Below are positions 1-64,000 of a stretch of DNA of 64,000 bases, piece after piece (the stretch's first letter is position 1; each line of letters starts with the position of its first letter). Both the position numbers and the translations under genes were made by a program. The stretch is from positions 2,542,001 through 2,606,000 of the forward strand of contig NZ_CP032683.1 in assembly GCF_001304615.2 (NCBI RefSeq), written 5' to 3'. The notes beneath the pieces were generated by a model. The model ran no database searches and had not been told where the DNA came from. It worked only from the letters and a program-made list of their open reading frames with translations. The DNA is from Methanosarcina flavescens. Its GTDB lineage: Archaea > Halobacteriota > Methanosarcinia > Methanosarcinales > Methanosarcinaceae.

Positions 1-1
1 A

Positions 2-1279
2 ATGAAGATCCGGGACAGAATGCAGGATCCGAACGATCCACTGAAACTCGTTATAGTCTGTGATATGTGGCTTACCGGCTTCGACGCTCCCTGCCTGCAC
101 ACCATGTATTTCCTGAAATGGCTTCAGGGGCATAATCTCATGCAGGCGATAGCCCGTGTAAACCGTGTTTTCAGGGATAAGCCTGGAGGGCTTATTGTTG
201 ATTATGTGGGCCTTCTTTATGACCTGAAGTATGCTATGGCAAACTATACTCGCAACGGAGGCCGGGGCAATCCAGCGGATTATAAGGACCAGGCTGTTGC
301 ATTAATGCTCGAAAAATACGAGATTGTTCGGGATCTTTTCTATGGTTTTGACTACATGCGAATCTTTTCTGCTTCTCCAAAGGAAAAGCTGGGAATTGTT
401 AGGGAAGGAGCGGATTTCATTCTTTCATTGGGGCGTACCGAAGATGAGAGAGCTCAGGAAAAAAAGCGTCTAATTCAGCATGTAACCGAGCTTTCCAAAG
501 CTTTTGCACTTTCGGTGCCAGATCCTGAGGCCGAGAAGATCAGGGATGAGCTTGCATACTTCCAGGCCGTAAAGGCAATTCTTGTAAAGCTGGAAAGGAG
601 ACCCGCAAAATCAAAGTATGAGATGAATTCGGCAATAAAAGAACTTGTATCGAAATCGATTGCAACCGAGGAGATAATCGATGTTTTTGATGCGGTTGGA
701 ATAAATAAACCGGAGATTTCAATCCTTTCAGAAGAATTCCTTGCTGAAGTCCGTGATCTGCCGCAAAAGAATCTTGCTTATGAAGTCCTGAAAAAACTGC
801 TTTACGACGAGATAAAGACCAGATCTCGCAGAAATTTGATTCAGGGTAAATCTTTTGCCGAAATGCTTGAGCAGGCAATAAATAAATATAAGAGCCGGGG
901 AATTGACACCTTGCAGGTTATAGAAGAACTCCTTGCGCTTGCAAAGAAGATCAGTGACGCTGATAAAAGAGGCGAAGGACTTGGCCTGAGTGATGAAGAA
1001 ATTGCTTTTTATGATGCTCTAGCTGACAATGAAAGTGCTCTGGAAATCCTCGGCAATGAGACATTAAGGCTCATGGCATCGGAGCTTGTCAGGATTATAA
1101 GGCAAAACGCAGGCGTTGATTGGACTCTTCGGAAGAATATCCAGGCAAAAATAAAGGTCAGTGTGAAACGACTTCTAAAGAAGTACGGATATCCTCCAGA
1201 CAAACAGAAACTTGCTACTGAGAATATCCTAAAGCAGGCTGAACTTCTGTGCAGAGATGCCGGATTTTCCGCAGCATAA
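2..1279 (+). CDS. hsdR: Type I restriction enzyme R subunit (HsdR), C-terminal part
   Basis: Motor/endonuclease subunit of a type I restriction-modification complex; the N-terminal nuclease and first helicase lobe lie outside the window. Seen: the second RecA-like lobe starts at the edge, with [10 protein letters not shown] and [12 protein letters not shown] (helicase motifs V and VI, including the conserved Q..R..R) followed by GGLIVDYVG, then about 300 residues of charged helical C-terminus of the kind that contacts the HsdM/HsdS core. The frame is intact to its TAA stop. hsdM and hsdS are not in this window. Family assignment is firm; whether the whole enzyme is intact cannot be seen. Confidence 0.92.
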
Positions 1280-1473
1280 TTTTTCAGTTTAACTTCAGGC
1301 TTGCCTCCCCGGTACTTCCATTTAGCTTAATTTTATCTCGGGCTGGACTATTTCAATAAATTTTATAATTACAAATCAATAAATAACTTTTTTTACCTGA
1401 AGATTTTGCAGTTTTCCCGAAAAAATACCTGCTTTCATAGTTGCTGAATTCAAAGCAAACCAAAAATTTAAAT

Positions 1474-1487
1474 ATTAGTATTACTAA
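1474..1487. promoter_or_regulatory. Near-palindromic candidate operator ATTAGTATTACTAA
   Basis: A near-palindrome (TTAGTATTACTAA) overlaps or just follows an archaeal box A-like TTTAAATATT at about 1467-1476. A closely related 14-mer, ATTAGTATCTCTAA, lies at 31196-31209 just upstream of the HxlR regulator gene. The likeness suggests one regulator binds both; this is inference from two sites. Confidence 0.4.
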
Positions 1488-1505
1488 CTATAGGATAGTA
1501 ACTGA

Positions 1506-1802
1506 GAAACAATAACCAGCGTACAGGATATTAAATATGGACTGTATTGCTGCCAATCAGTTACTTTACAAATAATCTGCGAACAGACCGAAGGCGGATC
1601 CTGTACCGCCTTTAAAAAACGGACTTATTTCCTCCTCCAGAAAGAGCATGAGAGCCTTGAGCTCTCATATCCAGTTACCCTGCCTTTCAGGCAGTGCCCT
1701 GCGGAGAAGGGAATAACTGTTCTGGACAAGTGCCAGATTTACAGATCATTAACTACCATAAAACCAGACAAAAGCCAGGAAAAACGTGAGAGACAAGCCT
1801 GA
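1506..1802 (+). pseudogene. 98-codon Cys-rich open frame without a standard start codon
   Basis: An open frame runs from just after a TGA at 1503-1505 to a TGA at 1800-1802 and contains no in-frame ATG, GTG or TTG. Its translation looks protein-like rather than random: a Tyr/Cys-rich start (YGLYCCQSVTLQIICEQTEG), then FLLQKEHESLELSYP, then a third Cys segment (FRQCPAEKGITVLDKC). A box A-like element at about 1467-1476 and the near-palindrome at 1474-1487 sit at the right distance for transcription of this frame. It could be a gene using a rare start, a gene that lost its start, or a chance frame. I do not recognise a family. Confidence 0.35.
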
Positions 1803-1906
1803 AATGAGAAGATCCTGAAATGAGAAGATCTTGAAATCAGGATCTCTTAAAATCATAAAGGCTTGAGATGAAAGAATCCTGGTATCGGATAAGGAGGACT
1901 CTGTAT

Positions 1907-2365
1907 ATGAGACTGCCAGTAAAAAGAACAGACCGTGATGTATATTACTGGGATCCATTTGACGAGATCAGAAAAATGCATGATTATTTGGAACAGATGT
2001 TCAGGAATTTCCCTATGCTGGAAAGCCGGTTTGGGACAGAGACTCTTTCCCCGCTGACTGATGTTGCCGAAGAAGACGATAAGGTAATTGTGACAACTGA
2101 CCTGCCCGGAGTTGACAAGGAAAACATTGAACTCAATCTCAGGGATAATATTCTCGTAGTCAGTGCAGGAAAAGGGAAAGAAGAGGAGACTGAAAAAGAA
2201 GGTTACCTGAGAAAAGAAAGGTCTTTCATGCGTTATTATCGTGAAATTCCTCTTCCTGACAATGTAACCGATGAAGGGGCAGTTGCCCAGCTCAAAAACG
2301 GGGTCTTAACCATCACTCTGCCGAAAACAAAATCTGAAACCATAAAAAGGATTCAAATTGAGTAA
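1907..2365 (+). CDS. Small heat-shock protein, Hsp20/alpha-crystallin family
   Basis: ATP-independent holdase chaperone that binds unfolding proteins and assembles into oligomers. The 152-residue product has an N-terminal Trp/Phe-rich arm (YYWDPFDEIRKMHDYLEQMF), an alpha-crystallin core beginning near PLTDVAEEDDKVIVTTDLPGV and containing LKNGVLTITLPK, and a short tail ending KRIQIE, with the I-x-I type anchor. The start at 1907 is preferred over an in-frame ATG at 1868 because a strong AAGGAGG lies at 1891-1897, about 9 bases upstream. The KRIQI tail is echoed in frame-like sequence just after the stop (see findings). Confidence 0.93.
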   Translation: MRLPVKRTDRDVYYWDPFDEIRKMHDYLEQMFRNFPMLESRFGTETLSPLTDVAEEDDKVIVTTDLPGVDKENIELNLRDNILVVSAGKGKEEETEKEGYLRKERSFMRYYREIPLPDNVTDEGAVAQLKNGVLTITLPKTKSETIKRIQIE

Positions 2366-2712
2366 TTAGCTGTGAGATAGCCGTAAAAAGAATCCAGATT
2401 AGTAAAACGCCATCAAGATACGAAGTTCAAGAAGCCTGCAGGCAGATTCAGAAACCGGATTCTGGCTTAAAAACCAATTTCTGAAAGCTTGCAGGCCTCC
2501 TGAAATAAAACTCAATTTTCCTTCATTTTACCTTTTTTATAAATTAAGCTCATTTTGCTTATGCATTTTAAAAAGTGAATCATTTTTATTTACTTTTTCA
2601 TTTGGAGTATATTGGGCTCTATAGGAAACCTCTCAAAATCAGCTCCAAAAGGCTAAAACTAAAGTCTCTAAGGTAAGTATTTTTACTTAGAATTTTTACT
2701 TACTTCAGTGCC
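2366..2712. other. Intergenic region, no gene seen
   Basis: Convergent gap between the Hsp20 and AMMECR1 genes. It begins with an imperfect repeat of the last 25 or so bases of the Hsp20 gene, then holds an imperfect inverted repeat around GCCTGCAGGC (2433-2500) and AT-rich DNA. No ORF or RNA is recognised. Confidence 0.6.
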
Positions 2713-3321
2713 TCATTCACCTGAATAACTTTCCTCAATAACCTCGCCCTGTGGCTCTTTTTCCTTGAAAATTTGTCCTTCGAAACAGGAAACCTCTGCT
2801 CCTTTAAGCCAGGCGTCAGGCGAAAGGCCGGCTTTCAGGCAAGTGTGACCAAGAAACTCGATAGAATCCATATTATGTTCAGGAGCGACCTGGGGAAGCA
2901 GCAATCCCTGACAATAACCCTGTTTTACAATTAGTCCATGCTTCCCTATTTCTACACGCTCAGGAAGCTCTTCTGGAGGAGCATTAATTTTTTCAGGCGG
3001 GGTAAGAATCGTTATCTCGACAACTATATTATCAATTTCATCTTCTCCAACAGGCGGAAAGCGTGGATCGCGAGTTGCCGCAGATATTGCAGAATCCATA
3101 ATTGCGTCCTGAAGTGTGGAGTCCGGAAACGGGTGCCCTATACAACCTCTAAGGAGCCCGTTTTCCGTAAGCGTTACAAAAACTCCTCTTTTTTCCCCGA
3201 AAACCGGCGAAAGTTCAAAATCCAATTCCAGAGGTTTAGGGAGCCTTCCTTCCGATAGAAATAATTCAATCGTTTTCCTTGCAAGTTTAACTGCAGCCCT
3301 GCCTTCGATATCTGTTAGCAT
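2713..3321 (-). CDS. AMMECR1-domain protein
   Basis: Member of the AMMECR1 family, conserved across archaea and eukaryotes; biochemical role not established. The 202-residue product has the hallmark LRGCIGH motif at residues 57-63 followed by [11 protein letters not shown] and the [11 protein letters not shown] segment, both typical. A single compact domain fills the length, plus an acidic C-terminal tail. It is monocistronic, convergent with the Hsp20 gene. Identification by motif is strong; function is unknown. Confidence 0.92.
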
Positions 3322-3669
3322 ATTTGAACCAACACCTCAACTTTGCTCTCTTTATTCCGGCTTGTAAAACTTAACCAGCACCAGTCTCTAAGTATTATAA
3401 GTATTTCCAGTATTAGCTGCAAATGCCAGCCATGTATAAGCATCTATTCTATGATATATGTACGTGGAAGCTAGTATAACAGTATGTCTATCGGAGCTGG
3501 TTAAAGAATATATCCGGAACTTCAGGTTTCAGGAGTAAAAATGAGGAGTAAAAAAGTAAAAGGTAAGAATAATTTTTCTTAAAGGGATAATTAAGGATTC
3601 GACAGAAGTATTCTGCCGAATAGATAATACCTGTTGTTAATAATGCCGCAACCTGCAGGAATCCGGCAA
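3322..3669. other. Intergenic region with a hairpin, no gene seen
   Basis: Holds the upstream region of the AMMECR1 gene and the downstream region of pgk. AT-rich with no supported ORF. The one notable structure is the hairpin at 3597-3621, listed separately. Confidence 0.6.
3597..3621 (-). terminator. Hairpin downstream of pgk
   Basis: ATTCGACAGAA and TTCTGCCGAAT form 11-bp arms with one mismatch around a 3-base loop, about 50 bases after the pgk stop. A weak U-rich stretch follows on the minus strand. It may be a transcription-termination or mRNA 3'-end structure; archaeal termination does not require hairpins, so the role is inferred. Confidence 0.4.
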
Positions 3670-4908
3670 TTAAAGTGTCTTAGCTTCCTGATATCTTTTG
3701 GCTGCAGCCCTTAGAGACTCGACACCAGGAAGCTTTACTCCTGAGAGATAATCAATCAATGCCCCTCCGCCTGTGCTGATATGAGAGAAGCGGTGTGAGA
3801 GCCCGAGATGTTCAACTTCTGCCGAGATATGTCCGCCGCCGATAATCGAAAATTCTGATTTGACGGCAGCTTTTATAATCTCATGCGTTCCAAGAGCAAA
3901 ATCATCAACTTCGGAAACTCCTGCAGGTCCATTTAAGACAACAGTCTTTGCATTCTCAATCTCACTGGTAAAATCCACAATGGTTTCAAGGCCGATATCG
4001 TTTATGGGGAGAGAATCTGAGTTAAGTTCCGAAACAGATACTTCAACTCGCTTTTTATCATCATTCAAAGCCACGTCCTTGGGGAGACCGACTTTATCTT
4101 TGAATTTTGTAAGTATACCTTTTGCTTTCTCAATCTGGTCTGCGTATCCCTGGGATTTGATAAAGTCCATATTGGCTTTCCCGATATCTACACCTGAAGC
4201 AGCAAGTGCTACATTTGCCACTATCCCTGTAAGGAGTACACGGTCAGCTCCTCCGTTTGAAAGCACATTTTCCGCCACCCGGAGCGAATCATCAACTTTT
4301 GCTCCTCCGAGTACGAATATTGTTGGTCTTTCCCCTCCTTTAATCCCTCGATCCAGAGATATGAGCTCTTTTTCCATAACTCTTCCAGCCCCGGTCGGGA
4401 GAACCTCAGTAAATCCGACTACGGAAAGATGAGACCTGTGGGACACAGCAAAAGCATCATTGAGGAAAATATCCACAAAGGGTGCCAGCTTTCTAACCGG
4501 AAACGTATTCGCCTGTTCTTCTGGGGTTCTTTCAAGGCTTTCTTCGGAATAGAACCTTACATTTTCAAGCAGAATAACTTCTCCATTCTCCATCGAGGCA
4601 ATCCTGGTCTTCGCGTAAGTTCCAAAAATATCATCCACGTAAAGAACCTGCTTGCCCAGGTATTTAGACATCAACTGGGCGTGGGGCTTCATTGTAGTAA
4701 AGTCCTTTTTCCCGGGCCTGCTCTGGTGCGCAAGCAAAACAACCTTTGCGTCCTCAAGATCCTTCAAGGTAGCAATATGGCTTCGGATCCGCATATCATC
4801 CAGAATATTACCCTGTGGATCCATAGGAGAGTTCAGGTCAACCCTTACAAGAATTGTCTTTCCATATGTGTCAAAGTCATCGATTGTAAGAAAGTCTCTA
4901 GAAGTCAT
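3670..4908 (-). CDS. pgk: Phosphoglycerate kinase
   Basis: Interconverts 1,3-bisphosphoglycerate plus ADP and 3-phosphoglycerate plus ATP; in methanogens it works mainly in gluconeogenesis. The 412-residue product has the N-terminal VRVDLNSPMD motif, the substrate-binding SRPG (QSRPGKK) and HRSH (SHRSHLSVVGF) segments, FVLGGAKVDDS, and a C-terminal GGGHISAEVEHLG nucleotide-binding region, a full-length archaeal enzyme. A box A-like AATATATATAAAA sits at 4936-4948 on the minus strand, about 30 bases before the ATG, implying a very short leader. Confidence 0.97.
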   Translation of the reverse strand: MTSRDFLTIDDFDTYGKTILVRVDLNSPMDPQGNILDDMRIRSHIATLKDLEDAKVVLLAHQSRPGKKDFTTMKPHAQLMSKYLGKQVLYVDDIFGTYAKTRIASMENGEVILLENVRFYSEESLERTPEEQANTFPVRKLAPFVDIFLNDAFAVSHRSHLSVVGFTEVLPTGAGRVMEKELISLDRGIKGGERPTIFVLGGAKVDDSLRVAENVLSNGGADRVLLTGIVANVALAASGVDIGKANMDFIKSQGYADQIEKAKGILTKFKDKVGLPKDVALNDDKKRVEVSVSELNSDSLPINDIGLETIVDFTSEIENAKTVVLNGPAGVSEVDDFALGTHEIIKAAVKSEFSIIGGGHISAEVEHLGLSHRFSHISTGGGALIDYLSGVKLPGVESLRAAAKRYQEAKTL

Positions 4909-5210
4909 ACCCTCAGCGCACCTTTGTGAATAAGATTTTATATATATTGAAGAATAAATTTAAAGATAAATTTTAAAGAATTTCTTTTCGTTAAATAGTG
5001 ATTACCTTTGTCATGGGATTTTTTTCCATAAATAAGTTTGTTTGTAGCCAGGTCTCATGAGATTGATTATAAATATTATGTAAAGGCTAGTAGCAAAAAA
5101 GAGCTGTATAATTTAAGAACCCATCGCGTTACAGAGTAAATTATTAAAGGGGGTAGAACGGGACGACATATGAAAAAGATAACCGTGAAGATTTCGAAGA
5201 GAGAATAAGA
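4909..5210. other. Divergent promoter region between pgk and the uracil-DNA glycosylase gene
   Basis: AT-rich gap between divergent genes. The pgk box A is at 4936-4948 (minus). A plus-strand TTATAAATATT at 5067-5077 is a candidate box A for the downstream gene. From 5157 the frame of the glycosylase is already open (see findings). Confidence 0.55.
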
Positions 5211-5756
5211 ATGATGGTGGAAGCCGGGTATGAGACTGTTGCAAGGGAGATAATCAAATGCACACGTTGCCCGCTCCATGAAAGTGCAATAAGACGGGTA
5301 ATTGGAAAGGGATCGTGCCACCCGAAAGTTTTCTTCATAGGAGAGGCACCTGGTGACAATGAAAACAAAACTGGAATACCATTCTCTGGAAGGGCGGGAA
5401 AGCAACTCGACAAAATGATTGAATATATGGGACTTTCCAAAGAAGACTGGATGGTAACAAATACGGTCAAATGCCATCCCCCTGGGAATAGGAAGCCTAA
5501 AATTAATGAAATCGAATGCTGTAAACCATTCCTTCTTTCCCAGATAATCCTGCTTAACCCGAGAATTATAATTCTTCTTGGCAATACAGCCGAGAGATCT
5601 TTCTGCCCCGGAAGAAAACTCGAATGGGGAGTGCCTGTAGAACACGAAGGAAGAACTATCCTGAAACTCTATCATCCTGCAGCCCTGATTTACAATCGTT
5701 CAAAGATAGAAACCCAGAATGCTTTTATTGACAGAAATCGTGGGTTATGGAGCTGA
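5211..5756 (+). CDS. Family 4 uracil-DNA glycosylase ([4Fe-4S])
   Basis: Removes uracil from DNA to start base-excision repair. The 181-residue product shows family 4 features: the iron-sulfur ligands C17, C20, C88 and C104 (KCTRCPLHE, VKCHPPGNRKP, CKPFL), the active-site GEAPGDNENKTGIPFSGRAGKQLD, the central strand IIILLGNTAE, and a C-terminal LYHPAAL motif. Length is near the family norm. The ATG at 5211 has only a weak upstream purine stretch, while the frame stays open back to a TAG at 5154-5156 with no alternative ATG/GTG/TTG, so the true N-terminus is slightly uncertain. Confidence 0.94.
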   Translation: MMVEAGYETVAREIIKCTRCPLHESAIRRVIGKGSCHPKVFFIGEAPGDNENKTGIPFSGRAGKQLDKMIEYMGLSKEDWMVTNTVKCHPPGNRKPKINEIECCKPFLLSQIILLNPRIIILLGNTAERSFCPGRKLEWGVPVEHEGRTILKLYHPAALIYNRSKIETQNAFIDRNRGLWS

Positions 5757-5765
5757 ATGTTCCGG

Positions 5766-6011
5766 ATGGCACCACGCCCTTCCCAAAAAGCGCTAGAACT
5801 TACAAGACCAAGAATAACCCATCCGCAATCCCTTACTTAGAGAGTCTCGGAATCAAGTTTTGTTACCTTGGCTGCATTTCTCATCTTTACTCCCGGAGTT
5901 TGTGGATTATATATCGATTCAAAAATTATAAATATCGAGATCCTTACTCTAATATTGGGGTCTGTGTGGCTGTCAGGGGTAATGATTCACAAAAACGGTC
6001 AGCGCATCTAA
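5766..6011 (+). pseudogene. Small membrane-protein-like frame with an in-frame TAG
   Basis: Ten bases after the glycosylase stop, an ATG opens an 80-codon frame ending at TAA 6009-6011 and interrupted once by TAG at 5838-5840. Beyond the TAG the translation has two hydrophobic stretches (SSFVTLAAFLIFTPGVCGLY and IEILTLILGSVWLSGVMI) and a basic end (HKNGQRI), as in a small two-helix membrane protein. The competing 103-codon frame at 5747-6058 does not look like protein. It could be a pyrrolysine readthrough product, a gene with an unrecognised start after the TAG, or a decayed gene. No family is recognised. Confidence 0.35.
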
Positions 6012-6158
6012 AATTGGAGTATCCAGTATCGTCCGGGTATCATCCAGTACTGCAGTAAATTCTGAGATGTAGATGCCTTAACGCCTGATACCAGATTCCC
6101 CTAATATACCTAGAATTAATTATTATTTACTGGGAGAAGATTCTTTGGGAGAGGTAGT

Positions 6159-6455
6159 ATGGCAATGGTAAAAATGACACCTGATGTACTTTCGTGTTCT
6201 GATGATAAGGGAAATATGGAGATTCAAATCAATCTGCCGGGAGTAAAGAAAGAGGATATCGAATTAAAAATGGTTGCGGAAGGCTTCTTCATAAGAGCAA
6301 AAAGAGAAGAAACGGGAGTTGAATATGCAGGAACTTATGCATTCTGCTGTCCGGTTGTCCCTCAAAAGGCAGTCGCAAGATACTGTGAGGGGAAACTCAT
6401 CGTTATAGTGCCTTACTTGGAATCTTCTGAGGTTGTAAATGTTGAAATCCAGTAA
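6159..6455 (+). CDS. Short Hsp20-like protein
   Basis: A 98-residue protein that is little more than an alpha-crystallin domain: MEIQINLPGVKKEDIELKMVAEGFFIRA matches the first half of the Hsp20 core, followed by a cysteine-containing middle (YAFCCPVV) and GKLIVIVPYLESSEVVNVEIQ as the C-terminal strand and I-x-I-like end. The N-terminal arm is only about 17 residues. Likely a chaperone-fold partner or a scaffold of Hsp20 type. The start has GGGAG at 6148-6152 just upstream. It does not adjoin the other Hsp20 gene. Confidence 0.85.
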   Translation: MAMVKMTPDVLSCSDDKGNMEIQINLPGVKKEDIELKMVAEGFFIRAKREETGVEYAGTYAFCCPVVPQKAVARYCEGKLIVIVPYLESSEVVNVEIQ

Positions 6456-6524
6456 GAGGCCGGAATAACAAATTAATATATAGAGTATTATTAGCGCTGC
6501 GGATTGGGCTTTTTAACCTGGAAA

Positions 6525-6567
6525 ATGGATAATATGGATGAGAAATGGATAACATGGATGAGAAGTA
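6525..6567 (+). repeat. Short tandem repeat before the ferredoxin gene
   Basis: ATGGATAATATGGATGAGAA and its variant with AACATGG follow each other, with a third decayed unit (GTAGATAAGACGGAG). The last unit supplies the GGAGG ribosome-binding site of the next gene (6575-6579). Confidence 0.6.
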
Positions 6568-6585
6568 GATAAGACGGAGGAAGAA

Positions 6586-6780
6586 ATGCATCCAGTAATC
6601 GATTATAAAAAATGTACCGGAGCTCTTGCCTGCTATGAGGTTTGTCCTGCAGAAGTTTTTGATGTCGAGGAAATCGATCGAGTAAAAAGGGCAGTTGTAG
6701 CCCGCCCTGAAAACTGCATAGAGTGTGGATACTGCGTGGATGCCTGCCCGGAAGATGCTATTGAACTTATTGAAGATTAA
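6586..6780 (+). CDS. Two-cluster ferredoxin lacking one cluster ligand
   Basis: Small electron carrier of 64 residues. The second motif is complete: C44, C47, C50, C54 (CIECGYCVDACP), expected to help hold a [4Fe-4S] cluster. The first has C10, C16 and C20 but Ala at position 13 where the second Cys should be, so that site should carry a [3Fe-4S] or otherwise modified cluster. GGAGG at 6575-6579 supports the ATG. It is monocistronic and its redox partner is not evident. Confidence 0.9.
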   Translation: MHPVIDYKKCTGALACYEVCPAEVFDVEEIDRVKRAVVARPENCIECGYCVDACPEDAIELIED

Positions 6781-6902
6781 ATTAAGAATAAAGTTTAAGC
6801 TAAAATAAAACTTAACCAGAATTGACCGGTAGAATACCGGGATTTTAAGGCTTTCGGAGAACAAATCAGTTAACAGATAAGGATTTTCTGGAAAAGGGGA
6901 TT

Positions 6903-7670
6903 TTAAGCCGCAGGTTCGATTCGCCATTTCAATACCAGCCTCATATCCACAGCAAGAGCACCTTTTCCTTCTTCAAAAACCATCATGGGGTTGATTTCGA
7001 ATTCCTCAATTTCCGGAAAGTCGCAAACAAACTCTGAAACCCTTAGAATTATATCAACAAGCGCGTTGATATCCGAAGGTTTTGCCCCCCTGATTCCGGT
7101 AAGAAGCGGGTAGGTTTTAATTCCAGTAATAAGCTCTCGAGCTTCTCTTTCGTCAACCGGGGCGATTGCAAACCTGACGTCTTTGAGGATTTCTACGTAT
7201 ACTCCTCCGAGCCCGAACATCAGCATGGGCCCGAAAGTAGGATCGCGGACCATTCCGAGAATAACCTCTCTGCCGCCTGAGAGCATTGGCTGCAACTGGA
7301 CGCCTTCAAGGAATGCGTCCGGCATTTTCTTTGAGATGTCTTCCATCATATCATGGTAGGCAGCCTTGACTTCGGCAGAGTTATGCAGGGAAAGTCTTAT
7401 TCCTCCAATATCGGACTTATGGGAGATCTGCGGGGAAACGACCTTCATTACAAGGGGATAGCCTATCTCTTCTGCGGCATTTACGGCTTCCTCAACAGTT
7501 TTTGCAAATATGGTCTTTACTACAGGAATGCCGTAAGCTTTCAGAATGTCAAAAGCCTCAATGCCAAGCATATGCCGGTCTTCTGCCCGGGCAGCCTCAA
7601 TAATCCTTGCTGCCGTGACCCTATCTGTCCCGGATATCCTGGGGACAATACCTGCCTGTTCCATAATCAT
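6903..7670 (-). CDS. ADP-forming acetate/acyl-CoA synthetase, beta (ATP-grasp) subunit
   Basis: Beta chain of the archaeal enzyme that makes ATP from acyl-CoA, ADP and phosphate. The 255-residue product is an ATP-grasp protein: [22 protein letters not shown] carries the ATP-binding Lys (K76) and conserved His (H84), [29 protein letters not shown] is the grasp core, and [12 protein letters not shown] the metal-binding end. A matching alpha chain is encoded 22 kb away at 29124-30491. The gene lies downstream of ackA on the same strand but nearly 300 bases away, so it probably has its own promoter. Confidence 0.92.
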
Positions 7671-7966
7671 ATCATACCTTATGGACAGTTATTCTTTAAG
7701 GGTATTAATTTTTTGATAACATCATAACTCTGAAAGGCTGAAAAAGTGACTCTCGGAAATACAGAAAAAAGCCGAAAGATAAGGAAAGAAAAGGAGTAGA
7801 AAAGGAGTAGAAAAGATAGTAGAAACATAGCTTAATAACAAAGCCTACTTCAATAGAAAATACTATTTAAATATCTCAACAAGGATATTATTTTAAGTTA
7901 AAATTTCAACAAGGAATGTTGCTTTAATTTAAAATAGAAAAAGGTAAAGGAGAAACTCCTTTACTA
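7671..7966. other. Intergenic region with an imperfect tandem repeat
   Basis: Between ackA and the synthetase beta gene. Two imperfect copies of a unit of about 35 bases lie at about 7870-7935, each centred on TCAACAAGGA and ending in TTTAAnTTAAAAT. Short AAAAGGAGTAG units repeat at 7792-7813. No ORF is supported; the upstream part must hold the beta gene promoter. Confidence 0.5.
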
Positions 7967-9193
7967 TCAGACAGGTATAGAGCTGCGCAGTTTAGCTTCG
8001 GTCTCAACAATTTCCTTTGTGTCCCTTGCAATGGTAAGCTCTTCATTGGTCGGGATAACAAAGACTCGAATTTTTGAATCTGGAGCGGCGATGTCGATTT
8101 CCTGTCCCCTTATTTTATTCTTTTCCTCGTCGATCTTTACTCCAAAGTTCTCAAGACCGGAAAGGATTCTCTTTCTGATGCTTGCACTGTTTTCTCCAAT
8201 GCCTGCGGTAAAAACTATTGCATCGGGGCCATCGAGAACAGCTGAATATTCACCAATAACTTTCTTAATCTTGTAGGCGAAGATCTCGAGGGCAAGATCT
8301 GCTCTCTCATTCCCTTTGGAGGCTGCTTCGTCAAGGTCTCTAAAGTCGTTGCTGACTCCTGAGACTCCTAGCACACCGGACTTTTTGTTCATAAGGGTGT
8401 CGATTTCTCTGGTAGAGAGGTTTTCTTTCTCCATTATGAAGGGGACGACTGCAGGGTCAATTGAACCACATCTGGTACCCATGCAAACTCCCTCGAGCGG
8501 GGTAAAGCCCATCGTTGTCTCAACAGATTTTCCACCCTTGACAGCTGTAATGCTTGAACCGTTCCCGAGGTGACAGGTGATAATTTTAGTTTCCTCTGCG
8601 GGTTTTCCAAGCATATCAATAGCCCTTCTGGAAACGTACATATGGGAAGTTCCATGGAAACCATATTTCCTGATACCATATTTTTCGTACACCTCGTATG
8701 GCAGAGCATACATGTAGGCATATTTTGGTATTGTCATGTGGAATGCAGTGTCAAACACGGCAACCATTGGTACGCCAGGCATGAGTTCCTGACAGGCTTT
8801 AATACCCATCATGTTTGGAGGGTTGTGGAGAGGAGCCAGATCAAAACATTCCTCTATAGACTTCTCTACATCTGCATCAATTAAAGCCGAAGAAGTAAAT
8901 TTCTCGCCACCATGCACAACCCTGTGCCCTACAGCATTAATCTCACCCATATCCTTTATGACCCCGAATTCCGGATCGGTAAGGCTTTTGACAACCTCTT
9001 CCATAGCTACTTTGTGGTTGGGGAAGTCAGTAGTCTTTTCCAGTTTCTTACCATCAAATCTCTTCTGGGTAATAATTGAGTCTGTGATACCTATCCTCTC
9101 ACAGAGACCTATTGCAAGAGGTGATTCGGTGGTCATATCAATTAATTGGTATTTGAGAGACGAACTGCCCGCATTTATAACTAGTACTTTCAT
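7967..9193 (-). CDS. ackA: Acetate kinase
   Basis: Phosphorylates acetate with ATP to acetyl phosphate, the first step of acetate activation for methanogenesis in Methanosarcina. The 408-residue product has all signatures: [15 protein letters not shown] at the N-terminus, [43 protein letters not shown] and EELTIARDT, whose Glu is the catalytic/metal residue region in the M. thermophila enzyme. It lies 120 bases downstream of pta on the same strand, the arrangement co-transcribed in M. thermophila. Confidence 0.98.
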
Positions 9194-9313
9194 TGTTCAA
9201 ACCCCAGTTCATACATTGCTTCTATCTACATTAGGATTTTACGTTAAATATATTATATATGACAGTTAATAAAAAGCTTCCTAAATTGTTCGCAACTAGT
9301 TAAACATTCGCAG

Positions 9314-10315
<1,002 letters not shown>

Positions 10316-10364
10316 TCAACCAACCTCCTATATAATTAGAGTAGTTTAAGTTAGCTGGGTCTTG

Positions 10365-10376
10365 ATATATAAATTT
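10365..10376 (-). promoter_or_regulatory. Box A promoter element of pta-ackA
   Basis: On the minus strand AAATTTATATAT fits an archaeal box A, about 50 bases before the pta TTG. The further upstream DNA to 10561 is strikingly AT-rich and must also hold the divergent flavoprotein promoter. Confidence 0.55.
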
Positions 10377-10561
10377 ACGTAAAAGGTATAGTGATATATA
10401 TAAAAATGAAAAATATATATCTCAGACTGCCAGCAAATTTTTTAAATACAACTCGTTTTCCTGAAATATATAACAATCTGGATTATTTTTATATCACATA
10501 CGCAATACTTAAGATAATATTACTGAATATAAATGATAAATTGATATAAAAGAATACCGGA

Positions 10562-11137
10562 ATGATCTCAATGAAGATACTGGGAATTTCAGGCAGCCCA
10601 CGAAAGGGCCAGAATTGTGAGAAAATGATCGAGGCCGTCATTAAAGTTGCAAAAGAAAGGGGTTTTGAGACCGATACTGTTTTTATCTCCAATTTAGAAA
10701 TCGGCCCCTGTAAAGCCTGTGGAGCCTGCAGGGAAAAAGATTCCTGTATAATTGATGACGATATGGAAGAGGTTTATGAGAAAATGAGAAGCTCTGACGG
10801 CATAGTCGTAGCAGCCCCAGTGTATATGGGAAATTACCCTGCCCAGCTAAAAGCCCTTTTTGACCGCTCTGTTCTCCTCCGCCGTAAAGATCTAGCGCTC
10901 AAGAATAAAGTCGGAGCAGCCCTTTCAGTAGGAGGCTCAAGGAATGGAGGGCAGGAAAAGACAATTCAATCAATTCATGACTGGATGCACATTCACGGGA
11001 TGATAGTCATTGGTGATAATGCCCACTTTGGAGGAGTCACCTGGAACCCTGTAGAAGAGGACAACATTGGAATGCAAACTGTGCTTGAGACCGCAAAAAA
11101 ATTATGTGATGTCCTTGAACTTATAGGAAAAAAATAA
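10562..11137 (+). CDS. Iron-sulfur flavoprotein (Isf family)
   Basis: FMN- and [4Fe-4S]-containing reductase; Methanosarcina Isf accepts electrons from ferredoxin and reduces oxygen, peroxide or other acceptors. The 191-residue product has the N-terminal phosphate-binding GISGSPRKGQN, the compact cluster motif C50-x2-C53-x2-C56-x5-C62 diagnostic of Isf, and the flavodoxin-like APVYMGNYPAQLKALFDRS. The Met at 10562 or the one at 10571 could start it. It is divergent from pta. Confidence 0.92.
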   Translation: MISMKILGISGSPRKGQNCEKMIEAVIKVAKERGFETDTVFISNLEIGPCKACGACREKDSCIIDDDMEEVYEKMRSSDGIVVAAPVYMGNYPAQLKALFDRSVLLRRKDLALKNKVGAALSVGGSRNGGQEKTIQSIHDWMHIHGMIVIGDNAHFGGVTWNPVEEDNIGMQTVLETAKKLCDVLELIGKK

Positions 11138-11457
11138 GAACTTATGTATAAATAAATTTAAAAATTAACATAGTTATCTAAATTTCAGCTCAAAAACCTG
11201 AAATTTACTTTTTTTCCATGAAAGGCGAGAATAAATCCTCGATGAACAACTCAATTTATAACGGAATTGGTCTCATCGAGGGATGGGCAATAAATTCTCA
11301 AGCTTCTTATAAACCTTTATTAATAGATGCCTGCAATCTCTTCCCTGGGAGTGGCTTTTTTGCAGGATGCTGTATTATAATAATGGGACAATGATTTATT
11401 ATCGACTCACTCAGGGCAGAAGGTCAAAGGAATTAGATAATGGGGAGGGTTTTAAGG
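11138..11457. other. Intergenic region with an inverted repeat
   Basis: Holds the inverted repeat at 11235-11283 (listed separately) and, around 11308, a TTATAAACC that may serve as box A for the RidA-like gene. No ORF is supported. Confidence 0.5.
11235..11283. terminator. Stem-loop between the flavoprotein and RidA-like genes
   Basis: ATCCTCGATGA and TCATCGAGGGAT pair over 11 bases with one bulge, around a loop of about 26 bases. Weaker outer pairing (GAGAATAA with TAAATTCTC) extends it. It may be an mRNA 3'-end structure or a small mobile palindrome. Confidence 0.4.
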
Positions 11458-11877
11458 ATGAATAATTCAACTCAGGAACAGGTCCAGTACATAAATCCAG
11501 ATGGCTTGCCTAAAAACCCGACATTTACTAACGCGATTGTTGTAACCGGTGGGGTAAAAACGATTTACATCGGGGGGCAAGATGCGGTTGATGCCTCCGG
11601 GAGAATTGTTGGAAAAGGCGATATTAGACAACAGACTGAGCAGGTTTTAGCCAACCTGCAAACAGCACTGAAAGCTGCTGGCGCTGAACTGGAGCACATT
11701 ATCAAGTGGAACGTGTATGTTGTCCAGGGACAACCCTTACAGCCGGGTTTTGAGGTATTCCAGCAGGTATGGGGTCACAGGCCTAATCCGCCTGCCATCA
11801 CCTTTATGTTTGTGTCGGGACTGTCAAATCCCGATTTCCTTGTGGAAATGGACGCCATTGCTGTTGTGCCTCAGTAG
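11458..11877 (+). CDS. RidA-like (YjgF/YER057c/UK114) protein without the catalytic Arg
   Basis: The family forms trimers; canonical RidA deaminates reactive enamine/imine intermediates. The 139-residue product has the family fold markers TGGVKTIYIGGQDAVDASG, QTEQVLANLQTALKAAGAEL and the end strand FLVEMDAIAV. The canonical Arg of the PPAR motif is replaced here (PPAIT, Ile 114), so classical imine deaminase activity is doubtful and it fits a divergent Rid subgroup. Start at 11458 is chosen for GGGGAGGG at 11442-11449. A decayed hydrolase follows 29 bases later. Confidence 0.9.
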   Translation: MNNSTQEQVQYINPDGLPKNPTFTNAIVVTGGVKTIYIGGQDAVDASGRIVGKGDIRQQTEQVLANLQTALKAAGAELEHIIKWNVYVVQGQPLQPGFEVFQQVWGHRPNPPAITFMFVSGLSNPDFLVEMDAIAVVPQ

Positions 11878-11906
11878 TGATTAAAGGGGGATAAGGGGGA
11901 ACCATC

Positions 11907-12732
11907 GTGACAAAGAGCAGGAAGATAACTTCCCACGAGAACGATTATGCATTGATAAACGGTTTAAACATGTATTACGAAATCCACGGCACTGGCAGAC
12001 CGCTGGTTTTGCTCCACGGTGCTTTATCGGCGACCGATACTTCATTTGGGAATTTTCTCCCGTTCTTTGCAAAGACCAGGCAGGTAATCGGGATCGAACA
12101 ATAGGCTCACGGACACACTGCAGACATGATCGCCCATTGACCTGCGAACAGATGGCGGAGGACACTATAACACTTCTCAGGCAACTGGGTATCGAAAAAG
12201 CCGATTTCTTCGGCTATAGCATGGGAAGCACCATTGCCCTGCAGATTGCTATTAAGCAGCCAGATCTGGTGCGCAAACTCGTAGTCGCCTCTCCCTCGTA
12301 TAATAACGACGGTGTCTATCCCGAGGTGCTCGGGAGAGAAAAAACCTGAAGCCTGAGAATCTTTCCGGATCAGAATGGCGCAAAGTTTATTCGAAGATCG
12401 CACCGAACCCGGAGAACTGGTCCAGATTTATCGCCAGAATGCAGCAGCTTGATCAGAATTTTAAGGGCTGGTTACCTGAGGAAATTCAGTCGATCAAGGC
12501 ACCAGCGCTGGTCATAATTGGAGATTCCGATATTGTTCGCCCCGAACATGCAGTTGAGATGTTTCGGCTTCTTGACGGTGGAGTGGCAGGTGATCTTGCA
12601 GGTTTATCTCGTTCCCGACTGGCTGTGATTCCAGGTATCACTCATGTCGCACTTATTGATCGTGTTGATTGGCTAGTTCCGATGGTTGAAGAGTTTCTCA
12701 ATGCGCCCATGCCAGATGCTCAGTCTTTATAA
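11907..12732 (+). pseudogene. Alpha/beta hydrolase, broken by an in-frame TAG and two frameshifts
   Basis: Three pieces, read in two different frames, make one alpha/beta-hydrolase: GRPLVLLHGALS (oxyanion region), GYSMGSTIALQIA (nucleophile Ser), GDSDIVRPE (acid Asp) and GITHVALID (His). The first break is a TAG at 12102-12104 where the family context reads EQ[Q]AHGHTAD, consistent with CAG to TAG. The second is one extra base near 12128 between HTAD and DRPLTCEQ. The third is in an A-run near 12340, after which the frame reads NLKPENLSGSEWRKVYSKIAP. Even amber readthrough could not repair the frameshifts. It follows the RidA-like gene, possibly a former operon. Confidence 0.87.
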
Positions 12733-12902
12733 CATATCATGCGTATTCTATCTCAGGTGTATTAAGCAACCTGTAAACCGGCTACTGACAACCTCGAGAA
12801 GCTCCCGGATGCATACTGAATAGCAGTAAATATAAAAAGGGTCCCCTAATAAAAAGAATAGAACCAGGATAGGGAATGCCATTTATAAATTGTGGGGGCT
12901 TT

Positions 12903-15900
12903 ATGTCTATATCTGTAACTGAAAGCGGCTTAAACGGGGACCTGGAAAAATACCTGAAAAACATAATACTGGAAGATAGGGATAAAATCTGCAATTATGT
13001 AGAATTATCTGCCAGAGAGATATTGCCAATAACCCGCAGGCTTTTTGAAGAAAAGGTTTCTCTTGCCTACGACTTTGAAATCTCACAAATTGTAGAAAAA
13101 GAGAGGCACCTGATAATTTATGGAGATGCAGGCTCGGGAAAGACGATAACCCTCAAATGGCTGAGTAATGTCTATGCCAGGCAGTACCTCCTGAAAAAGG
13201 AAGGATTTATCCCAATCTATGTCGCACTTGATTCCTACGTTAAAGGTTCTTTCTACAACTACTTAAAGACGAAAGTAAAGGAAAAAGGCATTTCTGAGGC
13301 AGATTTTAAGAAATTGCTCGAAGGAAAAGCCCTGCTGCTCTTGGATGGGCTTGACCTGCTCACACCTTCGGATGAGTTTTCCCCTTTTGATGAGGTTTCT
13401 GATTTTATTTCCGAATATGAAGACTGCAGATACGTTGTTGCCTCGAGACCCGAGCCTTTTGACAGTTTGAAAAGTACATTTGCACTGTCGGAACTCGAAA
13501 AATTAACCGATGAGAAAATCAGGTTGTTTATAGCAAAGAATGTTCCCAATAAAAGACAGGCAAAGCTTTTGACAGCCAGGAGTTTGAGTGAGATCCATTC
13601 GAAACCAGTCCTTAGAAACCCTCTGCTGCTTTATATCTGGATCAAGCTCTCAACAGTACATATGGAAACGAGGGAAAAGGCTGGAGGCATTCAATGCCTT
13701 CCCCTTGAAGGTTCTGTTCCCTCGAGCCATACGGAAATCTATCAGGCCTTCGTTTCTGAGCTTTTTGAAAATAGAAGGTTAAGAGAGGAGTTTTTCAAAT
13801 CTCGAAACCTACCTCATTTAAAGATAAGTCCTGATAGAACGAATCATAAAAGAATTCCTCGTGGAAGAATAGATTCTCAGGAATTGAGTACTGGAAAAAC
13901 GGACATCGAAAATATCCTGATGAATCTGTCGTTTGAACTCCAGTGCAGGAACAGGATTTCATGTAAGTATAACTACGCCCTTGAAATGGCAGAAGGGATT
14001 GAGTGCGGCAGATCTGGAAGAGCAAGAGCCAGAAAGTTCCTTCAATCCTGCCTGAGGATCGGGCTCCTTATAAGAAAGAGATCCGAAATAAGGTTCGGAA
14101 TAAATCGGTCTTTTCAAGAATATTTTGCGGCGTTAAAGCTGAAAGCGTGCCTTGAAAGCGGAATGGACATCTCAAAGACATTCAGGAACCCGAAATGGGA
14201 AAACGTGATAGTGCTTACCTCGGAGTTAGTCGAGTCAGGAGAAGAACTTGTAAACTCAATAATCTCAAGCGGAAACTTAGATTTAGCCTCAAAATGTGCT
14301 TTGAGAGCCAATGCTAAGACAAAAGGGAAACTGTGCGAGTTGCTTTCCAGGAAATTTGACAGTAAATACACCGTAGAGAAAGTAAGGGCAGTTCAAAGCC
14401 TGGGGAGGCTGGGTACCTGTGGAATCATAGCCAATTTAGGAGCTCTTGAAGATAAGGACATCGGGGTAAAAAGAGAAACTGCAAAGGTGCTTGGGGAAAC
14501 AAGGTCCGAAATAGCGCTCGCTCCGCTTGAGGCTGCAATAAGAGATAAGGATTACTCTGTGCGTATAGAGGCTGTAAAGTCTCTTGGGATAATAGGGTCC
14601 GAGAGAGCTATCGAACTGCTCAGGAGTACGTTTGAAGATAAGAACCGGGCTGTCCGTCTGCAGGCTGTGGAAGCTTTGATGCAGATAGGATCAGAGAAGG
14701 CCCTGGAAATCCTTGTTTCCGCACTTGGGGCTAATGATGATTTCGTCCGTATAGGGGCTATAGGTGCGCTTGGCAGGACAAATTCCAGAGAAGCGGCAGA
14801 AGCTCTTATAAAAGCGTTTAAGGAAGAAGACAGGCTTGTCCGGATGGGAGCTGCCGAGGCTCTTGGCCAGATGAAATCGGAAAAAGCTGTTGAATTGTTT
14901 ATAAATGCCCTGGAAGATGACGATGAATTTGTACGCTGGATCGCCACAAAAGCACTTGGAGAAATAAGATCGGATAAAATATCAGGCACATTTGTCAATA
15001 TGCTTGGGGATAAGAGCCGCTTTGTCCGTCGGGAAGCCGCGAAGGGACTTGGCATGGTAGGGTCGGAAAGAGCCCTCGATCCCCTTGTGTCTGCGCTCTG
15101 GGACGAGGATGAGTTTGTAAGGAAGACAGCCGCAGAATCCTTAGGGGAAATAGGATCTGAAATGGCTGCTAAAACTCTGATAAATAAACTCCATGATGAG
15201 AGCCATTTAGTCCGACTGGAAGCTGCAAGAGCCCTGGGCGCAATGAAGGTCCGCAAAGCTATTGTTCCACTTCTTTTTGCACTGGGAGATGAAAACCGTT
15301 TTGTCAGGAAGGAAGCGGCAAACGCACTCGGGCAGTTTGAATCACAGGAAGTCTTTGAACCGCTCATTCGGATTTTTAAGTCAGGGAATAATCTTACAAG
15401 GCAGGGGGCAGTAAGAGCTCTGGGCAAGATAAATCCTGATGGCATCCCTGACTGGATATCGGATAGAATCTTTGATTTCATTGATTATGCGATCAAAGAC
15501 GAAGATAAGCTTGTGCGGAGGGAAGCCGCAAAAGCCCTGCGAAATCTGTCGGAAAGCAGGCTCAAAAGAGCTTTTGAGTCCCTGATCCGCGCCCTTGATA
15601 GTGAAGATGATGAAGTCAGGAGGCTTGCAGCCGAGTCACTGCCATTTTTTGATTGTGAGATGGCGGTTTCCCCGTTAATCAATGCACTCAAATCCAGAGA
15701 TGCAACTGTACGCAGGTTTGCAGCCGTAACCCTGGGTCGGATAAGGTCAAAAGAAGCCCTGCAGCCCCTTATAGAAGTTCTGGTTTTTGATGACAACGGC
15801 TCCGTAAAAGAGGAAGCTGCAAAATCCCTTGGAAAAATAAAATCCAGAAAAGCTGTAGAACCCCTTATTGACGCACTGATGGATAGAAACAATGAAGGAA

Positions 15901-16379
15901 GATCGGGAGCAGCCGAAGCTCTTGGCAGGATTAAAGCCTCAAATTCGGTGGATCAGCTTATCTCTGCTCTTGCGGATCCGGACGATTTTACCCGGCTTGC
16001 TGCCGCAAAAGCTCTCGGCAGGATAAAACCGAAAAGAGCTATCGAACCTCTTATAAACACCCTTTACGACTGGAACCGCTTTGTAAAAGCTGAAGCAGCC
16101 GGAGCCCTACGAAGAATTTGTACTAAAGAGGACAAAGTACATTTGCAAGCTTTACTTGACTTAGAAAACGAGTTCATAGCAAACCTTGCTTTTGAGATCC
16201 TTGAGGGCATCGAGATGAATGAAATCTTAAAGACCCATTTGTGGGAGTGTCCACAAGATAATTTTTTTCGGCAGGAGCTGACAGTAAAAGCAGGAAAGTA
16301 TAACAGGAAATGTAGCAGGAAATATAGCAGGAAATGTAGCAGGAAACCAAATAAAAAAGTCATTGAATTTGAAAGATGA
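12903..16379 (+). CDS. NACHT NTPase with about 19 C-terminal HEAT repeats
   Basis: A large STAND-type NTPase with NLR-like architecture. With numbering from an in-frame ATG at 12876, the Walker A is GDAGSGKT (83-90), Walker B LLLLDGLD (153-160), a YVVASRPEPF segment is near 200, and a winged-helix-like region runs to about 490. About 19 repeats of mostly 31 residues follow (consensus D..FVR..AA.ALG.I.SE.A...LI.AL.D.D), HEAT/PBS-lyase type. The last 30 residues are a basic repeat (SRKYSRKCSRK) encoded by 15-bp DNA repeats. The start at 12903 is favoured by GTGGGGG just upstream. There is no obvious N-terminal effector domain; the first 70 residues are helical and unrecognised. Bacterial NACHT proteins can act against phages, but the role here is inferred. 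Confidence 0.9.
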   Translation: MSISVTESGLNGDLEKYLKNIILEDRDKICNYVELSAREILPITRRLFEEKVSLAYDFEISQIVEKERHLIIYGDAGSGKTITLKWLSNVYARQYLLKKEGFIPIYVALDSYVKGSFYNYLKTKVKEKGISEADFKKLLEGKALLLLDGLDLLTPSDEFSPFDEVSDFISEYEDCRYVVASRPEPFDSLKSTFALSELEKLTDEKIRLFIAKNVPNKRQAKLLTARSLSEIHSKPVLRNPLLLYIWIKLSTVHMETREKAGGIQCLPLEGSVPSSHTEIYQAFVSELFENRRLREEFFKSRNLPHLKISPDRTNHKRIPRGRIDSQELSTGKTDIENILMNLSFELQCRNRISCKYNYALEMAEGIECGRSGRARARKFLQSCLRIGLLIRKRSEIRFGINRSFQEYFAALKLKACLESGMDISKTFRNPKWENVIVLTSELVESGEELVNSIISSGNLDLASKCALRANAKTKGKLCELLSRKFDSKYTVEKVRAVQSLGRLGTCGIIANLGALEDKDIGVKRETAKVLGETRSEIALAPLEAAIRDKDYSVRIEAVKSLGIIGSERAIELLRSTFEDKNRAVRLQAVEALMQIGSEKALEILVSALGANDDFVRIGAIGALGRTNSREAAEALIKAFKEEDRLVRMGAAEALGQMKSEKAVELFINALEDDDEFVRWIATKALGEIRSDKISGTFVNMLGDKSRFVRREAAKGLGMVGSERALDPLVSALWDEDEFVRKTAAESLGEIGSEMAAKTLINKLHDESHLVRLEAARALGAMKVRKAIVPLLFALGDENRFVRKEAANALGQFESQEVFEPLIRIFKSGNNLTRQGAVRALGKINPDGIPDWISDRIFDFIDYAIKDEDKLVRREAAKALRNLSESRLKRAFESLIRALDSEDDEVRRLAAESLPFFDCEMAVSPLINALKSRDATVRRFAAVTLGRIRSKEALQPLIEVLVFDDNGSVKEEAAKSLGKIKSRKAVEPLIDALMDRNNEGRSGAAEALGRIKASNSVDQLISALADPDDFTRLAAAKALGRIKPKRAIEPLINTLYDWNRFVKAEAAGALRRICTKEDKVHLQALLDLENEFIANLAFEILEGIEMNEILKTHLWECPQDNFFRQELTVKAGKYNRKCSRKYSRKCSRKPNKKVIEFER

Positions 16380-16488
16380 AGTTTTACTTATTTTTACTGC
16401 TTTTCCATTCGACAAATATCTAATGCACCCAGATCTAATGCACCCAGAATATGCCTATAATTGAAAATAAGATAGTCTCGGTAGAGAC

Positions 16489-17867
16489 TTATGAGTCTTC
16501 AGGTTTCCATTCTTCTGAGCCCTCGTTCTTACCGATGAATCTCATTAACTTAACATCGTCGTCAATTATTTCTATATAAAGGAATTTTCTATTTGCAGGA
16601 TTGTCCTGGACGCCCCAGCAGCCGGTATTTGCAACTTTTTTTATCTTATCAACATATGCATCATGGGTATGACCATATATGAGGTACTGATCTTTTTTAA
16701 TTCCAAACATATAGCTCCTGGCATCCGATTCAACCAGTTCTCTAATAGTAAAATAGTCAATATCCTTCGAGATTTTAAAATTGCGAATCCATTCATAATA
16801 TTGCTTGAGCTTTTCATATAGTTCAGGGAATATCTTCTTGAGTATCTCGGAGCTTGAGTCCAGATGTTTTTTGATTAGATGGGATATATTTTCCCTCAGT
16901 TCAGATAATTCCGTCATACCTGTCCTCAAGTTTCTCACGTTTTCCTCTCTTGGTTTTATCCTCTTTTCCGGGGGATCAAGAAGACTAATATCACTTTCGG
17001 ATAACTCTAGTTCTTTAATTAGTTCTTTTGACCTCTGAGCTTTTTCGGCAAAAGCCTTCACCTGTTTTTTTATCTCATCTATTTCCTTATTTCCTTTATT
17101 ATTGCATATGATTCTTCAGGTGAGAGCCCACTTAGCTTCTGCTCTTTTTCTGTAGATTCAATCTGAGACAGAAGTTCTCTGGATTTACACGATATTTCCT
17201 CTGTCAGAGTCAGTGGTGTAATATGTGATGAAATTTCTCTGGATTCAAAATCTCTCTCAAGTTCTTTTAATTTATAAATTTCGAACTTATCTGTTCGAAA
17301 TCCTTTTAAAGAGCCTGGGCTTTTTACTGCACGTGTTATCTTTTCGAGATAAAATTTCCACAGATTATCTGCAAACCGACTTCCTTCTTCACCAATCAGG
17401 CACATATCTTCACAAAAATTTTCATACAATGCAAGCGATTTATACAAACTCCAGCTTAACACTTCAAACTGATATCCATGAATAAAATAAAACACTTCAT
17501 CTTTACTCCTGATTTTGACCGATTTTTTTATATCGATAGAATAATCAGCTCCGTTTTTGTTCAGCCAGAGTAGGTAATAATCGTGATTGCCGACAATATA
17601 ATGAAAATTTGTGTTAGTATGTTTACATTTCAGTTCTTTAAACTTATCTAGATAATATTTTTCATCAACGATGACGCTTAAGTAGTCATGTCTCCAAAAA
17701 TCCAGTATATCACCGAGAAGAATAAAGTCGCTTATCTTGCTAAAATCCAGGGTGTCTAAAAAGTCTCCGAACTGAGCTTCCCTATGTTTTTCTTCTTCTG
17801 GTCTATCTTTTCCAATAGTCAATCCAAGATGAACATCGGATACAGCAATTATTGATTTTCCTATCAT
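16489..17867 (-). pseudogene. Calcineurin-like metallophosphoesterase, frame broken by an 8-bp duplication
   Basis: Two frames form one metallophosphoesterase of about 450 residues. The 5' frame (17867-17079) has the metal-binding motifs SDVHLG, LGDILDFW, VGNHDYY and IHGYQ; the 3' frame (from about 17075 to 16489) has the last motif YGHTHDAYVD and VANTGCWG. The join contains an exact tandem 8-mer (ATTTCCTT twice on the plus strand, 17081-17096). Removing one copy gives a continuous frame AIIKEIDEIKKQVKAFAEKA. A long charged, coiled-coil-like insert separates the two halves, unusual for the family. As it stands the first product lacks the GHTH metal ligands and should be inactive. It is convergent with the NACHT-HEAT gene. 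Confidence 0.85.
17081..17096. repeat. Exact 8-bp tandem duplication inside the metallophosphoesterase gene
   Basis: ATTTCCTT occurs twice in tandem. The second copy shifts the reading frame and creates the early stop (TAG, minus strand 17081-17079). Slippage at such repeats is a classic route to reversible on/off switching. Confidence 0.9.
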
Positions 17868-18252
17868 AACTTAGCTCTCCCCTTAGCCAAGTCTCCTATA
17901 TAGCCGATCCCAGAACCTGAATGGTCACAGAATTAGTTTTCGGAATCCTGTGTTACTGTTTATTATTGTGCTTTCAGGTGACTGCGTAGATTCTGTTAAG
18001 ATTGATTAATGATTACAGGTTTATAACGGTACAACTATTTTTATTCCTGACTTATTCTTCTGCTACCCTCAACATCAATTATTTTCATATTTATATAATA
18101 CTCCACGCCAAGTCTCATAGCTCCACCTTGCTGGACGCCCTGAGGGTTACAAATTTTGTTGGCATAACCAGAAACCAGCAAGCGTTCTATAACATACGTT
18201 CCAAAATCGAGAACAGGTACATTGTTAGCCAGCACCAAGAGGGAAATATGAA
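17868..18252. other. Divergent promoter region, no gene seen
   Basis: Lies between the metallophosphoesterase and the GH3 glycosidase. The half nearer 18252 holds GTTTATAACGG at about 18019, a possible box A. An 84-codon frame (18002-18256) does not resemble protein and is not called. Confidence 0.45.
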
Positions 18253-20367
18253 ATGACATATGCGCAAGAAGCGCTCGAAACCGAGCAGAAGATGACTGAC
18301 GACGAGCGGTTCTCAATGATCATCAGCATCCTTGGAGCTGCCTCTCTGTTTCAGCGAGACAAACGAATCCCTGAGGGTGTCCCCATGAGCGCTGGCTACA
18401 CGCCCGGTGTGCCGAGGCTCGGCATCCCGGCGCTGCGAATGAGCGATGCGAGTCTCGGCGTCACCAATCCAGGCTACCGGCCCGAAGACAAGGGTGCCAC
18501 AGCATTGCCGGCGTCCATTGTTGTCGGCTCGGGTTTTAATCCGCAGCTTGCGCGTGAGGGCGGCTCGGTACTTGGTCGTGAGGCGCGTATCCGGGGATTT
18601 AATGTGATGTTAGCCGGCGGGGTCAATCTCGCCCGAGACGTGCGCAACGGCCGAAATTTCGAGTACTACTCCGAGGATCCGTTGCTCAGCGCAGTCCTCG
18701 GCGCGGAGGCTGTCAATGGCATCCAGGGAGAGGGCGTCATCTCGACCCTCAAGCACTATTCGCTCAATTGCAACGAAACCAACCGCCACTGGCTGGATGC
18801 AATCATAGACCCGGCTGCGCATCGAGAGTCTGACTTGCTCGCCTTCCAGATCGCAATAGAACGCTCACAGCCTGGCTCGATCATGAGCGGCTACAACAAG
18901 ATCAACGGCGAGTACGCCGGCGGCAACAACTATCTCCTGAATGACGTGCTCAAGGGTGCATGGGGCTATGAGGGCTGGGTGATGTCCGACTGGGGAGCGA
19001 CTCCAAACTGGGACTTCGCCCTCAAGGGGCTCGACCAGGAATCCGGCGTGCAGTTGGATATGATGATGTGGCAGGTCGAGCCATTCACCGAGCCTCTCAG
19101 GAAAGCCTATGCTGAAGGCAAGCTTCCCAAGGAACGCCTCTTCGATATGGTGCGCCGCATTCTTCACTCGATTTACACGATTGGCATTGATAAATGGGGA
19201 CCGGCACCCAAAGTAGACATGGCAAAGCACAACGAGGTGGCTCTCGAAACCGCGCGGCAGGGAATCGTGCTGCTGAAAAACCAGGGAGTGCTGCCACTTT
19301 CGACCGACAAGCCTCTGAAGATAGCAGTGATCGGCGGCTACGCACAGCTTGGTGTGCCAACTGGTACCGGTTCGAGTGCAGTCCTGCCAGTGGGTGGTTA
19401 TGCAGCCGTCATCCCGATCGGCGGTCCAGGCATCGTGGGGAACTTGCGCAACCTTTACCTAATGCCCTCATCGCCGCTCGCGGAGCTGGAAAAGCTGCTG
19501 CCCAGGGCACAGATTGAGTTCGATCCTGGGCAAACTCCGGCAGAGGCAGCCCTGCTGGCACGTCGTTCGGATGTTGTTATCGTCTTCGGGATTCGCGTTG
19601 AGGGTGAGGGTTTCGATCTACCCGATTTGACGCTGCCATGGGGCCAGGATGCCATAATCGACACCGTGGCATCCCTCAATCCAAACACGATCGTTGTGCT
19701 GGAGACCGGAAACCCGGTTGCGATGCCGTGGCGCGACAAGGTGAAGGCGATTGTCCAGGCTTGGTATCCCGGGCAAGCGGGCGGCCAGGCGATCGCTGAG
19801 GTGCTCACAGGTAAGGTGAACCCGTCGGGTCGCCTGCCGATCACCTTCCCGAAAAGTCTCGCTCAGACGCCAAGACCTGAGCTGCCCGGGCTGGGCACTC
19901 CATGGGGTACGCCGACCACTATTCGCTACGACGAAGGTGCAGAAGTTGGTTATCGATGGTTTGCAAAGAAGGACGAAAAACCTCTCTTCGCTTTCGGCCA
20001 CGGATTGAGCTATACAAGCTTCGCCTACAGCGACCTTAACGTCAGTGGCGGTGAGACCATCACTGCTAGCTTCACTATCACCAACACCGGTAAGTACGCG
20101 GGTGCGGACGTTCCCCAGCTATACCTTACCGATGCACCCGCTGAGAAGCGCATGCGGTTGCTTGGCTTCGAGCGTGTCCAACTCTCTCCCGGTGAATCAA
20201 AACGGGTAACAATTACAGCCGATCCGCGCCTGCTTGCGTGCTTTGACGTAGGGAAGCAGCAGTGGCGCATTAACGAAGGAAATTACGTTGTGTCTCTCTC
20301 GCGTTCAGCCGATGCTCCAATCGAGAAAATGGAAGCCCGCCTTTCGGGGCGTTTTTTTGGATGGTGA
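18253..20367 (+). CDS. Glycoside hydrolase family 3 (beta-glucosidase type)
   Basis: Hydrolyses terminal beta-linked sugars from glycosides. The 704-residue product has the full GH3 plan: TIM-barrel domain with LKHYSLN (K167, H168) and the nucleophile Asp246 in GWVMSDWGA, the alpha/beta sandwich domain (GIVLLKNQGVLPLS onward), and a C-terminal fibronectin III-like domain (ITNTGKYAGADVPQLYL). There is no signal peptide, so it is probably cytoplasmic. GAGGG at about 18239-18243 precedes the ATG. Base composition is visibly more G+C-rich, with many GGC/CTC/CGC codons, than all neighbours, and GH3 is unusual in methanogens: likely acquired from a bacterium. Confidence 0.94.
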   Translation: MTYAQEALETEQKMTDDERFSMIISILGAASLFQRDKRIPEGVPMSAGYTPGVPRLGIPALRMSDASLGVTNPGYRPEDKGATALPASIVVGSGFNPQLAREGGSVLGREARIRGFNVMLAGGVNLARDVRNGRNFEYYSEDPLLSAVLGAEAVNGIQGEGVISTLKHYSLNCNETNRHWLDAIIDPAAHRESDLLAFQIAIERSQPGSIMSGYNKINGEYAGGNNYLLNDVLKGAWGYEGWVMSDWGATPNWDFALKGLDQESGVQLDMMMWQVEPFTEPLRKAYAEGKLPKERLFDMVRRILHSIYTIGIDKWGPAPKVDMAKHNEVALETARQGIVLLKNQGVLPLSTDKPLKIAVIGGYAQLGVPTGTGSSAVLPVGGYAAVIPIGGPGIVGNLRNLYLMPSSPLAELEKLLPRAQIEFDPGQTPAEAALLARRSDVVIVFGIRVEGEGFDLPDLTLPWGQDAIIDTVASLNPNTIVVLETGNPVAMPWRDKVKAIVQAWYPGQAGGQAIAEVLTGKVNPSGRLPITFPKSLAQTPRPELPGLGTPWGTPTTIRYDEGAEVGYRWFAKKDEKPLFAFGHGLSYTSFAYSDLNVSGGETITASFTITNTGKYAGADVPQLYLTDAPAEKRMRLLGFERVQLSPGESKRVTITADPRLLACFDVGKQQWRINEGNYVVSLSRSADAPIEKMEARLSGRFFGW

Positions 20368-20451
20368 TTCTACATACGGTTTGTTTTGTGAAACTACAGG
20401 TGATGTGGATTTTACAGAACCCCCAGCCTCTAGGATTTTCATCATTTCACT

Positions 20452-20796
20452 TCAAAGAACAGATTCTAACTTTATAGCATCTGTCTTCCGGTTTCCAGTG
20501 AAATTAAGTTCTTTTAAGGTCTCATTTAGGGAGAAGAGAAATTCAGCTTTGAGTTTTTCGGTCAATTGCTCAGGGTCTATGCTTTTGAAACAGGCAGGAG
20601 TTCCCTTTTTAACTTCCACATATCCCTTTTTTGCCATCCTTTCCAGCACAGAATAGATCTTTGGTCTGGGCACATGAGTAAATTCATGAATTTCCCTTGC
20701 TGTAGCTTCATTCAAGCTCAGGAGTCCGACATAAACTTTTGCTTCATTCTCCGTAAACCCCAGTTTCTTTAACTTGTTTATAAGTTCGATGTGCAT
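20452..20796 (-). CDS. Short TrmB-like regulator (winged-helix domain only)
   Basis: DNA-binding protein of the TrmB family, whose full-length members (about 250 residues or more) sense sugars through a C-terminal domain. Only the N-terminal winged helix is present: LKKLGFTENEAKVYVGLLSLNEATAREIHEFTHVPRPKIYSVLERMAKKGYVEV, then a short coiled-coil-like end; 114 residues in total. It stops about 80 bases from the GH3 gene end, so its C-terminus may have been lost when that gene arrived, or it may work as a stand-alone repressor. ATG at 20796 is chosen for CGGAGG six bases upstream. It follows the MarR gene closely, probably one operon. Confidence 0.82.
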   Translation of the reverse strand: MHIELINKLKKLGFTENEAKVYVGLLSLNEATAREIHEFTHVPRPKIYSVLERMAKKGYVEVKKGTPACFKSIDPEQLTEKLKAEFLFSLNETLKELNFTGNRKTDAIKLESVL

Positions 20797-20822
20797 TGAA
20801 GACCTCCGCAAGATTCTTTTAT

Positions 20823-21281
20823 TCAGGCAGCCTCATCAAGCTTCTTGAGCGTTGCAAGCATTGTCTTCAGGCTTTCCTGGTATGCAAGGATATCCTCTTC
20901 ACCCAGCCTTCTGAGGATCTCGGAGGCATTTTTCTCGAGTTCCTCCATAAACCATTCCCTGTAAGCTTTCCCCTCTTCAGTAAGGGAAATAAGCGTTTTC
21001 CTCCTGTCCCCGGGGTCTCCTTTCCTGTAGACAAGTCCCTCTTTTTCCAGGGCATCAATCATGCTTGTCAGGCTTCCTTTCTGAAGATCAAGGCACTTTC
21101 CCAGGGTTGTAGGCATAATATTATCTACTGCCCCGATAATCATGATAGCTCGGTTCTGGTTTTTATTCAGGTTATAAGGGCCGTCTCCAGTTTGGTGGAA
21201 GATCCTGGCAAAGTTTTTATGAAACAGATGAAACATCTCAAACTGAAGTTTTACTGCTTCTTTTATTCTTTCTTCTTTCAT
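20823..21281 (-). CDS. MarR-family transcriptional regulator
   Basis: Winged-helix repressor of 152 residues. Seen: dimerisation helices at both ends, recognition region LGKCLDLQKGSLTSMIDALEKEGLVYRKGDPGDRRKTLISLTEEG, with the DxR wing signature of MarR. It lies between the MATE transporter gene (upstream, same strand) and the TrmB-like gene. MarR proteins often control nearby drug efflux genes, so regulation of the MATE gene is a reasonable inference. The ligand is unknown. Confidence 0.92.
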   Translation of the reverse strand: MKEERIKEAVKLQFEMFHLFHKNFARIFHQTGDGPYNLNKNQNRAIMIIGAVDNIMPTTLGKCLDLQKGSLTSMIDALEKEGLVYRKGDPGDRRKTLISLTEEGKAYREWFMEELEKNASEILRRLGEEDILAYQESLKTMLATLKKLDEAA

Positions 21282-21512
21282 TGATATCCACAGCCAGAAA
21301 TTTTTCCTAATTTGGATGTTAAATTGAAAGAATTTCTCAATAAACCTTTAAATCAGAACTTATAATGAAGAAATTAAGCCTGTTTTTCAGCTCATCTTTC
21401 AAATTGATCGTTCATATTCTTACTGTTCAATTATTCAATTGTTTGATTTCTTACTAACTCAATCTAATTTATATTTATACTTTGTGATTCAGGGTTCAAT
21501 ACTTCAATAATG

Positions 21513-22922
21513 TTAGCAATTCTTTAAACTCATATCCGTACGAATTAGACATTTCAGGTATGTATGTGCCCAGATGAAAGTAATCAGTGAACCAATTACT
21601 GTCCCCGCAACAAGCCCCCACCAGACGCCAGAAAGCCCCCAGTTGAGTCCGAAAGCAAAAATTAAGGCAAAGAGAGGGGTCATGATCAGGCTGCGCAAAA
21701 GCGTAGCTATAAGGGCACTAGTGCCTTTTCCTGCTCCCTGGAAGAAAGAAGCGGAAAGCATCCCAAAGGCGACTGCCGGATAGAACACTGTCATGATCTT
21801 AAGGAGCCTCGTAAGTTCAGGTGCGATTCGGGCAGCGTCTTCGGTCTGTGTAAAGACAGCAGCGATTTCTGGAGCGAAAATGAATACGAGAACCGCAATT
21901 GCGGCTTCGACCAGAAATCCGATTTTAACTGCGTAAAAAAGGGCATTCTGGGCTTTTTTAAAGTCCTTTTCCCCGAAAGCAGCTCCTCCTATTGAGACCA
22001 TGGAGATCGAAATTCCTATCAGGGGCGTAACTGCTATGCCTGTCACTCTCCAGGCTGTGGCATAAACCGCAACCCCATCCGTACTGCTGACATCCGCGAT
22101 TATAACATTCATTATAAGTGCGGTCAGCGCCAGGGCTAACTGCTCAACTGAGGAGGGTATTCCGACCCTGAAAATATCTTTTACTATCGCTCCGTCGAAT
22201 TTGAAGGAACTGAACTTGAAAGCTACATAGGTATCTTTTTTGATGAAAAACCAGTAAAACATCAGCAGTCCGGAACTGGCATAAGCGACGACGGTTGCCA
22301 GGGCAGCTCCTGCAATCCCTAACCCCAGAGTATATATAAATATGGGGTCGAGTATTACGTTCAGGCCTGAGCCAAGAATCATTGACTGCATAGCCCTTTT
22401 TGAATCCCCTTCACTTCTCAGGATGGAGTTTGCAACATTAGTAAAGAAGAATATAAAACTGCCTCCGAAAAACACTCTGGCGTACCTGATTCCGAGCTCT
22501 ATCGTTCTTCCGGCGGCTCCACTGTATACGAAAAGATCTTCCACAAAAGCTAATCCAAGCACGGTCAGTACAGCTGTCAGGGTGAGCATTATCACAAAGG
22601 TATGCAGGGCAACGTTATCTACACCTGTCTTATCTCTGGCTCCGATCCTCCTAGAAATTGCAGACCCTCCACCAACCCCCAACCCGCTTGTAAGTGCCAT
22701 CTGGATAAGGAAAAAAGGAAATGCAAATCCTATAGCAGCCAGAGCATCAGCTCCCAGCCCCGCAACCCAGAAGGTGTCTGTAAGGCTGTATATTGTTTGC
22801 GCAGACATTGCAACTATTATAGGAATTGATAGCTTGACAACGGCTTTCTGGGGGTCCCCGAGAAGAGTATTTACTCCTTCTGTTGTCTCTTTATGCACAA
22901 GAAAACTTTTTTCTTCGACCAA
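21513..22922 (-). CDS. MATE-family efflux transporter
   Basis: Sodium- or proton-coupled exporter of drugs or metabolites in the cytoplasmic membrane. The 469-residue product has about 12 hydrophobic segments in two similar halves: IPIIVAMSAQTIYSLTDTFWVAGLGADALAAIGFAFP in the first and RVGIPSSVEQLALALTALIMNVIIA in the second. The likely start is TTG (22920-22922), preceded by GAGGAG on the minus strand. A fragment of a second MATE gene with nearly the same NILDPIFIYTL segment lies at 27199-27430. The MarR gene downstream may regulate it. Confidence 0.94.
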   Translation of the reverse strand: MVEEKSFLVHKETTEGVNTLLGDPQKAVVKLSIPIIVAMSAQTIYSLTDTFWVAGLGADALAAIGFAFPFFLIQMALTSGLGVGGGSAISRRIGARDKTGVDNVALHTFVIMLTLTAVLTVLGLAFVEDLFVYSGAAGRTIELGIRYARVFFGGSFIFFFTNVANSILRSEGDSKRAMQSMILGSGLNVILDPIFIYTLGLGIAGAALATVVAYASSGLLMFYWFFIKKDTYVAFKFSSFKFDGAIVKDIFRVGIPSSVEQLALALTALIMNVIIADVSSTDGVAVYATAWRVTGIAVTPLIGISISMVSIGGAAFGEKDFKKAQNALFYAVKIGFLVEAAIAVLVFIFAPEIAAVFTQTEDAARIAPELTRLLKIMTVFYPAVAFGMLSASFFQGAGKGTSALIATLLRSLIMTPLFALIFAFGLNWGLSGVWWGLVAGTVIGSLITFIWAHTYLKCLIRTDMSLKNC

Positions 22923-23004
22923 AAAACTCCTCTCATTTTTTTACTGCTCTCCTTTTTTCCTCTGCTTCTTCTCTTTAATATCCTGACAGTTATCTTTCTT
23001 CTTA

Positions 23005-23497
23005 CAAAACCGACTGAAACTCATGTAATAGGAGTTTTATCTTTAATTATCTGGACACTTATCATTATCGTGACTATGGAATACGCCTGGCTTGCCATGA
23101 GCCTTAGTAAAAAGGGTGAAGGAGGAACTATTGTCTTAAAAGAAATACTTATTCCCTTTTAAGGTCAGGCAGGAAGGTAGGTTTATTTAGTCACAATATT
23201 AGCCTATATCGTTATTTCTTTTCTTATTGGAGACGGCGTTATTACGCCTGCAATAAGCATACTCAATGCTGTTGAGGGTACGCATCGTTTCTGGTTTTGA
23301 GAATACAGGACAGAGTGTTCTGATCTTAATTGCTGGTATAATTGCTATTAATCTTTTTTTCAGTCCAGAGTAAGGGAATAGAAAAGATTACATGGGTATT
23401 TGGCCCGATAATGTTTTTATGGTTTGCATCCCTTGCATTTTTTGGAATCTCTTCAATGTTTTATATGCCAGGCATAATTAAAGCCATCAATCCTTAG
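23005..23497 (+). pseudogene. kup: Decayed Kup-type potassium transporter
   Basis: Pieces of a Kup K+ uptake permease appear in order but in different frames: THVIGVLSLIIWTLIIIVTMEYAW with KKGEGG (to about 23140), LAYIVISFLIGDGVITPAISILNAVEG (about 23195-23280), IVSGFENTGQSVLILIAGIIAINLFF (about 23285-23365) and GIEKITWVFGPIMFLWFASLAFFGISSMF (to TAG 23495-23497). At least three frameshifts, and both the N-terminal region and the C-terminal two-thirds are gone. Gene decay is clear. Confidence 0.85.
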
Positions 23498-24006
23498 AAA
23501 TGTAAAATGGAAAAGTACAATGGGTCCTCAGCCCTAAATAGAGTTAAAAAAGATGATATAATGGAGTACTATCTAAAGATTACCCATCGATTAGATAAGA
23601 TATCTGAACAAACTGTATAATCGGAATCAGTCAGGTAAAAATAAAGACACAACAGCCGATTTATATACTAAACTGTTATACGAAACAATCATTCATAATA
23701 ATATATATTCTAAGTTAACACACCCTATTTTATTAAGATCCATATTTGGGTTCTTGCTTTTTTGTACCAATCAATTGTACAATAATGCTAGTTAATATGT
23801 ATACATTCATGTAGTATCGGCAAATAAAGCAAATAATCGATACTTATGGATATTACTTTTGATTATGGATTTTAATAATATTTAGCCTGTCTGAATAATA
23901 GTTCGTTCTGGATAATTACTCCGGTTTGGGCGTCAGTGCGCTTTGAATAATTATCCAAAAATTCAAAATTCAGGTGTGTAGAACTGGATAAAATGGAGGG
24001 ATCTGA
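23498..24006. other. Intergenic region, no supported gene
   Basis: AT-rich. A 37-codon frame (23507-23620, beginning MEKYNGSSAL) is too short to judge. A TTTATATAC at about 23660 could be a promoter element. GGAGGG at 23995-24000 is the ribosome-binding site of the rhodanese gene. Confidence 0.5.
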
Positions 24007-24684
24007 TTGGATAAGCAGTATTTACCATATCTTGCTGCAATTCTCTTTGCTTTTCTCATAATCGCATCAGGTGTTGCAGGAGCCGAGGGCTGCACATACA
24101 CAAATGTAAGTGTTAATGATGCCAGGAATATGATTGAAGAAGGCAATGTCTTCATTCTCGATGTACGTACCCCTGATGAATTCAATGCAGTGCATATTAA
24201 AGGAGGGGTATTGATACCGGTCGCGAGCCTCAAGAATCCGCCTGGAGAGCCGATTTTGCCTTATGAAGATCTGCTGGCAAATCGAACGGATGAGTTGCCG
24301 GATGATTGTAATACAAAAATACTTATTTATTGTAAAACCGGGACACGAAGCACCAGTGCAAGCAAAGTCGTGGTTGATGCTGGTTACAGCAATGTTTATA
24401 ACATGAATGAAGGGATCAAAGTCTGGATAGACGCAGGATACCCCGTTGTAAGCAGCTTTGTGGATGAGCTTGACTGTGCTGATGACTCAACTAAAACTGC
24501 CCTCAACGCAAAAGTCAACAACATACTCTGTCATCTTCAAAAAGGAAATGATGCTAAAGCTATAAAGAAAATTAGCACTTTTAGTGCTTTCGTTAATAAA
24601 ACAAAAGCTGAATGCAGGTTGAATTCTACCGAAGCCGATTACCTGATCCACGAATCCACAGTTCATCTTAAGGATCTTATCTAA
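24007..24684 (+). CDS. Exported rhodanese-domain protein
   Basis: Rhodanese-fold protein outside the membrane, likely handling sulfane sulfur or redox chemistry. TTG start at 24007 with GGAGGG directly upstream. Residues 1-26 form a signal peptide (LAAILFAFLIIASGVAGA). The rhodanese domain follows: NVFILDVRTPDEFNAVHIKGGVLIPV and the active-site loop YCKTGTRS with Cys109. A C-terminal extension of about 80 residues carries two or three further Cys and is unrecognised. Two surface proteins are encoded convergently downstream, but a functional link is not shown. Confidence 0.9.
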   Translation: MDKQYLPYLAAILFAFLIIASGVAGAEGCTYTNVSVNDARNMIEEGNVFILDVRTPDEFNAVHIKGGVLIPVASLKNPPGEPILPYEDLLANRTDELPDDCNTKILIYCKTGTRSTSASKVVVDAGYSNVYNMNEGIKVWIDAGYPVVSSFVDELDCADDSTKTALNAKVNNILCHLQKGNDAKAIKKISTFSAFVNKTKAECRLNSTEADYLIHESTVHLKDLI

Positions 24685-24752
24685 TATTTATATGACCTTA
24701 CCTGATTTATTCATCAGTTGCCTGCAGGACAGGCAACTTTGATTTTATTTTC

Positions 24753-25904
24753 TCACAATAACGAGCGTCTTTTTAAGAAAAATACAGCCACTAATATGCA
24801 TACCAGGCTCGCCAGTTTGAATCCGGGCAGGCTTTCTTCCACAGCATACGGCTTTTCTTCCACATGTATAGGAAGGTCAAGCGTATAATCTTCCACGTTC
24901 TCAGTATCTTCGCCGAAGTAATATATTACTCTGCCTTTGACAGTAAAATCTCCAGGCTGGTTAGTCTCAATTCTTACTTCAATATCCCTGCCCTGTCCAG
25001 GCTCAAGTTCATATGTTGTCGTATACTGACCTGCACCCGACTGGACAAACTCCGAGGAAGAAACACTCATTCCTGATGGCGGAATAATAATAACCTGCAC
25101 ATGCATTGCAGGTTTTGTGATAAGATTGACAGCTGACAGTTTGAGCAGAATGTCTTCCCCAGCAATAACCCAGGTCTTCTCACCATGGAGACTGACACTT
25201 GCAGAGGGGGGTGCAGGTTTAGAGTTCCCGGTTGATTTTGTGTTTTCTGGAGCCGTTTTTCGTGCAGGCTCAGATTGTATGTAGTTGTTATTCTCAATTT
25301 TAGTATATTCTGAGCGTACTATATGATACGAGTTTCCTTTACTACGCGAAGATTCGCTCTCGGTATCCTCTGAAATTTCTGTCTCTTCTGAGGTTTGCGT
25401 TCCTGTATCATCAATTTCTATTTCCATGTCCTCCGAGGGCTGAGTTTCCGTATTCTCTGATGATACTGCTTCCTTAATTTCCTGGGAATTTGCTTCGGTT
25501 TCCTCAGCCGGTTCTAACTCCGGTTCTTCCTGGGGATTGGTTTTTGTTTCTTCAGTCGGCTCTGGTTCAGGATTTCCCTCGGAATTTGTTTTGGTTTTCT
25601 CAGCAGACCCTGATTGGGTATTCTCAAAGGATTGATTTTCTTCCTTCTCCAAAGGCTCTACGTCTTCATTTTGGGTCTCATCGTTTTTTGAGGATTGCGT
25701 GTCTGTATCTTCTGGGGGTTGTGGCTGCTCTTCGAAATTCTGTGCCTCCCTTGAAGGCTGCATTATTTCTTCTGAAGACTCCACTTTGTTCTCGTTAGAA
25801 TCTGCTGAAGCCTCTGACGCATATACATACGAAACGTTGCTTACCAGGAAACAACCGACTAAAAGACAAACTATTAGAGTTTTTAAAATAGCCCTCTCAG
25901 ACAT
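24753..25904 (-). CDS. Acidic PGF-CTERM surface protein
   Basis: Secreted protein tied to the cell surface. From the ATG at 25904 (GGTGGTGG directly upstream) come a signal peptide (LKTLIVCLLVGCFLVSNVSYVYA), about 180 residues of Glu/Ser/Thr/Pro-rich low complexity that is probably glycosylated, a beta-sandwich-like domain (ASVSLHGEKTWVIAGEDILLKLSA to LDLPIHVEE), and a C-terminal LPGF-hydrophobic-KRR tail, the PGF-CTERM archaeosortase signal. The domain resembles that of the 26067-26927 protein. An in-frame ATG at 25946 is possible but lacks a good ribosome-binding site. Confidence 0.85.
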   Translation of the reverse strand: MSERAILKTLIVCLLVGCFLVSNVSYVYASEASADSNENKVESSEEIMQPSREAQNFEEQPQPPEDTDTQSSKNDETQNEDVEPLEKEENQSFENTQSGSAEKTKTNSEGNPEPEPTEETKTNPQEEPELEPAEETEANSQEIKEAVSSENTETQPSEDMEIEIDDTGTQTSEETEISEDTESESSRSKGNSYHIVRSEYTKIENNNYIQSEPARKTAPENTKSTGNSKPAPPSASVSLHGEKTWVIAGEDILLKLSAVNLITKPAMHVQVIIIPPSGMSVSSSEFVQSGAGQYTTTYELEPGQGRDIEVRIETNQPGDFTVKGRVIYYFGEDTENVEDYTLDLPIHVEEKPYAVEESLPGFKLASLVCILVAVFFLKRRSLL

Positions 25905-26066
25905 TCCACCACCTTTTTGGGCTGCCATCTGTATACATCCGGTCAATTTTAGTTGAAAGGCTTTTTGAGATTATTGGCGCCTTTTCGTAGCTTATTGAAA
26001 TATTAAAAATAGGAAAAATGTATGTATTTTTCCTGAAATCGTGCTTATATTCTTTTTTAACCTGAC

Positions 26067-26927
26067 TTACTTCCTCTTGGCAGCATAAACTCCTAACAGT
26101 CCTATAGCCGCAATTAATATTCCGAATCCTGGAGCACTAATTGAGCCTTCTCCTTCGGCTTTTATTCCTCCGTTCTCTTCAGAGCTGGAAACTTCTTCGG
26201 GATTGCTCTCCTCAAAGCTGGGGGCTTCTCCGGGATTTTTGGAAGCCTGCTCAACTATAAAGGGGTGGCTGAGTGAAATCGGGTTGTAATCGTCTTTGTT
26301 ATCTCCAGGCCAGTACAGGCCGCTGAAGTGCACAGTGGAAGTACCTACTTTCTCTCCTTTAATGTTGATGTAGATTGTTCGGGCGCTTCCAGGAGGCACG
26401 GAAAATATTCCATAGACTGTACCTGCAGCACCTGTCTGAGCAAAACCCTGCCCGTATACGTGAATTCCAGCAGGTACGCTGATTCTTGCGTCTACATTCA
26501 GAGTTACATCATTAAGGGAAGGGTTATCAATATAAAGTTCAACAATGCCATCTTCGTTTTCAGTTATAACATCATTAACCGGTCTCAGAGTGACTGTCGG
26601 GCCTACCCTGAATTTCTGTTCTGCCACAGGGACTGCTGCTTCAGTTTCGGTTACATTGGTAAGGCAGGTCTCATTCAGGGGCACGGATTGATTAACGGAT
26701 TGATTGATGGATTTATTGGCGGATTGATTGATGGATTGATTAACAGATTTATTGACGGATTGATTAGCGGATTCATTTACGGGTTGATCAGCGGACTCAT
26801 TCGTGTTTAAAATCTTTGATGCCGTGTCATTTACTAATGGGTTGTCGGCTGCACCTGCAACCGCACCTGTTAATACAGCCCCAAAAACAAAAATCGACAT
26901 CATTAGTATGGGCAAATATTTTTTCAA
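26067..26927 (-). CDS. PGF-CTERM surface protein with Asn-Gln-Ser repeats
   Basis: 286-residue exported protein: signal peptide (LMMSIFVFGAVLTGAVAGA), an N-terminal stretch of about 14 short repeats (NQSVN/NKSIN) rich in N-x-S sequons, a beta-sandwich-like domain (DVTLNVDARISVPAGIHVYGQGF to FIVEQ), an acidic Ser/Glu linker, and the PGF-CTERM end (APGFGILIAAIGLLGVYAAKRK) recognised by archaeosortase. Probably an N-glycosylated envelope protein. The sandwich domain is related to the one in the adjacent 24753-25904 gene, so the two look like tandem paralogues that diverged in their low-complexity regions. Confidence 0.87.
   Translation of the reverse strand: MKKYLPILMMSIFVFGAVLTGAVAGAADNPLVNDTASKILNTNESADQPVNESANQSVNKSVNQSINQSANKSINQSVNQSVPLNETCLTNVTETEAAVPVAEQKFRVGPTVTLRPVNDVITENEDGIVELYIDNPSLNDVTLNVDARISVPAGIHVYGQGFAQTGAAGTVYGIFSVPPGSARTIYINIKGEKVGTSTVHFSGLYWPGDNKDDYNPISLSHPFIVEQASKNPGEAPSFEESNPEEVSSSEENGGIKAEGEGSISAPGFGILIAAIGLLGVYAAKRK
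26688..26806. repeat. 12-bp tandem repeats coding for the NQSV stretch
   Basis: Units such as GATTGATTAACG, GATTGATTGATG and GATTTATTGGCG follow one another within the surface-protein gene. Copy number is likely to vary between strains. Confidence 0.75.
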
Positions 26928-27198
26928 CTTATATACCTCCTTTTAGGGGTATTAAATTACCTGTACAATAGCTTTTTGAAAATGTTTTTTCAAAATTTTC
27001 AATATTGATCTATTACAAAATTTGCTTTGAATCAATATTTTTCAGCAGATATTGAGCATTTTAGTTTAATTTACTTTCGGCTTTTTTGTTAGGTTTTTGT
27101 TAATATCTTCAAAATTTTACTTACATGTTACAATAATTTTAGGTGAAGCGTATAATTTAATATATCAATATTATTTTTTTACCTGATATTCCCGTGTT
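26928..27198. other. AT-rich upstream region
   Basis: Leader and promoter of the surface protein gene; AGGAGG follows directly upstream of its start on the minus strand. The remainder is very AT-rich and no gene is seen. Confidence 0.45.
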
Positions 27199-27430
27199 TT
27201 AATTATATTTTTTGATTCTCATGTTAAGGGTATAGATGAATATGGGATCCTGGATGACATTCAGGATTCCGCCTGCAATCATAAGCCTGCATGGTTCGCT
27301 TCGAGTCGTCCTCACTTCGGAGAATAGAATTGGCGGCATTGGAAAAGAAAATAACGATACTTCCAAGGAAGATAACCCTGGCAATTTTTCCAATGCCCCG
27401 GGTATATGGAAAAATTTCTCATAAGAGACT
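27199..27430 (-). pseudogene. Fragment of a second MATE transporter gene
   Basis: On the minus strand RVIFLGSIVIFFSNAANSILRSEDDSKR, then after a one-base frameshift MIAGGILNVIQDPIFIYTLNMRI, align with residues 150-200 of the MATE protein at 21513-22922 (FFGGSFIFFFTNVANSILRSEGDSKRAMQ...). Everything before and after is lost. A relic of a duplicated or related transporter gene. Confidence 0.8.
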
Positions 27431-27543
27431 GGTTTTAATGCACGAAAATAAAAATTCCCAGGATAAGGACAGGAAATTTACCCCTACAGTAAGTTTCCCT
27501 ACAAGTGTTTAAGATTGACAGAGAACGAATCTCAGGCTCAATT

Positions 27544-27800
27544 TTAACTCACATACTTTTTACAATCCTCCCTGAGAATATTTGCAATTAGATCTGAACA
27601 GTAAAAGCCAGAAATGTCAAAAAAGATTATCTTGCCTCCTCCATTTAGATGACTACAGGCGTTATTGACAAAAGCATCAATTTGCTCAGGGGTCAAGTAC
27701 TGGACAACTTGTGCTGCCGTAATCCGGTCAAACGAAGAATTCAACCTGTCCCAGACTTTTTTAGCTTTAATTATAGTATTGTCTTCCAGATACAGGCAAT
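27544..27800 (-). pseudogene. Fragment of a methyltransferase-like gene
   Basis: The frame open from about 27800 reads KVWDRLNSSFDRITAAQVVQYLTPEQIDAFVNNACSHLNGGGKIIFFDI, resembling the middle of a SAM-dependent methyltransferase (post-motif helices and the strand before motif III). No SAM-binding motif I is encoded upstream and the C-terminus is short. Probably a remnant; an intact small gene from the ATG at 27744 (66 residues) is less likely. Confidence 0.5.
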
Positions 27801-27907
27801 GAACGTAAGTAATTTCTTAACGAATAATATAGTAAAGTATTAAAAAAATAAGAAAATCATAAGTAAATGAAATTCAGGTACTTGAGAAAACAGGAGATAA
27901 AATTAAA

Positions 27908-29041
27908 ATGGAAGATATGTTCAGATTTGCGGATGAACTTGGACCATTTAAAATCATCCATATCTACGAACCATCAGTTGACCTTAAAGCGATTCTTGTA
28001 GTGGATAACATCGCCCGGGGACCTGCTCTTGGAGGAGTCCGTATGGCTCCTGATGTGAGTGCTGAAGAATGTTTCAGGCTTGCAAGAGCCATGACCCTTA
28101 AGAATGCAGCTGCAGACGTTCCTTTCGGGGGCGGTAAACTTGTCATTTATGGTGACCCACGGATGCCGCAGGAAAAGAAAATCCAGAAACTTCGAGCGCT
28201 TGCCAGTGCCCTGCGATACACGAAGGAATACATTTTTGCCCCTGACATGGGAACTGACGAGTTCTGTATGGCATGCGTAAAAGATGAGATCGGAAGGGCA
28301 GTAGGCCTTCCCTGCGGAGCTGGAGGAATTCCTCTTGATGAAGTGGGGGCTACAGGCTGGGGGCTTGCAAAGTCTACCGAGGTAGCGCTTCAATACTGTG
28401 ACTTTGAGCTGAATGGAGCTCGTTTAGTTGTTCAGGGTTTTGGGGCAGTTGGGATGCACGTTGCTCGTTTCCTTACCAATAGTGGAGCTGTTCTGGTAGG
28501 AGTTGCCGATTCCCGGGGCGCAGTTCACAACCCGGATGGGCTTGACGTGGATGCCCTTATAAGGCTTAAGAAAGAAGGAAAAAGTGTACTTGACTATCCA
28601 GAAGGGGAAAAGCTTGACAGTAATGCAGTTATCTCAATCCCTTGCGACATATGGATTCCGGCAGCCCGTCCAGATATAATCAACGAGAGCAATGTCCATC
28701 TTCTGAGCACTAAATTGATTATGGAGGGAGCAAACATTCCGATCACCGAAGGGGCTGAAAAAATCCTCTATGAGGCCGGTATTCTTTATGTCCCGGACTT
28801 TATCGCAAACGCAGGCGGCGTAATCTGTGCGGCGTCGGAGTATCAGGGAGCTACCCGGTCCGCAGCTTTTGAGGCAATTGAAGAGAAAGTGAGGAACAAT
28901 ACTGCTCTGGTGCTGGAAGCTGCAAAAACGAAAGGAATCCTGCCAAGGGAAGCTGCAGTCCAGCTTGCTGTAGAAAGAGTTAAGCAAGCCATGGAATACA
29001 GGCGGTGGTCAACCTTTTCTTCGGCTCCGGATTTTTCGTAA
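27908..29041 (+). CDS. Glu/Leu/Phe/Val dehydrogenase family protein
   Basis: NAD(P)-dependent oxidative deaminase of amino acids or the reverse amination. The 377-residue product has the catalytic-domain segments ALGGVRM, MTLKNAAADVPFGGGKLVI (Lys residues 65 and 77) and APDMGTDEF (Asp113), then the Rossmann motif GFGAVG (177-182) and the ANAGGVICAASEY segment. It is shorter than typical glutamate dehydrogenases (about 415-450) and nearer leucine/phenylalanine dehydrogenases, so the substrate cannot be fixed from sequence. Possibly paired in metabolism with the neighbouring acyl-CoA synthetase alpha gene, which would use 2-oxo-acid derived acyl-CoA. Confidence 0.92.
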   Translation: MEDMFRFADELGPFKIIHIYEPSVDLKAILVVDNIARGPALGGVRMAPDVSAEECFRLARAMTLKNAAADVPFGGGKLVIYGDPRMPQEKKIQKLRALASALRYTKEYIFAPDMGTDEFCMACVKDEIGRAVGLPCGAGGIPLDEVGATGWGLAKSTEVALQYCDFELNGARLVVQGFGAVGMHVARFLTNSGAVLVGVADSRGAVHNPDGLDVDALIRLKKEGKSVLDYPEGEKLDSNAVISIPCDIWIPAARPDIINESNVHLLSTKLIMEGANIPITEGAEKILYEAGILYVPDFIANAGGVICAASEYQGATRSAAFEAIEEKVRNNTALVLEAAKTKGILPREAAVQLAVERVKQAMEYRRWSTFSSAPDFS

Positions 29042-29123
29042 CCGCCATGTAGTTCTATTCTCATCCTTTAACTTTTTAAGTTCCCGGTTATTCAGGATTT
29101 TTCGGCTCAAACCGGGCTTCAAC

Positions 29124-30491
29124 TTACTTTTTTCCTCCGCACAACACCTTTGCTGCCCTGACTGCACTATCCGGGGTAAAAAAGACTGGCATTCTGGTAG
29201 CAGTAAAAGCTGAAGCTATTTCCCGGCTGAACTTTCCGCCTGGAAAACAGATAAGGATTGGTTTTCCGCAGCTATCCGCAAAATCCCGAATCTTTTCCGC
29301 AACCTCTGGGGTAAGAAGAGGCGGGCCCCAGAGCAGGCTAACAATTGCAAGGTCATAACCTTCCCTGAAAGCTTCATGAAGAGCATAAATGTAATGTTCA
29401 TTCCTTACACTGCCTGTCAGGTCTATAGGGTTTTTTACGGAAGCAAAAACAGGAAGCTTCTCTTTTAATTTTTTTATAGCTTCGCCTGGGATTTCGGGAA
29501 CCTTGAGCCCTGCTTCCTCACATGCATCGGCAATGGAAATTCCTATTCCTCCACCGTCAGTTATAATGAGGACTCTTTTTCCTTCAGCCAGAGAGTACCT
29601 GTTCAGTACTTTGCAGGCGTCTTTTAATTCCTCATAACTTTCAACTTCTATCACACCTGCTTTTCTGAAAGCGGCTTCATAGGCTTCATATCTCCCACTG
29701 ACAGCGCCAGTATGGGAACTGGCTGCTCTTGCACCTGGTTCCTTCTTTCCTACTTTGAGAGCTACCACTGGCTTTTTTTGCACACATCTGGAAGCAGCAG
29801 CAAGGAACCTGCGCCCGTTTCCTACAGACTCGATGTAGAGTGCAATGGCTTTTGTTGCTTCGTCATCTGCCAGGAATTCGATGCAATCACTTTCATCCAC
29901 ATCAACTTTATTTCCATAGCTTACCACCCTTGCAACCCCTGCTCCTTCGTTTGCCAGCTCGTCCATAATCATAGCGGCAAAGGATCCACTCTGAGTGAGC
30001 ACGGAAACCCCACCCCTGGCAGGCCTTTCGACCTTATCGCTTTTTATAAAAAACGTATCCACATTTGAAATTGTATCGTAGATCCCAAGGCAATTCGGTC
30101 CCATAGCCCGAATACCTTTCTTATCTAAAATTTCTTTCAGGCGAGTCTCCATTTCCTTTCCTTCGGGTCCAATTTCCCTAAACCCGGAACTGACAATTAT
30201 GGCGCCTTTTATATTCTCAACAGGTCCGTCAAGAATTTCAAGAACAATAGGTGCCGGTACTGCAAAAATTGCTATGTCGATTCTGCCCTCTATCTCCCCA
30301 GGATTTGGATAACATTTAAGTCCCCTGATCTCCTGGTAGCCTGGATTTACGGGATATATCTTTCCCTGAAATCCCATATTCAGGAGACTTTCCAGGATTG
30401 TATAGGAAAGCTTTTCGGGATTTGGTGACGCTCCTATCAGGGCTATGCTCTCGGGCTTGAAGAAAAAACCAATATGTTCTTTAGTGGTCAT
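29124..30491 (-). CDS. ADP-forming acetate/acyl-CoA synthetase, alpha subunit
   Basis: Alpha chain of the enzyme acyl-CoA + ADP + Pi to acid + ATP + CoA. The 455-residue product has the CoA-binding Rossmann domain (SIALIGASPNPEKLSY), GPNCLGIYDT, VLTQSGSFAAM and the phospho-accepting His260 in AASSHTGAVSG, then the third domain (ITDGGGIGISIADACE) found in the long alpha form. The ATP-grasp beta chain lies apart at 6903-7670. It is convergent with the amino-acid dehydrogenase gene. Confidence 0.93.
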   Translation of the reverse strand: MTTKEHIGFFFKPESIALIGASPNPEKLSYTILESLLNMGFQGKIYPVNPGYQEIRGLKCYPNPGEIEGRIDIAIFAVPAPIVLEILDGPVENIKGAIIVSSGFREIGPEGKEMETRLKEILDKKGIRAMGPNCLGIYDTISNVDTFFIKSDKVERPARGGVSVLTQSGSFAAMIMDELANEGAGVARVVSYGNKVDVDESDCIEFLADDEATKAIALYIESVGNGRRFLAAASRCVQKKPVVALKVGKKEPGARAASSHTGAVSGRYEAYEAAFRKAGVIEVESYEELKDACKVLNRYSLAEGKRVLIITDGGGIGISIADACEEAGLKVPEIPGEAIKKLKEKLPVFASVKNPIDLTGSVRNEHYIYALHEAFREGYDLAIVSLLWGPPLLTPEVAEKIRDFADSCGKPILICFPGGKFSREIASAFTATRMPVFFTPDSAVRAAKVLCGGKK

Positions 30492-30807
30492 TTATGCCCT
30501 TCCGAATAATGCAGATTATATGCAGATTATAGCTCTGAGCTTAAATACTTGCACCTATAAATTTTGGCTCCATAATTCTTGAAAACAGGGGAAGCATGGA
30601 AAGTGCCAGAAGGCGAGGAAAAACTCGTTACAGAACCTTAAAGGACTGAAGTCAGAAAAAACTTAAAGCATATAGTCCCTATTCCCCGTTTTTTCTGTTT
30701 CTTCTATCTTTCTGTTTCTTCTATCTTTCTGTTTCTTCTATCTTTCTGTTTCTTCTATCTTTATTGTCCTTCCTTTCCATCTTCATTTATTCTTCGGCAA
30801 CTCTGGC
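30492..30807. other. Intergenic region with a 17-bp tandem repeat
   Basis: Between the synthetase alpha gene start and the HxlR gene end. Apart from the repeat array at 30692-30759, no feature is seen. Confidence 0.55.
30692..30759. repeat. Four perfect copies of a 17-bp repeat
   Basis: TTTCTGTTTCTTCTATC occurs four times head to tail, just downstream of the HxlR gene. It is pyrimidine-only on this strand except for one G and one A per unit. Confidence 0.9.
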
Positions 30808-31164
30808 TCAGTGGTCACAGTACATGCAAATGGCTCTCTCGCACTCTTCATTCTGGAACTTCCACTTAAGCCCCCAGCGTTTAATAGCCTGTATTATTTT
30901 CACGAAATCCGTCCCGCTTTCGGTCAGGTAATATTCGGATTTCGGAGGTTTTATTGAGTCGTCAACTTTCTTTGCAATCAGGCCCTCGATTTCCAGTTCG
31001 GTCAGCCTTTCTGAGAGGATTTTTGGGGTTATATAGCCGAGTTTCCTTTTGAGCTCGTTAAAGCGCTTTTCCTTTTTTTCTCCTTTGTGCAGTTCGAGAA
31101 GGATATGGATTGTCCATCTTTTCCCGATGATATTCATAGTCTTATAGACTGTGCAGTCTTTCAT
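30808..31164 (-). CDS. HxlR-family regulator with C-terminal cysteines
   Basis: Winged-helix transcription factor of 118 residues: KTMNIIGKRWTIHILLELHKGEKRFNEL-type start, TPKILSERLTELEIEGLIAKKV recognition region, and SEYYLTESG wing. It has a Cys near the N-terminus (C4, common in the family) and an unusual C-terminal cluster, C109, C114 and C117 (ECERAICMYCDH), which could sense redox state or bind metal. It is divergent from the siroheme protein gene, with inverted repeats between them, so it likely controls itself and that gene. Confidence 0.92.
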   Translation of the reverse strand: MKDCTVYKTMNIIGKRWTIHILLELHKGEKKEKRFNELKRKLGYITPKILSERLTELEIEGLIAKKVDDSIKPPKSEYYLTESGTDFVKIIQAIKRWGLKWKFQNEECERAICMYCDH

Positions 31165-31195
31165 AGTATAAACATAGAAACTGTCTGATATATAA

Positions 31196-31232
31196 ATTAG
31201 TATCTCTAATATACTGGTATCAAAAAGATACT
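31196..31232. promoter_or_regulatory. Operator-like inverted repeats between the HxlR and Dsr-like genes
   Basis: AGTATC (31199-31204), GGTATC (31216-31221) and GATACT (31227-31232) form inverted repeats; the GGTATC-aaaaa-GATACT pair has a 5-base spacer. The first half lies within ATTAGTATCTCTAA, the motif also seen at 1474-1487. On the minus strand a box A-like TATATAA at about 31187-31193 is adjacent. Likely binding sites of the HxlR protein, by position. Confidence 0.6.
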
Positions 31233-31306
31233 ATTATAAATGACATTTTATAAAATCTGTCTATATAATATATTGGAAAAATCCATAAGATTCGGAAGGA
31301 TCAGCC

Positions 31307-31966
31307 ATGAAAGACAACTTACCTCAAAAAGGTGCAATCGTTCAGAGAGACCGTGAGACCTATGCAATCGCTCCCCACCTCCCAGGAGGAATTGTGGATC
31401 CGAAAACCCTCATGAAAATCGCTAAAGTTGCGGAAAAATATGGGGCTGCTGCCCTCAAGATGACTTCTGCCCAGAGGATTGCAATCGTGGGCCTGAAAGA
31501 AGAAGACCTTGATAATGTGTGGGCTGAGCTTGATATGAAGCCTGGCGCAGCTATAGGACTTTGCGTAAGAAGCGTGAAGTTCTGTCCGGGAACGACTTTT
31601 TGCAAGCAGGGAAAACAGGACGCTGTAAGTCTGGGTCTTAAACTGGATGAGAAGTACCACGGAATGCCCATGCCTTCCAAAATGAAAATGGCTGTTTCCG
31701 GCTGTCCTAATTCCTGCGCCGAACCTGCCATCAAAGACATAGGGGTAATGGGCACTGCTAAAGGATATATCTTAATGGTCGGAGGCTCTGCAGCCGCGAC
31801 TCCACGACTTGCTGAGGTTGTTGCAAAGGAACTGTCAGAAGAAGAGGTTCTTGAGACAATCGATAGAATTATTAACTTCTATAAGAGCTCCGGCACGAAA
31901 AAGAGGCTTGGGAGGTTCGTTGGAGATGTAGGCCTTGAGAATTTCAAAACCCAAGTAGGCCTGTAA
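31307..31966 (+). CDS. Small siroheme [4Fe-4S] Dsr-like protein (nitrite/sulfite reductase family)
   Basis: A single-domain relative of sulfite/nitrite reductases found in methanogens (group I Dsr-like proteins), probably binding siroheme and a [4Fe-4S] cluster. In 219 residues it shows a ferredoxin-like half-domain (ALKMTSAQRIAIVGL) and the cluster/siroheme ligands C93-x5-C99 and C133-x3-C137 (KFCPGTTFC, SGCPNSC). It lacks the duplicated half of full reductases. Substrate is not established. Divergent from the HxlR gene, which probably regulates it. Confidence 0.92.
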   Translation: MKDNLPQKGAIVQRDRETYAIAPHLPGGIVDPKTLMKIAKVAEKYGAAALKMTSAQRIAIVGLKEEDLDNVWAELDMKPGAAIGLCVRSVKFCPGTTFCKQGKQDAVSLGLKLDEKYHGMPMPSKMKMAVSGCPNSCAEPAIKDIGVMGTAKGYILMVGGSAAATPRLAEVVAKELSEEEVLETIDRIINFYKSSGTKKRLGRFVGDVGLENFKTQVGL

Positions 31967-32345
31967 ACCCAGCATTCATTAACTTCTATAACGCTTAAAT
32001 CGCTTCTTGCCGTCTTTAGAAGAACGGAATGCTCCAGTTAAAAAGGTTCCTCATGTAAGCACCCTTAACCCCAGATCTTATCCGGGGTTCCAGGGGCAAA
32101 AATTGTTACCAGTTCTCCAAAATTGGCTCCTGGAGTATATGAAGTTCTGAGGTAATATGAAAGTTTATATCCACAGGCATATATGGGCAGATATTAGAAT
32201 TGGATATGCAGGGAAAAAGAGCAATCGATAAGTAATAAAAACAATAAAAGTAATAAGTAATCAAAAATTAGCCTGGAAATCTGGTGCAGGCTATCTTGAT
32301 TTAATGCTGGGAAACATTAAAATTATGGTCAAAAGGGGAAAATAG
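31967..32345. other. Intergenic region, no gene seen
   Basis: AT-rich gap between the Dsr-like and cupin genes. No ORF, tRNA or strong hairpin is apparent. AGGGG at 32334-32338 serves the cupin gene. Confidence 0.5.
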
Positions 32346-32684
32346 ATGAAAATTATTGAGATGAAATCCTCACCTGAAAAGCCGAACCCTCACAATGTGA
32401 GCGTCCGGATGCTTTATGATACCGAAAACGCACAGGCAGTACATATAGAACTCAAGCCTGGAGAAGCGTTAAAGAAACACATAACACCAGTAGATGTATT
32501 TTTTTACGTGCTTGAAGGAAAAGGAGTAGTTGAGATTGGGGATGAAACAGAGGAAGTCAGCAGGGATATGTTGATCGAAAGTCCTGCTAAAATTCCTCAC
32601 CGCCTTATGAATCCTGGAGATGAGGTTTTCAGGGTGCTGGTTGTTAAAGCTCCAAGGCAAACTGAGGCTACGCGCCTGCTATAA
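32346..32684 (+). CDS. Cupin-domain protein
   Basis: Single beta-barrel protein of 112 residues. Motif 1 is degenerate (LKPGEALKKHITPVDVFFYVLEGKGVVEIGDE, one His only) and motif 2 is IESPAKIPHRLMNPGDEV, giving two possible metal-ligand His. It may bind a metal or small ligand; no reaction can be assigned. The next gene begins 21 bases later, so the two are probably co-transcribed. Confidence 0.9.
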   Translation: MKIIEMKSSPEKPNPHNVSVRMLYDTENAQAVHIELKPGEALKKHITPVDVFFYVLEGKGVVEIGDETEEVSRDMLIESPAKIPHRLMNPGDEVFRVLVVKAPRQTEATRLL

Positions 32685-32705
32685 GACAGACCGGACTGTG
32701 TAAGG

Positions 32706-33050
32706 ATGACTAAAAAAACAAAACCGAAAAAGATAGCTGTTGTCCGCTGTGAACTGGTCTCGGAGACCTGCCCCGGAGTGGGTTGCTTCAAAGCCTTCAA
32801 TGAAAGAAAATCCAGCTTTGAGGGTTATGATACGGATACGCAAATGATAGCATTTTTCACATGTGGGGGCTGCTCGGGCAGGAGAGTTTACCGGCTGGTG
32901 AACACCCTGAAAAAACATGGGCTGGATGCTGTGCATCTCAGCTCCTGCATGCTTATGGAAGATAGTTACCCTAAATGCCCAAACCTTGATAGTATCAGAA
33001 AAACGATCAAGGACGCAGGCATAGAAATTGTTGAAGGCACACATCACTGA
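32706..33050 (+). CDS. CGGC-motif protein
   Basis: Small Cys-rich protein of the CGGC family, common in anaerobes, predicted to bind metal. In 114 residues it has the name motif FFTCGGCSGRR (C53, C56), an earlier CPGVGC (C22, C27) and a later HLSSCM plus KCPN. The pattern suggests a metal or cluster site. It is downstream of the cupin gene in an apparent two-gene operon. Function is unknown. Confidence 0.88.
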   Translation: MTKKTKPKKIAVVRCELVSETCPGVGCFKAFNERKSSFEGYDTDTQMIAFFTCGGCSGRRVYRLVNTLKKHGLDAVHLSSCMLMEDSYPKCPNLDSIRKTIKDAGIEIVEGTHH

Positions 33051-33363
33051 AAATTGATTAACCTATTAATAATCTACATAATATGCCTCTAGCAACATGC
33101 ATGCTTACCAGAAGACAATGCAGGGGAGTAAAGATAAAACTATTCTGGATAAAAACTATTCTGCACCCTGAATTCCTGTAAATTAAGTAATTTCGAGATT
33201 GAAGCATGAGGTTCACCTACAGCGAAGCCTTTTGCAGATATAGTTTTTAGAGGAACGCATTTGCGAATAAGACTTTTTAAAAATAAACTAACTTTTAATG
33301 AAATAAAACAAGTTTAAAAAATGAACTTGCAGATAGAATCCGAAATATGCCAAGGTCGATAAA
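33051..33363. other. Intergenic region, no gene seen
   Basis: AT-rich gap before the 151-residue hypothetical gene; nothing coding or structured is recognised. Confidence 0.5.
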
Positions 33364-33819
33364 ATGAGCCATGATATCACTCGGGATCGGAGAATTGAAG
33401 ATGATGAGAACTACGAAGGTGCAGACCTTGAACTTCGGGATATTCCCCTTCCAAATACGGGAAATATCCTGTATTCAATTCTAAATTCTTTAAACCATAA
33501 TATTGCAAACTTTTACGCTTATACAAAATTCAGAGATTATCTTTCTCAGAATACTTTGGATCTGGAACTTCTCCAGAGAAGCATGAGTATTCACAGGGAC
33601 TTCTCAGCCCTGCTGCTGCACACAAAAGAAGAACTGGTACTTATTTATCCGGAGCTTCTGGAAAAAGCTGAGAAGTTATTGTTCAAAGGGGGAACAGGTA
33701 CGGATCTCATAAATTATACCCGTAAAATGTGCAAATTAGTTAACGATTATAAAGAAATGCTGCACAGGGAAGGCTATTTGCCGGATCTCAGAATGAAACT
33801 ATCGCTGGACGACATTTGA
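33364..33819 (+). CDS. Hypothetical helical protein
   Basis: I do not recognise this 151-residue protein. It begins with an acidic, polar stretch (residues 1-25), then is almost wholly alpha-helical by composition (LYSILNSLNHNIANFYAYTKFRDYL, IHRDFSALLLHTKEELVLIYPELLEKAEKLL), with no Cys and no transmembrane segment. Coding is supported by a continuous frame with ordinary codon use and the short gap to the ferredoxin/zinc-ribbon gene 67 bases downstream on the same strand, which hints at a joint role. Confidence 0.75.
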   Translation: MSHDITRDRRIEDDENYEGADLELRDIPLPNTGNILYSILNSLNHNIANFYAYTKFRDYLSQNTLDLELLQRSMSIHRDFSALLLHTKEELVLIYPELLEKAEKLLFKGGTGTDLINYTRKMCKLVNDYKEMLHREGYLPDLRMKLSLDDI

Positions 33820-33886
33820 GTCCTGTCTTCCAATGTATATGCCAAATGATTTTTTAACAGAAAAATCTTGAGAGGAGATCGGTTTA

Positions 33887-34255
33887 ATGGTAAAACGAAT
33901 GATAATAAAAATTGACGAAAAAAAATGTACAGGTTGCGGAAAATGTGTAGCACCCTGCGCCGAAGGTGCTATTAAAATCATTAATGGAAAAGCAAAAGTC
34001 ATATCCGAAGAACTTTGCGACGGTATGGGCTTCTGCATCGGAGTCTGTCCAGAAGGCGCACTATCGGTCGAAGAAAGATACACTGTCGAGTTTAACCGGG
34101 AGAAAGCAGAGGCCCAGCCCAAACGAAAAGATATCTCAATCCAGTGTTTCTCCTGCGGTGCCGGTGAATATACCAGCTACCTCCTTCCTCTCAGGCACAA
34201 CATGCAAAGCCTGTGGGTCTGCACTCGCTGCCTTCCTAAGCTGATCCACGGTTAA
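33887..34255 (+). CDS. Ferredoxin fused to a zinc-ribbon-like C-terminus
   Basis: 122 residues with two parts. Residues 1-60 are a two-cluster ferredoxin: the first motif is complete (C14, C17, C20, C24, CTGCGKCVAPC), the second has C44, C50 and C54 but Met at 47, so one cluster lacks a ligand. Residues 85-118 hold two CxxC pairs (C87/C90 and C112/C115) as in a zinc ribbon or a third metal site. GAGGAG at 33872-33877 supports the ATG at 33887. Likely an electron carrier with a docking or sensor module. Its partner is unknown. Confidence 0.88.
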   Translation: MVKRMIIKIDEKKCTGCGKCVAPCAEGAIKIINGKAKVISEELCDGMGFCIGVCPEGALSVEERYTVEFNREKAEAQPKRKDISIQCFSCGAGEYTSYLLPLRHNMQSLWVCTRCLPKLIHG

Positions 34256-34292
34256 TTCTTTCAATCTCTTGATCAAAACCGCTGTGCTGCAA

Positions 34293-34464
34293 CCCTTTTA
34301 CGAAAAGGCTTGACCGAAAATGCTGTTTTTGATCAAACTTTTTCTTAAAAAGTTTGCGTTTATCACCAAGCGTTGAGCCGCTTGACCACGCCGTCACGCC
34401 GGTTTTTGATCAAACTTTTTTTCAAAAAGTTTGCGCTCAAGCACTTTTTTTCAAAAGGCTTGCG
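34293..34464. repeat. Dispersed hairpin repeat family, several units
   Basis: Two nearly identical 34-base units lie at 34325-34358 and 34402-34435: GTTTTTGATCAAAC, then a hairpin AAACTTTTT..AAAAAGTTT, then GCG. Decayed partial units flank them (34293-34316, 34438-34464). Between the two is CCGCTTGACCACGCCGT. The same modules appear in inverse orientation at 53848-53960, so this is a dispersed family rather than a local duplication. Confidence 0.8.
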
Positions 34465-34474
34465 ACCCTACTGC

Positions 34475-35026
34475 TCACTCTGATTTTATGTAAATATCTC
34501 TCATAGTGTGTAGCCATCTGTGAAATTCTTCATGCTTTCCGGGGCCTATTATTTCAATTTCCACAGCTTCAAAACGTTCCAGCAAATCTTTCTGAACAGT
34601 CTCCGAAAGGTGCGTGTCAGCCATCGGGAAAAGCTTATTGTCTTCTTTTTCAATATGCGGATTTAGAAGTTGAATATAGGCCCTCGAATTCTCAACTATC
34701 GCTGGAAATTCTCTATTGCCCTTTCCTGAAGCTGTTTTTTCTATTCTGTTGACATACTGCCTTGCCTGTTCATGTTCTTTTTTAAGTGAGGCTATTAACT
34801 CTCCTGAGCCGGAAATTCCTGCTTTTTCCATTTCAGGGAAAAGATAAGCTTCCTCCTTTGTGTGATGGCATCTGTCAACAAATACTCTCATAAACTCTAT
34901 CAGTCCGTCAAGATGCTCCTGCTTAACGCTTTTCCCGGATTCTATATTTGTGCACATTCCATCAAGGATTCTCAGCATCAGTTTAACAGCTTCGTGTTCC
35001 TCTTTTAAGTCAACTGTAGGTCTCAT
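34475..35026 (-). CDS. Hemerythrin-like (HHE) domain protein
   Basis: Four-helix-bundle protein expected to bind a di-iron centre through His/Glu; roles include oxygen or NO sensing and iron handling. From the ATG at 35026 (AGGGG six bases upstream) the product is 183 residues with EEHEAVKLMLRIL, DRCHHTKEEAYLFPEME, KKEHEQARQYV, NPHIEKEDNKLFPMAD and a final HEEFHRWLH, giving the expected spaced His/Glu ligands. An in-frame upstream start at 35074 is less likely. It is downstream of the SnoaL-like gene but has its own spacing of over 80 bases to the coding region. Confidence 0.9.
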   Translation of the reverse strand: MRPTVDLKEEHEAVKLMLRILDGMCTNIESGKSVKQEHLDGLIEFMRVFVDRCHHTKEEAYLFPEMEKAGISGSGELIASLKKEHEQARQYVNRIEKTASGKGNREFPAIVENSRAYIQLLNPHIEKEDNKLFPMADTHLSETVQKDLLERFEAVEIEIIGPGKHEEFHRWLHTMRDIYIKSE

Positions 35027-35157
35027 CTTACCCCTCTTATATTGGAAAAATACTTCGTCTCTGAGCTTATACATTTCCTTTCTTGTGTATCCCTCTATTT
35101 TTATCCCGTATCCTGCCCAAACTGTCTGGAACGTCTGATCAAATTAACCTCTGATGG

Positions 35158-35574
35158 TCAGGGTGAAGAGAAAATTCCTAGCTGTTGCATGAGCCCAAGG
35201 AGGTTAACCTCGCCCCATAACTCTGCAATCTTACCGCCTTTAATGCGGAAAATCTCTATACCAGTCATGGTTATAGGCTTGCCTGTAGCCGGTAAATTCA
35301 TGAAATCGCCTTTATGTATGCCTTGAGCTGTAAAACGGGCGACCACTTTATCACCTTCAGCAACCATGTCCTCAATTGTAACATTGAGGTGCTCGAAGGC
35401 TAACCTGCATGTGGTAATTACTTCGTTTATTCCTTCAATTCCCGCCGGAGCAGGCAGAGGAACATGCATAGCGAAATCAGGTGATAACAGTTCATTAGCA
35501 GCATTTATATCCCCCTTACAAGGCCCTACTTCGAAGAATCGACGAACTATTGCTTTGTTTTCTTCTGTGTACAT
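35158..35574 (-). CDS. SnoaL-like / ester cyclase fold protein
   Basis: 138 residues of the SnoaL-type NTF2-like fold: NKAIVRRFFEVGPCKGDINAANELLSPDF at the N-terminus, then RFTAQGIHKGDFMNLPATGKPITMTGIEIFRIKGGKIAELWGEVNLLGLMQQLG, the typical family core. Such proteins act as cyclases, hydrolases or binding proteins; no substrate can be given. Its codon use resembles its neighbours. Possibly acquired, since most relatives are bacterial, but the sequence itself does not show this. Confidence 0.88.
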   Translation of the reverse strand: MYTEENKAIVRRFFEVGPCKGDINAANELLSPDFAMHVPLPAPAGIEGINEVITTCRLAFEHLNVTIEDMVAEGDKVVARFTAQGIHKGDFMNLPATGKPITMTGIEIFRIKGGKIAELWGEVNLLGLMQQLGIFSSP

Positions 35575-35775
35575 GTTTCCCTCTTTCCTTTTTCTGATAA
35601 AAGTTAATACTGGCTTAGTTCAAATCGGGTGTAAGAACAATATTATCATTAATATATGAGTTTGGGGAGGAAATGTACTTAAAAGTATTTGGAGACATTG
35701 AAAATAAAATGGAGATTTTTGATTGGAGTTTATTTTTCAGGAATATTTTTTAAGTTCCTAACTGTTAAATTCCCT

Positions 35776-36621
35776 ATGCAAAAGAAAAGACTCCTTCAGG
35801 ATATCGGGTTGACGGCTTATGAAGCAGCCGCATATCTTTCTCTCTTAAAATTTGGGGTTTCTGGAGCAAGCATATTTCCAGGGATGCCGACGTGCCCTAT
35901 GGGAAGATATATACTGTTCTCGAATCTCTGGCAAGAAAAGGTTTTATAGAAGTTCAGGTCTCAAGACCTAAGAAATTGAGGGCAGTTGACCCTGAGATGT
36001 CTTTAAATTCCTTTTTTGAGAAACGAAAGACCGAATTTGAAAAAGAAATATTGGTTCTGGAGAACTCTGTTGAGGAGGCAAAACAGGCTCTTAAAAATGT
36101 GCAAACCCAAAAACAAAAAGTTGAAATTTTCTTGACGATTGCCGTAACTGAGTCCGAAATCAGGAAGTTTGCCATTTCTGTTTATAGCGAAGTAAAAAAA
36201 GTCATTATATTTAATTCCTCCTGCCTTTGGCATGCCAATAATCGCCAGCCTGCCGCCTGAAGTCCTGAAAGCTATTGACCGCGGGATCAAAATCAGGCTG
36301 CTTGTATCCCATCGATTTACATCGCTTCCTTCCCTTCTCTCAATTCGGGGAGAAGATGATTTCGCCAAATTTAAAAAAGGCATGGAAATAAGGCTTGCCC
36401 AGAATTTCAATTCCTGCTTCGGTATTGTTGATGAGAGTGTTGTAGTGCTATTTCAGCTTCATCCTCATGACAGTGACCGTATTCTTTCGGTTATAAAAAT
36501 CTGGGATATGGGGCTTGCAAAGAGTTTGGGTAAGGAATTTGAGCTCCTGTGGAATGGGGGAGAAAAATTTGATCTTGAAAAATTATCTGGAGGAGAATTA
36601 AGGAGCTTCAGGAATAGTTAA
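35776..36621 (+). pseudogene. TrmB-family regulator gene with two frameshifts
   Basis: Three consecutive pieces in shifting frames make one TrmB protein of about 280 residues: QKKRLLQDIGLTAYEAAAYLSLLKFGVSGAS, then after a shift near 35877 RDADVPYGKIYTVLESLARKGFIEV with the coiled coil (FEKEILVLENSVEEAKQALK), and after another near 36222 GMPIIASLPPEVLKAIDRGIKIRLLVS to NGGEKFDL. The first shift looks like two extra T bases in CATATTTCC. The C-terminal effector domain is still recognisable, so decay is recent. The winged helix is split, so no functional regulator can be made. Confidence 0.85.
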
Positions 36622-36704
36622 ATAATATACATACAGATACAATAATACTAAATTAATAACTGATATCTAATTATTCAGTTGAATTTCAGTGGGGATTGAT
36701 AAAT

Positions 36705-37106
36705 ATGGAAGAATATGGGGAAGGATGTTGCGGCGGCGGTCGTCGGGAAGAACAAGAAGATCTTGAACATGAAGAGTTACTGGAAAGCATGAGCGAGAAG
36801 CTAGGTTTCACACCACACATTCTTGAGATCATTGGAGAGCTTGACAGTGAATCTCTTAAAAAGTATAATCGATGCAATAAAAAGTTACTGTCAGACGGTG
36901 CTCTACCTGCAAAAACAAAAATCCTTGTAGCACTTGCTGTTGTTGCGTCCAAGCAATGTGAAAGATGCACAGTTGTGCAGATGCAAAGTGCACTCAAGAA
37001 CGGAGCCACCAAAGAAGAAATAATGGAGCTTATGGATGTTATATTCATAACTTCAGGGGCACCTGCTGTAGCAGCTTGCAGGGATGCGTTGAAGTTGCTA
37101 AAGTAA
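36705..37106 (+). CDS. AhpD-like carboxymuconolactone decarboxylase family protein
   Basis: 133 residues with the AhpD core: [39 protein letters not shown], carrying the redox-active CxxC (C85, C88). AhpD-type proteins act as peroxidase or disulfide-exchange partners. The N-terminus is unusual, with a Gly/Cys/Glu-rich lead ([14 protein letters not shown]) that could bind metal. ATG at 36705 is preferred over a TTG at 36696 because GGGGA lies ten bases upstream of it. It stands alone after the TrmB pseudogene. Confidence 0.9.
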
Positions 37107-37350
37107 ATCAATTATTCGTTTTACAGAGAGTTCCTGAGTGCCTTTATTCAATTAATTGCAGTTGAGGTATTATGTAGAGTGATATAAAACTCCTCTAATA
37201 ATATCTTAATTTTTTTTATTCTCCCTCTTTTGATAAACTCATTCTATATATTTTTGAAGAATATCTATTCAGAATTTAATTTTTTATGTATAACTTCCCC
37301 TGAATTCTCAATAAAATCACATATATATAAAATTAAATTACATTAATAGT

Positions 37351-38868
37351 ATGGGAGTGAAGAAACTTTTCTTCTGGCTTACATTGGGATTCTTTGGGGG
37401 AATACTGCTTTTTTCAAACCTGGTTCCCCAGAGTATGGGAGTTATGGCTCAGGAATACGAGCCTGTAAATAATACGACCGCAATTAACACAGGTGCTGGC
37501 ATTGAATCCGTAATCAGGTCACCAAGGGTCGCAGGAAACCTGACTTCAGACACTTCGAGAAACTTAACCTCAGAAGCGGGTGGGGGGGTTGTGGAAAATT
37601 CTGAGATCACGATTTATGAACAGGGAATTGCCCTTGTGAAGGAAAGGCGAGAGATCGAGCTGCAGAATGGGGTCAATCAGGTTGAGTACACGGATATTCC
37701 TTCCGGAATAGACCCGACTTCTGTTATTATCGAGGACACGGAAAATGAGGATACTGCTATACTTGAGCAGAACTACGAGTACGATGTTTTGAGCAGTTCG
37801 AATCTGCTTGAAAAATACCTTTGCAGGGAAGTTAATGTAACCGACAGGAACGTCGAAGTGTATACCGGCACATTGTTAAGTCATTCAGGCAACAGCATAG
37901 TCCTTAAAACCGAAGCAGAACAAGTCGTGGTAATTAAGGATTTCTCAAAAGTCGAGCTTGCAGATTCGTCCGGGCTTTCTATAAGACCTGCCCTCATATG
38001 GCAGATTTATTCTCCTGTATCCGGAACACGGGAGCTTTTAATTTCCTACCTGACGAGCGGAATGAACTGGAAGGCAGCTTATGTCCTGATGAGCAATGCG
38101 GAGAATACCGAGGCAAATATCAGGGGCTGGGCTAACATTGACAACAGGGCAGGTATGACCTTTGAAAACGCAGTCTTGAAACTGGTTTCAGGCCAGATAA
38201 ACCGTGTTTCTGAAGCAGTGACTCCGGTTATGGAAGAAAAAGCCGTCGCTGACGAAAGAGCAACGCAAACACTTTTTGTCCAGGAACCTCTTTTTGAGTA
38301 TCACCTTTATACCCTTGAAAACCCGGTAACCCTGGAAAATAACCAGGCAAAGCAGATTTCTTTGCTGTCTGCTGATTCCGTGCCCATAGAAAAGAAGCTG
38401 ATCTATGATAGTTCTGTGAGCGAGAAAGTCCTGGCTTATCTTACGCTTCAAAACACAAACGAAAGCGGACTCGGGATGCCTCTACCAAAAGGAGTCGTCA
38501 GGGTTTACAGTACTGATACTTCAGGAGGGCTTCAGTTCCTCGGGGAAGACAGGATAAAACACACTCCCGAAGGCGAGGAGTTAAGAGTGACTGTGGGCTC
38601 AGCTTTCGATCTGACAGCCAGGCGGAATGAAACCGATTACCAGCGCATAAGCGATAATGTAGAGCGAGTCATCTATCAGATCGAAATTAATAACAGTAAA
38701 TCTGAGGATCAGTCCGTCGCGATTGTGGAACACCTCTACGGAGAATGGGAAATCCTGGAAAGTTCAGACAGTTATGAAGAAATCGATGCCTTTACGATAG
38801 AATTCAGAGTAATGGTGCCTGCCAGAGGGACGAAACTTGTCACTTACACGGTAGAACGCCGTTTCTGA
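37351..38868 (+). CDS. Exported DUF4139 protein
   Basis: 505-residue secreted or surface protein. Residues 1-33 form a signal peptide (LFFWLTLGFFGGILLFSNLV, then AQ). The rest is the DUF4139 fold: SEITIYEQGIALVKERREIELQNGVNQVEYTDIPSGIDPTSVII, the GMNWKAAYVLMSN segment and RGWANIDNRAGMTFENAVLKLVSG, and a beta-rich C-terminus (EIDAFTIEFRVMVPARGTKLVTYTVE). No C-terminal anchor is seen, so it may be released or held by partners. Role unknown; eukaryotic and bacterial relatives are also uncharacterised. Single-gene unit. Confidence 0.9.
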   Translation: MGVKKLFFWLTLGFFGGILLFSNLVPQSMGVMAQEYEPVNNTTAINTGAGIESVIRSPRVAGNLTSDTSRNLTSEAGGGVVENSEITIYEQGIALVKERREIELQNGVNQVEYTDIPSGIDPTSVIIEDTENEDTAILEQNYEYDVLSSSNLLEKYLCREVNVTDRNVEVYTGTLLSHSGNSIVLKTEAEQVVVIKDFSKVELADSSGLSIRPALIWQIYSPVSGTRELLISYLTSGMNWKAAYVLMSNAENTEANIRGWANIDNRAGMTFENAVLKLVSGQINRVSEAVTPVMEEKAVADERATQTLFVQEPLFEYHLYTLENPVTLENNQAKQISLLSADSVPIEKKLIYDSSVSEKVLAYLTLQNTNESGLGMPLPKGVVRVYSTDTSGGLQFLGEDRIKHTPEGEELRVTVGSAFDLTARRNETDYQRISDNVERVIYQIEINNSKSEDQSVAIVEHLYGEWEILESSDSYEEIDAFTIEFRVMVPARGTKLVTYTVERRF

Positions 38869-39149
38869 GGATATAAAGTAAAAGGAGAACACAAGAACAC
38901 AAGAAGAACGTAAGAACGTAAGAAGAAACACAAGAAGAACGTAAGAACGTAAGAAGATAATGAAAAGAGACTCATAGTTAGCAGAGAAGCTGGCGGGAAA
39001 AACGTCTGATTCGACGGCCGCCGGCAATTTCCTCAAAAGTTTATATTAAGAGGAATATGACATTCTGGAATAAAGAAGTGAAAAAGAAGTGAAAAAGAAG
39101 TTTGCAAGACCGGGTACAGAGAATTTCTGTAGCCTGTCTTTTTTCTCGA
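38869..39149. other. Intergenic region with repeats between the DUF4139 gene and rps10
   Basis: Purine-rich on the plus strand. Two exact 30-bp copies at 38897-38926 and 38928-38957 (each built from AAGAACGT/AAGAAGA elements), and GAAGTGAAAAA repeated near 39076-39100. The rps10 gene ends at 39150, so this is a convergent terminator region. No ORF is seen. Confidence 0.6.
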
Positions 39150-39494
<345 letters not shown>

Positions 39495-40763
39495 TTATTT
39501 CTGTTTAACACTCATGCACATGCCGGCAGCAATGGTCATACCCATATCACGGATAGCAAACCTGCCGAGCTGTGGAATTTCTTTTACGGGCTCGATAACC
39601 ATCGGCTTTGTCGGTTTGATTGTAACGATTGCTGCATCTCCTGCTTTGAGGAAGGTTGGGTTTTCTTCCTTAACCTGCCCGGTCTTTGGGTCCAGCTTCT
39701 TGTTAAGTTGAATCAGCTGGCATGCGATCTGAGAGGTGTGGGCGTGGAATACAGGAGTGTATCCGGCAGTGATTGCGGAGGGGTGCTGCAGAACGACAAT
39801 CTGTCCTACAAACTCATCGGCAACCTTTGGTGGGTTGTCAACATGACCACAAACGTCTCCTCTGCGGACATCGTTCTTGCCAATACCACGGACGTTCCAG
39901 CCGATGTTGTCTCCTGGGAGAGCCTGTGGAATTTCTTCGTGGTGCATCTCAATGGACTTAACCTCACCGGATGCTCCGCCTGGCATGAAGATGACCTTGT
40001 CACCCTTCTTCATGACACCGGTTTCAACTCTGCCTACTGGTACAGTTCCAATACCTGAAATGGTGTATGCATCTTCGACAGGGATCCTGAGTGGGAGGTT
40101 GGATGGTTTTTCTGGTTCTTTAAGGTTGTTAAGAGCTTCCATCATGGTTGGGCCCTTGTACCAGGGGGTCTTGTCGCTGTTCTTAAGAACGTTGTCACCG
40201 TAGAATGCAGTGATTGGAATGAAGGGGATTTCGCTTGGCTTGAACCCGATCATCTTAAGGATACCGGAAACCTGCTCGACGACTTCCTTGTATCTCTTCT
40301 CGTCGTAATTTACTGCATCCATTTTGTTGATTGCGATAATAAGCTGGTTGATACCGAGGGTTCTGGAAAGGAAAATGTGTTCCTTGGTCTGGGCCATTAC
40401 ACCATCAGGAGCTGCAACGACAAGAACAGCTGCGTCAGCCTGGGAGGCACCTGTGATCATGTTCTTAACGAAGTCACGGTGACCAGGGCAGTCTACGACT
40501 GTGAAGTAGTACTTGTCTGTGTCGAATCTCTTGTGAGCGATGTCAATTGTAATACCTCTTTCACGCTCTTCCTTAAGAGAGTCCATAACCCATGCGAAGG
40601 CGAAGGATTCCTTACCCTTCTGCTTTGCTTCTTCCTTATATTTCTCAATGATGTGTGTAGGTACAGCTCCTGCATCGTACATTAAGCGTCCTACGAATGT
40701 TGATTTTCCATGGTCAATGTGACCAATCACTGCTAAGTTCATGTGTGGTTTTTCTGCTGCCAT
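39495..40763 (-). CDS. tuf: Translation elongation factor EF-1 alpha
   Basis: GTPase delivering aminoacyl-tRNA to the ribosome; archaeal EF-1A of 422 residues. G-motifs: GHIDHGKST (P-loop), [12 protein letters not shown] (switch I), DCPGH (switch II), NKMD, and an SA-like [10 protein letters not shown] region (IPITAF). Domains II and III follow ([40 protein letters not shown]). The gene lies 358 bases after EF-2, so it may have its own promoter in that gap. Confidence 0.99.
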
Positions 40764-41120
40764 ATTAAAATTCTCCTGTAATTCTGGATGAGTTTCAATG
40801 GTATATCAAATATTTACTATATTAAGATTAGGGCGGGTCTCAATATTGATTCACACGTTTCTGTATTCTTACGTCTTATCAATATTTGATCAAATTTTTA
40901 GCATCCTTTTCCGGACTCCTTTGTGAACCGCTGCTCTATGAATTTCCAGTGGCCTGGACGTTTTCCCCAATATAGTCATACCTTGTCTTAAAGCTTTCCG
41001 ATTGACCGTATCTCCGAACCGATAGGGATTCTCTTCCCTTCCAGATCAGTCGGGTACTTTTTCTATCCTGCTGAAGACAGGTATAACCTTAAAAATATTA
41101 AGGCGAAGCGGAAAATCCGC
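40764..41120. other. Gap between EF-2 and EF-1 alpha genes
   Basis: Unusually long for a ribosomal cluster. The EF-1alpha-proximal part has minus-strand AT-rich elements (TTAATATAGTAAATATT, about 40810-40828) able to serve as box A. A minus-strand open stretch ending near 40890 (ILGKTSRPLEIHRAAVHKGVRKRM) is basic and Met-containing but too short to call a gene. Confidence 0.5.
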
Positions 41121-43313
41121 TCACATCGAAAGGAAGTCGGAAGCTTTAGGCAATTCCTTCTTTAGTCCTTTCCTTTCTCTGATCTGGCCAACAATCTCAT
41201 TCTGGATGCTGGTAGGCACAACGTCAAAGCCTCCAAACTCTGTGCTCCACATTGCACGTCCCTCAGTTGCAGATCTGATCTCACCTGCAAATCCGAACAT
41301 CTCAGCTACAGGCACTCTGGCCTCAATAATTGCCAGGTCTCCTTCCGTGGTCATATTAAGAATAACTCCACGGCGGCCCTGCAGTTCCTTTGTTGCACCA
41401 CCCATTAAAAGCTGGGGCACCTGGACAAAGACTTTCTGGTAAGGCTCGAGCAGGGTGTCGTCAGCCATAAGCATACCTGCCTGGATTGCCTGCCTTGCAG
41501 CAGGAATAATCTGAGCCGGACCTCTGTGGATTGCATCTTCGTGAAGCTTGGCATCTACGAGCACGCATTTTACATTAGCTACTGGCTCCCTTGTGAGCGG
41601 GCCTGCACGCATAACTTCTTCAAATCCGTCAAGCACGAGTTCCATTGTCTCATTCAGGTACTGGATACCTTTGGTCATATCAATGAAGATATTGGAATTG
41701 AAGATCCCAACAATGCCTTTTGCCTCTTCTTTGTCCATTCCGAGGTCAATGAGCTTCTGCCTGCGTTCAAGTTCGGGCATACTCATGGTAACGTCGCCGG
41801 CTTTGATAGCATTGACAATCTCAAGGTCAAGAGGCTCAACATAGATATAGAACCTGTTGTGCCTGTTCGGAGATTTTCCTTCTACAGGTTCGATCTTCTT
41901 CTTAATGGTTTCCCTGTAAACGACAATTGGCTTGCTCGTGGTGATTTCCACGTTCTTATCCCTTTCGATCCTGTGGGCAATAACCTCAAGGTGAAGTTCT
42001 CCCATACCTGCCATAAGGTGTTCCCCGGTTTCCTCGTCAAGAGTGATCTGAAGGGTCGGATCTTCCTTTGCAACCTGTCTGAGTACCTCAATCAGTTTGG
42101 GCAGGTCCTTGGTGTGCTTGGCTTCCACAGCTACGGTCACCACAGGCTCGCTTACGTGTCTTATGCTCTCGAAAGGTGTCATGTCTTCAAGGGTTGTTAC
42201 GGTGGAACCCACGATTGCTTCTTTAAGACCGGTAACTGCAGCAATATTTCCTGCAGGAATTTTGTCCACCTCAAGCCTTTCGGGACCCATGAAGATACCT
42301 ACCTGCTGGACCCTGCTCTTCTTTGCACTGCCTGAGGTGTAGACTTCCATGCCGCGGCTAAGTGAGCCGCTGAATAACCTTCCAGTTGCAACCTCACCTG
42401 CATGAGGATCAACGGAAATGTCAGTCACCATGAACGCGAGATCTCCGTCTGCATTTGCGTGGATCATAGACTGTCCGATCTCAGATTTCGCATCCCCATG
42501 CCATATAATAGGTACCCTTCCCTTCTGGGCGTCAATTGGGTTTGGTAGGAAGTGAATGACCATATCAAGCACAGCTTCGTGCAGCGGGCACTTCTCGGCC
42601 AGGGACTTCATGTCTCCGGCTTTACAGTAGTCGAATACTTCCTTAAAGGAGATCCCTGTCTTCTTCATCATAGGCACACTGATTGCCCAGTTGTAAAGCG
42701 CGGACCCGAAAGCAACAGTTCCGACTGCAGCATCAACTTTCCAGCCTGCCTTGAACTTTTCAGGGTTCATGTTTTTAATGAGCTTGTTCACGTGATCAAT
42801 GACCTTTCCAAGACGGACCTGCATTTCCTGAGCATCGACCTGCAGCTCATTGATTAGCCTGTCTACTTTATTAACGAAAAGTACGGGTTTGACGTGTTCC
42901 CTGAGAGCCTGTCTCAATACGGTCTCAGTCTGGGGCATTGTACCTTCGACTGCATCCACGACCACGACTGCGCCATCCACGGCTCTCATGGCACGGGTAA
43001 CGTCCCCACCAAAGTCAACGTGTCCTGGGGTATCGATCAGGTTAATCAGGTAATCTTGATTATCAAAATTGTGAACCATTGAGACGTTAGAGGCGTCGAT
43101 TGTGATACCTCTTGCCTGTTCTTCTTCATCGGAGTCCATGAACAACTGTCTGCCTGCAAGTTCCCTTGAAATCATGCCGGCGCCGGCTAACAGGTTGTCC
43201 GATAATGTAGTTTTTCCATGGTCAATGTGCGCAACGATCCCGATATTTCTAATTTTTGTCGGTTCATTCATGAGCGTCGTTACGCGCTCGACCATCTTCT
43301 TTCTTCGTCCCAT
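41121..43313 (-). CDS. fusA: Translation elongation factor EF-2
   Basis: Translocation GTPase of 730 residues. P-loop AHIDHGKTT, switch [26 protein letters not shown]. The diphthamide region [21 protein letters not shown], with its target His, is conserved, as is the domain V end. The start at 43313 ([30 protein letters not shown]) gives a typical archaeal N-terminus. Part of the S12-S7-EF2 operon, 86 bases after rps7. Confidence 0.98.
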
Positions 43314-43399
43314 GCTAATACCTTTCTAATCAAATATAATCTAATCAAATGTAATCTGTTATATAATCAATTTTTAAATCGGGCAACCCACATAAGCAA

Positions 43400-44473
<1,074 letters not shown>

Positions 44474-44501
44474 TTAATGGATCAACGTAAATTATGATAG
44501 A

Positions 44502-44927
44502 TTACTGCAAGATCACATCTTCTATGTTATGATGGCGACGGGCAAGCATCTTAACTTTTTCAATGTTCTTCCCGTTGCGGCCTATGGCAAGACCCTTCTC
44601 TTTATTGGGTACCTCTACATAAGCTAAACGCTTGCCATTTTTGTTTGTAATGTTTACCGAACTCACGGACACTGGTCCGAAGGCGTTCTTCAAGAAGGTT
44701 ACCGGGTCATCTGAATATTCCACAAGTTCTATGGGTTTATCCAAGGCTTTTTTAACGCGGTTTATATTCTCTCCATTTTTGCCTATAGCAAGCCCCATAT
44801 CACCCTGTTTTACGACATAAACGAGCCTTTCCTCTTCAGGGATACAGTCGAGAATCTTGGCTCGTGTCATATTTTCAAATAACGCAATGTACTGGATGCT
44901 TTCTGCAGTAAGTCTTATTTCACCCAA
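44502..44927 (-). CDS. NusA-like KH-domain transcription/termination factor
   Basis: Archaeal NusA homologue of two KH domains without the bacterial N-terminal or S1 parts: KQGDMGLAIGKNGENINRVKKAL and VPNKEKGLAIGRNGKNIEKVKMLA carry the two GxxG-like RNA-binding loops (AIGKNG, AIGRNG). Known homologues bind RNA and act in transcription, and the gene is always in this operon. The start is uncertain: TTG at 44927 (142 residues) has GGAG about ten bases upstream. A TTG at 44951 overlapping the L30e stop is possible, and the longer 44502-45026 frame is not credible. Confidence 0.88.
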   Translation of the reverse strand: MGEIRLTAESIQYIALFENMTRAKILDCIPEEERLVYVVKQGDMGLAIGKNGENINRVKKALDKPIELVEYSDDPVTFLKNAFGPVSVSSVNITNKNGKRLAYVEVPNKEKGLAIGRNGKNIEKVKMLARRHHNIEDVILQ

Positions 44928-44947
44928 AACGTTGCCAACTCCTTCTA

Positions 44948-45498
<551 letters not shown>

Positions 45499-46683
45499 TC
45501 ACCTTTCCTCAGCTTCAATTTCCTCTCTTCTTCGGCTTATCAGGTGTACGTCCCCGGTACCCATACGGATGGGTTGACCGACAATAATATTTTCCGTAAC
45601 ACCCTGAAGCTGGTCCACGTCCCCGCGCATCCCTGCATCCAGCAGGTGATTTACCGTAACTTCAAAAGCTGCACGGGCAAATACACTTGCCTTCTCACCT
45701 GAGATTCCGTGCCTTCCGATCTGCTTTACTTCTCCGTCGCAGGTCATGAGGTCAGCCACAAGCATAATGTGACGAATATCCACAGTAAGACCCTGTTCAC
45801 GCAGGGTATCGGTTGCTTCCTTAATAATCGCATTTCTTGCAGCTTCTATTCCAAGCACTTCATAGATTTCATTAATATTATTCGTGCTCGTCCTTGTTTT
45901 ATCTACACCTTCAAACTGAAGAACTTCACGCAGGGCCGAGCCTTCGGTATAGAGGGTATATTCTTCCCCTTCTTTACGGACCACTACCCGCTTGATTCCT
46001 TCAATGCCTTTCAGGGTGACGTTGTGGATGCTCTTTGCAAGCTGGAGAAGTTCCCTGTAAGAAGGCTCTCCCGGGGCAATGATAATCTGGTTGTCTATAT
46101 CCGGGGAGATGGTAACCATCACGTTCAGTTCATCGTTGAACTTTTCCTTTACCTGGTCTATAGTAATGTTCCTGCTTTCCATTGCTTTTTCATGCAGGTC
46201 TATTATCAGCTGCATCTGGGAAAGGTCGGTTGTCACATCAGCAATGTGATCTATCTTGGTCGCTTCAATTTCCCAGGCAAGAGCTCTTGTTTTCTCCCTG
46301 TCGTAAGCATAGTCTTCTGGATGTTCTTTGGAAAGGGCAATTGTCATCATAGGAGTACTCGGGATTTTCCTTGCGTCCACGATTTCGATAAGACGGGGCA
46401 GACCGAGAGTAACGTTAATCTCGGCAACACCAGCATAGTGGAAGGTACGCATCGTCATCTGGGTGCCCGGCTCTCCTATAGACTGGGCTGCAACCACACC
46501 GGCAGCATCACAGGGCTCAATGCATGAGGCCTGATACTCTTCCATCAACTTTTCTATAATCTCTTCCATTTCCTTCCTGCTTACTCCGGCTTTAATGGCA
46601 TCTTCCCTAAGCGTATTAAGGACATTTGAAGGAAGAGGCAGATCTTTTATCATGTTATCGATTGTAGCTTCACTGATACTCAT
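45499..46683 (-). CDS. rpoA2: RNA polymerase subunit A''
   Basis: C-terminal part of the largest subunit, separately encoded in archaea; 394 residues. Bridge/trigger-loop segment SIGEPGTQMTMRTFHYAGVAEINVTLGLPRLIEIVDARKIPSTPMMTI is conserved, as is HLLDAGMRGDVDQLQGVTENIIVGQPIRMGTG near the end. Its ATG overlaps the rpoA1 stop by one base (TGATG), so the two are translationally coupled. Confidence 0.98.
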   Translation of the reverse strand: MSISEATIDNMIKDLPLPSNVLNTLREDAIKAGVSRKEMEEIIEKLMEEYQASCIEPCDAAGVVAAQSIGEPGTQMTMRTFHYAGVAEINVTLGLPRLIEIVDARKIPSTPMMTIALSKEHPEDYAYDREKTRALAWEIEATKIDHIADVTTDLSQMQLIIDLHEKAMESRNITIDQVKEKFNDELNVMVTISPDIDNQIIIAPGEPSYRELLQLAKSIHNVTLKGIEGIKRVVVRKEGEEYTLYTEGSALREVLQFEGVDKTRTSTNNINEIYEVLGIEAARNAIIKEATDTLREQGLTVDIRHIMLVADLMTCDGEVKQIGRHGISGEKASVFARAAFEVTVNHLLDAGMRGDVDQLQGVTENIIVGQPIRMGTGDVHLISRRREEIEAEER

Positions 46684-49325
46684 CAGGCCACCTCCTTGTT
46701 TACTACCGAGTTGACAATCCTGTGGACTGTATCGGGTTTGCTGAAATCGCTTTTCGTGGGGTTAATCCCGTCTTCTCCGAATTTGAACTGTACGAGTACG
46801 CCTCTTGTATCCCTTACTGTAAGGTCATATTGAACTTCCAGATCCTGAAGAGCGTTGACAAGCCTTCTCTGCAGGTACCCTGACTGTGATGTTCTGACCG
46901 CAGTGTCTACAAGTCCTTCCCTACCACCAATTGCGTGGAAGAAGTATTCAGTAGGGTTGAGCCCGCTCTTGTAGCTTGCCTTCACGAACCCATGAGCGTC
47001 TGAACCAAGGTCTCCCTTTCCGAAATGGGGCAGTGTCCTGTCTGCATATCCTCTGCGGATACGTTCACCACGCACGGCCTGCTGCCCAACACAGGCTGCC
47101 ATCTGGGTAAGGTTCAGGATGGAACCTCTGGCCCCTGAACGAGCCATAATAACAGCAGGGTTTTCAAGTCCCATGTGACTGTCTGCTATGTTACCGGTCT
47201 CGTCCCTGGCCTTTCCGAGCTTCTGCATGATGCTCATTTCAATCGTTTCATCAAGGGTTCTTCCTGGAAGGGGTTCAAGTTCCTTGTTCTGGTAAGATTT
47301 AATGAGATTCTGCACGGCATCCTCAGCTTTGTCGAGAACTTCATTGATCTGGATCCTCGCTTCTCTCGGAATGTCTTCATCAGCCACTCCGAAACTCAAG
47401 CCTGTCCGCATGAGAGCTCGAATTGCAAGCTTTGTCATGTCATCCACAAAGCGGGCTCCGGCTTCAGGGCCTATCTCCTTGATAATGCGGTCCAGGACCT
47501 TTCCTTTAAATGCTCCGATAGCTGCCTCATCTATTGTGCCAGTAACGAGTTTCCCGTCCCGGATTACCACATAGGCATCGTTCTGACATTCTTCCTTTTT
47601 ACAGGTGTCACAGTGTAAGCAGACCTGAGCTGTAAACTTCAAATTCAGGTTTTCGGGCAGGATCTGGCTGAAGATCTGCTTTCCTGTCCAGTAGGGTTCT
47701 CCATCAGGATCATACCCTGCAGGCTCTGTCAGATTTCGGGCATTGCTCTTCCGGAGAAGATCGTAAGCGTCATGCTTGGAAATGTGGTTTTCAAAGCGTG
47801 TCAGCAGGAAAAGCCCTGAAATATGGTCGTGAATTCCGCCTATAATGGGACCTCCGAAACGCGGGGAGAGAATATTTTCCTGAACCTGCATGAGAATCTT
47901 TGCCTCAGCTCTGGACTCTTCAGTCTGTAAGGCGTGCATGTTCATTTCATCCCCATCAAAGTCAGCGTTATACGGAGGACATACTGCAGGGTTCAGCCTG
48001 AATGTTTTATCCGGGAGCACCTTTACAGAATGGGCCATAATGCTCATCTTGTGCAGAGAGGGCTGCCTGTTAAAGAGAACGGTATCTCCATCCTTCAACT
48101 GTCGTTCAACTACCCATCCAAACTCCAGTTTTTCGGCAAGGTCTTCTTTATTCATATTGGTGACTTTTATACGCCTGCCGTCAGAACGCAGCACATAATT
48201 TGCTCCGGGGTGTATATCCTCACCATTGCGCACGTAAATCTTGAGCTGCTCTATGTTCCTTGGTGTTACCATAACGGGCAGTGTCAGGGTACGCGCAATG
48301 GGCATAGGAACCCCTACCTCATTAATGCTCAGGTTGGGGCCAGGAGAGATTACGGTACGGGCGGAGAAATTAACACGTTTACCTGACAGACTTCCTCTGA
48401 AACGTCCTTCCTTACCCTTCAAACGTTGGGAGAGGGTTTTTAAAGGTCTGCCTGACCTGTGTCTTGCCGGAGGTATCCCTGAAACGGAATTGTCAAAGAA
48501 AGTTGTAACGTGATACTGAAGGAGTTCCCAGAGATCCTCAATAATGAGTTGAGGGGCGCCTGCTTCCCTGTTTTCCTGGAAACGCTGGTTTATCCTGATA
48601 ATGTCTACCAGCTTGTGTGTCAGGTCGTCTTCACTGCGTTGCCCGGATTCAAGGGTAATTGAAGGGCGAACCGTAACAGGAGGTACGGGCAGAACTGTAA
48701 GAATCATCCACTCAGGTCTTGCATTCATCGGGTCCATTCCGATAACCCGGATATCCTCGTCAGGAATGTTCTCGAAGCGATCCCTTATTTCAGTAGGTGT
48801 CAGCTTCTCCCCGTTCTCAAGGTATTCACTGGGTTTTTCGAATTTAATTTCGAGCTGTTCCTCATTGCAGTAAGGACAGGTCTTTACTTTGCTGGCTTCC
48901 TTATATGCCTCATTGATCAGATCATCAGGCATATGCCCGATTTCCTCAATGCCTGTAAGGTGATCCAGAAAGTGCTGTTTCTGTGCATGTTCAAGGAGAA
49001 GCCTGCTGCATTTCCTGCAGGTTGCCCTGAGGAGTTTTCGGATTACTTTGTTGAAACCTACATGGACTACTGGGGCAACAAGTTCAATGTGCCCGAAGTG
49101 CCCTGGACATTCGCCAGCTCTCCCTGAGCAGGTTCTGCAGCGAAGCCCGGGATCAATAACCCCGAGTTTCGTGTCCATAAGCCCCATGTCAATCGGGAAT
49201 CCGTCATCATCATACGTATCGGCCGTGATAATTGGCGTTGCACTCATCCTACGGATTTCCTTAGGGGACATTAAGCCAAATTTAATAGAAGCAATTCTTT
49301 TCGGAATAGGAGGTATGTTTGCCAT
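46683..49325 (-). CDS. rpoA1: RNA polymerase subunit A'
   Basis: N-terminal part of the catalytic largest subunit, 880 residues. The metal-A aspartates are in NADFDGDEMNMH. N-terminal zinc sites: CRTCSGRAGECPGHFGHIEL and CRKCSR. Also CPYCNEE and the CLHCDTCKKEEC insert. SGKRVNFSARTVISPGPNLSINEVGVP is the active-centre cleft region. It lies 12 bases downstream of rpoB1. Confidence 0.99.
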   Translation of the reverse strand: MANIPPIPKRIASIKFGLMSPKEIRRMSATPIITADTYDDDGFPIDMGLMDTKLGVIDPGLRCRTCSGRAGECPGHFGHIELVAPVVHVGFNKVIRKLLRATCRKCSRLLLEHAQKQHFLDHLTGIEEIGHMPDDLINEAYKEASKVKTCPYCNEEQLEIKFEKPSEYLENGEKLTPTEIRDRFENIPDEDIRVIGMDPMNARPEWMILTVLPVPPVTVRPSITLESGQRSEDDLTHKLVDIIRINQRFQENREAGAPQLIIEDLWELLQYHVTTFFDNSVSGIPPARHRSGRPLKTLSQRLKGKEGRFRGSLSGKRVNFSARTVISPGPNLSINEVGVPMPIARTLTLPVMVTPRNIEQLKIYVRNGEDIHPGANYVLRSDGRRIKVTNMNKEDLAEKLEFGWVVERQLKDGDTVLFNRQPSLHKMSIMAHSVKVLPDKTFRLNPAVCPPYNADFDGDEMNMHALQTEESRAEAKILMQVQENILSPRFGGPIIGGIHDHISGLFLLTRFENHISKHDAYDLLRKSNARNLTEPAGYDPDGEPYWTGKQIFSQILPENLNLKFTAQVCLHCDTCKKEECQNDAYVVIRDGKLVTGTIDEAAIGAFKGKVLDRIIKEIGPEAGARFVDDMTKLAIRALMRTGLSFGVADEDIPREARIQINEVLDKAEDAVQNLIKSYQNKELEPLPGRTLDETIEMSIMQKLGKARDETGNIADSHMGLENPAVIMARSGARGSILNLTQMAACVGQQAVRGERIRRGYADRTLPHFGKGDLGSDAHGFVKASYKSGLNPTEYFFHAIGGREGLVDTAVRTSQSGYLQRRLVNALQDLEVQYDLTVRDTRGVLVQFKFGEDGINPTKSDFSKPDTVHRIVNSVVNKEVA

Positions 49326-49337
49326 ATCTACCTCACC

Positions 49338-51152
49338 TCATACCGCATCTTCAAGATTAAGCCTGGGTGCGACTCCCAGTGATTTTATTTCGTCAAGCAG
49401 CAGTTTGAATGCGTAGCTCATTTCCACAGGATATATATCCGTGTCAGCCCCGCAGGCTGAACAGAATGAAACATTCCGCTGCTTGTCATACGTTGCAATC
49501 ATTCCACAGTGAGAGCAGACAAGTTCCACAACTTTATCCGATTCGTCAAGCAGCCTCTCTTTCAACGACATGGCAGCTCCGTGCCCTACCAGCACATCAC
49601 GCTCCATTTCTCCGAATCTGAGACCACCTTCTCTGGCCCGGCCTTCGGTTGGCTGGCGAGTAAGCACCTGTACAGGCCCGCGTGACCTTGCATGCATCTT
49701 GGAAGTAACCATATGGTGCAGTTTCTGATAGAGAATAACCCCCACAAAGACATCTGCCGGAATCATTTTACCTGTCGTTCCATCGTAGAAAACTTCTTTT
49801 CCAGTATGGGCAAACCCATGTCTTTTCAGGGCTTCTCTAAGGTCTTCTTCTTTTTCTCCGGAGAAAGCTGTCGCATTTACTCTCCGGCCTTCCATGGAAC
49901 CTACTTTCCCGCCAATCATTTCCAGAACGTGACCCACAGTCATACGGGAGGGAATTGCATGCGGGTTAATCATCAGGTCAGGGGTTAGACCGGATTCCGT
50001 AAATGGCATATCTGCAATCGGGACTTTAAGACCTATAACACCTTTTTGCCCGTGTCTTGAGGCGAATTTATCTCCTATATCAGGAATCCTTTCGTCTCTT
50101 ACCTTTACCTTTGCAAGTCTCGTTCCGTTAATGGACTCGGTTAAAATTACCGTATCAACAATTCCTTTTTCGTTGGACCGCATGGTGACAGAGCTTTCTC
50201 TCCTTTGCTCAACCGCAATCCCGAAATCTGACGGTTCTTCAAGGAATCTTGGAGGACTGGTCTTTCCGATCAGCACGTCGTTAGGTCCGACCGGGGTCTC
50301 TGGGTTTACAAGTCCATCGACATCGAGATTAGCATACGCTTCTGCGCTGCGAGCTCCACGGTATTCGGAATCGGGAATCTCGAACTTATCTTCCTGTCCG
50401 CCCGGATACCTTCTTTCTTCACCTTCAAAAGTCCTGAGGAAGTGACTTCTCCCGAGACCTCTTTCGACTGAACCTCTGTTAATAACCAGGGCGTCTTCAA
50501 TATTATATCCTTCATAAGACAGGACTGCAACCACGAAGTTCTGCCCTGCGGGTCTGTCGTCAAAACCTATTGCTTCCGAGGTTCTGGTACTGGTAAGTGC
50601 CCTTTGAGGATAGTGAAGGACATGGGCACGAGTATCAGGTCTGAGTTTCTGGTTAGCAGTTGCAACCCCGATACACTGCTTGATCATGGCTGCACCCATA
50701 GTGTTACGCGGAGATGAATTGTGTTCCGGATAAGGCACCATTCCCGTAGAAATACCTAATATAAGTTCGGGATCGATCTCCATGTGCGTGTGCTTTGGGG
50801 TAATGTCGGCCTCGTAGAGCGCAATATAGGCATTTTCTTCTTCCTCGGCATCGAGATACTCTATACAGCCCTCTTTTACCAGGTCGTCAAAATTGATCTC
50901 CTTGTTTTTAATCTTCTCTATGTGATCAGGAGTTACTTTCAGAGCTCCGTTCTCCACAACTAAAAGGGGCCTTCTTGCTCTGCCCATATCAGAGTTTATA
51001 ATTACTTCTCTTGTGTTATCGTTAAGAGCGACATTTACCTGTCTGGATATGAATCCCTGCCGCCTCATTTTTCTGAGCTCTTCTACAAGCTCTGCAGGGT
51101 TATCATGGGTCCCGACAAGCTCCCCGTTTATGAATACTTTTGCTTTAGTCAT
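49338..51152 (-). CDS. rpoB1: RNA polymerase subunit B'
   Basis: C-terminal part of the second-largest subunit, 604 residues from the ATG at 51152 (GAGGGGT about ten bases upstream; an in-frame TTG at 51170 would overlap rpoB2). Active-centre segments: [55 protein letters not shown], and the C-terminal zinc ribbon [23 protein letters not shown]. The B'/B'' split is characteristic of methanogens. Confidence 0.98.
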
Positions 51153-51166
51153 TTGACATCGACCCC

Positions 51167-52816
51167 TCAATCATCGTACATAGATCCGAGATCTTCCATA
51201 TCTGAATAATCGTAGAATTCATCATCTTTATATTTGGTTTCGATTTCTGAAGGCTCTTCAAACTCTTCTACAATCTCTTCTCCGAACTCGTCAAGTAGGG
51301 TTTCCTTCAGCTTGGCAGGAAGTTCGGGTACTTTTACAACCACACGCTCGACATTCAGGTCGTAGAGTATTTTCTTCACGCTATCGGTATCTTCTATTCC
51401 TGTTGAAAGCTCAACCATTTCGGCAAAGTTTTTCACCAGTCCACAGTTCGGGCCTTCAGGAGTTTCCGAGGGACAGAGTCTTCCCCACTGGGTTGCGTGC
51501 AGGTCTCTTGCCTCGAAGTGAGGCTGGGCACGTGAAAGCGGAGATATTACACGGCGCAGGTGGGAGAGCGTTGAGATATAGTCGTTCCTATCAAGGAGCT
51601 GGGATACACCTGTTCTTCCTCCAACCCAGTTTCCGGTTGCGAGAGGGTGCTGCAGGCGGTCAGTGAGCACATCTGCCCTTACTATTGTGGCGACGTTCAG
51701 TTCCCTGTTCCTCATGTTTGCGCGCTCCAGCTGGAACTTTATGTCTCTTGCAAGTCTGTTGAAAGATACTCTAAAAAGGTCTTCCATCAGGTCACCTGCA
51801 AGTTTCAGTCTTTTGTTTGCATAATGGTCTTTGTCGTCTTCCGCACGCTTGCCAAGTGCCAGCTCAAAACAGGATTCAGCCATTCTTGCCAGGAAGTGAG
51901 CTTTGGAGACCCGGTCCCTCATATCGTTTCCAAGATGTGGGAACAGGTACCTGTCAATAACGTAATTTGCTCTTTTTATCTGGTATTCCTTGGCCTGGCC
52001 TGCAGCAACCCTTGCTCCTATTTTCTCGATTGCTTCTTCCTGGGTTTCGACTTCGGCTTCTTCCAGGTTCTCCAACATAAACTTGATAATTTCGGGATCA
52101 CTTGAAACTGCATTTACGATATCTTCGTCAGTTACTACCCCAAGCGCTCTCATAAGGGTAATGAAAAATACCCGGCCTGAGATAGAAGGGAAAGAAACCT
52201 CAAGCAGGGATTTTCTTCCTCTTTCCACGATCACGAGCGCTCTGTATCCGCGTCTCTGGGAGAAAACCTTTGCAACCTCTATAGTATCGCCGTACCTCTC
52301 ACCATATTCTACAAGAATCTTATTAGGAGCGAGGTCCTCAAGGGTCATAACCACCCTTTCGGTACCGCCGATAATGAAGTATCCCCCTGGGTCAAGTGGG
52401 TCTTCCCCATAGCGGATTTTTTCACTTTCGCTAAGCCCTGGAAGGTTACAGATCTTGGATTTGACCATGATCGGAAGCTGTCCTATTTTTGACTCCATTA
52501 CCTCGGATTCAACCCCGTCTTTTACCACGCTCATCTCAAGATAAAGAGGGCCTGAGTACGAGAGGTTCCTGAGCCTTGCCTCGTTGGGATAAAGTTTTTC
52601 AATTGCCCCGTCAGCTTCCTTTACCACAGGATGCTCTACCCGTATCTTGCCGAGTTTCAGGTAGGTGTCCTCGATATCGGTTTCTATTATTCTTTGTTCA
52701 TCTATGATCTTTTGCAGCCCGTAATCTATAAACTTATTGAATGAATCTATATGGTGCTGCACTATCTTGTCCCGTGTAAAATAAGCCTGCGACAGTATAC
52801 TGGTTTCTATTACGAT
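51167..52816 (-). CDS. rpoB2: RNA polymerase subunit B''
   Basis: N-terminal part of the second-largest subunit, about 540-550 residues. Conserved: [104 protein letters not shown]. The first conventional start codon is GTG at 52762, but homologous sequence continues upstream ([17 protein letters not shown]), and GAGGGTG at 52822-52828 marks a ribosome-binding site at 52816-52810, where only ATC, GTA or ATA codons stand. I therefore set the end at 52816, with a non-canonical start. Confidence 0.95.
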
Positions 52817-52821
52817 GATAG

Positions 52822-52828
52822 CACCCTC
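52822..52828 (-). promoter_or_regulatory. Ribosome-binding site that places the rpoB2 start
   Basis: GAGGGTG on the minus strand. It sits 6-12 bases before the ATC/GTA/ATA codons at 52816-52808 and 60 bases before the GTG at 52762, so it argues against the GTG. Confidence 0.6.
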
Positions 52829-52974
52829 TTTGCTTTGTTATAATGAGAATCAAGAAGTTTTGATCTTCTGATCGGTATGCGGTTGTTAAATTTTTCCGTA
52901 TGATGGTGCATGGAATTCAAAAAACATTCCTTAAAGAGTACATGAGATCATGCAAGCGGTCTACTCCCCTCCGC

Positions 52975-53211
52975 TTACTCGATCACAAGTCTGTAATACT
53001 CTGCCTCCCCCGCAGTTTGACTTTTTCTTGTGATTTTCACTACGTCTCCGACGGCAGCTCCTATTTCCTTAATAATAGGATCCTGCACTTTAATTTTCGG
53101 AAGTTGTTCCTTTTCAATTGAATACTTGCTTAAAACAGACTTTAACTCGCCCTCAGACATGATTTCATGTTTAGGGACCAACTCATGGTCGAGCAGGCTG
53201 AATTTTGTCAA
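52975..53211 (-). CDS. rpoH: RNA polymerase subunit H
   Basis: 78-residue subunit homologous to the C-terminus of eukaryotic Rpb5: LLDHELVPKHEIMSEGELKSVLSKYSI, LPKIKVQDPIIKEIGAAVGDVVKITRKSQTAGEAEYYRLVI. TTG start at 53211 with GGAGG about seven bases upstream. First gene of the rpo cluster. Confidence 0.97.
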   Translation of the reverse strand: MTKFSLLDHELVPKHEIMSEGELKSVLSKYSIEKEQLPKIKVQDPIIKEIGAAVGDVVKITRKSQTAGEAEYYRLVIE

Positions 53212-53295
53212 ATCCTTTCCTCCAAAAATAAAGTATTAAAAAAATTTGATTAAATTTTCCAGCGAATGGCCTTTCCGCCGGTATAATAAAGAGTA

Positions 53296-53372
53296 TGGCG
53301 GGCCCGTAGGGATTTGAACCCTAGGCCGACTGGTTAAAAGCCAGTCGCTCTGCCTGACTGAGCTACGGGCCC
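53296..53372 (-). tRNA. tRNA-Lys (anticodon UUU)
   Basis: Minus strand. Acceptor arms GGGCCCG and CGGGCCC pair fully; the D-arm begins TAGCTCAG; anticodon stem CTGGC/GCCAG-like (ACTGG-CTTTTAA-CCAGT) gives anticodon TTT; T-arm AGGGTTCAAATCCCT. Discriminator G and an encoded CCA follow (53298-53296). No intron. Confidence 0.96.
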
Positions 53373-54012
53373 AGTTGCTTTTTCTACTTTACTGATTTAC
53401 ACCTTTTTCGTGCTGTCCTGCTGCCCCGCTGCCTCAGGGAGCACCTCTCACACCGATGCAACCCTCTAATTATAGCTATTCTATAAATAGTTTCTGGTGA
53501 GATAATTTTTTCTCCCTCGATTTCTATGAATTTATGCTAAATTTCTTTCTTACTTCCAGGATTTTTCGAGATATTTTCCTGATTTTGCTGGAAATCTATA
53601 TGTACGATAATTTCCATTTTTTTTAAAGTAAGGCCAAAAACTAATTTATCTCTCCATAAATGCGGGTAAACGGAGACATTTGCCCCGATTCTAAATAACG
53701 TCCCGATCTCCCGTCAGTCAACCTTTCCAAAAATAAAACCATTAGACTTATATTAATGCTTCTAAAACCTAAACAATTTTTAAAAATTTAAGTAGAATAA
53801 TTAATTCTTAGTCAAATAATTAATTTCTAGCCTTGCTGCCCGAGTTCCGCAAACCTTTTGAGAAAAGGTTTGAGCGCAAACCCCTAGTAACGGCGTGGTC
53901 AAGTGGCGCAACAATTGGTGATCAACCAGCGCAATGGTTATGCTTGAGCGAAAACGATGAGAAGGCTTGGTTTTGGGTAGCATGATTCATTGGTGAGACC
54001 TTAGTGCTCTCT
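53373..54012. other. Long intergenic region with a dispersed repeat
   Basis: From the tRNA gene start to the PfpI-like gene. The tRNA promoter is presumably near 53380-53420. The 53848-53960 part is the repeat listed next. A 60-codon minus-strand frame near 53801-53983 is embedded in the repeat and is not supported. Nothing else is seen. Confidence 0.6.
53848..53960. repeat. Dispersed repeat element with a perfect hairpin
   Basis: AAACCTTTT-gag-AAAAGGTTT (53851-53871) is a perfect 9-bp-arm hairpin flanked by GCGCAAAC; ACGGCGTGGTCAAGTGG and TGGTGATCAACC follow. In inverse orientation these match the modules at 34293-34464 (the CCGCTTGACCACGCCGT segment and the TTGATCAAAC-hairpin-GCG unit). 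Confidence 0.75.
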
Positions 54013-54582
54013 TTAAACATTTATCTTTGGGCCAAGCAATTCGACAAAGGCTCTTAACCAGGCAGGGTGGTTTGTCCAGGCTTGAGCTGTTACCAGATTT
54101 TTATCCGTAATTACGGGTTCAGACTGCCAATCAGCACCTGCTAGCCGGCATTCTGCAGCACATGCCGGATATGATGTTACCCGATAGCCTTCCAGAACCT
54201 TAGCGGCTGCCAGAAGTTGCAGGCCATGGCAAATGGCTGCTACAGGCTTGCCAGCCGTAAAGAAATCCTGTACGAGTTCAAGGGTATCATCATACATACG
54301 GATGTATTCAGGAGCTCTGCCACCCGGAACAACAAGACCTTCATATTCATTCGCATTTACTTTAGCAGCGGGTACATCTACTGGAATACGATTCCCGGGA
54401 AGCTCAATATAGGTATCGAGCGTAGTAAAGTCATGTACGACCAATTGCAGCATGTCACCGGCTTTTTTATTGGGTGCCGATATGTCCACCTTGTAGCCCA
54501 GCATCTGGAGTGATTGCTGAGGTACCTTAACCTCATAATCCTCAGCGCAATCCCCTGTTAAGATAAGGATTTTCTTTGACAT
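54013..54582 (-). CDS. DJ-1/PfpI superfamily protein
   Basis: Class I glutamine-amidotransferase-like fold, 189 residues from the ATG at 54582 (GGGGGGA just upstream). KILILTGDCAEDYEV, then EGLVVPGGRAPEYIRMYDDTLELVQDFFTAGKPVAAICHGLQLLAAAKVLEG with the nucleophile Cys in AICHG. Family members are glyoxalases, deglycases, proteases or stress chaperones; sequence does not decide among them. A frame extension to 54684 is unlikely to be translated. A large palindrome lies upstream. Confidence 0.92.
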   Translation of the reverse strand: MSKKILILTGDCAEDYEVKVPQQSLQMLGYKVDISAPNKKAGDMLQLVVHDFTTLDTYIELPGNRIPVDVPAAKVNANEYEGLVVPGGRAPEYIRMYDDTLELVQDFFTAGKPVAAICHGLQLLAAAKVLEGYRVTSYPACAAECRLAGADWQSEPVITDKNLVTAQAWTNHPAWLRAFVELLGPKINV

Positions 54583-54680
54583 ATGTTCCCCCCTTGCAGT
54601 TTTACCAATTTCTGAACTATAAAGTTTTTTCCACAATAACCTGCTCAGTTCAAAAATCAGTGACCTAATTAAATGCAACA

Positions 54681-54726
54681 TCATTACATGAAATGCATAA
54701 TTTTACACATGGTAATGATGTAAAAT
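54681..54726. promoter_or_regulatory. Palindromic operator-like region upstream of the PfpI-like gene
   Basis: TCATTACATG and CATGGTAATGA form a near-perfect outer inverted repeat (54680-54719); ATTTTACA (54700-54707) and TGTAAAAT (54719-54726) form a second, perfect 8-bp pair. About 100-140 bases before the start codon. Likely regulatory, by position and symmetry. Confidence 0.5.
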
Positions 54727-54884
54727 GTAAGTACAATAACAATAGACTTTAACATTATTAATTTTTTCTATATATAATCTTTCTCTGCCAATTTAAGCAA
54801 TTCTAACAAATAATGAGTATCCTGATACCCCACATATATCAGAAATAAGCCTGGAGGAATTGGTAATTGACCGTTTGACCATAA

Positions 54885-56810
54885 TCAGGTTAGAAAAGTA
54901 AAGTTTTCTGGAGATCTCAAAGGCTCCTGATAAGTTTCCTGCTGCTTCTCTGCTACCGAGAACTCAATAATAAACTCAGTTCCGGAGGTCCTGTTCAATT
55001 CGAGTACTCCATCTAGCTGGTCTACCAGGATAGTTACCAGCTGTATCCCTAATGTGTCGGAATCTTCTATATTAAGGCTCTCAGGTATACCTGCTCCGTT
55101 GTCTGAAATGGTTAGAATGTAATTTTTACTTTTGTGCCCTTCATTTTTGCCTTCGATCTTATCGTTCTCGAATTTTCGATTCTCTTCCCTAGAAAGCTTA
55201 ATCCGAATTTCTCCAGATTTTTTGCTTGGAAATGCGTGTTTGAGGGAGTTTGATACAAGTTCGTTGACAACCATTCCTAAAGGAACTGCGGTATCCATGT
55301 CAAAAAAAGTATTTTCCTCGATTTCCAGACACAGATTGATTCCTGAGGTTCCGACACTATAACACCTGAAGAGATCCTCGGTCAGCTTCTGCAGGTATGT
55401 TCCGAAATTAAGTGTGCTGACCTCTCGCGATCCATAAAGCTCTTCATGAATAAGAGCCATAGAAATAACCCTATTCTGGCTATCCTTGAATGCTGCAAGG
55501 ACTTTTGAAGTGTCATAGCTGTCACTACCAGCGAATTTCTCAGCCTGGAGATCGAGCAGGGATGAGATGACCTGCAAGTTATTTTTTATCCGATGGTGAA
55601 TTTCTTTTTTACGAGCTTCTTCAATCCTTTTTAGTACATTTTCAGCCTTTTTCCTTTCCGTGATATCTTTCATTATCCCGAAGACTTTATTTGTGAGATA
55701 ATTTCCTTTTTGAAGGCAAACAACATGTTCCTCGATATGGATATATTCTCCGTCCTTCCTTCTAAAACGATATTCCAGGTGGAAATTTCTCTTATTTTCA
55801 GCGTTCTTTATGTTCTGGGTGCAATCATTCATCTTCTGGTTCCAGACTCTAATCTGGTCGTCAGGGTGGACATTATTTATCCATAGTTCAATCCCGATAT
55901 TCATCAGTTCTTCCTGAGTATATCCCGTGACCTTTTCTATGGCACCTGCCCAGTAAATTCTACCATCCTCAGTATCGTATTCGTATATGAGCTGCCCTGT
56001 CTGCTCCGCAATTATACGATACCTTTCCTCACTTCTCTGAAGCCTCTCTTCGGCTTTTTTGCTCTCGGTTATATCTCTGGCAATTATCGAGACTGCTGCA
56101 AGCTCTCCGGAGATGTCAAAAATCGGGGAAAGGGTCATTGACACATCTATAATCCTGCCGTCTTTTCTTAACCGTGAAGTTTCATACTGATGAACCTTTT
56201 CTCCCCGCTTAACCATCTCAACTAATCTTTTTGATTCATTATTCAGTGCAGACGGTATTAAGAAATTTGCGGGCTTGCCCAAAGTTTCCTCAGCCGAATA
56301 CCTATAGATCTGCTCTGCCCCTTTATTCCAGCTTGTAATAATTCCTTCAAGCGATTTTGTTATAATAGCATCATTTGACGATTCCACAACATTTGCTAAG
56401 TTCTTGATTTTTTCCTCGGATTTTTTACGTTCAATGGAATACTGGATAGAACGTATCAGTAATTTTCCGTCTACCTGCCCTTTGACCAAGTAGTCCTGAG
56501 CACCCTGCTTTACGGCATTGATTCCGATTCTTTCATCATTCATACCTGTCAGGATTATGATGGGAATTCGTGAGTTCCTTGCATGAATCTCAAGAAAAGT
56601 GTCAATACCATCGCTGTCCGGTAATCCCAGGTCGGTTAGTATTACATCAAACGAGTTCTCTTTAAGAAGATTCAAACCTTCGTTTAAGGTTACAGCATTT
56701 TTAAGCTCATACGGAAAGCTAGAGAATTCTTCGAGCATATCTTCAATTAAACCTGCATCCCCGGGGTTGTCCTCAACAAGTAAGATCTCAATCTTCTTAT
56801 CCATATCCAA
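54885..56810 (-). CDS. Receiver-PAS-PAS-HisKA_2 sensor histidine kinase
   Basis: 641-residue cytoplasmic kinase with an N-terminal receiver domain (VEDNPGDAGLIED; phospho-acceptor Asp60 in ILTDLGLPDSDG; Lys in DYLVKGQ), two PAS domains (about 140-255 and 270-390, each ending ARDITESKKAEE / MKDITERKKAEN), and a HisKA_2-type dimerisation/phosphoacceptor helix EIHHRIKNNLQVISSLLDLQAEK (His405/406) with an ATPase domain (VNELVSNSLKHAF, DNGAGIP). It has no membrane segments. Third gene of a three-gene unit, 26 bases after the lone receiver gene. Confidence 0.93.
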   Translation of the reverse strand: MDMDKKIEILLVEDNPGDAGLIEDMLEEFSSFPYELKNAVTLNEGLNLLKENSFDVILTDLGLPDSDGIDTFLEIHARNSRIPIIILTGMNDERIGINAVKQGAQDYLVKGQVDGKLLIRSIQYSIERKKSEEKIKNLANVVESSNDAIITKSLEGIITSWNKGAEQIYRYSAEETLGKPANFLIPSALNNESKRLVEMVKRGEKVHQYETSRLRKDGRIIDVSMTLSPIFDISGELAAVSIIARDITESKKAEERLQRSEERYRIIAEQTGQLIYEYDTEDGRIYWAGAIEKVTGYTQEELMNIGIELWINNVHPDDQIRVWNQKMNDCTQNIKNAENKRNFHLEYRFRRKDGEYIHIEEHVVCLQKGNYLTNKVFGIMKDITERKKAENVLKRIEEARKKEIHHRIKNNLQVISSLLDLQAEKFAGSDSYDTSKVLAAFKDSQNRVISMALIHEELYGSREVSTLNFGTYLQKLTEDLFRCYSVGTSGINLCLEIEENTFFDMDTAVPLGMVVNELVSNSLKHAFPSKKSGEIRIKLSREENRKFENDKIEGKNEGHKSKNYILTISDNGAGIPESLNIEDSDTLGIQLVTILVDQLDGVLELNRTSGTEFIIEFSVAEKQQETYQEPLRSPENFTFLT

Positions 56811-56836
56811 GCGACCTATCAGGGGTTAATTTTATC

Positions 56837-57283
56837 TCATTTCGACGGCAGTTTTACAATCTCAAGCCAGAAGCTTTCTATGGATTTAACTACTTTTATA
56901 AATTGATCAAAGTCAACAGGTTTGATAATGTATGCATTGGCTTGGAGATTATAAGATCTCAGTATGTCCTCTTCGGCTTTTGAAGTCGTTAAAACCACAA
57001 TAGGTATGTTTTTAAGTTCATCGTCGCTTTTCACTTCCTCAAGAACCTCGCGCCCATCTTTTTTTGGTAAATTTAAATCCAGAAGTATTATATCAGGGCG
57101 TGGAGATTCTGAGAATTGTCCTTCGCCACGTAAAAAAGCGATTGCCTCTTCTCCATCTTCTACAATATGAAGAGTATTCCCGATTTTCGCATCTTCGAAA
57201 ACTTCTTCAATTAAGCCTATATCTCCTTTACTGTCCTCCACTAAGAGTATTTCTACGGATTTAGATATGGTCCGGGTTCTCAT
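56837..57283 (-). CDS. Single-domain response regulator
   Basis: 148-residue receiver domain without output domain, Rcp1-like: ILLVEDSKGDIGLIEEVFEDAK, acceptor Asp69 in DIILLDLNLPKKDGREVL, VVLTTSKAEED and the Lys in AYIIKPVDFDQF. Such proteins relay phosphate between kinases or act by protein contact. It sits between two kinases, so it is likely the shuttle of this phosphorelay. Spacing is 99 bases after the big kinase. Confidence 0.94.
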   Translation of the reverse strand: MRTRTISKSVEILLVEDSKGDIGLIEEVFEDAKIGNTLHIVEDGEEAIAFLRGEGQFSESPRPDIILLDLNLPKKDGREVLEEVKSDDELKNIPIVVLTTSKAEEDILRSYNLQANAYIIKPVDFDQFIKVVKSIESFWLEIVKLPSK

Positions 57284-57382
57284 TTTTATGACCTTCCTGG
57301 CTATGAATATAAATTCGAAATTTCCTTAAAATATTTTTAAGTTTCGAATAAGACTTTTGAGGCTCAAAGGCTGTTCTAAATT

Positions 57383-60300
57383 TCATTTTTCTGTTATAAA
57401 GTCTCTATCATGAAAGTTCACAGGAATTATGGGCAGAGTGAAGTAAAAGACTGAACCTTCACCTGGAACAGATTCTACCCAAATACGTCCTCCATGTCTC
57501 TCTACAATTTTTTTACATATTGAAAGGCCTATGCCTGTCCCTGGATATTCTTCTCTTTTATTAAGTCTTTTAAAAACCTCAAAGATTCTATCCGAGAATT
57601 TGGCTTCAATTCCGATTCCGTTATCTTTTACTGAAAATAACCATTCATTGGCTTTTTTCTTTGCAGAAATCTCGATTTCGGGGGTTTTTTCGCTGTGAAA
57701 CTTTATAGCGTTGCTGATCAGGTTCTGGAATACCTGAGCTAACTGGGTAGAGTCTGCCATTATCACAGGTAGATTACCATAAGATATACTGGCTTTATTT
57801 TCTTTTATGGGTATCTCTAAATTAAAAATTACCTGATCCAGGAGAGATTCGCAGTCTGTGGGTTCGAATTCTCTGGCTCTGGTGGTTACTCTTGAGAACT
57901 CCAGAAGGTCGTTTATCAGGTTTTGCATGCGGGAAGCCCCGTCAACGGCAAAATAAATATATTTATCTGCCTTCTCGTCGAGTTTTCCCTGGTATTTTCT
58001 CTGCAAAAGTTGCAGGTAGCTTGCTATCATTCTCAAGGGTTCCTGCAAGTCATGGGAAGATACGTATGCAAATTGTTCCAGTTCTGCATTTGAGCGAGCA
58101 AGTTCTTCTAATTTCAATTTTAGCAATTGCTCTGCCTTTTTCAGCTCAGTAATATTACGGGCTGCAGCAAAAACTCCAATAACTTCACCAGCCTCATCTC
58201 GGTAAACTGACGCATTATACAGAACCGGTGTAACATCTCCAGTCCTGTGCTGAATCGCAAGCTCATAGTCCTGTACCAGCCCTTCTCTAAACACCTGCTG
58301 GTACCCTTCGCTGGCCTTTTCAGGCTCAGTGAAATAATCCGAGAAGTCTGTTCCGATTAACTCGTTCCTGGAGTACCCTGTAACCAGTTCTGTAGCTCTG
58401 TTCACATCGGTTATTTTTCCGTCTGACCCGATAGTGACAAGGGGATCCAGACTGGCTTCAAGAAGGCTGCGGTTGTAGATATTTGATAGCCTCAGAGCTT
58501 CTTCTGTTTTCTTCTGTTCAGTAACATCACGTGCAGCTGCAAAAATCCCAATAACTTCACCAGCCTCGTTCCGATAAACCGATGCATTATACAGAACTGA
58601 AGTTATGTTTCCATTTCGATGCCGAATCTCCAGTGGATAATTTCGCACTAATCCTTCCTGGAAAACCCGCTGATAACCTTCCCTGGCTTTTTCAGGCTCG
58701 GTGAAGTAGTCCGAAAAATCTGTTCCAATTAACTCTTTACGGGAATAGCCTGTAACGATCTCTGTGGAATTATTCACATCAGTAATTTTACCATCCGGAC
58801 TAATAGTTACAAAGGGATCTATACTGGCTTCTATAAGGCTACGATTATAGGCATTAGCCAGTTTTAACGCTTCTTCAGCTTTTTTCTGCTCAGTAATATC
58901 CTGAACTGTTCCCCTCATCCGAACAGGGATATGCTCTTCGTTAAAAATAACTTCAGCCTGTTCATGTACTATACGCTCTTCTCCACTAGCTAGGATAATC
59001 CGGTGATCAATACTGTAGGGTTTTCCATTTAAAGCTTCTTTAACAGCATTATCTACATATTCCCTGTCCTCTGGATGCACATAACTCAAAAATGAATCGT
59101 AAGTTGTTCCAAACTCCTGAGGGGTGCGTCCAAAAATTCGGTAAATCTCATCAGACCAGTATAATTCGTTATTTACTATATTCCAGTTCCAGTTTCCAAG
59201 GTGAGCCATTTTCTGAGCTTCAGCAAGGTCTTCTTCACTTTTTTTCAATAATTTATAAGCTTTCTCGAGCTGCTCCTTATGCTTTTTTAACTCCGTTTCA
59301 GCGCGTTTCTGCTCGGTAACATCAATGCTCATCTTGAGGATCATGGGCGAACCGTCAATATCGGTGAATGGAAAGGCATGGCAATCAGCTACGCTCCCGT
59401 CAGGGAGGTTGCTTTCCCAATGTTGGGGCTGACCGGTTTCAATCACTTTATATATTTCACAGAATTCACAGGGCCTGGTGCGCCCATAACAATACTCGTA
59501 GCAGTGTCGGTTGCTGGATTCCCCAAATTTTTCACGGAAGCTGCGATTGGCAAAGGCGACGTGATAGTCAGGTGTCATCAGGGATATCATTGCCGGCAGA
59601 GTCTCAAGTACGTCAAAGAGTCGCTGTCGCTCTGCCTGAACCGCCGCTTGTGCCTGTTTGATTTCAGTTATATCAATACCCATCTCCATAACGAGTGTAG
59701 AACCATCGGAATCTTTAAACGGATAGTCGTAGACGTCGTAATTGCGGCCGTCCGGACCGATCCACTCCCAGCGATGAGGCGCGCCTGTTTTGAACACCTT
59801 GCAGGTTTCGCAGTTCTCGCAGGGCTCGGTACGCTGGAAAAGATATTCGTAGCAACGCCGGCCTTCAGATTTGCCAAAGCGCTCCTCGAAGAAACGATTT
59901 GCAAACGGTACATGGTAATCAGGTGAGATCAGTACTATGTAAGCCGGTAGCATGTCCAGCACATTATTCAATCGCTCCCGTTCAGCTTGCACAGCCTCGG
60001 TAACCTTACGACGCGCTTCACTCTCGCGCAGCGCCTCCTCGGCCTGCTTGCGTTTTGTAATATCTCTTAAGATTACTGCAAACTTCCCTTTCTCAGGGCT
60101 GAATATGTAACTGTCAAGGTATCTATCCAGCTCCTGGCTAAAAATCTCAATATGTGTTGGCTTACCTGAGAGCGCCACTTCACCACACTTTTCGATGAGC
60201 GGGTAGTTTGGGTTATGCAGCATTTCCCGTATAGTCCTGCCCAATAGCTCTTCTCTTTTTAAACCAGTTTGAGGCTCAAAAGCAGGATTTACATCAAGGA

Positions 60301-61471
60301 AACGATAGTCACAAGGCGTACCATCCTTGTCATAAATAGACTCTCCAAGGAAGAAACCCTCTGTCATATTTGTGAAAAGCATCCTGTATTGCTTTTCACT
60401 TTCATTCAATGCTTCATAAGCCTCCTGGAGTTCTTCCGTCTGAGCCTGCAATTCTTCGGATTGTGCCTGAAGATTCTCGTATGCGTCACGCAAAGTCTCC
60501 TCAGCCTGCTTGCGTTCATTAATGTCACGGGCAACATGCACGCTTCCTATAATTTTTCCTTCTGAGTTGTGAAGCGGCGAGACGCTAACTATAAAATAAC
60601 CACCCAGGTTGTCTTCATAAAGCTCAACTGTATGTTCAAGCCCATCCTCAAGCAGCCGCCTGTGAGGACAAAAAGAAGGCGGCTCATCCATCCCATGCAC
60701 TGCCTGATAGCAGGTCAAGCCTTTACACTCTTCCGGAGCCATCCCCAATCTTTTTGCCATTGCCTGGTTTGCACGAATAATCCTGTATTCATTGTCAAGT
60801 ATGGCTATAAGGTCTGGCACGGTATCAAAAGTAGATCCCCAGTGCTGCGTGGCTTGAAAGGCTTTTTCTTCTTCCTTTTTGCGCCTGGAGCTCTTAATCT
60901 GCTCCCATGTTCCTTCTTTTTTAACAAGAGCGAACTGATGGTTAATGACTACGTCAATGATGTCGGTTGCGGTGCATTTATCGAGAGAATAAGCGCATAG
61001 AGCCATCATCCGGCAGTTGCCAATTGTATTATCTATCTGTTCCTCATACTCGACAAACTCGTTCCAGTGTTCTCTTTCCAGCCAAAATAGGTTTCCATTC
61101 GATCTCAGGCCGTCATAACCTTTAGCAAGAGCTTTATCAAGTTTTTCAATCCAGCCGTTAAGTACTCTTTGAGGGTCGAAAATCCCGTCTATCACATACC
61201 ATCTGTCATAGGAAATAATCTCAATCTGCCCTTTCTCCAGGTAAACATCAATCTCTGGAACAGCTCTCCCAAGCGCTTTTTTTGCCTCTTCAACTTCAAG
61301 GGGCTGTGAAGTAACCCACATACAAAATTCGTTATTTTCCAGCCCTGTTTTGAAGTAGGGAACAAGTATGTCAATCAAATCCTGTTTTGTCTGGTAAAAT
61401 TGGCAGAAGTGTGTCCCCCAGGGCACTTCGCCAACAATGTCAATTCCAGATTTTCTCAAGCCTTTTTTCAT
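57383..61471 (-). CDS. MEDS-domain, seven-PAS sensor histidine kinase
   Basis: 1362-residue soluble kinase. Residues 1-190 form a MEDS domain (HFCQFYQTKQDLIDILVPYFKTGLENNEFCMWVT), known from methanogen and methylotroph sensors. Seven PAS domains follow, at about 213-325, 360-475, 505-620, 630-740, 780-880, 890-1005 and 1015-1125. PAS 1, 3 and 4 contain conserved Cys (CYQAVHG..C; CYEYLFQRTEPCENCETC; CYEYCYGRTRPCEFC). PAS 6 and 7 are near-copies. The HisKA acceptor is His1140 (SSHDLQEPLR), and the ATPase has NLISNAIKFH and DNGIGIE. No transmembrane segment and no receiver. First gene of the phosphorelay unit. Confidence 0.92.
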   Translation of the reverse strand: MKKGLRKSGIDIVGEVPWGTHFCQFYQTKQDLIDILVPYFKTGLENNEFCMWVTSQPLEVEEAKKALGRAVPEIDVYLEKGQIEIISYDRWYVIDGIFDPQRVLNGWIEKLDKALAKGYDGLRSNGNLFWLEREHWNEFVEYEEQIDNTIGNCRMMALCAYSLDKCTATDIIDVVINHQFALVKKEGTWEQIKSSRRKKEEEKAFQATQHWGSTFDTVPDLIAILDNEYRIIRANQAMAKRLGMAPEECKGLTCYQAVHGMDEPPSFCPHRRLLEDGLEHTVELYEDNLGGYFIVSVSPLHNSEGKIIGSVHVARDINERKQAEETLRDAYENLQAQSEELQAQTEELQEAYEALNESEKQYRMLFTNMTEGFFLGESIYDKDGTPCDYRFLDVNPAFEPQTGLKREELLGRTIREMLHNPNYPLIEKCGEVALSGKPTHIEIFSQELDRYLDSYIFSPEKGKFAVILRDITKRKQAEEALRESEARRKVTEAVQAERERLNNVLDMLPAYIVLISPDYHVPFANRFFEERFGKSEGRRCYEYLFQRTEPCENCETCKVFKTGAPHRWEWIGPDGRNYDVYDYPFKDSDGSTLVMEMGIDITEIKQAQAAVQAERQRLFDVLETLPAMISLMTPDYHVAFANRSFREKFGESSNRHCYEYCYGRTRPCEFCEIYKVIETGQPQHWESNLPDGSVADCHAFPFTDIDGSPMILKMSIDVTEQKRAETELKKHKEQLEKAYKLLKKSEEDLAEAQKMAHLGNWNWNIVNNELYWSDEIYRIFGRTPQEFGTTYDSFLSYVHPEDREYVDNAVKEALNGKPYSIDHRIILASGEERIVHEQAEVIFNEEHIPVRMRGTVQDITEQKKAEEALKLANAYNRSLIEASIDPFVTISPDGKITDVNNSTEIVTGYSRKELIGTDFSDYFTEPEKAREGYQRVFQEGLVRNYPLEIRHRNGNITSVLYNASVYRNEAGEVIGIFAAARDVTEQKKTEEALRLSNIYNRSLLEASLDPLVTIGSDGKITDVNRATELVTGYSRNELIGTDFSDYFTEPEKASEGYQQVFREGLVQDYELAIQHRTGDVTPVLYNASVYRDEAGEVIGVFAAARNITELKKAEQLLKLKLEELARSNAELEQFAYVSSHDLQEPLRMIASYLQLLQRKYQGKLDEKADKYIYFAVDGASRMQNLINDLLEFSRVTTRAREFEPTDCESLLDQVIFNLEIPIKENKASISYGNLPVIMADSTQLAQVFQNLISNAIKFHSEKTPEIEISAKKKANEWLFSVKDNGIGIEAKFSDRIFEVFKRLNKREEYPGTGIGLSICKKIVERHGGRIWVESVPGEGSVFYFTLPIIPVNFHDRDFITEK

Positions 61472-62076
61472 TCCAACCCTCTTCCCGTTATTAAAAACTT
61501 TAAAAATCCATACTTGTAATCTTTCTCAGGTTCCAGAGCCTGACATCAAAATCTCCTATTTGTAATGCTCAGCTTTTTAGCTTACCCCTGGCAGGGATTT
61601 TAGCCTTAGAGTAATTCTCGTATTCCATATCCCCATTATTCACTAAACCATGTAAGTCGACTTTACGCAGGTGCCTGGGAAACTCTATGAGCCCTGTAGC
61701 TTAATTTAATGTGGTTTCTCATTAAAAGTGAATTCAGGCATTCTACAAATAACAAATTGATTTTTGTTTAAACATGTCTATAAGATAAATTTTTACTATT
61801 ATATCCTTTGTGATTTTTTGAGTTATAAAACTGTCTGTAATAAATATTTAAACATATATATATACATATTTTTCATTGGAAGTTATTGAGAATAAAGCGC
61901 AGTAAACAAAAGGAAGTAAAATAAGTAATTGTTAAGTTTCGCAAAAATTATTATATTCTAAAAAGACGTGCAGCCAAAAATAAAACGAAATTTAAAAATA
62001 AAATGCAGTAATTCGCACTGCATTTTTAGCACCGCAGTTATATTACAGCAGAAATTACTCTCTTTTACTTTTCAAA
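61472..62076. other. Upstream region of the large kinase gene
   Basis: 605 bases without a gene. A palindrome-like GTAAGTCGACTTTAC lies at about 61650-61665. The part near 61830-61870 is extremely AT-rich (tatatatatacatatt). No ORF or RNA is recognised. Confidence 0.5.
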
Positions 62077-63312
62077 TTACGTTCCGCACTCCCAGCCGCT
62101 CATGTAGCATACCTGGGCATCTGTGAGTTCGTCGATGCTTATGCCCATTGATTCGAGTTTCATTCTGGCTACATAATTATCGAGTTCCTGGGGTACCCTG
62201 TGGACTCCGTTCGGAAGTTTGTTTTCGGCAATATAGCGTACACAGAGAGCCTGGTTTGCAAAGCTCATATCCATGACCTCGGCGGGGTGGCCGTCGCCGG
62301 CAGCGAGGTTAACCAGCCTGCCTTCGGCTATGACATTTATGCGCTTGTCGCCGATATCGTATTCTTTTATGTTGTTTCTTACTGTTCGGACGGTTTTTGC
62401 GAGGGAAGTAAGGGCTTCCATATCGATTTCCACGTTGAAATGGCCGGAGTTTGCAAGGATTGCTCCATCAGGCATGGATTTGAAATGTTCGGCTGTGAGG
62501 ATATCGCGGTTTCCGGTAGTGGTTACGAAAATATCTCCTAGTTTAGCGGCGTCAGACATTTTCATGACTCTGTAGCCGTCCATCCTGGCTTCGAGGGCTC
62601 TTATGGGATCAACTTCGGTAACGATTACGCTTGCTCCTAGACCTGCTGCCCGCATTGCAACTCCACGCCCGCACCAGCCGTAGCCTGCAACAACAACGTT
62701 TTTGCCTGCAACCAGGAGGTTTGTAGTCCTGTTAATTCCGTCCCAGGCTGACTGGCCTGTCCCGTAGCGGTTATCAAAAAGGTATTTGGTCATGGCATCG
62801 TTTACTGCAATTACCGGCATTTTCAGGGCGCCTTCCTTTTCCATAGCATGAAGCCTGTGCACGCCGGTAGTTGTTTCCTCGCAGCCGCCAAGGATATTCG
62901 GAAGCAGGTCGGTTCTTTCCTTGTGTAATTTAAATATGAGGTCTGCCCCATCATCAATGGTGATATCGGGTTTGGAATCCAGGACACGGTCAATCGCTTC
63001 ATAATATTCCTGGCTTCCTACTCCGTATCTTGCAAAACAGCTTATATTCTTGCGTGTGCCAAGGGCAAGGGCCACATCGTCCTGCGTGCTCAGGGGATTG
63101 CAGCCTGTAATTGATACCTCCGCACCGCCAGCAGCCAGGGTCTCTACAAGGACTGCGGTTTTCGCTTCTACATGCAGTGCCATTCCTACTTTCAGCCCTT
63201 TCAGGGGTTTTTCTTCCTCAAACTTTTCCCTGATGATAGCAAGCACAGGCATGTGGTTCCTTGCCCAATCCATTTTCATGTTTCCGGATTCTATGAGTTC
63301 TTTTTCATTCAT
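62077..63312 (-). CDS. ahcY: Adenosylhomocysteinase / S-inosylhomocysteine hydrolase
   Basis: NAD-dependent enzyme of SAM recycling, 411 residues. LHVEAKTAVLVETLAAGGAEVSITGCNPLSTQDDVA, DDGADLIFKLH, EETTTGVHRLHAME, NDAMTKYLFDNRYGTGQSAWDGI and the NAD site NVVVAGYGWCGRGVAMRAAGLGASVIVTE are complete. In methanogens the characterised homologue prefers S-inosyl-L-homocysteine, formed by a DadD-type deaminase; a gene of that type lies directly upstream here. Which substrate is used cannot be read from sequence. The start at 63312 has no good alternative. Confidence 0.95.
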   Translation of the reverse strand: MNEKELIESGNMKMDWARNHMPVLAIIREKFEEEKPLKGLKVGMALHVEAKTAVLVETLAAGGAEVSITGCNPLSTQDDVALALGTRKNISCFARYGVGSQEYYEAIDRVLDSKPDITIDDGADLIFKLHKERTDLLPNILGGCEETTTGVHRLHAMEKEGALKMPVIAVNDAMTKYLFDNRYGTGQSAWDGINRTTNLLVAGKNVVVAGYGWCGRGVAMRAAGLGASVIVTEVDPIRALEARMDGYRVMKMSDAAKLGDIFVTTTGNRDILTAEHFKSMPDGAILANSGHFNVEIDMEALTSLAKTVRTVRNNIKEYDIGDKRINVIAEGRLVNLAAGDGHPAEVMDMSFANQALCVRYIAENKLPNGVHRVPQELDNYVARMKLESMGISIDELTDAQVCYMSGWECGT

Positions 63313-63453
63313 GGTGATCCCGTAATATAGATAGGCGATTAAATTCGATTTTTATTAGGATGAATATAAAGTTGAATATAAGGTCAATTTATTCTCGTGG
63401 TCTCAGGTATTACCTTTCCGTGTAATTTAAATCATTCCCCGAGTACGGGTTTC

Positions 63454-64000
63454 TCAGGCATTTGCCCTTGCGATAAGCTCTTCTGCGGCTTTTTGAGTTT
63501 CTTCCAGCACCTTCTGCTCGTCGAAAGCCAGTACCCTGTAATCGTCCATAAGGACTTTTCCATCCACAATTGTTGTCCTTACATCGCTGCCTCTTGCAGA
63601 GTACACAAGGTGGGAATGAACATCAAAGCAGGGAGTAAGATGCGGTTTTTTCATATCCACAACAATCAGGTCCGCTTTCTTTCCAACTTTCAACATGCCG
63701 GCTTCCATGCCAAGGGCTTTTGCCCCATTTACAGTACCCATTTCAAGTACCTGCCGTGCAGGAAGGGCAGTCGGACTGAAAGTGTTGACTTTATGCAGGA
63801 GGGCAGCAATTTTCATTTCCTCAAAAAGATCAAGGTTATTATTTGAGGCGCAGCCGTCCGTGCCAAGGCTTACATTTACCCCTTTTTCGAGCATTTTATG
63901 GACAGGTGCAATCCCTGAAGCCAACTTCATATTACTTATGACGTTATGGGAGACATTCACCCCTCTTTTTCTCAGAATTTCTATATCCCCATCCGAAAGC
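63454..64000 (-). CDS. DadD-type amidohydrolase (5'-deoxyadenosine/SAH deaminase), C-terminal part
   Basis: C-terminal portion of a metal-dependent adenosine-type deaminase in the amidohydrolase superfamily; the N-terminal metal site (HxH) is outside the window. Seen: GVNVSHNVISNMKLASGIAPVHKML, then SLGTDGCASNNNLDLFEEM, with the conserved active-site Asp in GTDG, the GAKALGMEAGMLKVGKKADLIVVDM beta-sandwich return and the closing VDGKVLMDD. Frame is open to the edge of the window. Upstream of ahcY by 141 bases on the same strand, a likely operon for SAH clearance and recycling. Confidence 0.9.
   Translation of the reverse strand, partial: LSDGDIEILRKRGVNVSHNVISNMKLASGIAPVHKMLEKGVNVSLGTDGCASNNNLDLFEEMKIAALLHKVNTFSPTALPARQVLEMGTVNGAKALGMEAGMLKVGKKADLIVVDMKKPHLTPCFDVHSHLVYSARGSDVRTTIVDGKVLMDDYRVLAFDEQKVLEETQKAAEELIARANA

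Follow-up and report, generated by a model that had tools for sequence, protein, structure and literature searches.

The essential gene rpoB'' of Methanosarcina flavescens, encoding an RNA polymerase subunit, is probably translated from an AUC codon (52816-52814, minus strand) that is served by a Shine-Dalgarno (SD) sequence. The same AUH start (AUC, AUA or AUU) would be used family-wide in the Methanosarcinaceae and would have been kept since before the radiation of the family. On the basis of comparative sequence reading, a probability of roughly 0.8 is assigned to this interpretation. The window, i.e., the whole analysed stretch of 64,000 nucleotides, is part of a Methanosarcina genome of 3.28 Mb in a single contig. 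The following features are referred to throughout:

51167 to 52816, minus strand: rpoB'' coding sequence as re-read here, stop codon included, identified by its match to NF007175.
52814 to 52816, minus strand: putative rpoB'' start codon ATC (AUC); 106 of 107 family genomes have AT[CAT] when aligned here.
52763 to 52816, minus strand: 18 codons, conserved in 107 genomes and in outgroups, lost if translation began at GTG 52762.
52760 to 52762, minus strand: GTG, the first start codon of the conventional type, discounted as the general start; GTG in 60 of 107 genomes, weak SD match.
52822 to 52828, minus strand: SD sequence GAGGGTG, complementary to the 16S tail GGATCACCTCCT; 5 nt separate its GGTG from the ATC.
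52810 to 52824, minus strand: out-of-frame mini-ORF GTG CTA TCA TCG TAA opening inside the SD sequence, a rival start; GGTG in 103 of 107 genomes.
52838 to 52840, minus strand: in-frame upstream TAA that closes the frame, by sequence reading.
52975 to 53211, minus strand: rpoH, the upstream neighbour, with a TTG start and GGAGG; NF007129, 133.1 bits.
49338 to 51152, minus strand: rpoB', the downstream neighbour, with an ATG start; TIGR03670, 1035.8 bits.

The open frame of rpoB'' covers 51167-52837 on the minus strand, with TAA 52840-52838 upstream and the stop codon at 51167-51169. The protein read from stop to stop belongs to the archaeal RpoB'' family, scoring 859.8 bits against the NCBIfam model NF007175 (cut-off 355), with query residues 11-500 aligned to profile positions 3-492 of 496. 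Alignments with the B subunits of solved archaeal RNA polymerases begin at query residue 13-15. GTG 52762 corresponds to residue 26, thus a start at this codon would drop a conserved N-terminal segment. The gene order is rpoH, rpoB'', rpoB', rpoA', rpoA'', and all four neighbours of rpoB'' were matched by NCBIfam models. The start of rpoB' was ATG in 28 of 28 genomes read. The start of rpoH (53209-53211, minus strand) was TTG in each of the 33 Methanosarcinaceae genomes read; rpoH and rpoB'' would be adjoining genes with weak starts.

On the minus strand the upstream TAA is followed by CAA AGC AAA GAG GGT GCT ATC (52819-52817) ATC (52816-52814) GTA (52813-52811) ATA (52810-52808) and then by GAA ACC AGT ATA CTG TCG CAG GCT TAT TTT ACA CGG GAC AAG ATA GTG (52762-52760). 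Between TAA 52840-52838 and GTG 52762 the rpoB'' frame has no ATG, GTG or TTG. The original prediction, that no conventional start precedes GTG 52762 and that homologous residues continue upstream of it, was confirmed by frame reading, the NF007175 match and the B-subunit alignment. Conservation in the omitted block was 0.84, 0.89 and 0.61 at the first, second and third codon position, respectively, in a profile of 95 family genomes from which the genera g12 and g6 and the genome G105 were left out. Thirteen ORFs in the window were conserved in at least three of five syntenic Methanosarcina genomes; among them, only rpoB'' had a long conserved extension before the first canonical codon that was otherwise unexplained, the extension of rpoA'' in the same control being explained by overlap with the end of rpoA'.

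The family sample comprised 111 Methanosarcinaceae genomes of 14 genera, of which 108 presented a match and 107 were read at the N-terminal region (no match in G043, G057 and G077; a match without N-terminus in G031). All 30 Methanosarcina genomes searched had the rpoB'' frame, and the 20 bases GCAAAGAGGGTGCTATCATC, ending at ATC 52814, were identical in 30 of 30, with a majority-base conservation of about 75 % in the stretch just upstream. At a fixed site 11 codons before a YF motif, 106 of the 107 family genomes carried AT[CAT] (ATC 62, ATA 33, ATT 11, ATG 0), and no indel was present between this ATH codon and the motif. The codon preceding ATH was not an isoleucine codon in 20 of 107 genomes (AGT, AGC, ACC, ACT, ACG, AAC, CTA), and the codon following it had ten forms (GCG, GCA, GCT, GTA, GTG, GTT, ACG, ACA, ACT, ATT). 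Since both flanking codons vary, the single conserved codon is ATC 52816-52814. A start at ATC, GTA or ATA (52816-52808) had been proposed; the comparison supports this proposal and would narrow it to the ATC. An in-frame stop was present 4-32 codons upstream of ATH in all 107 genomes. Between this stop and the YF motif, 76 genomes lacked any in-frame ATG, GTG or TTG and 31 had some canonical codon; with AUH in 106 of 107, the gene would qualify as one with an AUH start of the infC type and no alternative canonical start. Canonical alternatives close to ATH are a GTG right after ATA in g9, a TTG two codons after in g10 and a GTG three codons before in three of the five g6 genomes; these genomes could use their nearby canonical codon instead. 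Counted from ATH onward, the first canonical codon was 29-94 codons downstream in 25 of 107 genomes, and 94 codons in seven of those. Sequencing error, which the original prediction had named at 52814-52819 as a possible refutation, is ruled out by an arrangement common to 106 of 107 genomes. The other objection raised there, homologues with ATG at the place of GTG 52762 and no conservation upstream, fails as well: this place holds GTG in 60 genomes, GTA in 40, GTT in 4 and GTC in 3, and conservation continues upstream.

The GAGGGTG ribosome-binding site that had been predicted is located at 52828-52822 and pairs with the 16S 3' end CTGGATCACCTCCT, present in three copies in the genome. The spacing from the GGTG core to ATH was 5 nt in 99 of 107 genomes. 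Expressed as aligned SD spacing, ATC 52816 had a value of 13. Among the 19 window ORFs that show an SD-like run, 13 had values of 12-16; this set was chosen mechanically and includes some false ORFs. The SD sequence is at a proper distance for the AUH start. In three of the five g6 genomes, GGTG and ATH stand one nucleotide further apart (spacing 6), and the SD GTG is in frame; the remaining two have GAGGGG in place of the lost GGTG. This one-base insertion and the loss of GGTG indicate that ATH, rather than the SD sequence, determines where the reading frame begins.

For the outgroups, 60 loci were readable (63 named loci L111-L173 minus L125, a family member, and L127 and L142, which were cut off), covering Methanoperedens, ANME-2, Methanothrix, Methanocellales, Archaeoglobi-like and halophilic archaea. 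All 60 starts were canonical by automated choice, with ATG in 44, TTG in 13 and GTG in 3. In the loci nearest to the family, the start aligns one codon after ATH, not with ATH itself. An apparent TTG start at the homologous place was observed in nine loci of Methanothrix/Methanotrichaceae (L115, L120, L122, L123, L124, L126, L130, L132, L133), a lineage-wide weak start. The ANME-2 loci carry GGAAGGTGC leaders upstream of a normal GTG start, which makes an inherited SD sequence, not a start, the best interpretation of the GGTG in the family leader. From these alignments it is plausible that the ancestral start codon was lost, e.g., by a change from GTG to GCG, and that AUH, one codon upstream, took over as the start. 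A gene tree of 90 of the 107 rows, those with at least 900 bases of the gene, recovered the genera and required eight changes at the codon, seven at the third base, none of them to G, and one to CCA. The chance that seven third-base changes all avoid G is about (2/3)^7 = 0.06 if the alternative bases are equally likely; these substitution counts would be weak evidence of selection against AUG. The absence of ATG proves little by itself, as the same would hold for an internal isoleucine codon constrained by its amino acid.

In all six genomes of genus g12 (G095-G100; L054, L058, L063, L065, L069, L074), a GTG lies seven codons 3' of the old ATH, preceded by a new SD sequence, GAGGGC, and in G095 and G097 an in-frame TAA stands two codons after the vestigial ATC. 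The g12 genomes appear to have switched to this canonical GTG start, thus the first residues of RpoB'' would be dispensable. G105 (L080 / L206) is the sole family genome read that has no ATH; it has CCA instead, and a 2-base difference puts the SD GTG in frame. G105 is a draft genome, and the difference may be an assembly error.

Other positions of the start were considered. Initiation at GTG 52762, the first canonical codon, with the upstream block as an untranslated regulatory element, could draw on the GTG found at this position in 60 of 107 genomes; however, the remaining 47 have GTA, GTT or GTC, residues that align with solved archaeal RNA polymerases would be lost, the conservation of the upstream block is codon-shaped and the SD match is weaker, so that this start is extremely improbable. 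Coding further upstream, with KEGAII read as protein, was ruled out by the stops 4-32 codons upstream in 107 of 107 genomes, which in some stand directly before the SD sequence (TAA AAA, TAA AGG, TGA GGT), and by the extra nucleotide of three g6 genomes. A codon adjoining ATC 52816 is a more serious candidate, if still an improbable one. Outgroup starts align with GTA 52813, where g9 has a GTG, and SD spacing is still possible for GTA 52813 and for the first ATC 52819. However, most of the ten codons at the GTA position have at least two mismatches to AUG (GCG, GCT, ACA and others), and the first ATC is replaced by non-isoleucine codons in the 20 genomes noted above.

The GTG inside the SD sequence (52824-52822) could also be the start, out of frame and followed by a -1 shift, or could open a regulatory upstream ORF coupled to a later start. 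GGTG is present in 103 of 107 genomes and out of frame in 99, with a stop within 1-5 codons in 92 of the 99. Its conservation is already explained by an SD function, as in the ANME-2 loci; moreover, it is absent in four genomes and in frame in four, the stop of the mini-ORF follows only 32-39 codons on in seven, and no separate SD sequence is properly spaced from this GTG. No repeated slippery run was seen by eye at the site in the 5' ends read, and the combination of conserved zero-frame start, slippery site and structure that defines a programmed -1 frameshift was not found. We consider the chance of either variant to be small. Finally, an AUG absent from the DNA might be supplied at the RNA level by editing, splicing or a joined leader. 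Nothing supports this directly, and it is very hard to reconcile with an SD sequence and start that are contiguous and normally spaced in 99 of 107 genomes, and with three different third bases that would each need a change to G.

According to the preferred reading, initiation at the AUH codon, the GAGGGTG sequence would place the 30S subunit at the rpoB'' AUC, and the initiator Met-tRNA (anticodon CAU) would pair with the A and U of AUH, the mismatch at the third base being tolerated. RpoB'' would then presumably begin with methionine, and initiation would be weaker than at AUG. In a reconstituted bacterial system, the first two start bases need Watson-Crick pairs and the third is more tolerant, while IF3 penalises weak third-base pairs (reported in PMC10158994). 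In Sulfolobus, aIF1 reportedly helps to discriminate against non-canonical starts (cited in PMC6237735). Speculatively, the weak start may be kept to limit or regulate RNA polymerase synthesis, e.g., via aIF1. An extension of this idea is a selected, AUG-excluding AUH codon as a translational gate: aIF1 activity or initiator tRNA supply would set the amount of RNA polymerase, so that for the whole rpoH-rpo-str cluster the capacity for transcription would follow the state of translation initiation. We regard this gate as unlikely. In M. mazei, the ribosome occupancy of rpoB/A falls under nitrogen limitation (according to PMC11456600), which is compatible with a regulated rpoB'' start and not specific for it. 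Neither a shared fold nor consistent burial of the start was found among 12 leaders folded individually. A leader motif defining a regulon was not apparent in this genome: the 15-mer GAGGGTGCTATCATC occurred once, and with up to two mismatches in seven places versus three for a reversed-pattern control, all six other near-matches having two mismatches.

AUH starts have a precedent in bacteria, where infC, the essential information-processing gene for initiation factor IF3, has a conserved AUH start (AUU) behind an SD sequence. Its change from AUU to AUG abolishes autocontrol, to judge from the title of Butler 1987 as cited in PMC9845219. The two genes have essentiality, a role in information processing, a conserved AUH start and a preceding SD sequence in common, and differ in that rpoB'' is archaeal, encodes an RNA polymerase subunit and has a third base that drifted among C, A and T. 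The rpoB'' product is not an initiation factor, therefore direct self-control of the infC type is not implied. Among archaea, L12ae of Staphylothermus marinus had no valid start, and ATC was proposed from alignment with other archaea (described in PMC2678158). It is likewise an essential archaeal gene with an ATC start deduced by comparison; it is, however, one gene in one genome, whereas the rpoB'' start extends to 106 of 107 family genomes, involves AUC, AUA and AUU alike, and was apparently given up for GTG in one genus. For HVO_1510 of Haloferax, several orthologues lack canonical starts and peptides were found upstream of the first alternative start; a CTG start, or slippage from an ATG in another frame, is what its authors propose (PMC8305020, as excerpted). 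This archaeal gene shares the missing canonical starts, but its start is not AUH and its product is not RNA polymerase. Also comparable are the rpoB'' genes of Methanothrix (TTG) and ANME-2 (GTG), i.e., the same gene with a homologous N-terminus and a weak start, in ANME-2 also with a similar GGTG leader; their start codons differ in being canonical and located one codon further 3'. The accessible text of a review on archaeal initiation names AUG, GUG and UUG only (PMC7531240). A search of the open-licence literature retrieved no paper on an AUH start of rpoB''; the start may already be annotated somewhere. The parts available of the M. mazei Ribo-seq paper (PMC11456600) make no mention of rpoB'' starts, and those of PMC8211752, PMC10342651 and PMC3035285 contain nothing on AUH starts.

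On the comparative evidence, rpoB'' would join the known AUH-initiated genes and would be unusual among them as an archaeal RNA polymerase gene with a nearly family-wide start of this kind. This raises the question why a weak start of RNA polymerase persists while g12 moved to GTG. Gene callers limited to ATG, GTG and TTG would truncate the essential rpoB'' in nearly the whole family. In the genetically tractable Methanosarcina, a family-wide AUH start would make it possible to study in a natural setting how aIF1 discriminates between start codons.
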